64,000 nucleotides of DNA from an uncultured Kordiimonas sp. (GTDB taxonomy: Bacteria; Pseudomonadota; Alphaproteobacteria; Sphingomonadales; Kordiimonadaceae), in the NCBI GenBank assembly GCA_947503625.1, contig CANNEK010000003.1, positions 1-64,000 on the forward strand, read 5' to 3'. Below the pieces are notes generated by a model. That model did no database searches and was not told the origin of the DNA. It saw nothing but the letters and a program-made list of their open reading frames with translations. Below, in pieces: positions 1-64,000 of this stretch (the first letter of the stretch is position 1; each line of letters opens with the position of its first letter). Both the position numbers and the translations under genes were made by a program.

Positions 1-1
1 T

Positions 2-103
2 CTCGGAAATATAGATGATGATCATACCAGACCACCGTCCACATCTCCCTTCCAAATCAACTATGTCAAAGAGCAAATCTTGTATTCTCTTCAATCTGGA
101 TAA
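2..103 (+). CDS. Possible 3' end of a truncated gene
   Basis: Frame 2 is open from the left edge to a TAA at 101-103, giving about 33 residues ending in YVKEQILYSLQSG. The other two plus-strand frames close almost at once. This could be the C-terminus of a gene lying to the left, perhaps another surface-polysaccharide gene given the glycosyltransferase that follows. The stretch is too short to assign a family, and 33 open codons can occur by chance. Confidence 0.25.
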   Translation, partial: LGNIDDDHTRPPSTSPFQINYVKEQILYSLQSG

Positions 104-484
104 CCAGATATCGTTTCCCACAAGGAAACCGTCGGTGCGTACCGCGCTAGTCGTTGCGCCCCGTCGGTGGAGGCGGGTTATAGGGGGGTCCTTCTTTCCT
201 GTAAACACCTTTTTTACATTTTTTTGAAAAAACTTTCCGCATCCGACCGCAGCGCCGGTTTTGCGAATAAAACATCTATAGCTTTCCAGTTTTTATAACA
301 ATATTTCAAAAGCACTTGGACGTCGACCAAAGCAGTATATGAATCTGAAAAGAATACCCGGGAATCAAAACACTATTTCAATTGATAACAGTCTAATTCT
401 CCAATCATCGATACCTTTTTCCTTGGATATTGGCATGAGTCTCCGAACTGCCTTAGGAATGGAATCTCAAACGGAATAGATTGA
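104..484. other. Non-coding region with GC-rich block
   Basis: No convincing gene lies here. A GC-rich block at about 125-190 sits inside otherwise AT-rich sequence and is followed by T-rich runs at about 208-230. The track ORF at 15-227 crosses the whole block but has no family signature and a low-complexity Phe-rich end, so I do not call it. The AT-rich part from 230 to 484 presumably carries the promoter of the glycosyltransferase gene; I see no clear -35/-10 pair. Confidence 0.5.
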
Positions 485-1951
485 ATGATGGTACATATAA
501 AGCCATCAGGCCGAGTAATGAGATATTGCCAATCAGGCATTTATGTTGTGGATGCAGATGGAGGTATGGTCAAAATGTTGAAAGCCAATCAGAAATTGCG
601 CGAAGGCAAATTTTGTAATGTAGCCCTTACCCCCACCCAACATCATTCAGGGGGTAAACTCATAGGTGGCCTTTCATTTCCTGACCAGTACCCAGACTTT
701 GCCCGACATAACCGCGCAGGGAAACCATCAGACGTCAGGCCAGCCACTTTTAGCAAGACACCTCGCAAAATTAGCGGCACATACATTTATGGCGGGCTGC
801 TCATGCACCACTTTGGGCACTTCATCGTTGAATGCCTGCATCGCCTTTGGATTACCGACAAAATGGAATACAAACAACTGCCCGTGCTCTTCATTGGTTC
901 ACCCAACGAAGAAATCACAGACGTATTCCTTGAACAGGCCGGCGAATATTTCGGGATAAACAACTTCACAGTTATCAGAGAAGACGCAATTGTCGAAAAT
1001 TTAATCATTGGCGAAATGAGCAATCAGTTCAAATCCCCAGAACACCCTCAACACTCGCACTGGATAACTAAAAGATACGAGGCAAACCTGACCGGCGCCA
1101 ACAACTACCCAAAAAAACTCGCAATAATGCGTAGCCATATAAAAACTGGCTCCATTCTGGGTGAACACCATATTGAAAAACTACTGGCGGAGAACGGGTA
1201 TCATATCTTCAAGCCTGAAGAGCAGCATCTTAAAGAACAATTGCTTCATATAGCAGCTGCGGAAAAAATTGTTTTCTCCGAAGGGTCTGCCATCCATCTG
1301 ATTGACCTGCTGCCGCCAATAAAAGCAGATGTGGCCATTTTGCACCGGCGATCAGGGAGTAGAATTCCGCAAGACAGTCTGCAGGGCAAAGTAAAAAGCT
1401 ATTGCAGCCTTAGAGACACCACCGAGATCATTCATCCAAACCCAAAAGTACCAAATGCCGCCCACCGCGCACTCTCATATATTCCTTTGAATGAGGTATT
1501 CGATTTTCTGGAGTGTCATCATTTTGTTCCGACTGGCTCGCGCAGGATTTTACCACCCGAAATGACATATGCAGAAGAGTTAATCATCTTTGCAAACGAA
1601 CAACTCAATACAAAACTGGAAGATAGTTCAGCCTTGGAGTGTGCCCTTGACAAGCTGTTCCAGGAAAAAAGGGAAATGAGCAACAGAGTAAAACGGTTGC
1701 AATATCGCTATTTCCTGACATCTGCCTACTGGGCGCGCGATCAGGGCGACTACAAGAAAGCACGGGATTTCACCCAGCGGGCGTTAAGGCACATCATAAC
1801 CGACGAAGCAGAGACCCTTATGAAGCAGATAGATAGACTTGAAGCGAGGTCTAAATCGGCCCTTGGGCGAATTGCAGGCGCAATATCCAGAATAATGAAA
1901 CCTGCTCGCGTAAAGCTGGTGGAAGCCCCCCAAGACCTTTACCCCCGATAA
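485..1951 (+). CDS. GT61 (DUF563) family glycosyltransferase
   Basis: A 488-residue protein without signal peptide or membrane segment, probably a cytoplasmic sugar transferase for cell-surface polysaccharide. Near residue 103 it has the GT61 signature GGLLMHHFGHFIVECLHRLW, matching the family's GG...GHF..E...R.W pattern. A later block (RSHIK...ILGEHHIEKLLAENGYHIFKPEE, then SEGSAIHL near residue 264) matches the second conserved region with its G-S-A loop. The last 130 residues are helical and not typical of the family. The start is ambiguous between ATG 485 and ATG 488, and neither has a strong Shine-Dalgarno sequence. The gene is AT-richer than those downstream. The family call is firm; the sugar and acceptor are unknown. 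Confidence 0.75.
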   Translation: MMVHIKPSGRVMRYCQSGIYVVDADGGMVKMLKANQKLREGKFCNVALTPTQHHSGGKLIGGLSFPDQYPDFARHNRAGKPSDVRPATFSKTPRKISGTYIYGGLLMHHFGHFIVECLHRLWITDKMEYKQLPVLFIGSPNEEITDVFLEQAGEYFGINNFTVIREDAIVENLIIGEMSNQFKSPEHPQHSHWITKRYEANLTGANNYPKKLAIMRSHIKTGSILGEHHIEKLLAENGYHIFKPEEQHLKEQLLHIAAAEKIVFSEGSAIHLIDLLPPIKADVAILHRRSGSRIPQDSLQGKVKSYCSLRDTTEIIHPNPKVPNAAHRALSYIPLNEVFDFLECHHFVPTGSRRILPPEMTYAEELIIFANEQLNTKLEDSSALECALDKLFQEKREMSNRVKRLQYRYFLTSAYWARDQGDYKKARDFTQRALRHIITDEAETLMKQIDRLEARSKSALGRIAGAISRIMKPARVKLVEAPQDLYPR

Positions 1952-2114
1952 TCGGCTTTACTGGTCAGGTGCTCAATATAAAGCCATACAAACACTTTGG
2001 TTGCCGCGCGATCACATAGCAAGACGTATGAAATTCTGGCGTACCGGTACGGGTAGTCTGCGCGAGCTCAAGACCATCAATCAACTTCCCATTCAGTGAT
2101 GTCGAGTTTGACAA

Positions 2115-2729
2115 TTACTTTTTGCGATAGGCTTTCAAAATCCGTACGGGAGGATCAAGTATCTGGCCTGCAAGATAGGCATCGCCAGCACCACTGGCCG
2201 GTTTAGCCCGATGAATTTCCAGAACAACGTCCATACCAGAAACCACTTTCCCAAAGGCTGCAAACCCCTGGCCATCGCCAGAAACTGCGCGCCCTCCCCC
2301 CATATCGAGCGCTGGTTGATCGCCTACGCATATAAAGAAGGCCGCTCCACTACCCGTACCGACAGCGCCGCGCGCCAGCGAGATCACACCGTTTCCATGA
2401 AGAATACCTGTCTGTGAGGTTGTTTCGTGCTCAACAGGTTCCAATCCATTGGTCCCTGGCAGAATTCCGCCCTGAATGACACTTATCTTTGGTGAGCCAT
2501 TGTCATTCTCGGGATAGACAGTTCTGTAAAAACCACCTTCCGCAATCAAACCGGCATCAATATGCGCGAGGAAACTACCAGAGGAAACCGGCGCCCGGTC
2601 GACATCAACCTCAATTTCAATAACACCAAGTTGCGTTTCCAATACAACAGTCACGGCATCAGCGGAAACAGGGAACATCCCCGCCATAAAAATCGTAACT
2701 GCGGCACACAATCTACTCGCACTTTTCAT
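2115..2729 (-). CDS. Exported cyclophilin-type peptidyl-prolyl isomerase
   Basis: A 204-residue protein with an N-terminal signal peptide (hydrophobic stretch ending near VSADA), so it acts in the periplasm on cis-trans isomerisation of prolyl bonds. The cyclophilin fold begins VVLETQLGVIEIEVDVDRAPVSSGSFLAHI. FYRTVYPEN supplies the catalytic arginine region and VIQGG follows, but the family's usual FMIQGGD and F..NE..H motifs are altered to VIQGGIL and VEHETTSQTGILHG, so this is a divergent exported branch. I choose ATG 2729 rather than GTG 2732 because GAGG lies just upstream. It sits 26 bp after the amidohydrolase gene, probably in one operon. Confidence 0.8.
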   Translation of the reverse strand: MKSASRLCAAVTIFMAGMFPVSADAVTVVLETQLGVIEIEVDVDRAPVSSGSFLAHIDAGLIAEGGFYRTVYPENDNGSPKISVIQGGILPGTNGLEPVEHETTSQTGILHGNGVISLARGAVGTGSGAAFFICVGDQPALDMGGGRAVSGDGQGFAAFGKVVSGMDVVLEIHRAKPASGAGDAYLAGQILDPPVRILKAYRKK

Positions 2730-2755
2730 CACTTACCTCTTCAAAGCCAGCTCAA

Positions 2756-4240
2756 TCAGCTTTGATGGTCACCGTCAGCGCGCCGAAAAGCAAGAAATTC
2801 ACGTCGGTTTTTTGGCCCGAAGGTTAGAAAGTGAGGGTCATGGGCTTCAGCAGAAGCAAACTTTGCAACTGATAAGGTGTCATCGCGCTGTGCACGCCGT
2901 ACGGATGGAACGTCAATACCATAGGGCCTGGCTGCGTTCAGGCCAAAAACCTTGGAGCGCAACTCGGGGGTGATTTCGGGATAGCCGTGCCTGTCTCGCA
3001 GCTCTTCAGTTATCTGGAAAGCACGAAATGCAAGAATTTGATCCTGCGGCGAACCATACCAGATCGAATCAGTGCCCCAGACAACCCGGTCTTCGCCAAC
3101 ATACCTCAACAGTTTACCCATAGCATGAGCAGCAGAGTCCGGATCCTGCATCAGCATTCGCCATGTCGACCCCAGATCAGCATAAACGTTTTGATTGGGA
3201 GCTATCTCATTATCCAGAAGCGACTGAACCAGCGCATCAATACCATCTTTGCCAGCACCGTTCTGGAACGCGGCCTCTGCTTTGCCCGGTACAAACCCGG
3301 AATGATACACTAGGAAATTAAGGTCCGGATACGCCTTAGCCACACGCCCTATATCGTCACACCTGCTATGCTCATACGAGCGCTGTCCAAATGGTATCCC
3401 CTTATGTACAGCAACATTTTTAATGCCCAGTGCCCGGGCTTTTTCAAGGAACGGTATTCCGGTATCCTCATCATCCAGCCAGAAACCTTTTCCGTCGGGG
3501 CCCCACTGGGTATAGGTTTTCCAGGCTGAGACTTTCCACTTTTCCGCCAGTTCATCCATCGCGTCCAGGTCACCAGCCTGGTTTGGGTTGACGCGTCCGT
3601 GAACCAGCAGACGAGTGTTACTTCCTTCCTTGTTCAGCAAATTCTTGGTCACTTCTGCTTCTTCAATTTTGAGCGGTTCAGCGTCAGCTGGCGACGGCAC
3701 GAAAGTCAAAACCATCATGTCAGTATCGCTATCAACAAAAACGTCTTTTACGAACTGCTCACCGGACAAGCACTCAAGGTAGTCCAATCCTTCCATTTCT
3801 GCGGTTTTGCACGATTGAACTTTCGGCATGCCAAAGAACGGGCGCGCTCCTTCCGGTACAGTGTCGCGCCATGCGCCATGCGGGTTAATGAAATGGCCAT
3901 GGACATCGAAGACAAACTCATCACCTGATAAAGTTGCTTCGGCAGCCGCGGTTTCAAAACGACTTTCCGCAGGCAAGTCAAAATAGCTTCCAGTTTTCCC
4001 TGCCGCAGCGTTAACTGCGTTCAGTGATAGAAGTGTGCTGGCCGCTCCGCAGGCACCGACCAAAAAGGATCGACGGCCTTCACCAAGTTTTTTTGCAGCG
4101 TTGTCCGCTTCCTCGAGCGCCACTCGGTTGCCCAGAGCACAGCGCCCCGGGAGTGGTAGTGGCTCAAATTCGCCATTGGATGCGTTGTCGATTTTAATCG
4201 GTAATCGAATCCCGTCCGGGTCATGGTTAAATTTCCGCAT
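2756..4240 (-). CDS. Tat-exported amidohydrolase family protein
   Basis: A 494-residue metal-dependent hydrolase of the amidohydrolase-2 type. After an unusually long 55-residue n-region comes the twin-arginine motif GRRSFLVGACGAASTLL, so the folded enzyme should be exported through Tat. Metal-site motifs follow: FDVHGHF (the HxH pair), AVHKG, VYHSGF, and WGTDSIWYG with the late aspartate. A run of G's lies upstream of ATG 4240. The substrate cannot be read from sequence; relatives act on aromatic carboxylates or cyclic amides. It is followed closely by the cyclophilin gene and preceded by an exported hypothetical protein on the same strand, suggesting a small envelope operon. Confidence 0.8.
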   Translation of the reverse strand: MRKFNHDPDGIRLPIKIDNASNGEFEPLPLPGRCALGNRVALEEADNAAKKLGEGRRSFLVGACGAASTLLSLNAVNAAAGKTGSYFDLPAESRFETAAAEATLSGDEFVFDVHGHFINPHGAWRDTVPEGARPFFGMPKVQSCKTAEMEGLDYLECLSGEQFVKDVFVDSDTDMMVLTFVPSPADAEPLKIEEAEVTKNLLNKEGSNTRLLVHGRVNPNQAGDLDAMDELAEKWKVSAWKTYTQWGPDGKGFWLDDEDTGIPFLEKARALGIKNVAVHKGIPFGQRSYEHSRCDDIGRVAKAYPDLNFLVYHSGFVPGKAEAAFQNGAGKDGIDALVQSLLDNEIAPNQNVYADLGSTWRMLMQDPDSAAHAMGKLLRYVGEDRVVWGTDSIWYGSPQDQILAFRAFQITEELRDRHGYPEITPELRSKVFGLNAARPYGIDVPSVRRAQRDDTLSVAKFASAEAHDPHFLTFGPKNRREFLAFRRADGDHQS

Positions 4241-4350
4241 GGCCTGCCCCCTTAAATAGCGCCCTCAGATAGTTAGGGAGATTTTTAGCTAACGTTGCGT
4301 CACAGTCCAGCTCCCTGCGCCAGAACGCCCACTCCGAGCGGTAAACATCG

Positions 4351-5040
4351 TTATGGTTTACTGTCGTCAGAGAGCTGAAGATCTTCCAGCATTTTTATTT
4401 GTTGTCCACGGTAGATAAAGTCTTCCGTCGAAAGCAGCAGGGTTTCTGAAAACTGTTTTTCGAACTGAATAGCCGAATCCCGGCCATAATCTGACCGATC
4501 GATCAGCACCGGTTTTCCATCAGTCGCCGGCGTCCAGCCTGGTGCCAGCGCAGGTACAAACATCGAAAGCAGTCCTCTCGCTATCTGCACGGGCGCAGGC
4601 GGCGTATGCGGGATAAACGAGCGCGCAGGCCCGGAGTCCTGAAAGCTTCGATATACCAGGTCTTGTTTCATACCGACAGCGGCGCGCGCAACCTGCCCTA
4701 AAAACAGGCGGTTCTCATAGTCGGACATACCAACACCCAACTTGGATTTATTCAATGAACCAAGTAGCCAGTCCGCCATGGATACGACGGCGCCATCATC
4801 AAGAGTGATGTACGTATCTTTGAGGTTCTCGATACTGACCGGGCGGTCTTCCGGATCAAATCTCGGATAAATGGGGACGACCAGAGATTCAGGTGTTTTT
4901 CCGGTACCGGTCTCTGATGGCTCAGACTGTTGTATTTGCCGTGCCTGAACTGACCCCGAAAACAGCAGGAGTGCTGCCAAGAGCCCCCAAAAAGCAGAAA
5001 ACATCCGGTTTTCGGAGGTTTTATTCGCGCTCACGATCAT
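4351..5040 (-). CDS. Exported hypothetical protein
   Basis: A 229-residue protein I do not recognise. Its N-terminus (MFSAFWGLLAALLLFSGSVQA) is a clear signal peptide. The mature part has VPIYPRFDPEDRPVSIENLKDTYITLDDGAVVSMADWLLGSL and the Pro-rich SFIPHTPPAPVQIARG, with no cysteine pairs or later membrane segments, so it is probably periplasmic. ATG 5040 is chosen over TTG 5043. It lies 110 bp upstream of the amidohydrolase gene on the same strand, and is divergent from the DUF2975 gene, sharing a short AT-rich intergenic region. Confidence 0.65.
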   Translation of the reverse strand: MIVSANKTSENRMFSAFWGLLAALLLFSGSVQARQIQQSEPSETGTGKTPESLVVPIYPRFDPEDRPVSIENLKDTYITLDDGAVVSMADWLLGSLNKSKLGVGMSDYENRLFLGQVARAAVGMKQDLVYRSFQDSGPARSFIPHTPPAPVQIARGLLSMFVPALAPGWTPATDGKPVLIDRSDYGRDSAIQFEKQFSETLLLSTEDFIYRGQQIKMLEDLQLSDDSKP

Positions 5041-5111
5041 CAATCGGTTTACCCCCTGCCCTATTTGTGATTAACGTAATCACAATCGTTGTTTCTGTAA
5101 AACAATAAAAT

Positions 5112-5657
5112 ATGGGCGGAATTATGGCTAATGTGAGCCGCAGTATCAGAACTCTCAGGGCAATCGTTATTACGATAATCCTGGTAGTAATCATTGCTCA
5201 ATTCTGGTTCTGGCTTGAACCTGCTTCCTTTAAATGGATATCAGCCAGCCATCCGATCATCAGTGAATATGGCGGAATTGGTGAATTGGATACGACTCAG
5301 AAAATTCTGGGGTTCCTGATAACTCTTTTGCCAAAAGTAACGTTGCTATGGTCGATGTTTCTTCTGCTGAGGTTAACCAAAGTGCTAACCGCAGAAAAAT
5401 GGTTTGATCAGGAATGCGAAGACTGCTGTTTACAAATTGGGAAATGGCTAATCGCTTATGTTATTTTGGTGGTGGTCCATAGAACCCTGCTAGTTCTGGC
5501 CCTGACAATGACAGCTCCTGCAGGCAAGAAAGAGCTGGCAATCTCAATTTCTTCCAGCGACCTTATCGCGCTCGTGCCGGCACTACTGGCGCTTATAATT
5601 GGCCATATGGTCAAGCTCGCACGTGCTCAGCGCGACGAGCTAAACGAAATTGTGTGA
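5112..5657 (+). CDS. DUF2975 family membrane protein
   Basis: A 181-residue inner-membrane protein with four hydrophobic segments at about residues 14-32, 68-90, 112-133 and 149-166. This layout, and a small XRE regulator directly downstream, match the DUF2975 family, whose function is not established. The ATG at 5112 has no Shine-Dalgarno sequence; the in-frame ATG at 5124 follows GGGCGGA and may be the real start. The gene ends 12 bp before its regulator partner, so the pair is almost certainly cotranscribed. Confidence 0.7.
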   Translation: MGGIMANVSRSIRTLRAIVITIILVVIIAQFWFWLEPASFKWISASHPIISEYGGIGELDTTQKILGFLITLLPKVTLLWSMFLLLRLTKVLTAEKWFDQECEDCCLQIGKWLIAYVILVVVHRTLLVLALTMTAPAGKKELAISISSSDLIALVPALLALIIGHMVKLARAQRDELNEIV

Positions 5658-5669
5658 AGCGATGACGCC

Positions 5670-5885
5670 ATGCCCATAATTGTCCGTCTGGATATTCTGC
5701 TCGCCAAACACAAGGTTAAATCCAAGGATCTTGCCGCCCATGTGGGTATTACGGAAGCGAATCTGAGTTTGTTGAAGTCCGGCAAGGTCAAAGGCGTGCG
5801 TTTCGCAACACTTGCGGCAATTTGCGACTATCTCGGTTGTCAACCCGGCGACCTCCTGCAGTATGAAGAACCTCTTGAGGACTAA
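5670..5885 (+). CDS. Small XRE/Cro-type DNA-binding regulator
   Basis: A 71-residue protein that is almost entirely one helix-turn-helix domain: LDILLAKHKVKSKDLAAHVGITEANLSLLKSGKVKGVRFATLAAICDYLGCQPGDLL. It resembles the YozG-type regulators regularly found beside DUF2975 genes, and here follows one by 12 bp. There is no ligand-binding or dimerisation domain, so any signal must come through the partner or by simple repression of the pair. The family call is firm; the target is inferred from linkage. Confidence 0.85.
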   Translation: MPIIVRLDILLAKHKVKSKDLAAHVGITEANLSLLKSGKVKGVRFATLAAICDYLGCQPGDLLQYEEPLED

Positions 5886-5980
5886 GCTTGCGCACGCCAG
5901 AAAACAGCTTGAAAACATGATAGCTTTACCCTCTTATTCCATCTGGGGTTGAAGAGTTTATAGAGTACAGCCGAAATACC

Positions 5981-6979
5981 ATGCCTTTTGGAACCAAAAA
6001 CCCACCCCCTTCAGAAGAAACTGTTCCCGAACAGACTGATACTCCTCGTCGTAAATTAAAGATTGGTCTCGCTCTTGGAGCGGGCGTTGCGCGCGGCTGG
6101 GCACACATTGGAGTTCTCAAGGGTCTGGAGCGTGAAGGCATTAGCCCTGATGTTATTGCGGGCACCTCCATAGGGGCTGTGGTTGGCGGAGCATATGCAT
6201 GTGGCAACCTTGACGAACTTGAGGACTGGGCGTCTGGCCTGAAGAACAAAAGTTTTTTTCGCTTCCTTGATCTGAAACTTGCCGGATCGGGCCTTTTTGG
6301 TAGCGAACGACTGGACAGCCTTATGAAAGAGCGCTTTGGCAACTGGAGTTTTGAAGATCTTCCAAAACCCTTTACCGCCATCGCTTGTGACTTGAAAACC
6401 GGCCACGAAGTTTGGCTGAACTCGGGCAACCTGTCAAATGCGCTAAGAGCCAGTTTCGCCCTGCCCGGTGTTTTCGAACCGCAAAACATAGATGGCCAGT
6501 GGTTGGTTGATGGCGCACTTGTTAACCCTGTGCCAGTATCAGCCTGCAGGGCTGCTGGCTGCGACCTTGTGATCGCTGTCAATTTGGCTGAAGACATATA
6601 TGGGCGGGCCCGAGCAAAGCGCGCAGGGGCGCTGGACCATTCGAGTTACGGCGTTTTTGACGATGAAGACACTCTTTCCGATCAACAACAAAACGGCGAG
6701 AAGTCTTTCTTCAAAAGAATGTTCCGCCATAAAAAAGACGCGCCCAGCCTTTTCACAAATATGGTGGCCAGTTTGAATATCATGCAGAATCGTTTGTCCC
6801 GGTCCAGATTGGCAGGCGACCCGCCGGATGTATCGTTTACACCACGGTGCGGCCATATCGGACTGATGGAATTTCATCGATGCGACGAGTTGATAGAAGA
6901 AGGCCTGCAGGCATTTGAAATCGGGTTACCTCAACTTCGTGACGCAATCGCTATCATTCACCACAGGATCAACAGCTGA
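5981..6979 (+). CDS. Patatin-like phospholipase (RssA type)
   Basis: A 332-residue serine hydrolase of the bacterial patatin family. The oxyanion motif GAGVARGW is at residues 33-40, the nucleophile elbow GTSIG at 61-65 (Ser63), and the dyad aspartate in DGALVNPVP near residue 177. It would hydrolyse acyl esters of phospholipids and related lipids. The first 25 residues are polar and Pro-rich, with no signal peptide, so it acts in the cytoplasm or at the inner face of the membrane. A variable acidic linker (DDEDTLSDQQQNGEKSFF) separates the catalytic domain from the helical C-terminus. Its stop overlaps the start of the next gene (TGATG), implying translational coupling with the glycosyltransferase. 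Confidence 0.85.
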   Translation: MPFGTKNPPPSEETVPEQTDTPRRKLKIGLALGAGVARGWAHIGVLKGLEREGISPDVIAGTSIGAVVGGAYACGNLDELEDWASGLKNKSFFRFLDLKLAGSGLFGSERLDSLMKERFGNWSFEDLPKPFTAIACDLKTGHEVWLNSGNLSNALRASFALPGVFEPQNIDGQWLVDGALVNPVPVSACRAAGCDLVIAVNLAEDIYGRARAKRAGALDHSSYGVFDDEDTLSDQQQNGEKSFFKRMFRHKKDAPSLFTNMVASLNIMQNRLSRSRLAGDPPDVSFTPRCGHIGLMEFHRCDELIEEGLQAFEIGLPQLRDAIAIIHHRINS

Positions 6980-8139
6980 TGAACAGTGTAGATGTAAAAA
7001 AGCTAAAGATCCTGTACCATCATCGTGTGGCCGCACAGGATGGGCAAAGCGTTCATATACGGGAGCTTGTGTCTGCATTTGAACGGCAGGGACATGAGAT
7101 AATTTTTGTTGGCCCTTCGATACGACCAAGCGACTTGGGGCAGGAAAACAAACTACTTGCTGCAACAAGACGAATCTTGCCTCAATTCATGCTTGAATTG
7201 CTTGAACTTCTATACGGCTTTCGCGCGTACCTTAAATTGAAGTCGGCATACAAAAAACACAAACCTGATCTCCTGTACGAACGCTACAATCTGTTCTTAC
7301 CAGCAGGCAGCTGGCTGAAAAAGGCGACAGGCATTCCCTATTTCGTCGAAGTCAACGCACCGCTTTCGGATGAACGAGCCCGATACTCAGGCCTGAGCCT
7401 TCTCAGGCTGGCAAATTACTATGAGCGGATTACTTTCCAGAATGCAGACCGGTTGTTCCCTGTCTCGCAGGCGCTGGCAGATATTATTTGCAACATGGGA
7501 GCTGACCCAGAACAGGTAACAGTGCTGCATAACGGCATAACACCTGCTGATTACCAACATGCGGATGGAACAGAGTTGCGCAAAGAACTGGGCCTGAGCG
7601 GAAAGATTGTTCTCGGGTTCGTAGGATTTGTTCGTGAGTGGCATCGGCTGGACCGGGTTATTCATGTTCTGAAACATCATGGCACTAATCCTGACTTGCA
7701 TTTTCTTGTTGTTGGCGATGGACCGGCCGTTCCGGAATGCATTGCCCTGGCAGAACAGCTGGGTGTTCGACACAGGGTTCATTTTGTCGGGTTCAAAAAC
7801 AGAGACGCCATACCGAATTGCCTCGCTGCAATGGATATAGCGTTGCAGCCGGCGGTAACGGATTATGCAAGTCCCCTGAAGATATTTGAATATCTGATCT
7901 CTGGCTTGGTAACAATTGCACCAGATCAACCCAACATTCGTGAAATTCTCACTGACAGAGAGACGGGATTGCTATTTAAACCCGACAATTTTGAAGAAGC
8001 AGAACGAGCAATCGTAGAGCTTTCTCAGGATACCAGACTTCGCGAAAAACTGGGGCAAGCAAGCAAGGACCTCATTCGCCAACGCAAATATACATGGGAC
8101 GATAACGCCATCCAGATTGTGGGACTGACAAGGCAATAA
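6979..8139 (+). CDS. GT4-type glycosyltransferase
   Basis: A 386-residue GT-B fold sugar transferase. The N-terminal Rossmann domain starts LKILYHHRVAAQDGQSVHIRELVSAFERQGHEI. The C-terminal donor-binding domain shows LGFVGFVREWHRLDRVI, FLVVGDGP and the nucleotide-sugar loop ending PLKIFEYLISGLVTIAPD. There are no membrane segments. It overlaps the phospholipase stop by one base, so the two are coupled and may both serve a lipid-linked glycan or envelope lipid. Donor and acceptor cannot be read from sequence. Confidence 0.85.
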   Translation: MNSVDVKKLKILYHHRVAAQDGQSVHIRELVSAFERQGHEIIFVGPSIRPSDLGQENKLLAATRRILPQFMLELLELLYGFRAYLKLKSAYKKHKPDLLYERYNLFLPAGSWLKKATGIPYFVEVNAPLSDERARYSGLSLLRLANYYERITFQNADRLFPVSQALADIICNMGADPEQVTVLHNGITPADYQHADGTELRKELGLSGKIVLGFVGFVREWHRLDRVIHVLKHHGTNPDLHFLVVGDGPAVPECIALAEQLGVRHRVHFVGFKNRDAIPNCLAAMDIALQPAVTDYASPLKIFEYLISGLVTIAPDQPNIREILTDRETGLLFKPDNFEEAERAIVELSQDTRLREKLGQASKDLIRQRKYTWDDNAIQIVGLTRQ

Positions 8140-8178
8140 CAACATCAACACGTATCGCGCCTTGCACTGCAACCAGGA

Positions 8179-8607
8179 TCAAGCGCTTGATATATATGCC
8201 TTAAGTGCCTCCGCTTCCTGTTCAGTTTCCTGCATTCGCTCCTTCACGACATCACCAATGGAAATCATACCCTTTAGGGCGCCCCCCTCTACAACCGGTA
8301 CGTGACGGATACGTCTCTCTGTCATCATCACCATGAGTTGCTGAACACTGTCGTCCATCTTGCAGGTTATCACCGCTTTGGTCATAAGGGTCGAAACCCC
8401 ATCAGCCAACACCGCACCGCCCCGGATAGCCAAGCCCCGAACTACGTCACGTTCAGAAATTATCCCGCACAATTTCTTGTTTTTCATGATGGGGATTGCA
8501 CCGATTCTGCGCTCGCCCAGCAACTTTGCAACTTCAAGGACCGTGCAATCATCCTCCAGAGCGATAATCTCACTACCTTTCGACTCCAGAATTTTTCCGA
8601 CATTCAT
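8179..8607 (-). CDS. CBS-domain pair protein
   Basis: A 142-residue protein made of two CBS domains: LEDDCTVLEVAKLLGERRIGAIPIM..LCGIISERDVVRGL and KMDDSVQQLMVMMTERRIRHVPVVEGGALKGMISIGDVVKERM. Such stand-alone pairs bind adenine nucleotides and act as energy-sensing modules; the client is unknown. The track starts it at 8799, but the first 64 residues are unlike the family. ATG 8607 gives the usual MNVGKIL start and has GGGAGAG upstream, so I use that. A self-complementary ATCAAGCGCTTGAT covers the stop codon. Confidence 0.85.
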   Translation of the reverse strand: MNVGKILESKGSEIIALEDDCTVLEVAKLLGERRIGAIPIMKNKKLCGIISERDVVRGLAIRGGAVLADGVSTLMTKAVITCKMDDSVQQLMVMMTERRIRHVPVVEGGALKGMISIGDVVKERMQETEQEAEALKAYISSA

Positions 8608-8814
8608 ACTGGCTCTCCCGATACAGGGCCCAGTCGAAGTCCGACCGGACCTTCTTGACAGTTCCTGCAGTATGCACAATTTGGAAGGATCGTGCAAAAG
8701 CAAAGGAGATTCTCGCCAGAACGTATTGCGCTTTTGCGCCGCACCCCATTGGCGATACCTTTTATTGCTGGTAGGGATGCGCCTGTGCAATTTTGCCACT
8801 CAGAAAGAACACTA

Positions 8815-9072
8815 ATGAAAAACACCATCATTCTGATCATATCTGCGACAGCAATCGGCGCAGTCTCCTATTGGGCACTGACGGTATTGGTTGCCACACA
8901 AGGCGTTGAGCTATCTATCCATGGTAAAATCGCCATGGCTTTGGGCGTTTTCTTTACCATGTTCGTTGGATTTGGACTGATGGCTCTGGTTTTCTATTCT
9001 AACAAGCGCGGCCACGATGAAGCAGTTTATCATTTGACGGATGATGACAGCGCAGGTACGCCTGACGCTTAA
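8815..9072 (+). CDS. Small membrane protein, unknown
   Basis: An 85-residue protein with two hydrophobic helices, about residues 4-26 and 36-60, and a charged tail (YSNKRGHDEAVYHLTDDDSAGTPDA) probably facing the cytoplasm. The track begins it at 8692, but ATG 8815 is the start of the hydrophobic segment and follows AGAAAGA. It precedes the MscS channel gene by 38 bp on the same strand and is probably cotranscribed. I do not recognise a family. Confidence 0.65.
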   Translation: MKNTIILIISATAIGAVSYWALTVLVATQGVELSIHGKIAMALGVFFTMFVGFGLMALVFYSNKRGHDEAVYHLTDDDSAGTPDA

Positions 9073-9110
9073 TTCAACTTTCAACAATACTGGTTCGAGA
9101 GGTATGCGGC

Positions 9111-10271
9111 ATGAGTATGTCCGATCTGGAAGAGTTCTGGATTCTGGTTGTAGAGGTATGGCAAAACGGGTTTCTGGGCATCGATATTGGCCAGATTATC
9201 ATTGCCATATCGATTTTTATGGTGCTTCTGCTGGCTCGCAACATGTTCACACGGATCGTGCTGAACCGTCTTGAAAAACTTGTCAGCCGCACGGAAACAG
9301 ACCTTGACGACTCACTTGTGGATGCACTGCGCAACCCCATACGGTTTATCCCGGTTGCGCTCGGCGTATTTCTCGCCACAAGTTACCTGAGCCTGGGGCC
9401 TGCATCGCAAGAATTTGCAACCAACCTGAACAGAAGCCTTATTGCCTTCACCATTTTCTGGGCTCTGTACCGGATCTCTGACCCGTTGAGCGTCATTTTA
9501 ATGAATGCCGCGCATGTTTTGACATCTTCGATGATCCAATGGCTTGCAAAAGCTATCAAGGTCGCATTCGCCCTGTTAGGCGCCGCAACAATCCTTGAAG
9601 TTTGGGGTATTGAAGTTGGTGCTGTAATTGCGGGCCTGGGCCTGTTCGGTGTTGCAGTTGCGCTTGGCGCACAGGACCTCTTCAAAAACCTGATCGCGGG
9701 GCTTTTTGTTATTGGAGAGCGGCGTTTCCATCCTGGTGACTGGATTCTCGTCAAAGGTATTGTGGAAGGCACTGTCGAGGAAATCGGGTTCAGAACAACG
9801 ACAGTACGAAGGTTCGACAAAGCGCCGGTTTATGTGCCCAATGCCGAACTATCCGACAATGCAGTAACGAACTTCTCCCGGATGACCTACCGGCGCATAA
9901 AATGGGTCATTGGTCTCGAATATGGCTCTACAGCTGAACAGCTCAACACAGTTCGAAATGCTATTGAAAGCTATATCAGGGACAACGATGATTATGTTCA
10001 ACCCAGTGAAACAGCGACATTTGTAAGGATTGATCGTTTCTCGGACAGCTCAATCGATATCATGCTGTATTGCTTCACAAAAACGACAAGCTGGCTTGAC
10101 TGGCTGGCCATCAAAGAGCAGTTGTTGCTTGAGATCAAACAGATTGTCGAAGACGCAGGAACCGGTTTCGCCTTCCCGAGCCGTAGCCTCTATTTAGAAG
10201 CCATCGGAGAAGAACTCGAGGTGGCGCCATTACATCTTACACGTCCCGCAAATCAGGAAAAAAGCACATGA
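9111..10271 (+). CDS. MscS-family mechanosensitive channel
   Basis: A 386-residue inner-membrane channel. After several N-terminal membrane helices, the pore-lining helix region reads VGAVIAGLGLFGVAVALGAQDLFKNLIAGLFVIGERRFHPGDWI, the Gly/Ala-packed TM3 followed by the start of the beta domain of MscS proteins. The cytoplasmic part (GTVEEIGFRTTTVRRFDKAPVYVPNAEL) is typical. It should release osmolytes on hypo-osmotic shock. It overlaps the next gene by 4 bp (ATGA), so channel and thioesterase are translationally coupled. Confidence 0.9.
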   Translation: MSMSDLEEFWILVVEVWQNGFLGIDIGQIIIAISIFMVLLLARNMFTRIVLNRLEKLVSRTETDLDDSLVDALRNPIRFIPVALGVFLATSYLSLGPASQEFATNLNRSLIAFTIFWALYRISDPLSVILMNAAHVLTSSMIQWLAKAIKVAFALLGAATILEVWGIEVGAVIAGLGLFGVAVALGAQDLFKNLIAGLFVIGERRFHPGDWILVKGIVEGTVEEIGFRTTTVRRFDKAPVYVPNAELSDNAVTNFSRMTYRRIKWVIGLEYGSTAEQLNTVRNAIESYIRDNDDYVQPSETATFVRIDRFSDSSIDIMLYCFTKTTSWLDWLAIKEQLLLEIKQIVEDAGTGFAFPSRSLYLEAIGEELEVAPLHLTRPANQEKST

Positions 10272-10633
10272 GCGAACGCCGAGTGACCATCAGAACAGTT
10301 CCTCAGCCGGCGGATTTGAACGTCAATGGCAATATTTTTGGCGGCTGGGTATTGTCTCAAATGGACTTGGCCGGCGCTGCAGTTGCCAAGGAACGCGCCA
10401 GTGGGCCAGTGGCGACAGTCGCTGTCAACAGCATGAAGTTCCATCGCCCTATTGAGGTCGGCGATTTGGTGAGCATTTATGCAGATATCGAGACCGTGGG
10501 CAAAACCTCCATTACCGTCTCAATTGAGGTTTTCGCAGAGCGCGGTCCCAGCGCAAATGAACACAAGGTCACGGAAGGGTGTTATGTATTTGTTGCAGTT
10601 GACGACAAGGGTCGTCCGCGCGCCATCATGTAA
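10268..10633 (+). CDS. Acyl-CoA thioesterase, YciA-type hotdog
   Basis: A 121-residue single hotdog-fold domain. The signature NVNGNIFGGWVLSQMDLAGA holds the conserved N-x-x-G-x-x-F-G-G-x-x-x-x-x-x-D pattern of YciA and related acyl-CoA hydrolases, followed by VNSMKFHRPIEVGD. It hydrolyses acyl-CoA to free acid and CoA in the cytoplasm. The start ATG overlaps the MscS stop by 4 bp. Length is normal for the family. Confidence 0.85.
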   Translation: MSERRVTIRTVPQPADLNVNGNIFGGWVLSQMDLAGAAVAKERASGPVATVAVNSMKFHRPIEVGDLVSIYADIETVGKTSITVSIEVFAERGPSANEHKVTEGCYVFVAVDDKGRPRAIM

Positions 10634-10649
10634 GCGAAAACTTTAAGTC

Positions 10650-11018
10650 TCAGGGTTGCTCGCCAGAAGATGGCGTTTCGCCTGTACCCTGGCCAATTTC
10701 GATACCTTGGCGATCAAGCTCGGCTGTACAGAAGTTCGCGACTTTGTCCAGAAAAGCCCTCATCTCCGGTGTAACCGTATTTCTTGAAAGTTGAACCGAC
10801 ATATCAAGGTAAGACTCGAACGTGAGTTTTGTCTTGAATTCATTGACGGTGCAGTCACAAAGCGGTTTGCACGTCTGTTCGCCAAAACCGGGTACACAGC
10901 CATTCATGCAACGTTGATGATCAAGCGCCAGCAAGTCTTCCGGCACGGTTTTAGACTGAGCAAGCACACTCGCCGTGCCAAGCATCAACGTAGTTACAGC
11001 AAGGAAAGTACGCTTCAT
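10650..11018 (-). CDS. Small exported Cys-rich protein
   Basis: A 122-residue protein with a signal peptide (MKRTFLAVTTLMLGTASVLAQS) and six cysteines in the mature part (RCMNGC, TCKPLCDC, FCTAEL), likely disulphide-bonded in the periplasm. The track start at 11054 adds 12 residues before the signal; ATG 11018 has GGAAG upstream and fits better. It converges on the thioesterase gene with only 16 bp between stops. I do not recognise the family. Confidence 0.65.
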   Translation of the reverse strand: MKRTFLAVTTLMLGTASVLAQSKTVPEDLLALDHQRCMNGCVPGFGEQTCKPLCDCTVNEFKTKLTFESYLDMSVQLSRNTVTPEMRAFLDKVANFCTAELDRQGIEIGQGTGETPSSGEQP

Positions 11019-11196
11019 TGCTCTGCTTCCAGTCGTCAGGCCTTTGAGGCGCATGGTTTTCCTCCCGGTAACTTATTTGTGTATGTTTGCCCCTCGACAA
11101 ATCCAGGGTGCATACACATATTCAAATTTATATCGCTCGGTTCTGCATATTGAGAACCCATAGAACACTATCCTGACGATAAAAAAAGGACAAATC

Positions 11197-11667
11197 ATGG
11201 CTGTTGCAACTTTTGGTGCCGGGTGTTTTTGGGGGGTAGAAGAAATATACCGAACCCTCGAGGGCGTCAGCAATACATCAGTTGGGTATACTGGTGGCAA
11301 AACGGACAACCCCACATATCAGGAAGTATGCAGTGACACGACTGGTCATGCTGAAGTAGTGCAGGTCACCTATGACCCTGCCGTCACCAGCTACGAAGCT
11401 TTGCTTGATGTGTTCTTCGATAATCACAACCCGACACAATTAAATCGGCAGGGGCCGGATTTCGGAACACAATATCGTTCGGCCATTTTTGTAGAGACCG
11501 AACAAGAACGTGAGATGGCCGAAAAAAAGATTGCGGCATTAAATGCCTCAGGTCGCTTCAAAAAGCCAATTGCCACTAAGATCGAAGCCGCTGCAACCTA
11601 CTGGCCCGCTGAAGACTATCACCAGCAATATTTATTGAAGCGCGGCCTAACGAGTTGCCATATATAG
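11197..11667 (+). CDS. msrA: Peptide methionine-S-sulfoxide reductase
   Basis: A 156-residue MsrA that reduces the S-epimer of methionine sulfoxide, in free or protein-bound form, at the expense of thioredoxin. The catalytic motif GAGCFWG has Cys10; GYTGG, GHAEVVQV and TQYRSAIF are the family's substrate-pocket motifs. The resolving cysteine is probably Cys154 in TSCHI at the very C-terminus. No signal peptide, so cytoplasmic. AAAAAAGGA lies upstream of ATG 11197. It appears to be a single-gene unit. Confidence 0.93.
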   Translation: MAVATFGAGCFWGVEEIYRTLEGVSNTSVGYTGGKTDNPTYQEVCSDTTGHAEVVQVTYDPAVTSYEALLDVFFDNHNPTQLNRQGPDFGTQYRSAIFVETEQEREMAEKKIAALNASGRFKKPIATKIEAAATYWPAEDYHQQYLLKRGLTSCHI

Positions 11668-11730
11668 ATTAGACGCTCGAACAAAAGCCCGGGACAAATC
11701 CATCACCGCATACCGCGCTCGCGCACCTCA

Positions 11731-12204
11731 CTAGGCAGCCTTTTTACCTTTACGACAGTTTTCGCACATTCCATGCAATTCCAGCGTTTGCCCCTTAATG
11801 CTGAAAGACTGCGCGGCTGCGGCCCCCGTAACAGCCTTGGTAAGTGCGGGTGAGGTGACTTCCTCAACTGTTTCACACTCATCACAGATCAGGAACTGAC
11901 TTACATGGTCGCTGCCCGGGTGCGGGCACCCTACGTACGCGTTAAGAGACTCGATCTTATGGACAAGCCCCTCTTCCATTAAGAAATCAAGTGCTCGATA
12001 AACGGTGGGAGGTTTTGCCGAACCGCCTTCCGTGGCAAGCTGATCCAACAGGTCATAAGCTTTAACAGCTTTATGGCCTTGCCATATCATCGTGAGTATA
12101 CGTCGCCGCAAGTCGGTGAAGCGCGAACCCCTTTCAGCGCATATGCGTTCGGCTTCTTCAACGGCATTTTCGATGCAAATCGAATGGTCGTGTGTGTGTA
12201 CCAA
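11731..12204 (-). CDS. zur: Zur-type Fur family zinc regulator
   Basis: A 157-residue repressor of the Fur family. The winged-helix domain includes RFTDLRRRILTMIW and AKPPTVYRALDFLMEEGLVHKI. The zinc-site region YVGCPHPGSDHVSQFLICDECETVEEV and the C-terminal CENC give the two CxxC pairs of structural zinc. The AKPPTVYRAL and HVSQFLIC spellings favour Zur over Fur or Mur. The track starts at 12381, but the upstream 59 residues are foreign to the family. I choose TTG 12204 (M)VHTHDHSIC, which follows AGGGGATTTATT; ATG 12234 is an alternative. A perfect inverted repeat overlaps that ribosome-binding region. Confidence 0.82.
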   Translation of the reverse strand: MVHTHDHSICIENAVEEAERICAERGSRFTDLRRRILTMIWQGHKAVKAYDLLDQLATEGGSAKPPTVYRALDFLMEEGLVHKIESLNAYVGCPHPGSDHVSQFLICDECETVEEVTSPALTKAVTGAAAAQSFSIKGQTLELHGMCENCRKGKKAA

Positions 12205-12208
12205 AATA

Positions 12209-12255
12209 AATCCCCTGAATTTTCCAGTTATCATATATCGAACATTCAGGGGATT
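12209..12255 (-). promoter_or_regulatory. 12-bp perfect inverted repeat before zur
   Basis: AATCCCCTGAAT at 12209-12220 is the exact reverse complement of ATTCAGGGGATT at 12244-12255, with 23 nt between. In minus-strand RNA the second arm contains the AGGGG ribosome-binding sequence of the TTG start at 12204, so a hairpin would hide it. It could also act as the luxI terminator, as T-rich sequence follows, or as a protein operator. Confidence 0.6.
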
Positions 12256-12271
12256 CCAGTATCCTTGTAAA

Positions 12272-13147
12272 CTATTGAAGCATGCTTGAACCGAGCGAAG
12301 ACTGATGATGGAAACCCGGCTGCGAGTTTCTGGCGCGTCTGGCAAGATCATCCAGCCTGTTCTCGGCTTCGCTGACAACACGCCGATCGTTGCTGCCCAA
12401 AAGCCTCACCAGGTCCATGAATTCCTCAATCATTTGCTCGCGCTCTGAAACATAACCTTTGCTTTTGAGTAGCTCGATTTCGCTACTGAGCTGCAGGATT
12501 TCCTCTTCGGGCTGTATAGTGTCGCCGCCATGCTCGTACGCGGTTTCTTCCAACATTGGGCCCGGAATATTATAGTGTTTTTGAGCTTTTTGCAGAGTAG
12601 TGGGATCGATATTGATTTGAATTGCCAGCATCTCACCCGACTCGTATGGCTTCGGCAAACCAAGAGGTTTTATGTCTGCACCAATTTGCAGCAGTCGTGG
12701 CAGGAAATAGCTGTCGCTGACACCAGTTATCTTTTTGATGCCATTTTGTTCTGCAAATTCGATCATCGCACACATCAATTTGCCTTTGATTAGCAATCCA
12801 TCACTGTCGCAAGTTTCAGTGTGATTCACAAACACGCGGGACATTTCCCACACATCCGGCCCACGCGGGATCACACCACTGGCGCACAGCTCGGGAAATA
12901 GAGAGTCGAGCATGTGCTCTTCTGTAGTGGGAACGAGTCGCAAACCTCCATGCAACTCCCTTGATTTCCCCAGGGACAAAAAATAAACAGTGCTTTCGCG
13001 ATCAAACTGATCCGTTTCCCGACCATCAGCTTTTGCCAGCTCGCGCCACTTCCGGCCTTCGACATACAGTTTGTGGCGGGCAACGTGCATATCGTCCAGC
13101 AGTGTTTTAAATTGATGTCTTTTTTCAAAAGTTACAGCACATATCAT
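12272..13147 (-). CDS. Acyl-homoserine-lactone synthase, LuxI family
   Basis: A 291-residue autoinducer synthase that makes N-acyl-homoserine lactones from S-adenosylmethionine and an acyl donor. Conserved residues are visible: ARHKLYVEGRKWREL, the Asp pair in ETDQFD, LHGGLRLVPTTEEHMLDSLFP, and WEMSRVFV. The family is usually 190-220 residues. Here about 80 extra residues follow, rich in Glu, Leu and Arg (PEEEILQLSSEIELLKSKGY, VVSEAENRLDDLARRAR), probably helical or coiled coil. A luxR-type gene lies directly upstream on the same strand, and palindromes fill the gap between. The synthase call is firm; the acyl chain is unknown. Confidence 0.9.
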   Translation of the reverse strand: MICAVTFEKRHQFKTLLDDMHVARHKLYVEGRKWRELAKADGRETDQFDRESTVYFLSLGKSRELHGGLRLVPTTEEHMLDSLFPELCASGVIPRGPDVWEMSRVFVNHTETCDSDGLLIKGKLMCAMIEFAEQNGIKKITGVSDSYFLPRLLQIGADIKPLGLPKPYESGEMLAIQINIDPTTLQKAQKHYNIPGPMLEETAYEHGGDTIQPEEEILQLSSEIELLKSKGYVSEREQMIEEFMDLVRLLGSNDRRVVSEAENRLDDLARRARNSQPGFHHQSSLGSSMLQ

Positions 13148-13212
13148 GTTGTTGACTCCAAATGTCTGTGTCGAATTAGAGTGACTTTCCTACACTCAGC
13201 AAAATCAAGCAT

Positions 13213-13228
13213 TAGTCTGATCAGACTA
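13213..13228. promoter_or_regulatory. Lux-box-like 16-bp palindrome
   Basis: TAGTCTGATCAGACTA is a perfect palindrome 66 bp upstream of the luxI start, where a LuxR-AHL complex would be expected to bind. Its length and CTGATCAG centre resemble lux boxes, though it is not the textbook sequence. Confidence 0.55.
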
Positions 13229-13293
13229 TTTACCGGCCAATCAAACGAATTAATGGGAACAAATAGAAAACAAATATAGCTCGAATGCTATTG

Positions 13294-13313
13294 ATCACGT
13301 CGCGCCACGTGAT
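13294..13313. promoter_or_regulatory. Inverted repeat between luxR and luxI
   Basis: ATCACGT-N6-ACGTGAT is a perfect 7-bp inverted repeat. It may be a second operator or a hairpin after luxR. A further hairpin, GCACCA-ATAC-TGGTGC, lies at 13339-13354, nearer the luxR stop, with no T-run after it. Confidence 0.4.
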
Positions 13314-13369
13314 TGCGGGGAGAGTAAAGAGTGTGCTTGCACCAATACTGGTGCGTCAAAACTTACAGA

Positions 13370-14116
13370 TTAGAGTACTATCAGGCGACGCCGGGAGGCC
13401 TCTACAACGGCTTGAACTCGGGTGTTTACAGCAAAGCCTTTTTTGGCAGCCTCGATATGGTTGTGAACGGTCGATTCACTAATGCCCAATATCTTCGAGA
13501 TTTCCCAATCAGACTTCCCTTCAGCAACCCACTGAATGCAGTCCAGCTGGCGTCGGCTCACTGATACCGGCGCCTTTGGACTTGCAATATCACGTTCCTC
13601 AATTGCGAAGTGTCGTGCTTTCGAATGCATAAACACAGCTGCCATGCCCAAACCTCGACGTACAGCATCTGAAATATCGGGTTTTTCACCGATGATCGAA
13701 AACATGGAAATAGAACCATTGTCTAAATGTATTGGGACAACCAGGCCGTCTTTGTATCCAAATTCCGTCTCGGCTTCCTCAAAAATACGCTTGGAAATGG
13801 AACTAATCCGTTTTTTGTCGCGTACATCTGACCAGGCAAACGGATACTTTGACTGCAGCCCAAGTTGGACCGTGCTATCCGAGAAAACGTACCTTTTTTC
13901 CCGGTACCGTTCACACCAATCCTCGTTAATCTCACCGAATGCAACATAGGGGTCTAGCGGATTGTTACGGCGAAGAATTTCAGCACACCTAAAATACTCG
14001 TAACCGTATTTGACAATCAATTTGTCAAACATCGCAACAATGACGTCCAAGTTGTCAGCCGCATCCATATTGGACACAAACTCCAAGACATCAGTTTCAA
14101 CGGCCATTCCGCTCAA
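13370..14116 (-). CDS. LuxR-family AHL-responsive regulator
   Basis: A 248-residue regulator with an N-terminal autoinducer-binding domain (INEDWCERYREKRYVFSDSTVQLGLQSKYPFAWSDV carries the W-x-x-x-Y and following Asp of the ligand pocket) and a C-terminal GerE helix-turn-helix (RQLDCIQWVAEGKSDWEISKILGISESTVHNHIEAAKKGF). It should bind the signal made by the adjacent LuxI and activate or repress from palindromic boxes. The track start is TTG 14116, with GAAGG 9 nt upstream; ATG 14107 is an alternative. It sits 222 bp upstream of luxI on the same strand. Confidence 0.88.
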   Translation of the reverse strand: MSGMAVETDVLEFVSNMDAADNLDVIVAMFDKLIVKYGYEYFRCAEILRRNNPLDPYVAFGEINEDWCERYREKRYVFSDSTVQLGLQSKYPFAWSDVRDKKRISSISKRIFEEAETEFGYKDGLVVPIHLDNGSISMFSIIGEKPDISDAVRRGLGMAAVFMHSKARHFAIEERDIASPKAPVSVSRRQLDCIQWVAEGKSDWEISKILGISESTVHNHIEAAKKGFAVNTRVQAVVEASRRRLIVL

Positions 14117-14313
14117 ATCTCAGAACCTTCTTTGGTGCAGTTGGTCGACTAATTTGACATTCTTGTTAATAAAATTAATGCCAAACCTAAAGCTAACCTA
14201 TTCAACCATATAAAACAACCTGATAACGAATCCAGTACAATTTACACCAAGCTGATCGCCCGAAAGCCCCACAGGCCACGATAAGCATACCCAAAGCATG
14301 CTGGCCCACAGAG

Positions 14314-15648
14314 CTATTTCTGCAGAAAATCCAGCGCAACGGCAGTGAATGCAGCGACACCGGTGCGTATGGTTGGTTCACGCTCCGGTGCAAAAAAGGG
14401 TGAATGTAAACTGGGTAGCTCCAGTTCTCCGCGCTTGCTCGCCGCCATCCTTTCGGTTGAAACAGCACCAAGCCAAAAAATCACACTGGGAATTTTCTCT
14501 TCAGTACGGCTGAAATAAGCGAAATCCTCAGCCCCCATTACCGGTGACAGTTGCTGGACATTTGCCTCGCCAATTGCCTTTGACAGCGCTGCCGTGACAC
14601 GATCGCTTAGCTCAGGATCATTGTATGTTGCTGGTGTCGCCTCGCTATAGGTAACTTCCGGCCAAAGCTCCTCTGGCAGCCCCATTGAATGAGCCTGTGC
14701 CTCGGCAATCCTCTTGATTCCTGAAAGTATGTTATCGCGCACTTCATCCGTGTAAGAACGCACTGTCAACTGCAGGTGAGCATTGTTGGAAATAATATTG
14801 TGTTTTGTTCCCGAGTGGATCGAGCCAACGGTCACGACCGCGGAATCAAGTGGCGAGGTCTCGCGAGAGACCAGCGTCTGCAGCGCAACAACGATATGAG
14901 ATGCTAGCACAACCGGGTCTTTTGTCGTGTGGGGGTAAGCGCCATGACCGCCGATGCCTTTGATCGCAATATCCACAGAGTCAACATTCGCCAGAGCATA
15001 CCCAGAGGTCAGACCAACCTGGCCCGCCTGCAAGCCTGCGCTCGTGTGCAGGGCGATATTGAAATCCGGCTTTGGAAATCTTTTGAACAGCCCCTCTTCA
15101 ATCATTGCTTTGGCACCGCCAACCCGTTCTTCGGCGGGCTGACCAACCAGAACCAGTGTGCCCTGCCAGGTGCCACGTTGCGCCGCCATCCGACGCGCAA
15201 GCCCCACCAATGAGGTCATATGGATATCGTGTGCACATGCATGCATCACTGAAACAGGCTCACCGGCATCTGTCTCACCCATGACCTGGCTTGCATAGCT
15301 GAGCTCTGTCTGCTCCTGAACCGGTAGACCGTCCATGTCAGCGCGGACCAGCAGCGTCGGACCTTCGCCGTTTTCCATAACACCAACAACGCCGTAGCCA
15401 CCAACATTTTCGGTAACAACATAGCCAACCGACCGGAGTTCCCTGGCAATTCGAGCCGATGTTTCTTTCTCCTGAAACGAAAGCTCGGGGTTTTGATGCA
15501 AATGCAGGTAAAGGTTCTCAAGATAGTCGTATTCTGCACTATCGACACTCTGCGCCTGAACCGGCGCAAACATCAGTGCTGCAAAAACAAACCCGCAACA
15601 TACCGCTGCGGACAATCTTGCTACTCTATGACGCAGATAATTATGCAC
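14314..15648 (-). CDS. Exported M20-family amidohydrolase
   Basis: A 444-residue zinc-dependent hydrolase of the M20D group, which includes N-acyl amino acid and peptide deacylases. It has a signal peptide (AAVCCGFVFAALMFAPVQAQS), so it is periplasmic or secreted, unlike most cytoplasmic members. Metal-site motifs include HQNPELSFQE, RADMDGLPVQE, HACAHDIH and GQPAEERVGGAKAMIEEG, with GAEDFAYF near the end. The start is GTG 15648 with GAGGGG upstream. The exported location beside luxR/luxI makes an acyl-homoserine lactone or N-acyl amino acid substrate conceivable, but this is inference only. Confidence 0.82.
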   Translation of the reverse strand: MHNYLRHRVARLSAAVCCGFVFAALMFAPVQAQSVDSAEYDYLENLYLHLHQNPELSFQEKETSARIARELRSVGYVVTENVGGYGVVGVMENGEGPTLLVRADMDGLPVQEQTELSYASQVMGETDAGEPVSVMHACAHDIHMTSLVGLARRMAAQRGTWQGTLVLVGQPAEERVGGAKAMIEEGLFKRFPKPDFNIALHTSAGLQAGQVGLTSGYALANVDSVDIAIKGIGGHGAYPHTTKDPVVLASHIVVALQTLVSRETSPLDSAVVTVGSIHSGTKHNIISNNAHLQLTVRSYTDEVRDNILSGIKRIAEAQAHSMGLPEELWPEVTYSEATPATYNDPELSDRVTAALSKAIGEANVQQLSPVMGAEDFAYFSRTEEKIPSVIFWLGAVSTERMAASKRGELELPSLHSPFFAPEREPTIRTGVAAFTAVALDFLQK

Positions 15649-15675
15649 TGTTGATCCCCTCGTTTTTTTGATTCG

Positions 15676-16833
15676 TTAGATGATGCCGCTGCCCTTCGGC
15701 GCAATCGTCACATGGCGGTGCGTTGAAACAGATAAAATCAGACCGTAGGCCAGCATCCATGTCAACATGGCTGATCCTCCGTAAGATATCAAAGGTAGCG
15801 GAACGCCGACCACCGGCAGCAACCCCATGACCATGCCAACATTTATCAGGACATACAAAAACAGTGTTACAGCAAGGCCAGACGCGAGCAGCCGCCCAAA
15901 TTGATTGCGGCAGCCAATACCGATTAGCAGACCGTATGTCAGAACAATGCCATATAACGCCAGCACGATCGCTGCGCCAACAAGGCCAAACTCTTCAACC
16001 AACACAGTGAAGATGAAATCGGTCTTCATTTCAGGCAAAAAATTCAGGTGGCTTTGTGTGCCTTCCAAAAAGCCTTTTCCAGTCATTCCTCCTGAACCAA
16101 GGGCAATTTTTGACTGGGTGATTTGATAGCCAGCACCCAGGGGGTCCGATTCCGGATTCATGAAGGTTAGTATGCGATCCTTTTGATAGGGACGCAAAAA
16201 CTGCCAGGCAATTGGAATGGCCGCTGTTACGCCAATCCCCGAGACAACAAACAACCAGGCAGGTGCGCCAGCCAGGAATATGACAGCCACACCGCCCGTG
16301 ATGATCATAAGCGCTGTTCCCAAGTCAGGCTGGCGTACCACAAGAGCAAATGGAATGAGCAGCAAGAGCAAAGGCACGATAAGCGAACGCAAGCTCCGAC
16401 TTTGGATTTGACTTCGTCCATGGAAATATCGCGCAATCGCCATGACTGTAGCAATTTTAACCAGTTCAGATGGTTGAAGGCGCATAAAACCCAGGTCAAG
16501 CCAGCGTTGCCCGCCCATCCCGGTATCACCAACAACCTCTACTGCGAACAACAACAGAATGCCGGCAAACCAGGCCGGATAAGCAACCGCCACCCAGTAT
16601 CGAATGTCGATAACAGCGATAATCAACATAATAGCCAAAGCGATCGCAAACCGCACCATCTGCCGGCTGGCCCAAGGGTCCCAAGTGCCGTCAGCGACAG
16701 AATAAAGCATCGCAAACCCTGCGCTTGCCAGCATGACGGTTGCCAGCACGATGCCCCAGTTCAGGCCAAGGAATCGTTGCCAAACCGATTTTTGTAGCCG
16801 CCTCGGGCCAAACATATGAGCTGTTCCCATCAA
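15676..16833 (-). CDS. rodA: Peptidoglycan glycosyltransferase RodA
   Basis: A 385-residue SEDS-family membrane protein with about ten hydrophobic helices. It polymerises lipid II into glycan strands during lateral-wall growth together with PBP2. Family motifs: GGQRWLDLGFMRLQPSELVKIATVMAIARYF, RQPDLGTALMI, GMTGKGFLEGTQSHLNFLPEMKTDFIFTVLVEEFG and PLISYGGSAMLT. The start overlaps the PBP2 stop by 4 bp, so the two partners are translationally coupled. It is the last gene of the mreBCD-mrdA-rodA block. Confidence 0.95.
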   Translation of the reverse strand: MMGTAHMFGPRRLQKSVWQRFLGLNWGIVLATVMLASAGFAMLYSVADGTWDPWASRQMVRFAIALAIMLIIAVIDIRYWVAVAYPAWFAGILLLFAVEVVGDTGMGGQRWLDLGFMRLQPSELVKIATVMAIARYFHGRSQIQSRSLRSLIVPLLLLLIPFALVVRQPDLGTALMIITGGVAVIFLAGAPAWLFVVSGIGVTAAIPIAWQFLRPYQKDRILTFMNPESDPLGAGYQITQSKIALGSGGMTGKGFLEGTQSHLNFLPEMKTDFIFTVLVEEFGLVGAAIVLALYGIVLTYGLLIGIGCRNQFGRLLASGLAVTLFLYVLINVGMVMGLLPVVGVPLPLISYGGSAMLTWMLAYGLILSVSTHRHVTIAPKGSGII

Positions 16834-18659
16834 GCCTGCTCTTCAGTTTGTGTCGTATTCAACTCCAGCGTTTTGTCCAGAAAACGACGAGCTAACGGCG
16901 CAGCCACACTGGAACCACCACCACCGTGTTGCACAACGACAGACACCGCATATCGAGGGTTCTCAGCTGGCGCATAGCCCACAAAAAGCGCGTGGTCTCG
17001 CGACTGCCAGGGAAGCTCCGAGTTATCAAGAACACCGCCTTCCCCGGCTCGTTCTTCCAGAGTGATTCTGCGAACCTGCGCAGTACCGGTTTTCCCCGCC
17101 AATCTGGGTGCTGATTTACGGCGAGAATAGTCATGGGCTGTCCCACCCTGCTCCATAACCATTTCCATGGTGCGTTTAACTGTTTCCAGATGGAAAGGGT
17201 TCACGTCAAGCGGTTGGTGGAAGACCGGTTCGTCTCCATTCTTGTGTACAATGCGAGGTGTAATTTGCTGCCCGCTAGCCAAACGAGCTGTCATCACCGC
17301 CAGTTGCAAAGGCGTTGCAAGCATGGCTCCCTGACCAATGGCGACGTTAAGGGTTTCGCCAAGCTGCCAGCTTTGTTGTTGAAAAATGCGTTTCCATTCA
17401 CGAGTGGGAACAAGGCCCTCTTTTTCCCCATCTATACCAACATCAAACACCGCACCCATACCAAACCGTCGAGCCATATCGGCAATCAGATCAATATCCA
17501 GTTTTTCGGCCAGCTCATAAAAATAGACGTCACAGCTTTTGGCAATTGCCTGCATCAAGTCGACCTTGCCATGCCCTCTGTTTTGCCAGCAATGGAACGT
17601 GTGGTTGCCAAGCCGGTGCTTGCCGTTGCAGTAGTGGGTTGTATCCGGAGAAATCAAGCCTTGCTCTAGCGCTGCAAGAGCCACAACCATCTTAATGGTC
17701 GATCCAGGTGGATACTGGCCTGAAACACTTTTGTTCAAAAGTGGTGCACGTGGGTCTTTCAATAAGGCTTGCCAGTTGGCGTTACTTATGCCGCGGGTAA
17801 ATTCGTTCGGATCATACCCGGGCGAAGATGCCATTGTCAGAATATCACCAGTTGCAATGTCCAGTACTACAACGCCAGCAGCTTCTTCGCCGAGCTCCTG
17901 CATGACATATTGCTGCAGCCGCATATCCAGAGTCAGGTGAAGGTCACTGCCTCTCAGCGCCTCTTCACGCGGTGGCAGTTCGCGAATTTCACGCCCTACT
18001 GAATTAACCTCAACCCGGCGCGTTCCCGATGCACCGCGCAATGTAGATTCATAGCGCCGCTCCAGTCCCTGCCTGCCTATCTTGAACCCCGGCAGCTGAT
18101 ACAAGGGGCTTTTGACAACATCTTCTTCGTCCGGACCAGCCAGGTAACCGACAAGATGCGCGATAGCCTCCCCGCCGGGGTAAAGGCGGCTTAAACCCGC
18201 ATCCGTCTGTACGCCAGGCAATCTGGGAATTTCGACGTTTAGGCGGCTGAAAGTCTCCCAATCAAGGCCTTGCGCCAGCGTGACCGGAACAAATTTCCGT
18301 TGCCGCCTGATACGTCTCTCTATTCGCGACAAGCCTCGATCATCAAGGTCAATAATTTGCTGAACCTTTTTGAGCGTCGGCTGTAATTGGTCGGCTTGTT
18401 CCGGCACCAACAACACGCGCAGATCCTGAGTGTTGGTTGCCAGTTTTTCACCGTTGCGGTCAAAGATTTCGCCGCGTTCCGGTGCAATCAGGCGGATCGA
18501 AATTCTGTTTTTATCCGCACGCAGCCGGTATTTTTCACCATTGACAACCGACAGATAATATAGCCGTGCGCCAAGCGCCGCCAGCGCGAGGCCCTGCAGC
18601 CCAGCAAGCAAAAGGGTGCGCCGGGAGTATGTTTGATATCTGAGTCCCTCACGTGGCAT
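16830..18659 (-). CDS. mrdA: Penicillin-binding protein 2
   Basis: A 609-residue class B penicillin-binding protein, the transpeptidase of rod-shape elongation. One N-terminal membrane helix (TLLLAGLQGLALAALGARLYYL) precedes the dimerisation domain (RLIAPERGEIFDRNGEKLATN). Catalytic motifs are all present: PPGSTIKM (SxxK), KSCDVYFYE (the SxN equivalent, here SCD as in other PBP2 proteins) and AGKTGTAQV (KTG). It works in the periplasm with RodA and under MreBCD control. It starts 7 bp after mreD and overlaps rodA. Confidence 0.95.
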   Translation of the reverse strand: MPREGLRYQTYSRRTLLLAGLQGLALAALGARLYYLSVVNGEKYRLRADKNRISIRLIAPERGEIFDRNGEKLATNTQDLRVLLVPEQADQLQPTLKKVQQIIDLDDRGLSRIERRIRRQRKFVPVTLAQGLDWETFSRLNVEIPRLPGVQTDAGLSRLYPGGEAIAHLVGYLAGPDEEDVVKSPLYQLPGFKIGRQGLERRYESTLRGASGTRRVEVNSVGREIRELPPREEALRGSDLHLTLDMRLQQYVMQELGEEAAGVVVLDIATGDILTMASSPGYDPNEFTRGISNANWQALLKDPRAPLLNKSVSGQYPPGSTIKMVVALAALEQGLISPDTTHYCNGKHRLGNHTFHCWQNRGHGKVDLMQAIAKSCDVYFYELAEKLDIDLIADMARRFGMGAVFDVGIDGEKEGLVPTREWKRIFQQQSWQLGETLNVAIGQGAMLATPLQLAVMTARLASGQQITPRIVHKNGDEPVFHQPLDVNPFHLETVKRTMEMVMEQGGTAHDYSRRKSAPRLAGKTGTAQVRRITLEERAGEGGVLDNSELPWQSRDHALFVGYAPAENPRYAVSVVVQHGGGGSSVAAPLARRFLDKTLELNTTQTEEQA

Positions 18660-18666
18660 GGTTTTC

Positions 18667-19173
18667 CTATAATATCCAACGCCTTAGCCTGCCCAGAATA
18701 AAGGCAACAGGCGCGTATGAAAAGGACGTTACAAGCCATTGCAGGAAAATAGCGTCTACCGAAAGAATTGTTCCCGTCACGGCACACATAATGAGCCACG
18801 AAATACCGAAAAGCATGAAGGCCATTGCTGAAAAAACGGCCCAGTAAACCCCTCTGTTCTTTCCTTTATAGTGCTTCAGTTGGTTCAGAACAAAAAGGCG
18901 CGTCAACAACAACATGATAATATTGACACCAAGCGGCACACCAAGCCAAAGATCCAGCAACAGCCCCACGGCCATGCAGGCACCATAGGGCATCAGCAAC
19001 GGACGCCACGAGAGCCAGTAAAAACAGGCGATCATAACAAGGTGCGGCATGGCATAGCCGGCGATACCGCTACCAAGCGGCAATAACATTAGCATCGCCA
19101 GCAAGAGGCTGACCAACAAAGGCATCAGCCCCGCAAGTCCCATGAATGCTATACCCTGTCGCGGCCCCGCCAT
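18667..19173 (-). CDS. mreD: Rod shape-determining protein MreD
   Basis: A 168-residue inner-membrane protein with about five hydrophobic helices. It is poorly conserved in sequence, but HLVMIACFYWLSWRP and LLLDLWLGVPLGVN are typical, and position between mreC and mrdA confirms it. It bridges the MreB cytoskeleton to the wall-synthesis enzymes. Its start overlaps the mreC stop by one base. Confidence 0.9.
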   Translation of the reverse strand: MAGPRQGIAFMGLAGLMPLLVSLLLAMLMLLPLGSGIAGYAMPHLVMIACFYWLSWRPLLMPYGACMAVGLLLDLWLGVPLGVNIIMLLLTRLFVLNQLKHYKGKNRGVYWAVFSAMAFMLFGISWLIMCAVTGTILSVDAIFLQWLVTSFSYAPVAFILGRLRRWIL

Positions 19174-20048
19174 CAGTTGGTTTGCCCTTCGGGGTCTTCT
19201 GTCTCGACCACCTCAGGTGGCAAAGGCCGGTAATCCATAACCCTCACGAAGTCCAAAGTGTCGAGGCTGCTTGAGGGCTTAAGCAATATGATATCGTCTT
19301 CAATCGACACAACTTGCGCCACCGGCACATCCGGTGGATACAGACTACCATGTCCGGAAGTCAGAATCCTGTCTCCCACCTGTACACTGCTGTTTACAGG
19401 CATGAAACGGAGCCGCATAAAAGGTTCATTAAGCCCCTCAGCAATGGCGACCGCGTTGGTCCTTTCCAGCCTGACCGGCACGCGGCTATTGAGATCAGTG
19501 ATCAACAGAACACGAGTGGTCAGATATCCTACTTCAATCGTTCGACCGACCAGTCCAAGTTCATCAACGACAGGCAAGTTTACCAATACGCCATCGCCGG
19601 AGCCTGCATTTAGCAATACGCTGCGTTCAAAAGCTCCACCGCCAACACCAATGATGTTTGCTGTAGCAACTGGTGGTATCTCCCGCTCAGGCACTTTAAG
19701 TATCTGGCTAAGACGTTCGTTTTCCAGAATCAGGCGCTGTGCAGCCACACGCCATTGCCGTAACCTGTCGTTTTCTTCACGGAGTTGCTGGTTTTCTAAA
19801 TATATATCACCAACGCCTGCCAATCGCTCCAGCCCCGCCTGCGAAGCCCGAATAGGGCCTTCAAACAAAGACAAAACCGGCGCTACAAAATCGTTGGCAT
19901 AGCCTCGTATCTGACGAGGTATCCCCGAGCCAAAAATCTCAAGAGCCAACATCGCAAGCGCGATACCCATGTAAAGCCAAAAGGCATCCCGACCCCGCGC
20001 GCCACGGCGAAACCGGACTCCACGATCTCCGACACCAGAAGTTTGCAT
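19173..20048 (-). CDS. mreC: Rod shape-determining protein MreC
   Basis: A 291-residue bitopic protein: one membrane helix (FWLYMGIALAMLALEIFG), a coiled coil (NQQLREENDRLRQWRVAAQRLILENERLSQIL) and two periplasmic beta domains (VPPVATANIIGVGGGAFERSVLLNAGSGDGV, then VRLERTNAVAIAEG). It scaffolds PBP2 in the periplasm. Length and domain order are usual. It lies 68 bp downstream of mreB. Confidence 0.94.
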   Translation of the reverse strand: MQTSGVGDRGVRFRRGARGRDAFWLYMGIALAMLALEIFGSGIPRQIRGYANDFVAPVLSLFEGPIRASQAGLERLAGVGDIYLENQQLREENDRLRQWRVAAQRLILENERLSQILKVPEREIPPVATANIIGVGGGAFERSVLLNAGSGDGVLVNLPVVDELGLVGRTIEVGYLTTRVLLITDLNSRVPVRLERTNAVAIAEGLNEPFMRLRFMPVNSSVQVGDRILTSGHGSLYPPDVPVAQVVSIEDDIILLKPSSSLDTLDFVRVMDYRPLPPEVVETEDPEGQTN

Positions 20049-20116
20049 GTTCGGGCTCAGCTTAAACCCTCCCTAACATTGGCGGTTCAGGGACAGCTTC
20101 AGTTTCTGTCGCTGTT

Positions 20117-21151
<1,035 letters not shown>

Positions 21152-21286
21152 TTAGCGCCTCATAAACTCTTGAAAATCGATTACTCCTACTGGAGCCCAA
21201 TGCTGGTTATGGGCCAGTTAACCCGCCGACACAAGTCTGTTGAGGGCTGGGCGGGCCAAGATTCCATTTTTTTTTACGGGTTTGAT

Positions 21287-21333
21287 CAAAAAAACGGTTA
21301 ATCCGGCGATTATAAGGCAATAACCACCGGATT
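21287..21333 (-). terminator. Probable leuA terminator
   Basis: On the minus strand the stem AATCCGG/CCGGATT (21300-21333) is followed by AACCG and a run of seven T's. The loop is long at 20 nt, so efficiency is uncertain. It sits just after the leuA stop and would insulate mreB. Confidence 0.5.
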
Positions 21334-21353
21334 TTTTAGGAAAATTTGAATAA

Positions 21354-22901
21354 TCAGGCAGTGGCCGCAAGGGGTTGCTTTTGCCTTTTTACCATCAGTT
21401 TGTTGGCTGCAGCTACATAGGCCCGTGCAGCGGCAGTGACAGTATCCTCATGTGCGCCCTGACCATTCACAGTCCGGCCATCTTCCTCCAGTCGCACAGT
21501 GCATTCTGCTTGTGCGTCCGTGCCCTGCGTAACAGCATGAACCTGAAACAGGACCAGATGAGGAGCAAATTCCACAAGCTCCTTTATCGCGTTGAAAACT
21601 GCGTCGACCGGTCCAGACCCGTAAACAACAGCTTTTCTCTCTTCATCGTCAATTTTCATGGTCAGATCAGCGACAGCGCTACCGTTCGAAGACGAATGTG
21701 TATTCAGGGAAATCACCTGAAACCTGTTCGCACCAGTGGCGACTTCATCATCAACAAGCGCGACAATGTCTTCGTCGTAGATGGTCTTCTTACGGTCAGC
21801 CAGCTCTTTGAAACGCCGGAAACAGTCCTGAAAAGCATTGTCACCAAGCTCATATCCGAGTTCCTTCATTTTGTCCGCGAAGGCCGCGCGACCGGACAAT
21901 TTACCAAGAACAAGTTTTTTGGTTGTGACGCCAACCGATTCCGGAGTCATGATTTCATATGTTTCGGCAGCTTTCAAAACACCGTCCTGATGAATACCGC
22001 TTTCGTGCGCAAACGCATTGGCCCCTACAATTGCCTTGTTATTTTGGACACTGAAACCTGTAACTGTTGAGACCAGTTTGCTGGCGCGGGAGATATCTGT
22101 CGTTTTAATGCCGGTGCTATAGGGCATCACGTCAGCGCGTGTCCGAAGAGCCATTACGACTTCTTCCATGGCTGCGTTACCGGCACGTTCGCCAATACCA
22201 TTTATTGTGCACTCGATTTGTCGTGCTCCGCCTGCAACACCGGCAAGTGAATTGGCAACCGCCAAACCCAGATCGTTGTGACAATGTGTCGAGAAAATTG
22301 CCTTGTCAGAATTGGCGACGTTTTCGATCACGTCTCGATACATCTGTCCATATTCCGACGGTACCGCGTAACCGACTGTATCAGGCAAGTTGATGGTGGT
22401 TGCCCCGGCCTTGATAGCCGTATCTACGGCACGATAAAGAAAGTCCATATCGGTGCGGGTCGCGTCCTCTGCTGACCACTCAACATCTTCGACAAAGTTG
22501 CGGGCGCGGCTTACGGACTGATGGATGGCATCCAGAACCGCTTCAGGTTCCATCTGCAGCTTCACTTTCATGTGTAAAGGGCTGGTCGCGATGAATGTGT
22601 GAATACGGCCCATTTTTGCTGGCTTGATCGCTTCTGCGGCGCGGTCAATATCACCGAGCGCTGCTCGCGCAAGGGAACAAACAGTGGAGTTTTTGATTGT
22701 CTTTGCTATTTGATTGACACATTCGAAATCGCCGTTCGATGCAATGGCAAAACCGGCCTCGATGATGTCGACGCCCATCGCCTCCAACACTTCAGCGATC
22801 CGTAATTTTTCGTCTAAAGTCATGGAGGCGCCCGGAGACTGCTCGCCGTCCCTCAATGTCGTATCAAAGATACGAACACGATCCTGATCATGGTGTGACA
22901 T
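21354..22901 (-). CDS. leuA: 2-isopropylmalate synthase
   Basis: A 515-residue enzyme condensing acetyl-CoA with 2-oxoisovalerate, the first committed step of leucine synthesis. The TIM barrel opens with [16 protein letters not shown] and carries [18 protein letters not shown] and the metal-binding region; the C-terminal LeuA dimerisation domain (from about residue 385) supplies leucine feedback. Length is normal for the long LeuA type 1. The leader upstream contains a Leu-rich ORF and nested hairpins, suggesting leucine-responsive control. Confidence 0.96.
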
Positions 22902-22953
22902 GATATATTCCTAAACAAATATGTAAATTGGTTGAACTTGAATTCAGGCCTGT

Positions 22954-23013
22954 CCCTTAAGCACCGAAACGTTCGCGTTTCTGCCGGCGTGCCTAAGGGC
23001 CGACTAGTCGGCC
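22954..23013 (-). promoter_or_regulatory. Nested hairpins in the leuA leader
   Basis: The arms CCCTTA..GCAC..GAAACG (22954-22971) and CGTTTC..GTGC..TAAGGG (22976-22999) pair around a 4-nt loop. The adjoining GGCCGACTAGTCGGCC (22998-23013) is a perfect 16-bp palindrome sharing its last two bases with the big stem, so they could compete. The leader ORF stop codon (22993-22995) lies in the stem. No U-run follows the large hairpin, so the mechanism is not plain intrinsic termination. Confidence 0.6.
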
Positions 23014-23145
23014 AGCGCCCAGAAGTAGAAGAGAGAGGAGGAGTGTACCAAAAGCTAGAGTTGTCAGGCGTGCGCGAGCGTCAACCTGTTGCCTCGAAAC
23101 GGCAACGGCTTTTGCTGCTGCTTTGCTCTGAAGCGGCCTGTTCAT
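22993..23145 (-). CDS. Putative Leu-rich leader peptide of leuA
   Basis: A 50-residue ORF ending 91 bp before the leuA start, with AAGG 6 nt upstream of ATG 23145. Near its end it carries LLLSLLLLGAGRLVGP, with codons CTC CTC CTC TCT CTT CTA CTT CTG at 23020-23043. Such a run just before competing hairpins is the layout of amino-acid attenuation leaders, where ribosomes stall when charged tRNA-Leu is scarce. An alternative GTG start at 23175 adds 10 residues. It could instead be a small membrane protein, since LTTLAFGTLLLSLLLLGAGRLV would span a membrane. It is longer than the usual 15-30 residue leaders. Confidence 0.55.
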   Translation of the reverse strand: MNRPLQSKAAAKAVAVSRQQVDARARLTTLAFGTLLLSLLLLGAGRLVGP

Positions 23146-23291
23146 ACCGAACCTTGAACCTTTATTTAGTTTCACACTCTTAATAAGAAGATAGTGTAAT
23201 ATTTTCTGTGATTGTAGGGAAGTGAAATTTTATTTCAAAAAAAGCCCCAGCCAATGCCCGTAAAACGAACACATCGACAGGTTTATCAGTC

Positions 23292-23323
23292 AAAAAAAGG
23301 GCAGCTTCAGGAGAAAGCTGCCC
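23292..23323 (-). terminator. ilvC rho-independent terminator
   Basis: On the minus strand GGGCAGCTT-N7-AAGCTGCCC is followed by seven T's, a textbook intrinsic terminator 32-63 bp after the ilvC stop. It separates the ilvIHC unit from leuA. Confidence 0.9.
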
Positions 23324-23354
23324 CGTACTCTGAACAGTGACTGGCTGTCAAAAC

Positions 23355-24377
<1,023 letters not shown>

Positions 24378-24431
24378 TCAGTTCCTTAACTTTGGCGTAT
24401 GGTTTTCGCCCAATAGTTTACAAAATTCTTC

Positions 24432-24944
24432 TCAAAGTCCGGTTTCGCCACGGGACAATGCGACAGCACCCGTGCGCGCGACCTCAACCAGGCCAAGGTC
24501 ACGCATCAAGTCCACAAAGGCATCCAGTTTGTCTGCCGAGCCAGTCAATTCAAAAACAAAGCTCGTACGCGTGCTGTCGACAACGCTTGCGCGAAAAGCA
24601 TCAGCCAGCCTCAGCGCCTCTACCCTCTTTTCACCCTCGCCTGTTACCTTGACCAAGGCAAGATCACGAGAGACGACCGGGCCTTCGATTGTCAGGTCCG
24701 CAACTTTCTGAACTGGTACCAACCGGTCCAGTTGCGCCTTGATCTGCTCGATCACCATGCGTGTTCCGGTCGTAACCACGGTAATCCGCGAACGGGTGTC
24801 CGTTTTGTTGACAGCCGCAACCGTCAGGCTTTCAATATTGTACCCACGGCCTGAAAACAGGCCAATGACGCGCGCCAAAACGCCTGCTTCATTGTCTACG
24901 ATGACGCTTATTGTGTGCGTCGCAGTGGTGCCTTGCTCTTTCAT
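24432..24944 (-). CDS. ilvH: Acetolactate synthase small subunit
   Basis: A 170-residue regulatory subunit. The N-terminal ACT domain (TISVIVDNEAGVLARVIGLFSGRGYNIESLTV) binds valine for feedback inhibition; the C-terminal half (RDLALVKVTGEGEKRVEALRLADAFRASVVD) is the family's second domain. It activates the catalytic subunit encoded 32 bp upstream. Confidence 0.95.
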   Translation of the reverse strand: MKEQGTTATHTISVIVDNEAGVLARVIGLFSGRGYNIESLTVAAVNKTDTRSRITVVTTGTRMVIEQIKAQLDRLVPVQKVADLTIEGPVVSRDLALVKVTGEGEKRVEALRLADAFRASVVDSTRTSFVFELTGSADKLDAFVDLMRDLGLVEVARTGAVALSRGETGL

Positions 24945-24976
24945 TTGGGAAATCCGTTTACAAATCTTGTTAGGGC

Positions 24977-26770
24977 TTAAACGACGGCAAGCGCTTCGGC
25001 ATCGGTAGGTTTACTGATACCATCGCCGTTCAACATCATCTCATTGTGAGCCGCACCCGCAGGCACCATGGGATAACAGTTTTCAAGTTTTGCCACGCGG
25101 CAATCGACCACAACAGGGCCATTGGTATCAAGCATTTCCCGGATCACATCGTCGAGTTCTGCAGGGTCTTCGACCTTAAGTCCCTTGATCCCGTATGCCG
25201 CAGCGAGAGCCACAAAGTCCGGAAGTGAATCGGAATAGCTTTCGGAATGACGCCCTTCATAACTCAAATCTTGCCATTGACGTACCATACCCATGAATTC
25301 GTTATTCAGGATGAAAATTTTCACTGGCAGATTATACTGTTTCAACGTTCCCAGTTCCTGAATATTCATCTGGATAGACGCTTCGCCTGCCACATCAATG
25401 CACAAGCGGTCCGGGAATGCGATCTGTGCTCCCATTGCAGCCGGCAAACCATATCCCATCGTACCCAGGCCACCCGAAGTAAGCCAACGGTTGGGACGTT
25501 CAAATTCGATAAACTGTGCTGCCCACATCTGATGCTGACCTACCTCGGTTGAAACGATGGGGTCTTTATCTTTTATAAAAGACTGCAACCGTGCCAGTGC
25601 CTTCTGAGGCATGATCATTTCGTCGCTGTCCTCAAACGAGAGGCATTTCTTGTCGCGCCAGACGTTGATCTGTTGCCACCACGGAGCCAAGTCAGGCTGT
25701 TTTTTTGTGAAGCCCTCTTCCCGCCAGATTTCGATCATACGTTTGATCACATGACCTGCGTCTCCAACGATGGGAATATCAACAGCCACATTTTTGTTGA
25801 TCGATGACAGGTCAATATCTACGTGAATTTTGGTTGAACCGGGAGAAAAGGCGTCCAATCGCCCTGTGACCCGGTCATCGAAACGCGCACCAAGCGCCAC
25901 CATCACGTCACAATCATGCATCGCATGGTTGGCCTGCCATGTACCGTGCATTCCAAGCATACCAAGAAACTGATCATCGCTGGCGGCATAGGCACCCAGT
26001 CCCATCAAAGTACTGGTTACTGGAAACCCTGTGAGCTGAGCAAGTTCTGTCAGCAATTCAGAGGCCTTGGGACCCGAATTGATAATACCGCCACCCGTAT
26101 ACAAAATGGGGCGCTTGGCCGTCGCCATCGCACGAACTGCTTCGCGAATAGCGCCTTCTTCACCTTCTATCTGCGGACGATAAGTGCGATGCTCACCCTG
26201 ACCAGTGCGGAGATATTCCGCTTCTTCCACCTGAACATCTTTTGGCAAATCAATAACCACAGGTCCAGGCCTGCCGTTTGTCGCTACATAAAACGCTTCA
26301 TGGAATACGTTGGCTATATCTGCTGCGTCCTTCACCAGATAATTATGTTTTGTACAGGGGCGCGTAATCCCCACTGTATCAGCTTCCTGAAAAGCGTCGT
26401 TGCCGATCAGATGCCTCGCTACCTGCCCTGTCAGGCAAATCATTGGAATCGAATCGAGCATGGCATCCGTAAGCCCGGTAACCGCATTGGTTGCCCCGGG
26501 GCCTGAAGTCACGAGAACAACACCCGGTTTGCCGGTCGATCGCGCATAGCCCTCTGCTGCATGTGTAGCAGCTTGCTCATGACGGACCAGAATGTGTTTG
26601 ATCTTATCCTGCTTGTATAGCTCATCATAGATTGGCAGCACAGCACCGCCCGGGTAGCCAAACACAACCTCCACACCAAGGTCCGTCAGAGCTTTAAGGA
26701 TCAGTTGCGCGCCGCTCATTTTTTGGATGGCGCCCGATTTCTCGCGCTTTATGGCCGTTGATGCAGTCAT
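24977..26770 (-). CDS. ilvI: Acetolactate synthase large subunit
   Basis: A 597-residue thiamine-diphosphate enzyme that makes acetolactate or acetohydroxybutyrate, the first shared step of branched-chain synthesis. It has [15 protein letters not shown], the ThDP glutamate in [16 protein letters not shown], the FAD-domain middle, and the metal/diphosphate motif here spelled [15 protein letters not shown] instead of the commoner GDGSFQMN. The start may be ATG 26770 or the internal ATG at 26719 ([11 protein letters not shown]). It follows a 311-bp leader with strong secondary structure and begins the ilvIHC operon. Confidence 0.95.
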
Positions 26771-26930
26771 CAGTTCTACTCACACATTGATATCGTTTTG
26801 TGACAGTGTTCTCGCAATTGAGATATTCGTCACAGGCAGTCAATTTACTCATATCCGCCTGCTCTAAACCTTTACCGTATAGGAGCCAACCCACAATCAC
26901 TTTGACGTGCCTTTTCCAAAGGCGACGTCT

Positions 26931-27045
26931 CTCATAATAATTGGGGGCGCTCCAAGAGCGCCCCCGGGGTGGGTCTCGTCACAGTTGGGGTCCGCTTTGG
27001 GCTATCGGACCCCTGACGGCGTCGCAGGCTGGCGAGACACCGTCA
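26931..27045 (-). promoter_or_regulatory. Structured 5' leader of ilvI
   Basis: Read on the minus strand there are, in order: hairpin A, TGACGGTGTC paired with GACGCCGTCA (27045-27014, about 10 bp including one wobble); hairpin B, GGGGTCCG/CGGACCCC (27013-26987, 11-nt loop); a CGAGAC segment (26978-26973) that can instead pair with GTCTCG inside hairpin A; and hairpin T, GGGGGCGCT/AGCGCCCCC (26965-26943) followed by AATTATTAT. The A and A'-C pairings exclude each other, as in attenuators or riboswitches. I find no leader ORF with an Ile/Val/Leu run and a valid start. Confidence 0.6.
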
Positions 27046-27081
27046 AATCCTGTTTTATTGTACGATAATTACGCGGTCAAC

Positions 27082-28026
27082 CTAATTTTTGATTATTTTT
27101 GCAACTAATTTATCAAAAACGCTTTCCATATATTGCGCATTCGCCACCTCCCAATGGGAAAACTGATTTCGAAACCACGTGAGTTGGCGTTTTGCAAAAC
27201 GACGTGTCTGCATTTTTGCATCTTCCTGTGCCTCTGCAAGAGGCACTTCGTTCCGGATAAAACGCGCCAATGACGGCACACCCAGCGCTCTCATCACAGG
27301 CAGGTCCGGCGAGAGCTTTCGGGTCAGCAGGGCCCGCACCTCATCCAGGGCACCAGTTTCAATCATACTGTCAAAACGCTGGTCGCAGCGCCGGTATAGT
27401 TCTGCACGTTCCGGAACCAAAACGCATTTTTCTACCAGCCCTGCTTGATCAGCGCTTTGCATTGGGCCCGGCGTTGTATTTTTCTGCCATTCGCTGAGAG
27501 GAACTGATGTCGCCCTGAACACCTCGATCGCGCGAGAAATACGCTGGCTGTCACCGGGGGCCAAACGCCTGGCAAGCATAGGGTCAATACGCGTGAGTTC
27601 TCGATGGAGCGTTTCACTGCCCACTTCTTCACATTCCTTGCGAACCTGAGTTCTCACGTTGTCTGGAATGTCCGGAACTTTTGCGATACCGTCGGTCAGA
27701 ACCTTGAAGTACAAACCCGTGCCGCCGACGAGAATTGGGAGCTGGCCGACCTGCCAAGCCTTTTCGATCTCCTGCATAGCGAGAGCTGCCCAAACGGCTG
27801 CCGAGCAAGCCTCAGCGCCATCCAGAAATCCGTATAACCTATGCGGAGCTGATGCCTGTTCAGCTTCGGTTGGGCACGCAGTCAGTATACTCAGGTCTCT
27901 ATAGACCTGCATGCTATCGGCGTTGATGATGACCCCGTTCAACTCTGACGCAACTTTTAACGCAAAAGCCGACTTGCCGCTTGCCGTAGGACCTGCAATA
28001 AAAAGAGCTTGCTTCAATTGGCACAC
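27082..28026 (-). CDS. miaA: tRNA dimethylallyltransferase
   Basis: A 314-residue enzyme that adds an isopentenyl group to adenosine 37 of tRNAs reading UNN codons. The P-loop is AGPTASGKSAFAL; INADSMQVYRDL and LVGGTGLYFKVL are conserved substrate motifs; RRFAKRQLTWFRNQ is the tRNA-binding signature. Length is usual. The stop is followed directly by the ilvI leader, so a transcript from miaA may run into it. Confidence 0.95.
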   Translation of the reverse strand: MCQLKQALFIAGPTASGKSAFALKVASELNGVIINADSMQVYRDLSILTACPTEAEQASAPHRLYGFLDGAEACSAAVWAALAMQEIEKAWQVGQLPILVGGTGLYFKVLTDGIAKVPDIPDNVRTQVRKECEEVGSETLHRELTRIDPMLARRLAPGDSQRISRAIEVFRATSVPLSEWQKNTTPGPMQSADQAGLVEKCVLVPERAELYRRCDQRFDSMIETGALDEVRALLTRKLSPDLPVMRALGVPSLARFIRNEVPLAEAQEDAKMQTRRFAKRQLTWFRNQFSHWEVANAQYMESVFDKLVAKIIKN

Positions 28027-28056
28027 TCACTCACTTGAATTTGTATCGGATAAGCA

Positions 28057-28956
28057 ATGGACATTGTATTGACCCTTGTCGTCAACCCTGAGCGATCAGG
28101 TGATTTGAACGAAGCATGCAGGCATATTGAATCCATAAACGTTTTTTCAGACATAAACATACATGTTTTGGCAAAACATTGCTCAATCGACATCACATTC
28201 AAAGCAGAGTACTTTTCTGAAGCAAACGAGATCATATCTGGGGCAATGGCACAATATCCTCATGTAGACTGGTGCTTGCAACCAGACCTGCCTGCGCGCC
28301 GCAAGCGCATGTTGATCGCCGATATGGATTCCACCATGATTACGGTCGAATGCATTGATGAACTCGCAGATTTTGTTGGCGCTAAAGAACAAGTGTCCCG
28401 GATTACTGAAGCCGCCATGCGCGGCGAACTTGATTTCGAAGATGCCCTGAAGGAACGAGTTGCATTATTGCGTGGCCTGCCAACTGAGAAACTGGAAACA
28501 TGCTATAGGGAACGCATCAAAATCATGCACGGCGCTAAAGCGCTGGTGCAAACAATGGCTGCCAACGGCGCTTTCACAGCCCTGGTGTCGGGTGGTTTCA
28601 CTTTCTTCACCGAGCGAGTATCTGCGGAAATAGGTTTCAAAGACCACCGGGCAAACACACTTGAAATAAATGAAGGAAGTTTGACCGGCTGCGTTGTTGA
28701 ACCCATATGCGGTGCGTCGGCAAAACTTGAGGCATTGCATGAATATTGTGATGACCTGGGATTGACAGCCTATCAAGTTCTGGCCGTGGGAGACGGTGCC
28801 AATGACATTCCCATGCTGCAGGCTGCTGGCCTTGGAGTTGCCTATCATGCGAAACCCAAAACAGCGGCGGCGACCCACGCAGCAGTGCGGAACGGAGATT
28901 TATCCACGCTATTGTATTTTCAAGGGTACGCCCGGGACGAGTTTGTTGGCCTGTGA
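28057..28956 (+). CDS. serB: Phosphoserine phosphatase
   Basis: A 299-residue HAD-superfamily enzyme, the last step of serine synthesis. An N-terminal regulatory region of about 85 residues precedes the catalytic domain. HAD motifs: ADMDSTMITVECIDELADF (nucleophile Asp and acid Asp), LVSGGFTFFTERV (Ser/Gly motif II), and AVGDGANDIPMLQAAGLGVAYHAKP (metal aspartates). It is divergent from miaA with 30 bp between starts, so the promoters overlap. Confidence 0.95.
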   Translation: MDIVLTLVVNPERSGDLNEACRHIESINVFSDINIHVLAKHCSIDITFKAEYFSEANEIISGAMAQYPHVDWCLQPDLPARRKRMLIADMDSTMITVECIDELADFVGAKEQVSRITEAAMRGELDFEDALKERVALLRGLPTEKLETCYRERIKIMHGAKALVQTMAANGAFTALVSGGFTFFTERVSAEIGFKDHRANTLEINEGSLTGCVVEPICGASAKLEALHEYCDDLGLTAYQVLAVGDGANDIPMLQAAGLGVAYHAKPKTAAATHAAVRNGDLSTLLYFQGYARDEFVGL

Positions 28957-29040
28957 GCTCCCTGACTTTAACACCCTTGCGCAGCGTGTTACCGGATACC
29001 TTGGAACATACCCGATAACACATCTGATGTAGTCGCCCGG

Positions 29041-29526
29041 CTAGATCGGGTCGGGATTGTAGAGTAGTGGCAGGAAGAAGTTCCCTGCGGCAAGTAACAA
29101 AGTGCCCAGTAGAGGACTATGAATATCTCCGATCCCCATTGGCATGTTCTTGAACACGTCACCAAAGGCGTAGACCCAAATGACAAATGCGAGCGCGCTG
29201 ATCGCCACAGCCGGCCATTCGGCCTCGATGTTTCTTTCTCGGTCTCTCGTCAAATATGCGCGTAAAGCAAAGACTCCGGCTAAACATATCAATGACCACG
29301 ACGACCACGCCCAGGGGGCAGTAAAAAAGTCATCGGCAGGAGAACCGCTCCCGAAGTGCTGGTTGATCGCAGACTGCCCGACCAGATACAAAGCAACCAC
29401 TTCAGTTGGTATGAGTTTGACGAGCTTTTCCGCATATGTCGGCGGCTCATAACTTGCCTCCTCCTCGGCAAGAATATCTGCCGCGGGCCTCACCCTCTGG
29501 ATTCGAAAAACACTTGTCATCGTCAA
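29041..29526 (-). CDS. Membrane protein of unknown function
   Basis: A 161-residue protein with an N-terminal soluble part (PPTYAEKLVKLIPTEVVALYLVGQSAI) and three hydrophobic segments near residues 70-90, 105-122 and 138-156. I do not recognise the family. Its start overlaps the stop of the 551-residue gene by 4 bp (ATGA), so the two are translationally coupled and probably act together. The C-terminus ends NPDPI. Confidence 0.65.
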   Translation of the reverse strand: MTMTSVFRIQRVRPAADILAEEEASYEPPTYAEKLVKLIPTEVVALYLVGQSAINQHFGSGSPADDFFTAPWAWSSWSLICLAGVFALRAYLTRDRERNIEAEWPAVAISALAFVIWVYAFGDVFKNMPMGIGDIHSPLLGTLLLAAGNFFLPLLYNPDPI

Positions 29527-31178
29527 ACTCCCTTAGCCACAGCGCCTACAGTCATGTATTTTTTCTGCGTTGCAACAACACCCGAAACGCCCGAATCAAT
29601 TTCGGCATACCCGGCAGCAAATTTCTCGAGTTTCAACTTGGTACGCTGGTCAGGTATTTCGATCTCTGTTCCAATGATTTTGATTGTCACCAGAGACAAA
29701 ATTGAATTGATGATCGCTTTGACGCCCTTCAAAATAAGGTTCAGAACGGCTTCAACAATCTTGTTGAACGGAAATGGCAGGTTGGCATTGAAACGGGGCA
29801 GACGTTTTATCTTACCTTTGATCTGGACGCCCTTGCTGTTGGTCTCAACGCGAAGCTCGATTTCCCCGGGCCCCGTAAGAGAAAGGCCCGCCTTGCTGCA
29901 AGACCATTTCGTGCTGCAACGCAAAACCCGCCGGACACACGCTTCAATATGGGCGCCGATATCAATGTGAATAGACCCTGAGAGATTGAGGTTTGTCGCG
30001 TCTCCGCTTAAATCCACATCAGGGTTCTTGAGTTGCGTCCAGTAGCATCCCCTGCCTTTAACAACCAGAACCTTGAGCCATTTGGTACAATTGCTGCGCC
30101 GGGTCTGATCAACACCCGCAGTTGCAAGTGCATCCAAAGCATATTCATTGATACCAAGAGCAAACCCCTGCTCCGCCCCCAACACTTCAACAGCCTTCTT
30201 GCGTCCGCCAGCAATCTGGTTGTTTCGCAGTGCTGCGCGCGCTTCAAGGTTTGCAAGGACACTGTTCGTTTCAACGAGCTTCGCCTCAATCGTTTTTTCC
30301 GAGCACAGACGCAACTCACTCTTGTCATCACTATCCTCAAAGAAGATAGCTTCAAGACTGCCTTCTCTTTCGATATCGCGTATCAATGCAGATTCGTATT
30401 TGGCAAAAGCGTCTGCCATTTCCTCATCAACCTGCTGCCCACGAGCGATCCTGTCAGTGTCATAACCAATCGTGAGAATGTCTTCCGAAATGTCGAAAAA
30501 AGCTGGCACACTGGGCATATCGCCAATGTCCGGTGCGGGCAGTTCCATACCCTCGATGGTTCTCGGCGCATAGTTGTTCGCAATGATATTGATCACTATA
30601 ACGATCAGGTCTTTGCAACTATCTTCCTGTAGTGCCACAGCGCCAGACTGACTGGAATTCTGCAGCAACTTGAGCGCTTCAGCCATCTTTGTACGCTCGA
30701 ACCTGATTTTGTGAAGCTCCGCGAACAGCGCGTGTTTATCATCCATGTTTTTATCAATGAACAGACGCAAACGACCCTCAAGAGACAAATCCAGCACGAC
30801 TTTGCTCGCACCGTTGTCCCAAGCCAGTTCTATTTTTAGCTGCGAGAGGGAAACATTGATATTTGGCTTCGACCCCAAAGCAGCCCCCGGCTCATCGTCC
30901 TCACCTACAACCCGGTTCCACGGCCCGGGGTCTGAAGCCGCATCATAAGGGAAAAAGTCGATCTCAATCGGTGCCAGACCTTGAATTTTAATGTCGAACG
31001 TGCGGTCATCTTGACCATCATTAAATGTGAAGGACTGCGCGTAGCTGTATCTGGCTTTGTCTTTCTGAAAATGCTTGGATAAAAAACTGTTGAGCGCGGA
31101 CTGACTAACAGAACCCAGAATTTCCGCTTGCCGCTTGTATTGGCTGGAAAGGCTCTTCCAATGCGAGACATAATCCAT
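29523..31178 (-). CDS. Large protein of unknown function, partner of the membrane protein
   Basis: A 551-residue protein with no signal peptide. The N-terminal third is acidic beta-rich sequence (FTFNDGQDDRTFDIKIQGLAPIEIDFFPY), the middle is helical (LVETNSVLANLEARAALRNNQIAGG), and the last 170 residues alternate beta strands with an amphipathic helical patch (PFPFNKIVEAVLNLILKGVKAIINSILSLVTIKII). That pattern loosely resembles lipid-binding TULIP/P47-like proteins, but the similarity is by eye and weak. AAAGGGG sits 8 nt before ATG 31178. It is coupled to the downstream membrane-protein gene. Two palindromes lie upstream. Reality of the gene is firm from length and signals; function is unknown. 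Confidence 0.7.
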   Translation of the reverse strand: MDYVSHWKSLSSQYKRQAEILGSVSQSALNSFLSKHFQKDKARYSYAQSFTFNDGQDDRTFDIKIQGLAPIEIDFFPYDAASDPGPWNRVVGEDDEPGAALGSKPNINVSLSQLKIELAWDNGASKVVLDLSLEGRLRLFIDKNMDDKHALFAELHKIRFERTKMAEALKLLQNSSQSGAVALQEDSCKDLIVIVINIIANNYAPRTIEGMELPAPDIGDMPSVPAFFDISEDILTIGYDTDRIARGQQVDEEMADAFAKYESALIRDIEREGSLEAIFFEDSDDKSELRLCSEKTIEAKLVETNSVLANLEARAALRNNQIAGGRKKAVEVLGAEQGFALGINEYALDALATAGVDQTRRSNCTKWLKVLVVKGRGCYWTQLKNPDVDLSGDATNLNLSGSIHIDIGAHIEACVRRVLRCSTKWSCSKAGLSLTGPGEIELRVETNSKGVQIKGKIKRLPRFNANLPFPFNKIVEAVLNLILKGVKAIINSILSLVTIKIIGTEIEIPDQRTKLKLEKFAAGYAEIDSGVSGVVATQKKYMTVGAVAKGV

Positions 31179-31194
31179 AGTGTAATCCCCTTTT

Positions 31195-31252
31195 GTTGAT
31201 CAATTTCATCAACTATGAGGAAACACACAGGAACTGCTGTGACGGCCGTCAC
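31195..31252. promoter_or_regulatory. Palindromes before the unknown gene pair
   Basis: GTTGAT-N7-ATCAAC (31195-31213) and the perfect 14-bp palindrome GTGACGGCCGTCAC (31239-31252) lie 17-74 bp upstream of the 551-residue gene, in a 149-bp gap that otherwise holds only the degP terminator. They look like operators rather than terminators, since no T-run follows. Confidence 0.45.
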
Positions 31253-31279
31253 GTCCGCGAATGCAGACCGATACTGTTC

Positions 31280-31306
31280 AAAAAAAGGGCCGCCGAAGCG
31301 ACCCTT
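31280..31306 (-). terminator. degP rho-independent terminator
   Basis: On the minus strand AAGGGTCGC-TTCG-GCGGCCCTT is followed by a T-run, 22-48 bp after the degP stop. It closes the hflK-hflC-DUF2065-degP unit. Confidence 0.88.
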
Positions 31307-31327
31307 GCTTAAAGTCTGTTCAATAGA

Positions 31328-32845
31328 CTATTCGTCGGTTGTTAATCGAAGTGGAATATGAACCGTGTTGCCGCGAAGATTGACAAGGATCAGAACGCGC
31401 TCGCGTCCCGCATCAATCGCTTCGTCGAACAAGTCCACAACCTCGCTGGGGCTGTCCACCCGTTGTTGATTAACCCGCACGATAACAGCACCTGCACGAA
31501 TACCCGCGCGATACGCTGCACTGCGACGAGATACTCTCAGCACCGCAACGCCAGCGACATCTTCATCAAGCTCGTAACGTTGGCGCAAGCTGTCATTCAG
31601 CGGTGCCAACTCCATTCCTTCGGTCAACTCACGATCAGAGTCACTACGCCGACGATTGTTTTCGCCGTCTTCTTCCTCTTCATCGTTACCAAGAAGAGCA
31701 AGTTCATCAGGGAGTGCACCTGTCCGAACCGAAACAGTCCGCCGCTCGCCATTGCGAACAATCTCCACATCAACTGCCTTATCTATTGATGTGCGCTTCA
31801 CAAGGTTACTCAGGCTCCGTTGGTCAATCACCTTCTTGCCGTCCCACTCGGTGATAATATCGCCTTCTTGCAATTGAGCGGCTTGGGCAGGGCTGTCAGG
31901 TTCTACACGGGTTACCATCGCGCCATCCCTGATATCCAGACCAAGGGTCTCTGCAATTTCTTCAGTTAGGGGCTGAATACCAACACCGAGCCAGCCGCGG
32001 CGAACCTTGCCAAACTCCTGCAATTGCTCAACAACATTTTTGGCATGATTGGACGGAATCGAAAAACCAATACCAACATTGCCGCCGGACGGTGAGAAGA
32101 TAGCTGTATTAACACCAACGACCTCACCCTGCATGTTAAAGAGCGGGCCGCCTGAATTACCTCGGTTTATTGACGCATCAGTTTGGATAAAATCAACATC
32201 ATTGGCATTGCCAATGTTCCGGTTGCGAGCGGAAATAATCCCGGCAGTAACAGTGCCATTCTGGCCAAAAGGGTTACCAATGGCAATTACCCAGTCACCA
32301 ATACGGGTACTCTCATCATCACCCCACTCCACAGCAGGGAAATCATCGCCGTTTTCATGATTGATTTTAAGAACGGCAAGGTCAGACAAGGCATCGCGCC
32401 CCAGGACTTCGGCCGTATATTCGCTACGATCAGGGAACGAAACTGTTATTTCATCAGCGTCTTCCACCACATGATTATTGGTGATGACGATACCTGAACT
32501 ATCAATAACGAAACCAGACCCGAGAGACCGTGCCTGCCGTGGCTCTTCTTCCTGCTCGAAGCGATCCCGGAACTGCTCCCAAAACTCTTCAAATGGCATG
32601 CCTTCAGGAATCTGGGGCATTCGGCGATTTCCGCCACGCGCTCGAACCGTTTGCACCGTTGAGATATTAACCACAGCTGGGGACAGGGTTTCAACAAGGT
32701 CTGCAAACGTGTCAGGCCGGTCGTCAGCGCGAACCTCTGGCATCGCAATTACAGCCAGTGCAGCAATCAAAAAGCCAGTTAGTAAAGCTTTCATCGGCCA
32801 TGCGATAGCTCGCTGGTCAATTGTTTTTGTCAAGTAAGTGCGCAA
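31328..32845 (-). CDS. degP: Periplasmic serine protease, DegP/HtrA family
   Basis: A 505-residue envelope protease and chaperone. A signal peptide (ALLTGFLIAALAVIAMPEVRA) is followed by the trypsin-like domain with the full triad: His in ITNNHVVEDADE, Asp in LSDLAVLKI, Ser in NRGNSGGPLF. Two PDZ domains follow (from GWLGVGIQPL and from GVAVLRVSRRSAAYRAGIRAGAVI), separated by an acidic-basic linker (NDEEEEDGENNRRRSDSDREL). TTG 32845 has AGGAG 7 nt upstream; ATG 32794 would place the signal peptide right at the start. The second PDZ is divergent. Context with HflKC supports a role in membrane and envelope protein quality control. Confidence 0.93.
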   Translation of the reverse strand: MRTYLTKTIDQRAIAWPMKALLTGFLIAALAVIAMPEVRADDRPDTFADLVETLSPAVVNISTVQTVRARGGNRRMPQIPEGMPFEEFWEQFRDRFEQEEEPRQARSLGSGFVIDSSGIVITNNHVVEDADEITVSFPDRSEYTAEVLGRDALSDLAVLKINHENGDDFPAVEWGDDESTRIGDWVIAIGNPFGQNGTVTAGIISARNRNIGNANDVDFIQTDASINRGNSGGPLFNMQGEVVGVNTAIFSPSGGNVGIGFSIPSNHAKNVVEQLQEFGKVRRGWLGVGIQPLTEEIAETLGLDIRDGAMVTRVEPDSPAQAAQLQEGDIITEWDGKKVIDQRSLSNLVKRTSIDKAVDVEIVRNGERRTVSVRTGALPDELALLGNDEEEEDGENNRRRSDSDRELTEGMELAPLNDSLRQRYELDEDVAGVAVLRVSRRSAAYRAGIRAGAVIVRVNQQRVDSPSEVVDLFDEAIDAGRERVLILVNLRGNTVHIPLRLTTDE

Positions 32846-32906
32846 TGCACCTCTCCTTTATTGTTAACTCGTTACTCTAGTTGTACTGCGGCGGACCGAA
32901 AAAAGA

Positions 32907-33101
32907 TCACACACTTCGTACGAGCCATACAATGGCTACACCAATCGCCGCCATGGTCAAGCCCATGCGCCGCAGCTTTGCGGCGGGTTGTTCAAGCATT
33001 GCGATAAGCAGCGCTTTCATCCCCGAGGGCAAAAGAGCATAGGCCACGCCCTCAATGAAAAGAGCGAGGCCTATGCCAATGATTAATAGCGACCAGTCCA
33101 A
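32907..33101 (-). CDS. DUF2065 small membrane protein
   Basis: A 64-residue protein with two hydrophobic segments around a short basic loop (MLEQPAAKLRRMG), matching DUF2065, whose members often lie beside hflC in proteobacteria. It is 27 bp after hflC and 61 bp before degP, so it is cotranscribed. The function is not established. Confidence 0.85.
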   Translation of the reverse strand: MDWSLLIIGIGLALFIEGVAYALLPSGMKALLIAMLEQPAAKLRRMGLTMAAIGVAIVWLVRSV

Positions 33102-33128
33102 AACAGCCCTTAACTGCTACAGGTTAAT

Positions 33129-34004
33129 CTAGTTATTTTTCTCGCCTTTGGAATTCACGAACAACTTGAAGAATTCACTATCCGGTGAAAGGATAAGCCG
33201 GGTATCGTCGCTCCCAAGGGCGGCCTTGTATGCCTGCATGGTACGATAGAACTCGAAAAAGTCTTCGTCCTTACCAAAAGCTTCAGCAAAAATCTTGACC
33301 GCTCGACCATCCGCTTCACCACGAATAATTTGTGATTGACGTTCAGCGTTGGCAATCAAAACAGCTTCCTGCCTGTCTGCATCCGACGTGATTTTCACCG
33401 CGTCCCGCTTGCCCTCAGCGCGCTTCTCAGCGGCTTCTTGCTGGCGTTCGGTTTGCATACGCTGAAAAATCGCCTGACTGTTCTGAGGTGGCAAATCAAC
33501 CCGTTTCAACCGGACATCTACCACTTCAAGGCCGATGGAGGCAGCGCGCTGGTTTGTCAGTTCGCTGATTTGGCCCATCAGGTTTGCCCGCTGGCCAGAA
33601 ACAATGTTTTGCATTGGTTCACTGGCAAGAACATCTCGAACTGTTGAGACCATAATACCTTCCAGTAAATCGCTCGCAATACGATCTGTGGCGGCCGCCT
33701 GATAACGCTTCAGCGGATCAACAACTTTATAACGGGCAAAACTGTCCACCAGAATACGGCGTTGATCGCTCGCCAACACTTCTTGAGGGCGAATATCAAG
33801 GCTCAGAATACGTTTGTCGATAAAGATAACCTGTTCAACGATCGGCAACTTGAAATGCAGACCAGGTTCCGGAACTGTCCGCTTGGGCTCACCAAATTGA
33901 ACAACAAGCGCTTGTTCGCGCTCACTAACAATATAAAGGCTGCTTGCACCAACAAAGAAGATGAGGGCCAGAGATATAAGGCCGGCTATTGCTTTAGCAT
34001 TCAT
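33129..34004 (-). CDS. hflC: FtsH protease modulator HflC
   Basis: A 291-residue SPFH/prohibitin-family protein anchored by one N-terminal helix (ISLALIFFVGASSLYIV). VSEREQALVVQFGEPKRTVPEPGLHFKLPIVEQV opens the band-7 domain; a coiled coil (RQQEAAEKRAEGKRDAVKI) follows. With HflK it forms the large periplasmic cage that regulates the FtsH protease. It begins 2 bp after hflK. Confidence 0.95.
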   Translation of the reverse strand: MNAKAIAGLISLALIFFVGASSLYIVSEREQALVVQFGEPKRTVPEPGLHFKLPIVEQVIFIDKRILSLDIRPQEVLASDQRRILVDSFARYKVVDPLKRYQAAATDRIASDLLEGIMVSTVRDVLASEPMQNIVSGQRANLMGQISELTNQRAASIGLEVVDVRLKRVDLPPQNSQAIFQRMQTERQQEAAEKRAEGKRDAVKITSDADRQEAVLIANAERQSQIIRGEADGRAVKIFAEAFGKDEDFFEFYRTMQAYKAALGSDDTRLILSPDSEFFKLFVNSKGEKNN

Positions 34005-34006
34005 GG

Positions 34007-35083
34007 CTATTCTCCCTCTTTTTTCGTTTTGTTGAGTTCAGTGAGCGGCAGATAAGGCACAACACCCGACCCGGCCTCGCCATCAAGAATGATCTTATCC
34101 ATCCCGGAAAGAATTTGCTCCATGGTTTCCAGATAAATTCGCTTCCTTGTTACGTCTTTAGCGGCAACATACTCATTGTAAACGGAAGTGAACCGAGCTG
34201 CTTCACCTTCGGCCCTTGCAACCGTTTGGGCACGATAAGCTTCAGCCTGTTGAAGCATCCGCTCAGCCTCGCCCTGCGCCCGGGGAATGACCTCGTTTGC
34301 GTACCGTGCAGCTTCGTTTCGAGACCTTTGCTGATCTGCCTCGGCACGCTGCACGTCAAGGAAAGCGTCTTTCACAGCTTCCGGTGCTTCGGATTCGATG
34401 ATCTGAACCCTTAGAACACGAACACCACTTTCATAGCTGTCCAGCGTCGTAATGATCTGCTCTAGCGCTTGTTGCTGGATCTGCTCCCTAGCGGTTGTAA
34501 TGATTGGCACAATCCGGTTCTTGCCAACGATCTCACGCATCACACTTTCAGATACAGATTTGATGGTCCCTTCCGGGTCCCGCAATTTAAAGAGATAGTT
34601 GCCGAGGTCTTTGATTTGCCAAACAACATTAAAACGAACATCAACGATGTTTTCATCCTGGGTCAGCATCAGGCTTTCATCAAGGCCACCGGCACGACGA
34701 GAGGCAGAACCGTTGGTACCAATCGAGATGGTTTTTTCGTCGGTGACACCTCGTACTTCAACAGTTTCCACAGGATAAGGTAAATGCCAATGCAGGCCGG
34801 GGTCAGACAAAATTGTCCGTTCCCCAAACCGGAGAACTACACCCTGCTCATTGGGTTCAACCCGGTAGAAACCGCTGAGCAACCAGAATGTGATTGCCAC
34901 CAGTATCAACATCAACACCCCGCCTTTGCCGCCTGGAAGTGCATTTTTGAGCTTCTCCTGGCCCTTGCGGATTACTTCATCAATATTCGGCTCATTGCCG
35001 CCGCCGCGGCCACCACCACCACGTTGGCCATTCCCCCATGGATTGTTGGGGCGGTCGCCGTCTCCATTATTCTGCCAGGGCAT
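34007..35083 (-). CDS. hflK: FtsH protease modulator HflK
   Basis: A 358-residue SPFH protein, partner of HflC. The N-terminus is Gly/Asn-rich (NNPWGNGQRGGGGRGGGNEP) and cytoplasmic, then one membrane helix (GVLMLILVAITFWLLSGFY), then the band-7 domain (VEPNEQGVVLRFGERTILSDPGLHWHLPYPVETV) and a long coiled coil. It starts the hflK-hflC-DUF2065-degP operon and is divergent from mrp, with 163 bp between starts. Confidence 0.95.
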   Translation of the reverse strand: MPWQNNGDGDRPNNPWGNGQRGGGGRGGGNEPNIDEVIRKGQEKLKNALPGGKGGVLMLILVAITFWLLSGFYRVEPNEQGVVLRFGERTILSDPGLHWHLPYPVETVEVRGVTDEKTISIGTNGSASRRAGGLDESLMLTQDENIVDVRFNVVWQIKDLGNYLFKLRDPEGTIKSVSESVMREIVGKNRIVPIITTAREQIQQQALEQIITTLDSYESGVRVLRVQIIESEAPEAVKDAFLDVQRAEADQQRSRNEAARYANEVIPRAQGEAERMLQQAEAYRAQTVARAEGEAARFTSVYNEYVAAKDVTRKRIYLETMEQILSGMDKIILDGEAGSGVVPYLPLTELNKTKKEGE

Positions 35084-35246
35084 ACTTTACTCCTTCCGGC
35101 GTCACGAACGTGACTTTCTTCGCAGGCTTCCTATATAGAAAGCCTGTGTATTGAATAGCTATATATGGTAGGGACACCCCGCCTGCAATGATGTAACGCC
35201 AAATTCCACGACATTTGCGATGAAAATAGAGTTTAGAGGGCGATTT

Positions 35247-36350
35247 ATGGAACAAAACTTAAAACAAATGGTGCAAAAGTCGCTCGAATCCTTCACTGCC
35301 CCCGGACGCGACCGGAATATCGTCGAAGAAGGCAATGTGAGTGCTGTGATTGTTGACAAGGATCAGGTCGGTGTCGTGCTCGACTTTGGAGATGCCCTGC
35401 CCGATGACATCGGCAGTTTTCGCAGCGAAATCGAACTGTCGCTCAAAAAGCTGACAGGCGTAGTTTCGGCGAATGTGGTAGTGACGTCTTCGTCCAAAAA
35501 ACCACGAAACCCCACAATTGAACCGGAGGGGGCGAGGCAGGTCAAGCCAGTTCCAACTCTGGCCCCTGCCCCGAAAGCACCACCAACACCAACGGAAATT
35601 CCCGGCGTTAAACACATTGTTGCCGTGGCGAGCGGCAAAGGTGGTGTCGGCAAATCCACCACATCGATCAATCTGGCTTTAGCTCTCAAAGAGAGCGGGC
35701 TAAGCGTCGGCGTTCTGGATGCCGACATTTTTGGCCCATCGCTGCCAATGTTGGCTGGACTCGACGCCAAACCGGAAACCAAAGACAAAATCATTCAACC
35801 TCTCGTAGCTCACGGTTTGAAGTTAATGTCGATTGGCTTTTTGATTGATGTAGACCAGCCCGTGGTCTGGAGAGGTCCGCGCGTTATGGGAGCAACGCAG
35901 CAGCTTCTCAGAGATGTTGCCTGGGGACCACTGGATGTCCTGATCGTTGATATGCCACCCGGCACAGGCGATGTGCAGCTTACCATGGTGCAGCAAGCTC
36001 CTCTTACCGGAGCTGTTATCGTGTCCACGCCCCAGGATCTTGCGTTGATCGATGCACGTAAAGGTTTGGCAATGTTTCAGAAGGTAAACGTGCCTATCCT
36101 GGGAATTGTTGAAAACATGACCAGTTTCCTCTGCCCGCACTGCGGCGGGGAAAGCCACATTTTTGGTCACGGCGGCGCTGAAGAAACAGCAGAAAACCTT
36201 GGCTGTGAGTTTTTGGGTGGCATACCACTTGAAATGGCAGTGCGCGCCAGCGCGGACGGCGGCGTCCCTTTAATGACCCAACAGACAGACAGCAGCGCAA
36301 AAAGCGCCTATGTAAAAATTGCAAAAAGAATTGCCGAAAAAATGTCGTGA
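35247..36350 (+). CDS. apbC: Mrp/ApbC iron-sulfur carrier ATPase
   Basis: A 367-residue P-loop ATPase of the Mrp/NBP35 group that assembles and transfers Fe-S clusters. An N-terminal DUF59-like domain and a Pro-rich linker (PTLAPAPKAPPTPTEIPG) precede the deviant Walker A SGKGGVGKSTTS. The cluster-binding CxxC is FLCPHCGG near residue 290. The track starts at 35220, but ATG 35247 follows GAGGGCGATTT, which I prefer. It is divergent from hflK. Confidence 0.92.
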   Translation: MEQNLKQMVQKSLESFTAPGRDRNIVEEGNVSAVIVDKDQVGVVLDFGDALPDDIGSFRSEIELSLKKLTGVVSANVVVTSSSKKPRNPTIEPEGARQVKPVPTLAPAPKAPPTPTEIPGVKHIVAVASGKGGVGKSTTSINLALALKESGLSVGVLDADIFGPSLPMLAGLDAKPETKDKIIQPLVAHGLKLMSIGFLIDVDQPVVWRGPRVMGATQQLLRDVAWGPLDVLIVDMPPGTGDVQLTMVQQAPLTGAVIVSTPQDLALIDARKGLAMFQKVNVPILGIVENMTSFLCPHCGGESHIFGHGGAEETAENLGCEFLGGIPLEMAVRASADGGVPLMTQQTDSSAKSAYVKIAKRIAEKMS

Positions 36351-36354
36351 GGCT

Positions 36355-36840
36355 TTAAAGTATCCGGTCATAAGTAACGAATGCGAATGCGGGTTGCGCA
36401 CCTTCCGCCGGATGTTCTTCCCGCGATACTTCTCGCCAGTTCTGCAATTCCAGTTCAGGGAAAAAAGTATCGCCCCCTATGGATAGGGAGACTTCAGTCA
36501 CATACAATCTATCCGCCGAAGGTAGCATATCCCTGTATATTTGGGCCCCTCCAATCACCATAGCCTCATCGACATCGACGAGTGCCGCGATCGCATCAAG
36601 AGGCGCATGGAACACTTCAACACCGTTGGCAGACCAGCTCCGATCACGTGTAATCACCAAATTGCGGCGTCCAGGCAAAGGCCGCCCAATCGATTCGAAC
36701 GTTTTGCGGCCCATAATCATGGGCTTGCCCATGGTGACCGACTTGAAGTGTTTGAGGTCCTCGGGCAAATGCCAAGGCAGGCGATTATCAATCCCGATGA
36801 CATTGTTGTCAGCCATTGCAACGATAAGGGATAGTTTCAT
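36355..36840 (-). CDS. folA: Dihydrofolate reductase
   Basis: A 161-residue enzyme that reduces dihydrofolate to tetrahydrofolate with NADPH. Motifs: VAMADNNVIGIDNRLPWHLPEDLKHFK (active-site Asp in the DLKHFK helix region), GKPMIMGRKTFESIG, and VIGGAQIYRDML. It regenerates the folate consumed by ThyA, whose gene lies upstream across a histidine-kinase gene. It is 9 bp after that kinase gene and therefore cotranscribed with it. It converges on apbC with 4 bp between stops. Confidence 0.95.
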   Translation of the reverse strand: MKLSLIVAMADNNVIGIDNRLPWHLPEDLKHFKSVTMGKPMIMGRKTFESIGRPLPGRRNLVITRDRSWSANGVEVFHAPLDAIAALVDVDEAMVIGGAQIYRDMLPSADRLYVTEVSLSIGGDTFFPELELQNWREVSREEHPAEGAQPAFAFVTYDRIL

Positions 36841-36849
36841 GAAACGCTC

Positions 36850-38748
36850 CTAGATGAGCGCGCCATCATCTTCGTCGCCCGAAGCCTCGTCAAGTGGTAG
36901 TTGAACCCGAATAGTTGTTCCAACATTTTGAATGCTGCGCACACTGATCATTCCATCCATCCGGTCCACCAGTTCACGACATATTGCCAACCCCAGACCA
37001 ACACCACCATGCCGGCGTGAATGTGTCGTATCCAACTGGGTAAAACGGTCGAACAAAACAGCTTGCTTGTCCTCCGGGATGCCTATCCCGGTATCTTGCA
37101 CCTCTAATATCCAGCCCGCAGCGCCATTCTTGAATGCTTTGACATGCATGCGGATGGTAACAGAGCCATGTTTCGTGAATTTGATCGCATTGGATGCCAA
37201 ATTGATCAGAACCTGCCGCAAGCGTAACTCGTCCCCCTGAATCTCCTCAGGCAGTTCTTCCGAGATGTCAAAACCAAACTTCAGTTCTTTTTCCTCGGCC
37301 TGATGCTCTAGCAGATTAACAACTCCCTGAACCAGATATCGGGGTTGAAATGGCTTTTTTTCGATATCAATCCTGCCGGCTTCCAGCTTCGCAAGGTCCA
37401 GTATATCGTTGATAATGCTTAGCAGGTGTTTCCCGCTGGTATTGATGTCATGGGCGTAGTCGGCGTAACGGCTGTCACCGATCGGTCCAAGCGTCTGTGT
37501 TTCCAATATCTCCGAAAAACCAAGAATTGCATTGAGAGGTGTTCTCAGTTCGTGGCTTATCGTGGCCAGAAACTCCGACTTGGCAAGATTAGCTGCTTCG
37601 GCGGCTTTTCTCGCCTCATCTACATCACTGTTAAGATTTTGCAGTAACTTGTAGTGGTTTTCGAGTTCCGAGTGCGCTTCTTTCAAAGCTCTGGTCCGGC
37701 GTTTTACTATTTCAACGACGCGGTTTGATCGTCGGATCTGATCATAAGCCAGGTACCCGATAATACTGGTAACAAACAGGCCGATCAGCGCCGACCTCAA
37801 GACAGCATCATAGTCAACCTCATACGCAACGGCACTTGCTCGTGCTGACATGGTCAGCCCGCCCAAACCAACATTCAATGACCTTGAATCCTCCCACTCA
37901 CCATCTGCCGGTACACTTGTACGCGACGGTGACCGGCCCACGGGGATTGCTGCATAACGCTGGCCTTCAGGTTGATTTCTCGCTGACGGCCTTACATTTT
38001 CGAAAACCACCTCACTAATAAAACGGGCGCCGGCGACACCGTCATGAGCAACCTGATCCAAATGTAGTACTTCAACTAGATACGCAGGGCCAACGGAGGA
38101 CATAAACGGATTGGCAATGACCAGGCGGCCTGATTCTGTCGCCGCTGCACTCAGGCGATCATCCGTCAGAGTAAAATCCGTCTGCCCAACGGACAGCACT
38201 TTGTCCAGCAGGGCCCTGTAGTCATCATGGTAAGCCAAATCATGTCCAATGAGCGACTTACCGCCATCTACAGACCGGTCTTTTTCTCTTACTCCGATAT
38301 ATGCAAGATAATAGTTTTCGGTTACTGAGCTGTCTGTGGATGGATCAAGTGACAACTCCTCAATTGCCGGATTCAACTCTCCAATCAGAGACGCAACACG
38401 CTGACGCGTTGCAGGGTCGTCCGCCGCAATAACCAGTAGTGTCGTGACAAAACTACTGGGGTTGATGGAAGTATAACTGTCAACAAAGTCCGCAAGTGCT
38501 CGCCCTTCAGGCTCACCAGTCAGAGTGAAAACATCAGCAAACCGATTAACTGAAGCGTTGATATCTGCGATATCTGCGGAGATATGTGTCAAAAACCTGG
38601 AAGAAGCCGCCCGAAAAGTATTTCGGGAGTCGTTTACTGCGTCCAGATAAACTTCTCGCACCGAAAAAAACGTCCCGGACAGCCCAATTCCCACGATCAA
38701 GCAGAAAAGCGTCAACTGTCGGTAACTGATTTCGCGCGTGCCAAACAC
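36850..38748 (-). CDS. Membrane sensor histidine kinase
   Basis: A 632-residue sensor kinase. Two membrane helices, near residues 13-30 and 318-338, bracket a periplasmic sensing domain of about 285 residues that resembles CHASE-type modules. A cytoplasmic coiled coil (LKEAHSELENHYKLLQNLN) leads to HisKA (FLATISHELRTPLNAILGFSE, phospho-His) and the ATPase (N-box VLINLASNAIKFT, G-boxes DTGIGIP and GVGLGLAI). There is no receiver domain and no response-regulator gene nearby, so it is an orphan. The start is GTG 38748 with AAGGGGAAG upstream. It is wedged between thyA and folA. Confidence 0.88.
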   Translation of the reverse strand: MFGTREISYRQLTLFCLIVGIGLSGTFFSVREVYLDAVNDSRNTFRAASSRFLTHISADIADINASVNRFADVFTLTGEPEGRALADFVDSYTSINPSSFVTTLLVIAADDPATRQRVASLIGELNPAIEELSLDPSTDSSVTENYYLAYIGVREKDRSVDGGKSLIGHDLAYHDDYRALLDKVLSVGQTDFTLTDDRLSAAATESGRLVIANPFMSSVGPAYLVEVLHLDQVAHDGVAGARFISEVVFENVRPSARNQPEGQRYAAIPVGRSPSRTSVPADGEWEDSRSLNVGLGGLTMSARASAVAYEVDYDAVLRSALIGLFVTSIIGYLAYDQIRRSNRVVEIVKRRTRALKEAHSELENHYKLLQNLNSDVDEARKAAEAANLAKSEFLATISHELRTPLNAILGFSEILETQTLGPIGDSRYADYAHDINTSGKHLLSIINDILDLAKLEAGRIDIEKKPFQPRYLVQGVVNLLEHQAEEKELKFGFDISEELPEEIQGDELRLRQVLINLASNAIKFTKHGSVTIRMHVKAFKNGAAGWILEVQDTGIGIPEDKQAVLFDRFTQLDTTHSRRHGGVGLGLAICRELVDRMDGMISVRSIQNVGTTIRVQLPLDEASGDEDDGALI

Positions 38749-38829
38749 GGCTTCCCCTTACTAACGTTGCCCACCAGACTTGCGTCCGAGCCAAGCCATG
38801 TCTATCGTCCGGGGAGGAGAACAGCCTGC

Positions 38830-39624
38830 TTACACAGCCACAGGGGCTTTTATCAGTGGATGGCTCTCATACCCTTCGATTCGGATATCATCACCGGTAA
38901 AAGCAAATATATTCCTAACGTCCGGATTAAGCCAAAGAGTAGGCAAAGACAGCGGTTTTCTGGATAACTGCGTATCTGCCTGTTCAAGATGGTTTGAATA
39001 CAGATGAGCGTCCCCAAACGTGTGAACGAAATCGCCAACTTCCAAGTCGCATACTTGTGCAATCATATGAGTTAAAAGAGCGTACGAGGCGATATTAAAA
39101 GGCACGCCCAGAAACACATCGGCACTGCGCTGATAAAGCTGGCAAGATAGTTTGTTGTCCGCCACATAAAACTGGAACAAACAATGGCAGGGCGGAAGAG
39201 CCATATCGTCTACATCGGCAACGTTCCAGGCGGAAACAATATGGCGACGGCTGTTTGGGTTGTCTCTCAACTGTGCAATGAGGTTTGCCAGCTGATCAAC
39301 CTTGCGACCGTCCGGTGTTGGCCAACTGCGCCACTGATGCCCATAGACAGGGCCCAGGTCGCCATTTTCATCAGCCCATTCGTCCCAGATCGACACACCA
39401 TTGTCTTTCAGGTACTTGATGTTGGTGTCACCAGCAACGAACCAAAGCAATTCATGAATAATGGATTTGAGGTGCAGCTTTTTCGTTGTTACCAGAGGGA
39501 AACCGTCTTGAAGGTTAAAACGCATCTGATATCCGAAAACACTATATGTGCCCGTACCGGTTCGGTCACCTCGATAGGAACCATTTTCCCGAATGTGTTT
39601 TAGCAAATCGAGGTATTGTTGCAT
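38830..39624 (-). CDS. thyA: Thymidylate synthase
   Basis: A 264-residue enzyme converting dUMP to dTMP with methylenetetrahydrofolate. [43 protein letters not shown] is nearly invariant; the nucleophile cysteine is in [29 protein letters not shown] is the nucleotide-binding motif. The track starts at 39666, but ATG 39624 follows GGAGGGC and gives exactly the length of the E. coli enzyme. It is followed by the sensor kinase and folA. Confidence 0.97.
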
Positions 39625-39749
39625 TGAGCCCTCCGGAAACTGAAAATGCGCATTTGTGCTGTCCACAATGTTTGTGAGACATATTCAACATGTATTGCCG
39701 ACTGGCATGCTCGGTGCAACATGTTTGAACACAAAAAAGGCTAATCGCG

Positions 39750-40196
39750 TTAGAGTCTGACCTCGCGAGCAAAACGTCTCAAGTCAGCCAGGTATGTTTC
39801 AGCAAAAACACCGACAATCTTGTTTGCGTGAAGCTCTTCATATTCTTGGTGTTGTTTTAACTCCAAAAGATCGATCATCTGTTTTCGCAAACCAATTTGA
39901 CAATTATGCAAACCTAAAACTGCCATGCTCCATTTTGAGAAACATCTGTTCTCCACTGGCTCATCAAACAGCTTGATAATTCCTCTATGCCTTGAATCTG
40001 CGCTAATTCGGGCAAAACAATCATGCACTTTCGTATCCGGTCCTTCCAGCACCTGAAAAAACTGGTTTTGCTGGTACATCAACACACCTGTAACATCATC
40101 TTCTGCATTGTTTCTGCGTGCGGAGGCCAGAATTCCACTGAACGATTTTTCGTCGAAATCCGAGACGGCTGAACTGATGTAAACAAGCTGACGCAT
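39750..40196 (-). CDS. BLUF-domain blue-light sensor
   Basis: A 148-residue protein consisting of a BLUF flavin-binding domain and a short helical tail. Signature residues are visible: the Tyr in LVYISSA, Asn in ARRNNAEDDVTGVLMY, Gln in FFQVLEGP, and the Trp-Met in FSKWSMAVLG. It binds FAD and responds to blue light through the Tyr-Gln hydrogen-bond switch. There is no output domain, so it must act by contacting a partner. The last 45 residues (LRKQMIDLLELKQHQEYEEL) are helical. Confidence 0.9.
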   Translation of the reverse strand: MRQLVYISSAVSDFDEKSFSGILASARRNNAEDDVTGVLMYQQNQFFQVLEGPDTKVHDCFARISADSRHRGIIKLFDEPVENRCFSKWSMAVLGLHNCQIGLRKQMIDLLELKQHQEYEELHANKIVGVFAETYLADLRRFAREVRL

Positions 40197-40374
40197 TATT
40201 CTTTTCTTCTATTAGTAGCACTCAGCGCTAGAGATATTCCTCAATACTATCGCTAATAGTTTAATAAAAACAACCCGGCAATCACGCGGCGGGGCCTTGA
40301 CCAGGGCAAAACAAACACTTCTTTTCAGCAAAACCCTTCTCTTTTCGAAGGATCAGCACTATGTATGGTGTGCT

Positions 40375-40702
40375 GGTTTTCCAGCTATAGCGATAAACGA
40401 CGCAGTGAGTACGTATTGCGGACCCGGGGGCAGTGCCCGGCGCCTCCACCAGGAGGGGTTAACCACATGAGTTGACCTTTGCTAATGGGGGCGAACCAGG
40501 ATCGACGTGTATCGAAAGTTGTTTGTCTTTCGCTCGGGATGGCACCGCCGTGATGGGCCACCTTAAAATAAATGCTAACGACAATGACGTCGAGTTTGCT
40601 GTTGCTGCGTAAGCAGTCATAGCTGACTACATTTATCTAAATTCCTGAGGGTTGACGCCTTCAGGTGGGGGTTGGGCCACCTAGCAACAGAACGGCCCAC
40701 TT
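40375..40702 (+). ncRNA. ssrA: Two-piece (circularly permuted) tmRNA
   Basis: The acceptor piece comes first: a T-arm (CCGGGGGCAGTGCCCGG) followed by CGCCTCC-A-CCA ending at 40451. After a 35-nt intervening segment that is normally removed, the coding piece starts at 40487 with GGGGGCGAACCAGGATCGACG; GGGGGCG pairs with CGCCTCC to form the acceptor stem. The tag frame lies at 40574-40612 and is followed by hairpins and a pseudoknot-like GTGGG/CCCAC region. This permuted order is characteristic of alphaproteobacteria. It rescues stalled ribosomes and tags the nascent chain for proteolysis. The outer ends are estimated. Confidence 0.93.
40574..40612 (+). other. tmRNA proteolysis-tag reading frame
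   Basis: GCT AAC GAC AAT GAC GTC GAG TTT GCT GTT GCT GCG TAA encodes ANDNDVEFAVAA. Adding the alanine charged on tmRNA gives AANDNDVEFAVAA. The EFAVAA end matches other alphaproteobacterial tags, and the C-terminal AA is the ClpX-binding signal. Confidence 0.93.
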
Positions 40703-40720
40703 TCCTTTACCCAATCTCAT

Positions 40721-40747
40721 CAAAAGACAAAGGGCTCCGCAGAGCCC
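40721..40747. terminator. Terminator between ssrA and the MBL gene
   Basis: GGGCTC-CGCA-GAGCCC (40732-40747) lies between the converging tmRNA and MBL genes. On the minus strand it is followed by TTTGTCTTTT, a fair intrinsic terminator; on the plus strand GTAACTTTT is a weaker tail, so it probably serves both. Confidence 0.7.
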
Positions 40748-40783
40748 CGTAACTTTTATGAGTTGAGTTTTCGCGTGTCGAGC

Positions 40784-42235
40784 CTAGTTGGAACAAATCT
40801 CGTTACCAGTCGGGCATTCCGTCTCGCGGTAAGCGTCGGTTGCGTCGCGCAAATCCTCCATGGTGAGCATACGCGTACCATGAGCACCCAGAAAGCCTTC
40901 GATATCCAGACTCAATGACTCGACAGCTTTTCTGAAAGAAGTCATGTTTCGATTGGCAGGAGGCAAACCCTCTTCAAGGTTAGTGCTAAAATGATCGGCG
41001 CTGAAAACCAGGTCTATCTCTGGCAGATAGACCAGAAGATTGTGGTCCGAGTGAACGGTTGAAATGTCATAGACCTCCATTTTTCCATCCGCCAGGGTTA
41101 TTCGCCCATCCACTATCCTGAACCTTTCTGCATCCAGATTTGATGGAAGCCCAGCTTGCAGGGGAGCCACATGACTTTCAACAGTTACAAGATTTGCATT
41201 CAGCTCGACTGCCTCGGGGATGCCGCCAATATGGTCGGAATGGTGATGCGTCACGACCTGATATGACAAAGGCTTATCAACGCCCGCGGCCTCTTTTACC
41301 GCGTCAAATCTTTCGGTAAGGCCCGCATAACCTCCTGAAGCGACAAAATGGTCACCTGCATCCACAAACACTGAAAAACCACCGTTTAAGCCGGCATAGT
41401 AAATTCCGTTACCAAGCTCCCGAACCTGCATTTCAGACGTATCTAGAGTAGCCCCGGCAGAACCATACCCAGATGGAATTTCGAAGTCCTCTGCAATCCC
41501 GGAGTTAACCTCTACAGTACGAGAAACAGCAAAAATGTTGGGCTGACCTGCGATCTGGAAATTCGCTTCCGTTGCATAGACGATGCCGCCTGCTCGCTGA
41601 TGGTCCGAAAAATTATAGCTCAAATCACCAAACTGCGGATTGTTGCGGGTCATCCGCGATAGCAGGCTTGTGTCAGAGTTCACATAAATCGTGAGATCCG
41701 GGCTGCCAGCCATTGGAAAAGTCAACGTTTGGTGCGGAATGCCGCCGATAACCACTGTTTCCCCAACCTTCGCACTCTCTTGTTGCTCAAGCATCAAATA
41801 CACCAGGGTTGTATCGACAGTTCGCATTGTTCCTGCGCCAACCGCAGCGTACTGCAGGTTTTCATTATCAGTTCGAATTTTCTGAATGTGGTTGAAATTG
41901 GCTTTCGTATCTCCGTCAACAATTGTCTGGTTATAAAAGGTCCCAGCCCGATTTGAGTTCCACTGAGAAAAACTTTTCCGCTCATTTTCGAAATCGATAG
42001 TCAGAATCAGGTTGTTGGTACCAATGTCCAACACCGCCGGGTCAGCACTTTGACCCACTGCCAGGTTTTTGTTTTTGTTGGTAATTCTCAGCGATTTGGC
42101 TGAAGTAAGCCGCTCGCCACCATAGGCCTGCACAATTTTCGCAATCAACGTGTCTTCTGCGGGCCCTGCCATTGCTGTGGATGCCCCCAGCCCACACAAT
42201 ACAGCTGCTGTGGTCACCTTGCTGAATAAACTCAT
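40784..42235 (-). CDS. Exported metallo-beta-lactamase-fold hydrolase
   Basis: A 483-residue protein with a signal peptide (SLFSKVTTAAVLCGLGASTAMAG). The N-terminal 250 residues form a beta-rich lipoprotein-carrier-like domain (IVQAYGGERLTSAKSLRITN). The C-terminal domain has the MBL motif THHHSDHIGG, then VESH, VHSDHNLLVYLPEIDLVFSADHF and FLGAHG for the second metal site. It should be a periplasmic hydrolase; the substrate is unknown. The track start at 42319 is too early; ATG 42235 has GGGAAGGGG upstream. It converges on tmRNA and diverges from sspB. Confidence 0.85.
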   Translation of the reverse strand: MSLFSKVTTAAVLCGLGASTAMAGPAEDTLIAKIVQAYGGERLTSAKSLRITNKNKNLAVGQSADPAVLDIGTNNLILTIDFENERKSFSQWNSNRAGTFYNQTIVDGDTKANFNHIQKIRTDNENLQYAAVGAGTMRTVDTTLVYLMLEQQESAKVGETVVIGGIPHQTLTFPMAGSPDLTIYVNSDTSLLSRMTRNNPQFGDLSYNFSDHQRAGGIVYATEANFQIAGQPNIFAVSRTVEVNSGIAEDFEIPSGYGSAGATLDTSEMQVRELGNGIYYAGLNGGFSVFVDAGDHFVASGGYAGLTERFDAVKEAAGVDKPLSYQVVTHHHSDHIGGIPEAVELNANLVTVESHVAPLQAGLPSNLDAERFRIVDGRITLADGKMEVYDISTVHSDHNLLVYLPEIDLVFSADHFSTNLEEGLPPANRNMTSFRKAVESLSLDIEGFLGAHGTRMLTMEDLRDATDAYRETECPTGNEICSN

Positions 42236-42541
42236 TATAGTCCCCTTCCCTATGGTTGTTCTATGTAGACTGTAGCAGTGAACGCTCGCGAGCTGGCTTC
42301 GCGCCATGCCCGCCAACACCCGTGGAAGAGATTAGTAGCGGCGTATACGGCCTCAATCAGTTTGCGGTGAAAGGGGTGCTCATAACGATAAATTGTTATG
42401 AGATATCATTTCTCCGGCAGCATCAGTGATTTCTTGTTCTTTTTCGTTCATCTTGTTGCAAATTAAGTACGTTTTGCCTTCACGACAGCAGCAGCAACGT
42501 TTATAAGGAGCAGATATCCATGTAATTTTAGAGTTCATGTA
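42236..42541. other. Divergent MBL/sspB intergenic region
   Basis: A 306-bp gap with no convincing gene. It holds the perfect inverted repeat CTCATAAC-N8-GTTATGAG at 42379-42402, roughly midway, which looks like an operator for one or both divergent genes. Opposite sspB, a 23-codon ORF ending inside this repeat lacks a clear ribosome-binding site and I do not call it. Confidence 0.5.
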
Positions 42542-43105
42542 ATGGCCGACAGCTATATTGATTATGATGCAAAGGTGCAGGACGCACTCAGAAATGTCGT
42601 AAAGGACGTTCTGCGGGATACTGCCAAAGAGGGCCTTCAAGGCGAACATCATTTTTATGTTGCCTTCAAAACCCAAGCCGAAGGCGTGAATATTCCTGCC
42701 CACCTCGTAAGTCGTTTTCCAGACGAAATGACGATTGTGTTGCAACACAAGTTCTGGGGACTTGAGATTCACGATGACCGCTTCGAGATTGGTCTCTCAT
42801 TCAACCAGAAACCCGAACATCTTATTATTCCGTTCGAAGCGATCGTCGGGTTTGTTGACCCCAGCGTGCAATTTGCTCTCCAGTTCCATGACGAGCAGGA
42901 TGATTCAGAAACAGAAAACGAAGCACCTGCCGCCATTCAGTCAAATGATAGTACCAGCGAAGACGACGACATGTTTTTGCCTGACGCTACTGAAAAACCT
43001 GAAAGCCCTGAACCAAACGAAATTGACCCGGACGCGTTGGCACAAGAGGGTGAAAACGAACCGCGTGACAATGTGGTGACCCTCGACGCATTCCGAAAAA
43101 AATAA
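42542..43105 (+). CDS. sspB: ClpXP adaptor SspB, alpha type
   Basis: A 187-residue adaptor that delivers ssrA-tagged proteins to the ClpXP protease. The folded substrate-binding domain (residues 1-115; GEHHFYVAFKTQAEGVNIPAHLVSRFPDEMTIVLQHKFWGLEI) is followed by a long acidic disordered tail and a basic C-terminus NVVTLDAFRKK, likely the ClpX-docking segment. tmRNA itself is encoded 1.8 kb away, an informative neighbourhood. It precedes fumarase by 62 bp. Confidence 0.88.
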   Translation: MADSYIDYDAKVQDALRNVVKDVLRDTAKEGLQGEHHFYVAFKTQAEGVNIPAHLVSRFPDEMTIVLQHKFWGLEIHDDRFEIGLSFNQKPEHLIIPFEAIVGFVDPSVQFALQFHDEQDDSETENEAPAAIQSNDSTSEDDDMFLPDATEKPESPEPNEIDPDALAQEGENEPRDNVVTLDAFRKK

Positions 43106-43167
43106 AACAGCCTTCCATGGGCTGCGTTATCTGAACCAACCAATATGCAACAGTAAAGGCCTGCCTC

Positions 43168-44778
43168 ATGACGGACTGGCAATATTCCAAGCTTTTCCAA
43201 TTGGGCGATGACGAAACGCCCTATCGCAAACTCACATCAAACCATGTTTCAGTTGAAACTGTCAGCGGGCAAAAGATTTTGCGGGTCGACAATGAGGCCC
43301 TTGAATTACTGACTCGTGAAGCCATGTCGGATATTGCGCACTTGCTTCGCCCCGGGCACCTGCAACAACTGGCAAACATTCTTGAAGATGAAGAAGCAAG
43401 CGACAACGATCGTTTTGTGGCCACCGAACTACTCAAAAACGCCAATATCGCAGCCGGTCGCGTTTTACCGGGGTGCCAGGACACCGGAACGGCAATCATC
43501 GTCGGAAAAAAAGGCCAGTATGTATGGACTGAAGGTGACGATGCCGAACCTCTTACCAAAGGGGTGATGCGGACATACACCGAGACAAACCTGCGCTACA
43601 GCCAGATGGCGCCGCTGTCGATGTATAAAGAAGTCAACACAAAGAACAATACACCAGCCCAGATTGATATTTATGCCGACAAAGGCAATGAGTATCGGTT
43701 CCTGTTTCTCGCAAAGGGAGGCGGTAGCGCCAACAAAACCTTCCTGTTCCAGCAAACGCCTGCAACGCTTCGGGAAGACAGAATGCTTGCGTTCCTCGAC
43801 GAAAAAATCCGCACACTTGGTACGTCGGCGTGCCCGCCTTATCACCTTGCCATCGTAATCGGTGGCCTGTCAGCCGAGCAGAACCTGGCCACGGTAAAGA
43901 AGGCGTCAGCACGTGACCTTGATAGCCTGCCAACAACAGGTGATGCCACAGGCCGGGCGTTCCGCGACTTGGAAATGGAAAAGAAAATCCATAAAATGAC
44001 TCAAAATATGGGAATTGGCGCGCAGTTTGGCGGCAAATACTTTTGTCATGACGTGCGCGTTATCCGCCTGCCTCGTCACGGCGCCAGCCTGCCGGTCGGG
44101 ATTGGTGTTTCCTGTTCTGCCGACCGACAAGTGAAAGCTAAAATCACCGAGGACGGTGTGTTTCTGGAAGCCCTTGAAACAGAACCGGCAAAATACCTGC
44201 CCGAGATTGCCAAAGACGACTTGTCGAATGAAGTCGTCAAGATCGACCTCAACAAACCAATGCCCGAAATACTGAACACACTGAGCCAGTATCCGATTAA
44301 AACGCGACTTGCCCTATCGGGCACCATTATTGTTGCCCGTGATCTGGCACACGCCCGAATCCAGCAAATGATTGAAGATGGCGGAGAAATGCCAGCCTAC
44401 TTCAAGGATCACATCATTTATTATGCTGGCCCCGCCAAGACGCCCGAAGGCTATGCATCAGGAAGCTTTGGCCCCACAACAGCTGGTCGCATGGATAGCT
44501 ATGTCGGCCCCTTCCAGTCTCTCGGTGGCAGCATGGTAAGCCTTGCCAAAGGCAATCGCTCGCGCTCTGTGGTCAAAGCCTGTGAAGAACATGGTGGCTT
44601 TTACCTTGGCTCTATCGGAGGTCCCGCCGCCATTCTTGCAAAAAACAACATTAGGAATGTTGAGGTGCTGGACTTTGAAGACCTGGGCATGGAAGCTGTC
44701 TGGAAAATTGATGTCGAGGACTTCCCGGCATTTATTGTGGTTGACGACAAAGGCAACGACTTCTTCAAGGATGTATAA
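43168..44778 (+). CDS. fumA: Class I fumarate hydratase
   Basis: A 536-residue iron-sulfur enzyme of the citric acid cycle, hydrating fumarate to malate. The three cluster cysteines appear in [18 protein letters not shown] and GVSCSADRQ. The C-terminal domain has [12 protein letters not shown] and [12 protein letters not shown]. It is the oxygen-sensitive single-polypeptide form. AAAGG lies 8 nt before ATG 43168. Confidence 0.93.
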
Positions 44779-44841
44779 TCAGGTGCCTCCATACGGCTGA
44801 TATGCTATCCAGTTCTCGGGAAAAGTCTCAGGGGAAGCACG

Positions 44842-45309
44842 ATGGACTATATCATCAGAAGGGCAACAAAAGATGACGCCACCAGCTGTTATGAGCTGGT
44901 GCGCCGCTTGGCACAACACGAAGGGTTGGACGATTATCTGCAAATCGATGAAGCAACCTTTATTGATGCTGCCTTCGGGGACACACCAAAATTTGAGATA
45001 ATGGTGGCAGACCTCAACGGTGAAATTGCTGGTGTTGTAACCTATTTCCACAGATTCCACATATGGTTCGGCGAGAATTTGATCGAAATCGATGATCTGT
45101 TTGTTCGGCCAAGCGCGCGAGGCCATGGCATTGGAAAGCGGCTTCTGCTGGCCATCGGCCAATTAGGAAAAACAGAAAACGTCCATGTGAAATGGACCAT
45201 CACAACCAATAACGTCCGCACAATTCATATGTATCGGCGTATGGGGGTAGACTATAATCCTCGTGGGCTTTGTATTTGGGCGCCGGAAGATATCCCTGAC
45301 GCAGAATAA
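44842..45309 (+). CDS. GNAT-family N-acetyltransferase
   Basis: A 155-residue single GNAT domain. The acetyl-CoA pyrophosphate loop is VRPSARGHGIGKRLL, preceded by the beta strand IEIDDLFV; the C-terminal part VKWTITTNNVRTIHMYRRMGVD closes the fold. It resembles the diamine or amino-acid acetyltransferase branch, but the acceptor cannot be assigned. AGGGGAAGCACG precedes ATG 44842. Confidence 0.88.
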   Translation: MDYIIRRATKDDATSCYELVRRLAQHEGLDDYLQIDEATFIDAAFGDTPKFEIMVADLNGEIAGVVTYFHRFHIWFGENLIEIDDLFVRPSARGHGIGKRLLLAIGQLGKTENVHVKWTITTNNVRTIHMYRRMGVDYNPRGLCIWAPEDIPDAE

Positions 45310-45327
45310 CCGCCGTATTGCTATACA

Positions 45328-45996
45328 CTAGTTCATCCGGTCAAGCCGGTAACGACCAAGTTTTTCGGTACCATCGAGCGATGCGCCTGTTTCATCGCGG
45401 CCATTAAATTCAACCCACAGCGCCCTATCTGTTAGTTCCAGCTGCCATTCCCAATCAAGGATTTTGCCTTTGGTCGTTGACATCACCCGGCAAGGCTCAC
45501 TCTTGCCTATGAAACCATTTTCAGATCGCTTCCAGACAATCTCACAGCTCGCGCCCCCACGTGCTGCCTCCAGGTCTTCGGGTGCGAATCCAGCAAGTTT
45601 CCAGGCTTCGCGGGCAAATGGCACACGTTTTTCCTGGTCTTTAAACCTTCGGGGAGACATAAGAACTGTATCCACCGCCTCGCCAGGGGTCAGTGTCCAA
45701 ACAATAAACTCGTTGAAATCGAAAACCCATTTCCGGAAATTATACTCCGTGGACCCAATCAAAATGGTTTCCCCTACTTTCGGCGCGTCCACCTTCTGAA
45801 AAGAACGGTTCACCCAATAGTGTCGCTGGTCTTCGGGTACTCCATTCGCCAAATCTTTTGCCATCTGATCGCGGCTTTCAAACTCTCCTGCGAGCAGGCC
45901 CGCAAGTTCTTCAACTACACCCCTATTGCTTGCGAAGCTCTCACCGCTGGCGAGCAACGCAAAAAACACCGGCAAGACATACATCAACCTGTTCAT
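45328..45996 (-). CDS. Exported CpcT/CpeT-like protein
   Basis: A 222-residue protein with a signal peptide (YVLPVFFALLASGESFAS). The mature part follows the CpcT/CpeT pattern: ELAGLLAGEFESRDQM at the start, a middle LMSPRRFKDQEKRVPFAREAW, then CEIVWKRSENGFIGKSEPCRV and LELTDRALWVEFNGRDETG. In cyanobacteria this family attaches bilins to phycobiliproteins; nothing here points to phycobilisomes, so the role is unknown. I rate the family call as moderate, made by eye. Confidence 0.5.
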   Translation of the reverse strand: MNRLMYVLPVFFALLASGESFASNRGVVEELAGLLAGEFESRDQMAKDLANGVPEDQRHYWVNRSFQKVDAPKVGETILIGSTEYNFRKWVFDFNEFIVWTLTPGEAVDTVLMSPRRFKDQEKRVPFAREAWKLAGFAPEDLEAARGGASCEIVWKRSENGFIGKSEPCRVMSTTKGKILDWEWQLELTDRALWVEFNGRDETGASLDGTEKLGRYRLDRMN

Positions 45997-46029
45997 GGCA
46001 AGTATCCTGAAATTGCTAGGTGTTGATGT

Positions 46030-47160
46030 TTAAGGCATCAACAATTCAAACTCAGCTTCTGCAACAGACCGACCGTTGACAATGACTTCGATCATGTGCG
46101 CGCCCGGGTAATATCTACGGGTTGTGATCTTCTTGATGGCATGTATCCGGCTTGCAGAAAGCGCAGGTTTCTGATTAAGCGTTATATCCTTCCACTTGAA
46201 GACCTTGGGCGCGCGGCTGCCATTAGCTTTCACAAAATGAATAGCATAGTCGATCATAAGACTGTTGGCAGGTGAAAGCCCATCAAGTTTGAGGTCGAAA
46301 CCCAGAGTTTCGCCGAAAACGACTTTCTCGGTGTTCAAAGTAACCGAGGCCCGCACTGTCGGCTCCGGTGCATACCCAAACACGCCCAGTGCACCCGCAT
46401 CACCTTGTTTTATCAGCGTTCTACAAGCGTGTTTTACCAAACGCTTTCGATTTCGGGACGCCCCGGCCATCCAAGTTTTCGAGATATCAACGACCAATGC
46501 CGGGTGATGTTTTGCAATATCGTTCAGGTTGTTGGCGACTGAACGGCGAACATATTCTTCCGGATCATCCTTGAGAGCTTCCAGAATCGGCAGCAACGGT
46601 TGCGGGTCATCCACAAATGCCTTCAGACGCATGCCCCATGGCAACAATGGGCGACAACCTTCGCTCGCCAATCGGCGCACATGACGGTTTCCATCATTTG
46701 TCCAATCCATAAAAGCGGACAAAGCATCATCCTGGCTGACGGCAAGAAAAGGCCGTACCGCGAACTCCGCTGAAAAACGCTTTGTCATTTCTTTCAGAAC
46801 GCCCAGTGCAGTGGCAGGATCGGTATGTTGCCGCCCGCGCAGGGAAACAAACTCTGTGAGAGGCCACACAGCAAAGCCACACGCACCTTCTGGCCCGAAC
46901 GAGACCTCATCACGGTCTGTATCTTCACTGGGATGCAAACTGCCCAAAAGAATTTGGCAAGCAGCGTCAAAATCTTCGGGAAGCGTATGATCCAGCGCAT
47001 CCCTGACTTGAATAACCCGCTCCTTGAGTTCCAGCTTTGCAAGCGATGCTGTAGCCAGATCGATAAAGTCCTGCCGTTTGAATTCAGGCCAGACACGTAA
47101 AACTATATCTCCCAGCGTGTTAATGACGCTGGCGTTCATAAATTCCTTGAAAGGCTCCAT
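46030..47160 (-). CDS. AlkC-like DNA alkylation-repair protein
   Basis: A 376-residue protein with ALK/HEAT-type helical repeats over residues 1-255 (FMDWTNDGNRHVRRLASEGCRPLLPWGMRL, PEEYVRRSVANNLNDIAKHHP) and a beta-rich C-terminal domain of about 100 residues (RASVTLNTEKVVFGETLGFDLKL...MIEVIVNGRSVAEAEFEL) that looks like an immunoglobulin fold. This combination fits the AlkC branch of alkylpurine DNA glycosylases, which remove 3-methyladenine and related lesions. The AlkC assignment is by domain order and motifs; AlkD-like proteins are the alternative. Confidence 0.72.
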   Translation of the reverse strand: MEPFKEFMNASVINTLGDIVLRVWPEFKRQDFIDLATASLAKLELKERVIQVRDALDHTLPEDFDAACQILLGSLHPSEDTDRDEVSFGPEGACGFAVWPLTEFVSLRGRQHTDPATALGVLKEMTKRFSAEFAVRPFLAVSQDDALSAFMDWTNDGNRHVRRLASEGCRPLLPWGMRLKAFVDDPQPLLPILEALKDDPEEYVRRSVANNLNDIAKHHPALVVDISKTWMAGASRNRKRLVKHACRTLIKQGDAGALGVFGYAPEPTVRASVTLNTEKVVFGETLGFDLKLDGLSPANSLMIDYAIHFVKANGSRAPKVFKWKDITLNQKPALSASRIHAIKKITTRRYYPGAHMIEVIVNGRSVAEAEFELLMP

Positions 47161-47273
47161 ACATATACCTCTTTTATGTTCCCTATATGTTCCTATTCCA
47201 GAGGAGCCGTAAGGTCAACATGAGACATTAGCGCCGCTTGACTAGAGGTCCTTATAGATGTCACTGATTGGCC

Positions 47274-47504
47274 ATGATCGATCTTGATGATGCAAAACTG
47301 AAAAAGCACTCGGTGACCATTGCAGGTCATCGAACGTCGATTTCATTGGAAGCATGTTTTTGGCGGCATTTACGCGCCATTGCTAAAGAGCGTGCGGTTT
47401 CAGTCAATGAACTCGTGAGGCAACTGGATGAAGCACGGAATGGCTCATTGTCAGGTGCGATAAGAACCTTTGTTTTGCAAACTATCTGGAGCCGCCTTCC
47501 TTAG
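47274..47504 (+). CDS. Ribbon-helix-helix domain protein
   Basis: A 76-residue protein with the RHH_4 pattern KKHSVTIAGHRTSISLEACFWRHLRAIAKERAVSVNELVRQLD, typical of small alphaproteobacterial regulators. ATG 47274 is preferred to TTG 47268. Its 3' end overlaps the AsmA gene's 3' end by 23 bp on the opposite strand. The target is unknown. Confidence 0.82.
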   Translation: MIDLDDAKLKKHSVTIAGHRTSISLEACFWRHLRAIAKERAVSVNELVRQLDEARNGSLSGAIRTFVLQTIWSRLP

Positions 47505-50500
47505 GGCCTTCATTATCTTTCTCTTGTGCAACACGCTTTTGCTCGGCTTGTCGTGAACGCAGTCTGGAAAGCAACCCAGTCGCCAGTTGGCTCACGATTG
47601 CACCAGGGTTCGGAGCCGCCTCTTCTCCGCCATCAGCCTGTGCCTGCTCAAATTCACCAAACAGGCGCGTCCTCAGGCGCCGCTCGATTCCGGCAATAGC
47701 AAACTGCTCCAAAGCACGACTGGTCCAACGCACGTTGGGCGAAGACAGCGGACCTTCATAGACAACGGGAATATTGGGGGCATCCAGCGGCTGGGAAACC
47801 GCAAGGTTACCGGAAACATTAATGTAATCCCCAGGGAGATTAACTTGACCGTCCAGTTCCATCTGTCCCCAGTTGCCCGAGACAATTATCTCATCAACCA
47901 GGGCGACGCCGCTATCAAGACGGAAAGCGCCCCTAAAGTTGGCAAAATCTGTCTGACCTCCACGCAGATAGCTTCCAATTGCGCCCAGAAAGCCGGAGGC
48001 GTTATCACTGGAAGATATAGACCGAATTAAATCCGGAACAGCCATAAAATAGAGTGACCCGGCACCGCCGTTAAAGCTGCCTTCGCCAGCAAGTGTGTTA
48101 AGGATTGGCTGATCTGCGGCCATATTGGCGGCCAGATCAAGCGTCGTGGACACCGAACCGGAAAAACCACCGGACGCACCAATTTTACTGGCAAATGCTC
48201 CGATATCTATAGATTTGGCTGTTATTGCTGCACGCAAGGCGCCAGTCGTCTGCTCTATGGAAACATCCAGGGCCAAATCGTCGGCGTTTAAACTTGCTGT
48301 TTCACCAACAGTAAACGAATACTGATCATCAGACAGCGTCAATTGGGCTCGTGGTGCTGTAACCCTTTGCCCCATCCAGCTGACGTTTTCGAGGTGAATA
48401 TCAATTGCACCACGCCAATCAACTTTCTCACCTTCCCCTGTTTGTTTTTCAAAACTGAAGCGATCCACGTTCAGTTCCTGCACATATATTGCACCTCCGA
48501 TGCTACCGCCGGACATTGCCACATTGCCGGAGGCCGCTGCAGCGCCATTCCTCACATCAAAATCTGTGATCGCCCAGTTGCTGCCTTCAGAAGACACAGA
48601 GGCGCGAAAGCGACGTGGGGCCGAAACGTCAGGTGTATAACCGTAGTCTGCAGCGATTTCATCAAGGACAGCTTCCTTATCCGCGGCAAGAACGATTGAA
48701 ACATCAGCCTTTATCCCGTCAGCGCCAATGCTGCCGGATGAGGTCAACTGCGCCCCTGCAATGTCACCTGTCGCGTTAAAAGAATACTGATCTGCGGTCC
48801 CATCAAGGGTCAGGTTGAGAGCTGTTTCTATCGAATACTTTTTACCCGATGACCAAAGGTCTGAACGGCTCATCATTTGTCCAAGGTTACGGTGTGCGAT
48901 AGTCCCTTGCAATCTGCCTTGCCAGTCTTCTGCCTTTTCCAACGCCCCTGCAACTTCAACCGAACCAGCATCAGACATCAGCGCAGCTCGAACTTGCAAA
49001 GAACTGCTTGGGCCACTGGCAGCAACTGAACCAGACACAGGGCTATCCAGCGAAAAGTGGGCAATCTGCTTTGAGATTATCGGCGCAAAGCGTTCAACGA
49101 TAGGGAATGTCCAGTCCTGAAGACCGACCGTTGCAGTAATGTCAGAAGCGTTCCCGCTGACGCCGTCAACAGACAGACTTCCATCAATCTTGCCCCCATT
49201 ATGCTCAACAGACAATTCATTGAGTGAAATGCTATCATCACGTACCAGCCCCATGACTTTTACAGACTGAAAACGCTGATCAAGCCATTGAAGGGCATCA
49301 ACGCTGAAATCAAAATCAACAGCAGGCAGCGCTTTGTTTTCCCCTTCCTGCCCGAGCCGGGCATCAGGCCAGTACGCGTCAAGATTTAGGGTGTCGACCC
49401 TTGCCCGAACGGCCGTCGGTGCAAATGGCGTCGCTTGGCCCGAAACTTCGGCAACAATGCTCGACGTATCGATGCTTCCATTAACATCGCTCAACACCCA
49501 GATGCCGTCGGCAATTGACAGGTGAGCAACCAAGTCCGCCGTTCTCAGGCGTCCTGCGGGTACGGCATCGGAGACCGGTATCCCCATCCATTCGAATACG
49601 TCTTGTAAGCCGCCTGATTGGAATTGGATTTCCCCCCCGGCTTGACTGTCGCGACGAAATGCAAGTCGGGATGCGCCCGGCAAGAGCGCACCAAACTGCT
49701 GAAGGCCTAACTGCCCGTTGCCAATTGAGACCAACGCTTGTACCTGCTGTACCTGTTCCCCCCGATACTCGACACCTTCGACCGAAACATCAATGCTGCC
49801 CGCAACGGGAAGCGTCACTGCATCAGCTGTATCAGGAGCCTCCTCAACACTGCTTTCGCCCGATGCGGGAATTGCTGCAAGCCAATTATCAAGAGGAATA
49901 ATACCAAACGAGCTACTTCCGGTTATATGAACATCAGAAGCTTTTTGCGCCACCGTCAGGTCAAGAGTTCCTCTCGCTTCACCCAAACTCAGTTGTCGCG
50001 AGATAACGCGGCTCACACCTCTGGTATCCCGGTCAATCTGGGCATCAAACGAGTATGGCAGCGCAGGTAAGGAAAAGGTAGCGACATCTCCAAGAGCCGC
50101 ACTGGCGGAACGAAGAAGACTATCCAGGCTTGAGCCGCCAGCTTGAAAACGTCCAGTAACGGCGCCGTCCTCGCTCACGCGGCCCGAAAACCGGACTTCG
50201 TTTTGTGCTATGGAAACAATCATTCTGACTGATGTTGAGCCTTTGGTTCTCGTAGGCGCAAACCTGCCCGAAACCGATATCGGTTGACCGGTAACGATTG
50301 CCGAACCCTCCCAGTCCAGCGGACCGGTCGGCAGCTTACCTGCCAGAATCAAATCCAGCCCTTCAAGAGCAATCTCTGGTCTGTCGACAGGTCTGACCAA
50401 TATTGATCCGCTCTTGATCCGAAACCTGTCAAGCGACAGCAAAGTATTGTCACTTTGTTCACCGTTTGTTGGTTCTAAGGCTGGCCAGCCTTCAATGGAC

Positions 50501-50871
50501 CAGCCTGCAGGCGTCTCGACAAGGCTTGCCGTTAAACCTTCAAAAGCAAGGCTCTGGAGCTCCATGGAGCCGCGCAACAATGCTGCAAGGCCCAAATGCA
50601 TGTCTATTTTATCAGCGGTCGCAATGGTGTCGTTGAAGTCAGCCTGTCCGGGAGAAAGCCTTACGGCCTGCGCCGAAATAGCAGGTCGCGGCCAGAAACC
50701 CATGGTTAGATCACCGGCAAGTTCGACGCGCACACCGAGCCGGTCACTCGCAAGTTCTGCAAGGTCGCTGCGATACTTGTTCCAGTCGATCAGGTACACG
50801 ACAAGCGACGCTGAAACCAGGAGCAGCGTCAATATACCGAACAGGAGAAAAGAAAAGGTTTTCTTTTTCAC
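47482..50871 (-). CDS. AsmA-family envelope protein
   Basis: A 1129-residue protein of the AsmA/YhdP-like superfamily. One N-terminal membrane helix (FLLFGILTLLLVSASLVVYLI) anchors a long periplasmic chain of beta repeats. The AsmA start signature is WNKYRSDLAELASDRLGVRVELAGDLTMGFWPRPAISAQAVRLS, and AsmA_2 repeats (DIGAFASKIGASGGFSGSVSTTLDLAANM, GSFNGGAGSLYFMAVPDLIRSI) occur near the C-terminus, which ends in a charged tail (RSRQAEQKRVAQEKDNEGPKE). Such proteins are thought to bridge the periplasm and carry phospholipids to the outer membrane. A run of A's and GGCAATATCG precede ATG 50871. Confidence 0.87.
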   Translation of the reverse strand: MKKKTFSFLLFGILTLLLVSASLVVYLIDWNKYRSDLAELASDRLGVRVELAGDLTMGFWPRPAISAQAVRLSPGQADFNDTIATADKIDMHLGLAALLRGSMELQSLAFEGLTASLVETPAGWSIEGWPALEPTNGEQSDNTLLSLDRFRIKSGSILVRPVDRPEIALEGLDLILAGKLPTGPLDWEGSAIVTGQPISVSGRFAPTRTKGSTSVRMIVSIAQNEVRFSGRVSEDGAVTGRFQAGGSSLDSLLRSASAALGDVATFSLPALPYSFDAQIDRDTRGVSRVISRQLSLGEARGTLDLTVAQKASDVHITGSSSFGIIPLDNWLAAIPASGESSVEEAPDTADAVTLPVAGSIDVSVEGVEYRGEQVQQVQALVSIGNGQLGLQQFGALLPGASRLAFRRDSQAGGEIQFQSGGLQDVFEWMGIPVSDAVPAGRLRTADLVAHLSIADGIWVLSDVNGSIDTSSIVAEVSGQATPFAPTAVRARVDTLNLDAYWPDARLGQEGENKALPAVDFDFSVDALQWLDQRFQSVKVMGLVRDDSISLNELSVEHNGGKIDGSLSVDGVSGNASDITATVGLQDWTFPIVERFAPIISKQIAHFSLDSPVSGSVAASGPSSSLQVRAALMSDAGSVEVAGALEKAEDWQGRLQGTIAHRNLGQMMSRSDLWSSGKKYSIETALNLTLDGTADQYSFNATGDIAGAQLTSSGSIGADGIKADVSIVLAADKEAVLDEIAADYGYTPDVSAPRRFRASVSSEGSNWAITDFDVRNGAAAASGNVAMSGGSIGGAIYVQELNVDRFSFEKQTGEGEKVDWRGAIDIHLENVSWMGQRVTAPRAQLTLSDDQYSFTVGETASLNADDLALDVSIEQTTGALRAAITAKSIDIGAFASKIGASGGFSGSVSTTLDLAANMAADQPILNTLAGEGSFNGGAGSLYFMAVPDLIRSISSSDNASGFLGAIGSYLRGGQTDFANFRGAFRLDSGVALVDEIIVSGNWGQMELDGQVNLPGDYINVSGNLAVSQPLDAPNIPVVYEGPLSSPNVRWTSRALEQFAIAGIERRLRTRLFGEFEQAQADGGEEAAPNPGAIVSQLATGLLSRLRSRQAEQKRVAQEKDNEGPKEGGSR

Positions 50872-51054
50872 GATATTGCCTTCAGATTCGAGTAGCCAGC
50901 GATGAAACCTGTTTTCTCTATTAACACGGTGATTTTGGCAAATATACGACCGATTTTCCCTTAACCTTTAGTTGTTTGATGGCTAAGGTGCGAGCAAACC
51001 TTTGAAGAGACAGCAAAATTGCTGGGCACCAAATCCTGATTGGCACTTAGTTAC

Positions 51055-52854
51055 ATGTCCAACAAAAATCACAACCCACTAAACCAACTATTAGGGCGGG
51101 TCCGCGCGAGAATGTTTCAAGCGGGTGGATATGAGTTTGGCGCAATCACAATCTTAGCTGTTCTGGTTGGCGTGGTCGCTGGCTACGCATCTATCGGGTT
51201 TTATCTTGCAATCAGCGCCCTGCTGACATTTACCTTTGGCGTGGATGAAGCGACGCTTGCTACAGGCGCGAGCAGCCTTGACTGGTGGCATATTCTTTTT
51301 GTTCCCGTGATTGGTGGTCTGGTGGTTGGGCAGCTACTCAGGCTTCACAAAAACCAGCAAACCAGTGGTGTCTCCAATGTGATTGAAGCTGCCGCACTTC
51401 GAGACAGCCGTATCGATGTGAGAGATGGAGCCGTGAGCGCTGCAGCGACCATTGTCTCTCTTGGCTCGGGTGCGTCCATGGGGCGCGAAGGGCCTGCAGT
51501 GCATTTGGGGGCAGCGCTGGCCTCCTTGGTGACACAGTCCCTGAAACTGAATCCCGCTGCGGCGCGCACCCTGCTAGGCTGCGGGGTTGCAGCGGCAGTA
51601 GCGGCTTCTTTCAATGCGCCTATTGCTGGCGTTTTCTTTGCCCTTGAAGTGATTATTGGTCATTATGCGCTGCAAACTTTCGCGCCTATTGTCATCGCGG
51701 CGATTGCCGGCACAGTAGTCAGCCGCATTCATCTGGGCAATTTCCCGGCCTTTGAAACTACCGACTATTTCATTGCCAGCTTTTGGGAATTTCCCGCATT
51801 CTTCCTGCTTGGTATTGCGTCGGCTTTCGCCGCCGTGGTTTTCATGGCGGGACTCAGGTGGGCAGACAAATCACGTTTCCGGTGGGAAAAAATACCATTT
51901 TCCCTACAACCAGCTGTTGCAGGGTTATTAGTAGGGCTGCTTGCACTGCTTTATCCTGAAGTGCTCAGCATTGGCTATGAGGCGACGAGCCGCGCGCTTA
52001 ATGGTGGCTATGAACTCATCCTTCTCATTTCACTGGTAGTTGCGAAAATCGCTGCAACAATTATTTCTTACGCTGGCCGGTTCGGCGGCGGCGTTTTCAG
52101 CCCTTCTTTGTTCATTGGCGCGATGGTGGGCGGCGCTTTTGGTATCATAGCCGGATCCGTGTTTCCCGAACTTGCCTCAACCCCCGGTTTGTACGCGGTT
52201 GTCGGCATGGGCGCGGTCGCTTCTGCGGTTCTTGGTGCGCCCATATCAACGATCCTGATCGTTTTCGAGATTACCGGTGACTATAATGTGACAATTGCTG
52301 TAATGATCGCATCGGCGATTGCCAGCGTGGTAACCAGCCTTTTCTATCAACGCTCATTTTTCCTTATGCAGCTCGCAAACCGGGGCATTCAACTGGAAGG
52401 CGGACGAGCAACCTACCTGCTAAAATCAGCAACTGTCGGCGAACACATGACCCGTGATTTCTTCACCATTCGGGATACGGACACAATAGAAAAAGCCAGG
52501 GAATTATTGATTGTTCAGGGCGGCGGGGTTCTCGTTGTCACCACAGAGGTAGGCAAGATTTTTGGCGTTCTCTCGCTAAACCAGATGCCGCCTGACGTTT
52601 TTGAAGCCGGCGAAAGCCGCGAACACGCTGTCGGGCAATATACTCGTCAGGTAGCACAATTGATCAAGACATCGGAGCCGCTTGAGGTCGCACTGAAAAG
52701 CCTGGAGCTCTCCGGGGAAGAAGCTTTACCGGTTGTATCACCGTCACAAGACGATGTTGTCGTTGGCCTTATACGACACCGGGATGTAATGCGCGAGTAC
52801 ACGCGTGCCCTCCTTGAAACATATGGTCAGAATGAACCGGTAAACCGGACCTGA
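51055..52854 (+). CDS. ClC-type chloride channel/antiporter with CBS pair
   Basis: A 599-residue membrane protein of the ClC family. The anion-pathway motifs are GREGPAVHLGA (gating Glu) and GGGVFSPSLFIGAM; the first motif, usually GSGIP, is SGVSNVIE here. About 12 helices cover residues 20-430. A C-terminal CBS pair (VGEHMTRDFFTIRDTDTIEKARELLI, then SEPLEVALKSLELSGEEALPVV) follows. ATG 51055 is preferred over TTG 51040. Channel versus H+/Cl- antiporter cannot be settled. Confidence 0.9.
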   Translation: MSNKNHNPLNQLLGRVRARMFQAGGYEFGAITILAVLVGVVAGYASIGFYLAISALLTFTFGVDEATLATGASSLDWWHILFVPVIGGLVVGQLLRLHKNQQTSGVSNVIEAAALRDSRIDVRDGAVSAAATIVSLGSGASMGREGPAVHLGAALASLVTQSLKLNPAAARTLLGCGVAAAVAASFNAPIAGVFFALEVIIGHYALQTFAPIVIAAIAGTVVSRIHLGNFPAFETTDYFIASFWEFPAFFLLGIASAFAAVVFMAGLRWADKSRFRWEKIPFSLQPAVAGLLVGLLALLYPEVLSIGYEATSRALNGGYELILLISLVVAKIAATIISYAGRFGGGVFSPSLFIGAMVGGAFGIIAGSVFPELASTPGLYAVVGMGAVASAVLGAPISTILIVFEITGDYNVTIAVMIASAIASVVTSLFYQRSFFLMQLANRGIQLEGGRATYLLKSATVGEHMTRDFFTIRDTDTIEKARELLIVQGGGVLVVTTEVGKIFGVLSLNQMPPDVFEAGESREHAVGQYTRQVAQLIKTSEPLEVALKSLELSGEEALPVVSPSQDDVVVGLIRHRDVMREYTRALLETYGQNEPVNRT

Positions 52855-52929
52855 CCATTCGGTTGTCTGTGATCCAAAATTGTTAATACTTCTGTTTGTC
52901 ATCAAAGGTATCGGTGCTATGAAACTCCT

Positions 52930-55311
52930 ATGACCACAGACCCTTTTGACCTTGATGATTTTGATGCCCCGCCTGCCCCGGGCGCGAATCCTGCAGCGGC
53001 GGCTTCGGAGCTGGAACCCCCATACTTGTCGGGCTTGAACGCACCACAAAAGGAAGCGGTTCTGGCAACTGATGGACCTGTTCTGGTGCTGGCCGGCGCT
53101 GGTACTGGCAAAACACGAGTGCTCACCACGCGGCTTGGACATCTGATGGCAACAGGTCGGGCTGCGCCCTGGAACATTCTGGCAGTTACTTTTACAAATA
53201 AGGCCGCCAGCGAGATGCAACATCGCGTCGCGCAGGTGATCGGACGACCGGTTGAAGGCATGTGGATTGGCACGTTTCATTCGATCTGTGTTCGAATTTT
53301 GCGCAAGCATGCCGAGCTTGCCGGCCTCAAGTCTAATTTTTCCATTCTCGATACCGACGATCAAATTCGTTTGCTGAAGCAGCTCGTTCAGGCAGAAAAC
53401 ATCGATGACAAGCGATGGCCGGCCCGGGCTCTGGCAGGGTTGATCGACCGCTGGAAAAACCGCGCGCTAACTCCTGAAAAAGTACCGAGCGGTGAAAGTT
53501 ATGCCTATGCCAATGGCATGGGCGGTGAATTGTATCGTGCCTATCAAGACCGTCTGCAGGTTTTGAATGCATGCGATTTTGGCGACTTGCTCATGCATGT
53601 CATTACACTGTTTCAAACCCATCCTGATGTGCTGGCAGAATACCACCGCCAATTCAGATATATTCTTGTTGACGAGTATCAGGACACCAACGTTGCCCAG
53701 TATTTATGGCTGCGTCTTTTGGCACAAGCCCAACGCAACATTTGCTGTGTTGGAGACGATGACCAGAGTATTTATGGCTGGCGTGGAGCCGAAGTTGGCA
53801 ATATTCTGCGGTTTTCTGACGACTTTCCCGGTGCCAAAACCGTTCGCCTGGAACAAAATTACCGATCCACCGGCCATATTCTCTCGGCCGCGTCCGCACT
53901 GATCGCCGCCAATGAGGGACGCTTGGGAAAAGAACTATGGACGGATAGCGGCGACGGAGAGAAAGTCACCGTTAAAGGAGTTTGGGATGCACCGGAGGAA
54001 GCGCGTACAATTGGCGAGGAAATTGAGAACCTCCAGCGACAGGAATGTGCGCTAAGCGAAATAGCTGTTCTGGTTCGAGCAGGCTTCCAGACGCGCGAAT
54101 TTGAAGAGCGCATGATCACACTGGGCCTGCCTTACCGGGTTGTGGGTGGCCCCAGGTTTTACGAACGCGCTGAAATCCGCGACGCCATGGCCTACTTGCG
54201 GGTTATTGCGCAGCCTGACGATGATTTGGCTTTTGAACGTATCGTTAACGTCCCAAAACGTGGCCTTGGAACCACGACGATCAATAAGATACATCATCTG
54301 GCTCGAAGCCACGGCATTCCCATGACCAGGGCGGCACGCCAGATACTTGAGCTTGACGAGCTCCGAGCAACGGCCCGAAAATCACTTGACCAATTGATGA
54401 ATGATTTTGATCGCTGGCGCTTAATGCTGTCCAGTCATGGCCAAAGCGAATTGGCAGAGACCGTGCTCGACGAGTCTGGCTATACTGAAATGTGGCAAAA
54501 TGACAAATCTGCTGACGCACCTGGTCGGCTGGACAACCTCAAGGAACTTGTTTCTGCGATGGGAGAGTTCGAGAACCTCACCGGCTTTCTGGAGCATATT
54601 TCGCTGGTGATGGAAAACGATAATAACGACACACGGGAAAAAGTTTCCCTCATGACGCTTCATGCTGGCAAAGGCCTTGAATTCGATCACGTGTTCCTGC
54701 CCGGCTGGGAAGAAGGTGTCTTCCCAAACCAACGCGCACTGGACGAATCCGGCGCCAAGGGATTGGAGGAAGAGCGCCGCCTGGCCTATGTGGGCATCAC
54801 ACGCGCAAAACGACATGCCTACATCTATTTTGCGGGCAACCGACAGGTTTTTGGACAGTGGCAATCCAGCCTTCCGAGCCGGTTCATTGAAGAATTGCCG
54901 CAGGAACACATAGAGATGGAAGCGGCACAAGGCCTGTATGGCGGCCGGTCAAACCGAGATGGCTGGGGGTCTGACGAATGGTCAGATGAAGGCTACCATA
55001 CCTCTAGTGGAGATAAATACGGCCCGGGTTGGACACGAGCACAAAATCGAGGACGCGCCAGCGGTTTTTCCAGCGGCGGCGCCAGTTACGGTGACCGGGT
55101 CGCTAAACGAAAACGCACCGTCACCATCGACATGCCGAGCGTAACACCCAGCCATTCAGAAACAGTGAGTGATATTGCGGTCGGTGAACGCATTTTCCAC
55201 GAGAAGTTCGGTTATGGAATGGTCGAAGATGTCGAAGGAAACAAGTTGCTGGTTGCATTCGACAAGGCTGGCACCAAACGTGTAGTTGATCGCTTTGTAC
55301 GCCCTGCATAA
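52930..55311 (+). CDS. UvrD/PcrA-family DNA helicase
   Basis: A 793-residue superfamily 1 3'-5' helicase. Motifs in order: GLNAPQKEAVLATDGPVLVLAGAGTGKTRVL (Q and I), VTFTNKAASEM (Ia), LVDEYQDTN (II), GDDDQSIYGWRGAE (III), LEQNYRST (IV), LMTLHAGKGLEFDHVFLPG (V), and YVGITRAK (VI). The C-terminus has the PcrA-type segment FHEKFGYGMVEDVEGNKLLVAF. It acts in nucleotide excision and mismatch repair and in clearing proteins from DNA. It lies 44 bp upstream of prmA, probably cotranscribed. Confidence 0.95.
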   Translation: MTTDPFDLDDFDAPPAPGANPAAAASELEPPYLSGLNAPQKEAVLATDGPVLVLAGAGTGKTRVLTTRLGHLMATGRAAPWNILAVTFTNKAASEMQHRVAQVIGRPVEGMWIGTFHSICVRILRKHAELAGLKSNFSILDTDDQIRLLKQLVQAENIDDKRWPARALAGLIDRWKNRALTPEKVPSGESYAYANGMGGELYRAYQDRLQVLNACDFGDLLMHVITLFQTHPDVLAEYHRQFRYILVDEYQDTNVAQYLWLRLLAQAQRNICCVGDDDQSIYGWRGAEVGNILRFSDDFPGAKTVRLEQNYRSTGHILSAASALIAANEGRLGKELWTDSGDGEKVTVKGVWDAPEEARTIGEEIENLQRQECALSEIAVLVRAGFQTREFEERMITLGLPYRVVGGPRFYERAEIRDAMAYLRVIAQPDDDLAFERIVNVPKRGLGTTTINKIHHLARSHGIPMTRAARQILELDELRATARKSLDQLMNDFDRWRLMLSSHGQSELAETVLDESGYTEMWQNDKSADAPGRLDNLKELVSAMGEFENLTGFLEHISLVMENDNNDTREKVSLMTLHAGKGLEFDHVFLPGWEEGVFPNQRALDESGAKGLEEERRLAYVGITRAKRHAYIYFAGNRQVFGQWQSSLPSRFIEELPQEHIEMEAAQGLYGGRSNRDGWGSDEWSDEGYHTSSGDKYGPGWTRAQNRGRASGFSSGGASYGDRVAKRKRTVTIDMPSVTPSHSETVSDIAVGERIFHEKFGYGMVEDVEGNKLLVAFDKAGTKRVVDRFVRPA

Positions 55312-55355
55312 TGCCCGGCCTGTATTGGCGCTGGATGAACCCGAGGAAATAGGCG

Positions 55356-56267
55356 ATGTCTGACAGTGGCTGGTGTTTAACGGGTGAGCTGCAGATGGAG
55401 CAGGCAGCAAAGCTTGAAGCTGAACTGGAAACACTCTGCGATGAGCTTGGCATGTTCCCACCTACCCTATCTCGTTTTGAGCAGGCCGGGTCACCCCTGT
55501 GGCAGGTCGACATCTATTTTTCCGAAGAACCTGAACCAGCTTTCCTTAAAGAACTTCTTGACCGCGCCAACACTGTGGACTGGGTCTATAAAAAAAGCCG
55601 CCTGGAAAACCGGGATTGGGTCAGCGAAAGCCAAAAACTTCTGGCGCCCGTCCGAGCAGGCCGTTTTCTGGTATTCGGGAGCCACGATGTCGATAAAAGC
55701 GACCCGGAACTAACCAATATACAGATTGATGCCGGGCAGGCCTTTGGCACTGGCAAACATGAAACAACGGCCGCGTGCCTGAAAATTCTGGACGCGATAG
55801 CCGACACCATCTCGCCTGCATCTTTTCTTGATTTAGGGACCGGATCAGGCGTTCTTGCCCTGGCAGCGGCCAAAATCTGGCCCGACATACCCGGGACGGC
55901 TACTGATATCGATCCAATAGCAACCAAAGTCGCAACAGAAAATGCTCACCTCAATATAGTGTCTACCCGAAAATCTTCGCCACAAGCGTCGGGTGTGCTT
56001 TTTATAACGGCAGACGGCCTTGATGACCCTCATCTGGCAAGGGAAAAACCATACGACCTGATATTTGCCAATATTCTTGCAGGTCCATTGATAACAATGG
56101 CACCCGATATTGTGGCAGGGCTTTCAAAAACAGGGGCACTTATCTTGTCAGGGCTGCTGATCGAACAAAAAATGGAAGTTCTATCCGCCTACGCATTGCA
56201 GGGGCTTTCGCTCGTTGATAGCGAAGAAAGCGGAGACTGGGCCGCCTTGCTGTTGCGCCGCCAATAG
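55356..56267 (+). CDS. prmA: Ribosomal protein L11 methyltransferase
   Basis: A 303-residue SAM-dependent methyltransferase that trimethylates ribosomal protein L11. DAGQAFGTGKHETTAACL and FLDLGTGSGVLALAAAKIWP form the SAM pocket; DLIFANILAGPL is the catalytic NPPF-like loop in PrmA form. AGGAAATAGGCG precedes ATG 55356. An intrinsic terminator follows. Confidence 0.93.
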   Translation: MSDSGWCLTGELQMEQAAKLEAELETLCDELGMFPPTLSRFEQAGSPLWQVDIYFSEEPEPAFLKELLDRANTVDWVYKKSRLENRDWVSESQKLLAPVRAGRFLVFGSHDVDKSDPELTNIQIDAGQAFGTGKHETTAACLKILDAIADTISPASFLDLGTGSGVLALAAAKIWPDIPGTATDIDPIATKVATENAHLNIVSTRKSSPQASGVLFITADGLDDPHLAREKPYDLIFANILAGPLITMAPDIVAGLSKTGALILSGLLIEQKMEVLSAYALQGLSLVDSEESGDWAALLLRRQ

Positions 56268-56284
56268 ACGAAAAAGTACCGCAC

Positions 56285-56314
56285 AAAAAAAGCCTGCAGA
56301 CAAACTCCGCAGGC
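56285..56314. terminator. Terminator between prmA and the small gene
   Basis: GCCTGC...GCAGGC (56292-56314) lies in the 87-bp gap between converging genes. On the minus strand it is followed by seven T's, a strong terminator for the 83-residue gene; on the plus strand CCCCTGTTTT makes a weaker one for prmA. Confidence 0.8.
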
Positions 56315-56354
56315 CCCTGTTTTGCAATACGCCTATTGTCAGGCGCATCAGATT

Positions 56355-56606
56355 CTAGTGTGCAAATGCACCGCCGCTCATGCCGTTACCGCCGGACACT
56401 TTGCCCCAGCTGGACGGGCGAACAATGCGCAAAGACATCTTCGCCTTCGCTTGTTTCTGCCCGACAACTTCAAAAATGCGACCGTTGCTGCGCAGATCTG
56501 CAGCTACTGCAGGTGCCGTAACGTCTGGAATCTGGCCTTTGCTGGCCAACAGACCCATGAAAGAGTTCTGTTCGATTGTCTCGATTATTTGTTGTTTGCG
56601 TGCCAT
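56355..56606 (-). CDS. Small protein of unknown function
   Basis: An 83-residue protein beginning MARKQQIIETIEQNSFMGLLASKGQIPDVTAPAVAADLRSNGRI. It has a strong ribosome-binding site (GAGGAG, 8 nt before ATG) and its own terminator, so it is very likely real and well translated. The tail SSWGKVSGGNGMSGGAFAH is Gly-rich and flexible. No signal peptide, no membrane segment, no cysteine. I do not recognise a family. A perfect 10-bp inverted repeat lies 127 bp upstream. Confidence 0.7.
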   Translation of the reverse strand: MARKQQIIETIEQNSFMGLLASKGQIPDVTAPAVAADLRSNGRIFEVVGQKQAKAKMSLRIVRPSSWGKVSGGNGMSGGAFAH

Positions 56607-56829
56607 GATCTGGCTCCTCAATACTCGCTGACGTCCTATGCCGTCCTATCCAATACAAAGCGCCACCCTTGTGTCGCTGAACACTATATAAGGTGAGACC
56701 ACGATCTTCAGTAGAGCCATTTTTAACTGAGGAGCTATGCGTAAAACGCATAGCTAAGACACAAAGCTGTTACATATCATTGACAAAAAGGTGAGATTGT
56801 CATGCTGCGTGCCTCAATTGTTTGTACTG
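56607..56829. promoter_or_regulatory. Intergenic region with 10-bp stem repeat
   Basis: Between the DUF389 stop and the small gene, AGCTATGCGT-AAA-ACGCATAGCT (56733-56755) is a perfect inverted repeat. No T-run follows on either strand, so an operator or processing hairpin is likelier than a terminator. The rest presumably holds the small gene's promoter. Confidence 0.5.
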
Positions 56830-57795
56830 TCAGACTACTGGATTTCTAATTGCGAAAATCAAAACCAGAAGTGCCGCCGACCAAACCAGGATTCCACCGA
56901 TGACATAGGGTTTTGCCATACGGCGCTCGAACCACCTGCGAGGCGCAATACCCTTGGCCAAAAACACCAGCAGACCTGAGAGGTTGACGCAAACGATATT
57001 GACCGACAGCAATAAAAAAGCACCATAGGCAAGAGTAGGCTGAGCGGCCCCCATCATAAAACCGAAGGTTACAGCTGGCGGCAAGATTGCAACCGCGACC
57101 ATCACACCAACAAGAGTCATCGACAAACCAGACGTAAGCGACAAAACGCCCGCGACACCTGAAGCGACCGCCAGTGCAACGCCATCCAGACCTATATTGG
57201 TCCTGGACATCAGTTCTTCGCTGACCGGCACATTGCCCCAGAAATAACCAACTGCAATACAAATCAGTGTTGCGAAACCAACGCCTGAAGAACCGGTTTT
57301 AAATGCATTTATCATCAACTCGCGGTTACCGAGAGACGTGCCAAACGCAAATGCCAGATTGGGCCCCAAGAACGGTGCAATTACCATCGCACCAATAACA
57401 ACCGCGATATTGTCCTGGAGCAACCCTATTAATGCAACGAGCGTTGAAAGAAATGTGAGAAGCAAATAATTAAAATCGAGTTGCGCCCCACTGGCCATCT
57501 TGGCCATAAGTTCTTCACGTGTGTCAGTGGCCTGAGCACTTCCCACTGAAGGTAGTGTCGCATCAACGGGTATAATGTTCAGTCTGAAACGATTGGAAAG
57601 CTTTTCCATCTCCTGCAATTCATCCACCAGCTTCTGTCGATGACTGGAGTCTGTCAGCAGACAGAAAACCGCGTGATCGTTGTCTAGATCACAGTCTTTA
57701 TGAAAAGAAAGTACACCATCAGATTTTGCGATTTTCCGTATGCTTTGTTCTGCTGCAACTGGCGCAGTTACCTGTAATAGTTTCAAAGCCATCAC
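56830..57795 (-). CDS. DUF389 family membrane protein
   Basis: A 321-residue protein with an N-terminal soluble domain of about 110 residues and about six to seven membrane helices. The DUF389 signature is FLSTLVALIGLLQDNIAVVIGAMVIAPFLGPNLA, followed by GVAGVLSLTSGLSMTLVGVMVAVAILPPAV. Function is not established in the family. The start may be ATG 57795 or 57792. It is downstream of ligA on the opposite orientation of neither gene pair: both read minus, with 37 bp between the ligA stop and this start. Confidence 0.88.
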   Translation of the reverse strand: MMALKLLQVTAPVAAEQSIRKIAKSDGVLSFHKDCDLDNDHAVFCLLTDSSHRQKLVDELQEMEKLSNRFRLNIIPVDATLPSVGSAQATDTREELMAKMASGAQLDFNYLLLTFLSTLVALIGLLQDNIAVVIGAMVIAPFLGPNLAFAFGTSLGNRELMINAFKTGSSGVGFATLICIAVGYFWGNVPVSEELMSRTNIGLDGVALAVASGVAGVLSLTSGLSMTLVGVMVAVAILPPAVTFGFMMGAAQPTLAYGAFLLLSVNIVCVNLSGLLVFLAKGIAPRRWFERRMAKPYVIGGILVWSAALLVLIFAIRNPVV

Positions 57796-57832
57796 TGATC
57801 CCGATCAAGTTTAGCCGAGCCTAGGACATCGG

Positions 57833-61872
<4,040 letters not shown>

Positions 61873-61891
61873 CCCTTCCCCCTAGCAAACT

Positions 61892-62701
61892 CTAAAACGG
61901 CCACAAAGCAGCCATCCAAGAATCGCTCTTTGCCTCCGGTGAGATTTTTCCATCAATCATCAGCGAGTAGCTGAACCGATACCATTTGGTATCGCCGAAA
62001 TTGTTACCCAAGACAGCAGCAGCCATCTGTGCTTCATCAATCATACCAAGAGCCAGATAGCTCTCGACCAACCGATGAAGTGCTTCCGGCACATGACTCG
62101 TCGTTTGAAACCTTTCAATCACACGCCGGAAACGAAGAGTGGCGGCCAGATATTCCTGGCGCCTCAGGTAGAAGCGGCCAACTTCCATATCTTTACCCGC
62201 GAGGTGGTCCTGAGTCAGATTCAGCTTCAGCTGCGCATCCTGGGCATATTCCGATTCCGGGAAACGCCGAATAACCTCAATCAGAGCGGCCTCAGCCTGT
62301 TCTGTTTTATTCTGATCGCGTCCAACCCCTGATATTTGTTCATAATGACAAAGCGCGATCAGATAATAAGCGTAAGGTGCTGATGCGTTACCCGGGTGCA
62401 ATTGCAGGAACCTCTCGGCCGCCAATACAGAGTCGTCATATTGATTACTCATGTAAGCGGAATACGCGGCCATCAACTGTGCACGTCGCGCCCAGACCGA
62501 ATAGGGATGCTGGCGCTCGACTTCATCGAAAGCCGCCGCGGCGAAGCGATAACGCTTTCTCTCCAGATTGTCTTGCGCGAGATTATAAATCACTTCAACG
62601 TCACGGGCGATATAGGTGTCTTCATCACCACTGGAACTACAGGCCGCAAGGCCCAAAGCCGATATTCCCATGATCGATAACTTAAGCCAATTTGCACTCA
62701 T
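61892..62701 (-). CDS. bamD: Outer-membrane assembly lipoprotein BamD
   Basis: A 269-residue lipoprotein with signal and lipobox MSANWLKLSIMGISALGLAAC, followed by five TPR-like repeats (DNLERKRYRFAAAAFDEVERQHPYSVWARRAQLMAAYSAY). It belongs to the BAM complex that inserts beta-barrel proteins into the outer membrane. The track start at 62749 adds 16 residues before the signal; ATG 62701 places the basic residue and hydrophobic core normally. First gene of bamD-recN-ligA. Confidence 0.92.
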   Translation of the reverse strand: MSANWLKLSIMGISALGLAACSSSGDEDTYIARDVEVIYNLAQDNLERKRYRFAAAAFDEVERQHPYSVWARRAQLMAAYSAYMSNQYDDSVLAAERFLQLHPGNASAPYAYYLIALCHYEQISGVGRDQNKTEQAEAALIEVIRRFPESEYAQDAQLKLNLTQDHLAGKDMEVGRFYLRRQEYLAATLRFRRVIERFQTTSHVPEALHRLVESYLALGMIDEAQMAAAVLGNNFGDTKWYRFSYSLMIDGKISPEAKSDSWMAALWPF

Positions 62702-62917
62702 TTTACCCAATACTCCGGTACCTGAAACAGTTTCCATATTCTGTTCCAAATTTTATTGTCACGCTGCCTTGCAACCATTAGTATAAAAAATACACTGATG
62801 TTTGCAGCTAAGCGGTTAAATGTTGGCTCCTGCGATTTCTCTAGCACAGGAATGCACACCCGCCAACGAAGAATCCCACAGGCGTTAAACTTGTGAATGG
62901 GAAAAGAGATCAGGCAT

Positions 62918-63334
62918 ATGAATACCAACAAGGCGCCATCCTTGACAGATTCGAACGTATCGGCGCGGAAAGCTGATATTGTCGACAAGCATGTGGGTAA
63001 CTGCATCAGAGAGCGGCGCAGGGAACTTCAGATATCCCAGCAGGAAATAAGCGACATTCTGGGTGTTTCTTATCAGCAATTGCAAAAATATGAGAATGGC
63101 AACAACCGCATCAGCGCCGGCAGGTTGTTTTTGCTTGCCCATATCCTCAAAGTTGACGTTGGATATTTCTATCAGGGCCTGCCACCCAGTGAAGAACTTT
63201 TCCGAGGCAAACTTGACGACCTTGATTTTGTGATGCCGGAGATAAACACCCTTCGCCCCACAAGTCTGCGGCAAGCATTGACAGATCTGGTGCACGCGAT
63301 CCGGGAAAGTGAAGAAAAGGGCCCTGCCGGCTAA
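62918..63334 (+). CDS. XRE-family transcriptional regulator
   Basis: A 138-residue protein with a helix-turn-helix at residues 30-85: CIRERRRELQISQQEISDILGVSYQQLQKYENGNNRISAGRLFLLAHIL. The C-terminal 50 residues are helical without a known ligand domain. This layout is common in alphaproteobacterial regulators of the SinR-like type. ATG 62918 follows AAGAGA and is preferred to 62897. It diverges from bamD and converges on ilvE. Confidence 0.85.
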   Translation: MNTNKAPSLTDSNVSARKADIVDKHVGNCIRERRRELQISQQEISDILGVSYQQLQKYENGNNRISAGRLFLLAHILKVDVGYFYQGLPPSEELFRGKLDDLDFVMPEINTLRPTSLRQALTDLVHAIRESEEKGPAG

Positions 63335-63388
63335 CGCCAACAGAACCCGATACACACTATAAACGTGGTTAAACCCGTTGCTGTAGCG

Positions 63389-64000
63389 CTATACAGCGCG
63401 AACAGCTTCGTCGTAGTCATACATCAGAGATTTGGTAATTTCGCCCACCTCAAAATTCCAGGGACCAATCTCGGACAAAGGCGTCACTTCAGCGGCCGTG
63501 CCGGTTAAAAAGGCTTGTTCAAATCCCGCTAGCTCGTCTGGCATGATCACACGCTCAATAACATTGATGTTCCGTTTTCGAGCCAGACCCATAACTGTCC
63601 GCCGTGTAATGCCATCAAGAAAACAATCTGGCGTCGGCGTATGCAGTTCGCCGTCTTTTACAAAGAAGATGTTAGCACCGGTTGCTTCAGCCACCTGACC
63701 GCGATAATCGTACATCAACGCGTCATCATAACCCTTGGCTTCCGCAGCATGCTTGGACATCGTACAAATCATGTAAAGTCCGGATGCTTTTGCATCAGTT
63801 GGTGCCGTATCCGGTGCAGGGCGACGCCACTCAGAGATATCAAGTCGTAGTCCACGAAGCCTCGCTTCCGGAGAGAAATACGAAGGCCATTCCCAAACAG
63901 CGATTGCAGCATGAATAGTGTTTTGCTGGGCTGAAACTCCCATCATTTCACTACCGCGCCAAACTACAGGGCGACAGTATGCGTCTGTAAAGCCATTTTT
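63389..64000 (-). CDS. ilvE: Branched-chain amino acid aminotransferase, 5' end cut
   Basis: The last 204 residues of a fold-type IV pyridoxal-phosphate aminotransferase; the 5' part lies beyond the window. The frame stays open to the edge (FTDAYCRPVVWRGSEMMGVSAQ). Visible motifs: the PLP-binding EATGANIFFVKDGELHTPTPDCFLDGITRRTVMGLA and FLTGTAAEVTPLSEIG. It catalyses the last step of valine, leucine and isoleucine synthesis, linking it to the leuA/ilvIHC genes elsewhere in this window. Confidence 0.92.
   Translation of the reverse strand, partial: KNGFTDAYCRPVVWRGSEMMGVSAQQNTIHAAIAVWEWPSYFSPEARLRGLRLDISEWRRPAPDTAPTDAKASGLYMICTMSKHAAEAKGYDDALMYDYRGQVAEATGANIFFVKDGELHTPTPDCFLDGITRRTVMGLARKRNINVIERVIMPDELAGFEQAFLTGTAAEVTPLSEIGPWNFEVGEITKSLMYDYDEAVRAV

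Follow-up and report, generated by a model that had tools for sequence, protein, structure and literature searches.

A leucine-rich leader peptide and stop-codon hairpin upstream of leuA in Kordiimonas and other Alphaproteobacteria, a probable ribosome-mediated leucine attenuator

Introduction

In enterobacteria, leuA is preceded by leuL, a leader with a run of leucine codons that includes the rare CUA and with hairpins around its stop codon. A different logic operates in the erm-type translational attenuators, in which stalling of a ribosome on a leader open reading frame (ORF) frees a hidden ribosome-binding site. In actinobacteria, the LEU element combines a Leu-run leader before leuA with a base stem that joins the leucine codons to the leuA Shine-Dalgarno (SD) sequence; it takes the form of a conserved pseudoknot, and no CGACUUA core is described for it (Seliverstov et al., 2005; PMC1262725). 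Alphaproteobacteria have a branched-chain amino acid leader peptide before a different gene, ilvB, according to the citation of Vitreschak et al., 2004 in PMC1273637. The open literature that we searched, Vitreschak et al., 2004 being outside that search, yielded no description of an alphaproteobacterial leuA leader, nor of leuA control by leucine in this class.

Here, we analyse a 64,000-nucleotide stretch of DNA from an uncultured Kordiimonas sp. (hereafter the window), in which a leucine-rich leader and a hairpin precede leuA and look like a switch that would raise leuA expression when leucine is scarce. Based on comparison with relatives across the class, we consider it probable that they form a cis-acting, ribosome-mediated leucine attenuator of leuA. 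Although switches of this kind are known, the present version has no Rfam family match.

Results

The minus strand of the window carries, in this order, ilvC, a terminator, a promoter candidate, the leader ORF and leuA. The features used below are:

24374-23355, minus strand: ilvC, named from position and sequence
23298..23324, minus strand: intrinsic terminator 3' of ilvC, parting ilvC from the leader
23211..23238, minus strand: candidate sigma-70-like promoter (TTGAAA-16-TACAAT) 5' of the leader ORF, from a consensus scan only
22993..23145, minus strand: leader ORF, 50 aa, Leu-rich, C-terminal end AGRLVGP-stop; based on homologous leaders before leuA throughout Kordiimonadaceae and on pS/pN in the genus
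23020..23043, minus strand: Leu run CTC CTC CTC TCT CTT CTA CTT CTG, Leu in 7 of 8 codons
23004..23010, minus strand: core 7-mer CGACTAG, covering the Arg-Leu codons and one further nt; most relatives have CGACUUA
22998..23013, minus strand: 16-nt palindrome GGCCGACTAGTCGGCC, not included among the functional parts
22954..22999, minus strand: hairpin S1, arms 22999-22989 and 22964-22954, beginning 4 nt past the core 7-mer; backed by the Kordiimonadaceae alignment and by the class-wide tests below
22909..22912, minus strand: leuA Shine-Dalgarno AGGA, upstream of the ATG at 22901
21354..22901, minus strand: leuA, 2-isopropylmalate synthase, the putative regulated gene; NCBIfam NF002087 and TIGR00973 above cut-offs

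The ilvC terminator and the candidate promoter would fit a leuA transcript of its own that carries the leader. As an initial annotation of this DNA had described, the minus-strand ORF at 23145..22993 has 50 codons, encodes MNRPLQSKAAAKAVAVSRQQVDARARLTTLAFGTLLLSLLLLGAGRLVGP, and has its stop codon 91 nt before the leuA ATG (22901); its seven Leu in eight codons are unique to it among the 1588 open stretches of at least 25 codons in the window. The good ribosome-binding site that the same annotation assigned to the ORF, AAGGTTCGGTATG, is acceptable in the window species, though not conserved.

This element shares with the enterobacterial leu attenuator (leuL; RF00512, Leu_leader) a Leu run including CUA, a hairpin at the stop codon and a position before leuA. 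Unlike RF00512, it has no U-run terminator in the window, and inspection and folding found no antiterminator; the architecture of CGACUUA plus S1 is particular to the alphaproteobacterial element, and the RF00512 covariance model gave no match in the window or its relatives. The actinobacterial LEU element is the closest in concept; both have a Leu-run leader before leuA, and a similar SD stem is predicted in relatives of the window element outside Kordiimonadaceae. However, a stem between Leu codons and SD was not found in the window and was not significant in Kordiimonadaceae, and a loop pseudoknot comparable to that of LEU, which we tested, was not supported. By these tests, the window element is a member of neither the LEU family nor RF00512. 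In its working it would come near the erm-type attenuators, the signal being amino acid supply and not an antibiotic, and we claim no sequence kinship with them. Folding predicts a default structure hiding the leuA ribosome-binding site in relatives, whereas in the window this site has no clear partner.

R1, a covariance model built on the hairpin region, was run on 30 Kordiimonadaceae genomes and gave a single strong match (E<=2.8e-9) in 29 of them and only a weak one (E=0.013) in the thirtieth, G097; in every Kordiimonadaceae locus inspected, the match adjoins leuA. A leader peptide before leuA was found across the genus and the family, with a C-terminus that is near-invariant (AGRL[IV]GP-stop, few exceptions). 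Judged from these comparisons, the leader and hairpin before leuA are no chance occurrence. The initial annotation had proposed conservation of the Leu run in relatives as a check on its reading, and the run is indeed conserved: in the genus Kordiimonas pS is 0.65 and pN 0.22 over the Leu run. Leucine is kept at the protein level in these leaders, while synonymous codons swap freely and replacements are rare. CUA makes up 29% of the Leu codons in Kordiimonas leaders vs 4.4% in the genes of the window (odds ratio 8.9, p=1.4e-20); rare Leu codons are what a sensor of leucine supply would favour, as enterobacterial leuL suggests by analogy. A different constraint is seen in the last seven codons of the genus leaders, in which pS is 0.27 and pN 0.04 and the codons CGA, GGC and CCT are invariant in 19/19 leaders. 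The low pS and the fixed codons indicate a constraint at the RNA level, and codon reading alone is therefore insufficient to account for this end of the leader.

The other end of the peptide shows a pattern of its own. An N-terminal motif, AK[AS][IV]A, is kept in Kordiimonas leaders (window 23145-23085, minus strand; L001-L020) with varying codons, which points to selection on the peptide in this genus. A similar motif was considered as a class-wide feature and rejected, being present in 4/56 leaders with about 1 expected.

Across the class, what stays invariant is CGACUUA together with the hairpin, and the Leu run, which the initial annotation had placed at the centre of the element, is not supported as its core. 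Kordiimonadaceae have the strongest run, and elsewhere it can be reduced to Leu-Arg-Leu. The core reads CGACUUA-N4-CCCYUGA...UCARGGG and the peptide ends in RLxxP-stop, the layout being [Leu]-CGA-CUU-A, four variable nucleotides, CCCYUGA holding the stop codon, a loop and the complementary arm. CGACU is present in 69-70 of 70 elements. Among named genomes, the pattern CGACTTATHGGCCCYTRARC is found in 46 contigs, most often directly upstream of leuA, and the leuA-linked matches come from Gluconobacter and other Acetobacteraceae, Tistrella, Oleisolibacter, Arboricoccus and Kordiimonadaceae. The same scan put the relatives of the window in Kordiimonas / Kordiimonadaceae. We also surveyed 90 leuA upstream regions sampled across Alphaproteobacteria, and 41 of them have the core, with 2.6 expected from shuffled sequence; CGACTWR is likewise found in 41/90, with 4.6 expected. 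A helix begins exactly at +11, 4 nt past the 7-mer, in 38 of these 41 sites, against an expectation of 1.7 from shuffling the 3' side. Outside Kordiimonadaceae, the stop codon lies 15 nt from CGA (RLxxP-stop) in 50 of 52 leaders, and a Leu codon immediately precedes CGA in 48 of the 52. Some of these leaders are non-hydrophobic, and the leader ORF of Gluconobacter has 14 codons (MTFLSILSLRLIGP, then stop). Conserved unpaired nucleotides beyond the 7-mer were not seen in the class elements.

The remaining 49/90 surveyed leuA upstream regions (L107-L196 set) are without the element. Two loci labelled Candidatus Aerophobetes and Acidobacteria (L079 and L093) have an alphaproteobacterial leader before leuA; L079 matches Kordiimonadales sequence, so mis-binning is probable. 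In L068 and L085, the pattern is matched with no recognised leuA on the 3' side, and the L085 match is probably due to chance.

In the window, the S1 arms are CCCTTAGGCAC and GTGCTTAAGGG with the cap GAAACG-CGAA-CGTTTC, the stop codon TAG (22995-22993) lies inside the 5' arm, and no U-run is found 3' of S1. This long hairpin is as the initial annotation had drawn it, and the absence of a U-run that it noted is general, holding for S1 in 72/77 elements. The compensatory changes that it had suggested seeking in the stems of relatives were found for S1, in 8/11 pairs class-wide, with the observed values reached by 0/500 shuffles; because the 3' arms were registered by complementarity in the class-wide alignment (A3), this test leans to pairing, and the +11 helix test is the less biased of the two. 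The palindrome fared differently. It is present and perfect in the window, but it is of 16 nt and not of 16 bp, and two of its C's also belong to the S1 base. Its role as a competing hairpin, put forward in the same annotation, was rejected: it is perfect in the window species only, no pair is changed on both sides (equal to shuffles), and it is missing from other families that retain the rest of the element. For the S1 arms themselves, no conserved alternative partner or structure excluding S1 was seen by inspection and folding.

How S1 might act on leuA was addressed in 44 non-redundant lineages outside Kordiimonadaceae. The predicted pairing of the leuA SD is 0.54 with the 3' end of its own leader vs 0.31 with swapped leaders (p=5.2e-9), and duplex energies concur. 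The pairing tests went through several segment definitions, and the p-values given here carry neither a correction nor an adjustment for relatedness. The spacing of S1 and the leuA ATG varies within a narrow range, its median being 51 nt and its interquartile range 46-55. When the footprint of a stalled ribosome is blocked in the fold, mean SD accessibility goes from 0.33 to 0.42-0.48, and with the ribosome at the stop codon it is 0.41; this predicted gain is modest and partly expected on removal of any upstream sequence. Own-leader pairing, narrow spacing and the accessibility gain together favour, by modelling, translational attenuation outside Kordiimonadaceae. Within Kordiimonadaceae, pairing of the SD with the leader falls short of significance (p=0.07), and the leuA SD of the window pairs with the leader end at only 0.08 and has no clear partner.

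Other pairings and events were considered. The minimum free energy fold pairs window positions 23177-23161 in the 5' UTR (GUGUGA..CUAAAUAAA) with 22922-22893 on the minus strand, the latter holding the leuA Shine-Dalgarno and first codons; support for this pairing in the genus is weak (p=0.03 vs swap, 0.09 vs shuffle). A stem in Kordiimonadaceae closed by CGACUUA and the segment after S1 was not supported. A pseudoknot joining the S1 loop to the stretch that follows S1, an idea that originated in GGC/GCC covariation seen by eye in L010, L013 and L015, gave p=0.21 against swapped partners and did not beat shuffled partners either. A +1 frameshift at CUU-A was dropped; the other frames end before leuA in the loci read.

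Discussion

The locus has a translatable leader with clustered Leu codons before a biosynthetic gene, and a conserved RNA structure, S1, over the 3' end of that leader, which are general marks of an attenuator; the attenuation architecture recognised in the initial annotation is supported in part, as a conserved Leu-codon leader and hairpin before leuA. By comparison of sequences, we have shown conservation of the leader, selection on Leu and CUA, the CGACUUA motif, S1 and, in other Alphaproteobacteria, a predicted SD pairing. From these we infer that leucine would be the signal, that stalling would be the sensing event, and in which direction control would run. A ribosome translating the leader would read the supply of Leu-tRNA at a Leu run that is rich in rare codons and ends in an invariant CGA-CUU/CUA pair just before the stop. 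When leucine is ample, the ribosome would reach the stop codon inside S1 and depart, S1 would form and, in relatives, the last Leu and Arg codons of the leader would pair with the leuA ribosome-binding region and hide it. When leucine is short, the ribosome would stall on the Leu codons and cover the coding arm, and leuA would be expressed. In the window species, the last step may follow the translational route predicted for relatives or may depend on Rho.

Transcription attenuation in the window species is a possible but somewhat unlikely alternative, in which S1 or the RNA exposed 3' of it would end transcription in a Rho-dependent manner once the leader has been fully translated, and stalling on Leu codons would prevent this termination. 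Such an account would suit a window in which SD sequestration is undetectable. It would also suit the few relatives with a U-run after S1: in Eilatimonas milleporae (L014/L045) S1 is directly followed by T5 (L014 sequence, GGGTTTTTGAG) and in L181 (G356) by T8 (GGGGTTTTTTTT), so that S1 can serve there as an intrinsic terminator. However, the window and the great majority of elements are without a U-run, and the tight spacing between S1 and the leuA start suggests a tie to initiation. L181 also has CAACTTA in place of CGACTTA.

The leader peptide could act by itself, as in TnaC, where arrest is mediated by the peptide with tryptophan: a peptide ending in RL[IVT][GRS]P-stop would stall its own termination, with leucine as a possible co-factor. 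The near-invariance of RLxxP-stop across the class would be expected of such a peptide, as would the retention of AK[AS][IV]A at the peptide level in Kordiimonas, yet arginine, for which six codons are available, is encoded almost exclusively by CGA, and across the class the two positions preceding the proline are free to vary, both of which argue for a constraint on the RNA. The enrichment of rare CUA would also be left unexplained, and we regard nascent-peptide arrest as improbable. Still less credible, and very unlikely in our view, is a riboswitch-like RNA element whose ligand would be a protein or small molecule and in which the ORF would be a passenger. A near-invariant CGACUUA at a set position beside a hairpin is what such an element might look like, but the open frame with its Leu codons and the stop position fixed in nearly all leaders would then have no place, and a binding site would be hard to reconcile with the lack of conserved unpaired nucleotides seen outside the 7-mer. 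We give scarcely any credence to the suggestion of the initial annotation that the ORF encodes a membrane micro-protein, the RNA features being incidental, since the basic N-terminus, the hydrophobic stretch that follows it and some peptide-level conservation in Kordiimonadaceae are set against 14-codon or non-hydrophobic leaders with the same element elsewhere, the covariation of S1, the constant presence of leuA downstream in the Kordiimonadaceae loci inspected and the lack of a Pfam or NCBIfam match above cut-off for the leader peptide. The 14-codon leaders, as in Gluconobacter, make this unlikely as a general or main function, and the conserved N-terminal motif would allow some such role in Kordiimonas.

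A ribosome-mediated leucine attenuator of leuA could have a wider meaning. We tentatively propose a previously undescribed, class-wide leuA element whose fixed Leu-Arg(CGA)-Leu signal both senses leucine and forms the arm that hides the SD, some lineages such as Kordiimonas having changed the read-out; with the same reserve, we would place this signal four nucleotides before the stop-codon hairpin. Since the element is common to acetic acid bacteria, Tistrella, Oleisolibacter and Kordiimonas, the putative switch is testable in cultured strains, for example Gluconobacter oxydans. The same leader core is found with read-outs of apparently translational type, of apparently intrinsic-terminator type (Eilatimonas, L181) and, in the window species, of a type that may be translational or Rho-dependent, which would offer a natural series on the evolution of attenuation read-out.

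An Rfam search of the window returned tmRNA models only, and a two-piece (permuted) alphaproteobacterial tmRNA gene lies at positions 40333-40701 on the plus strand.
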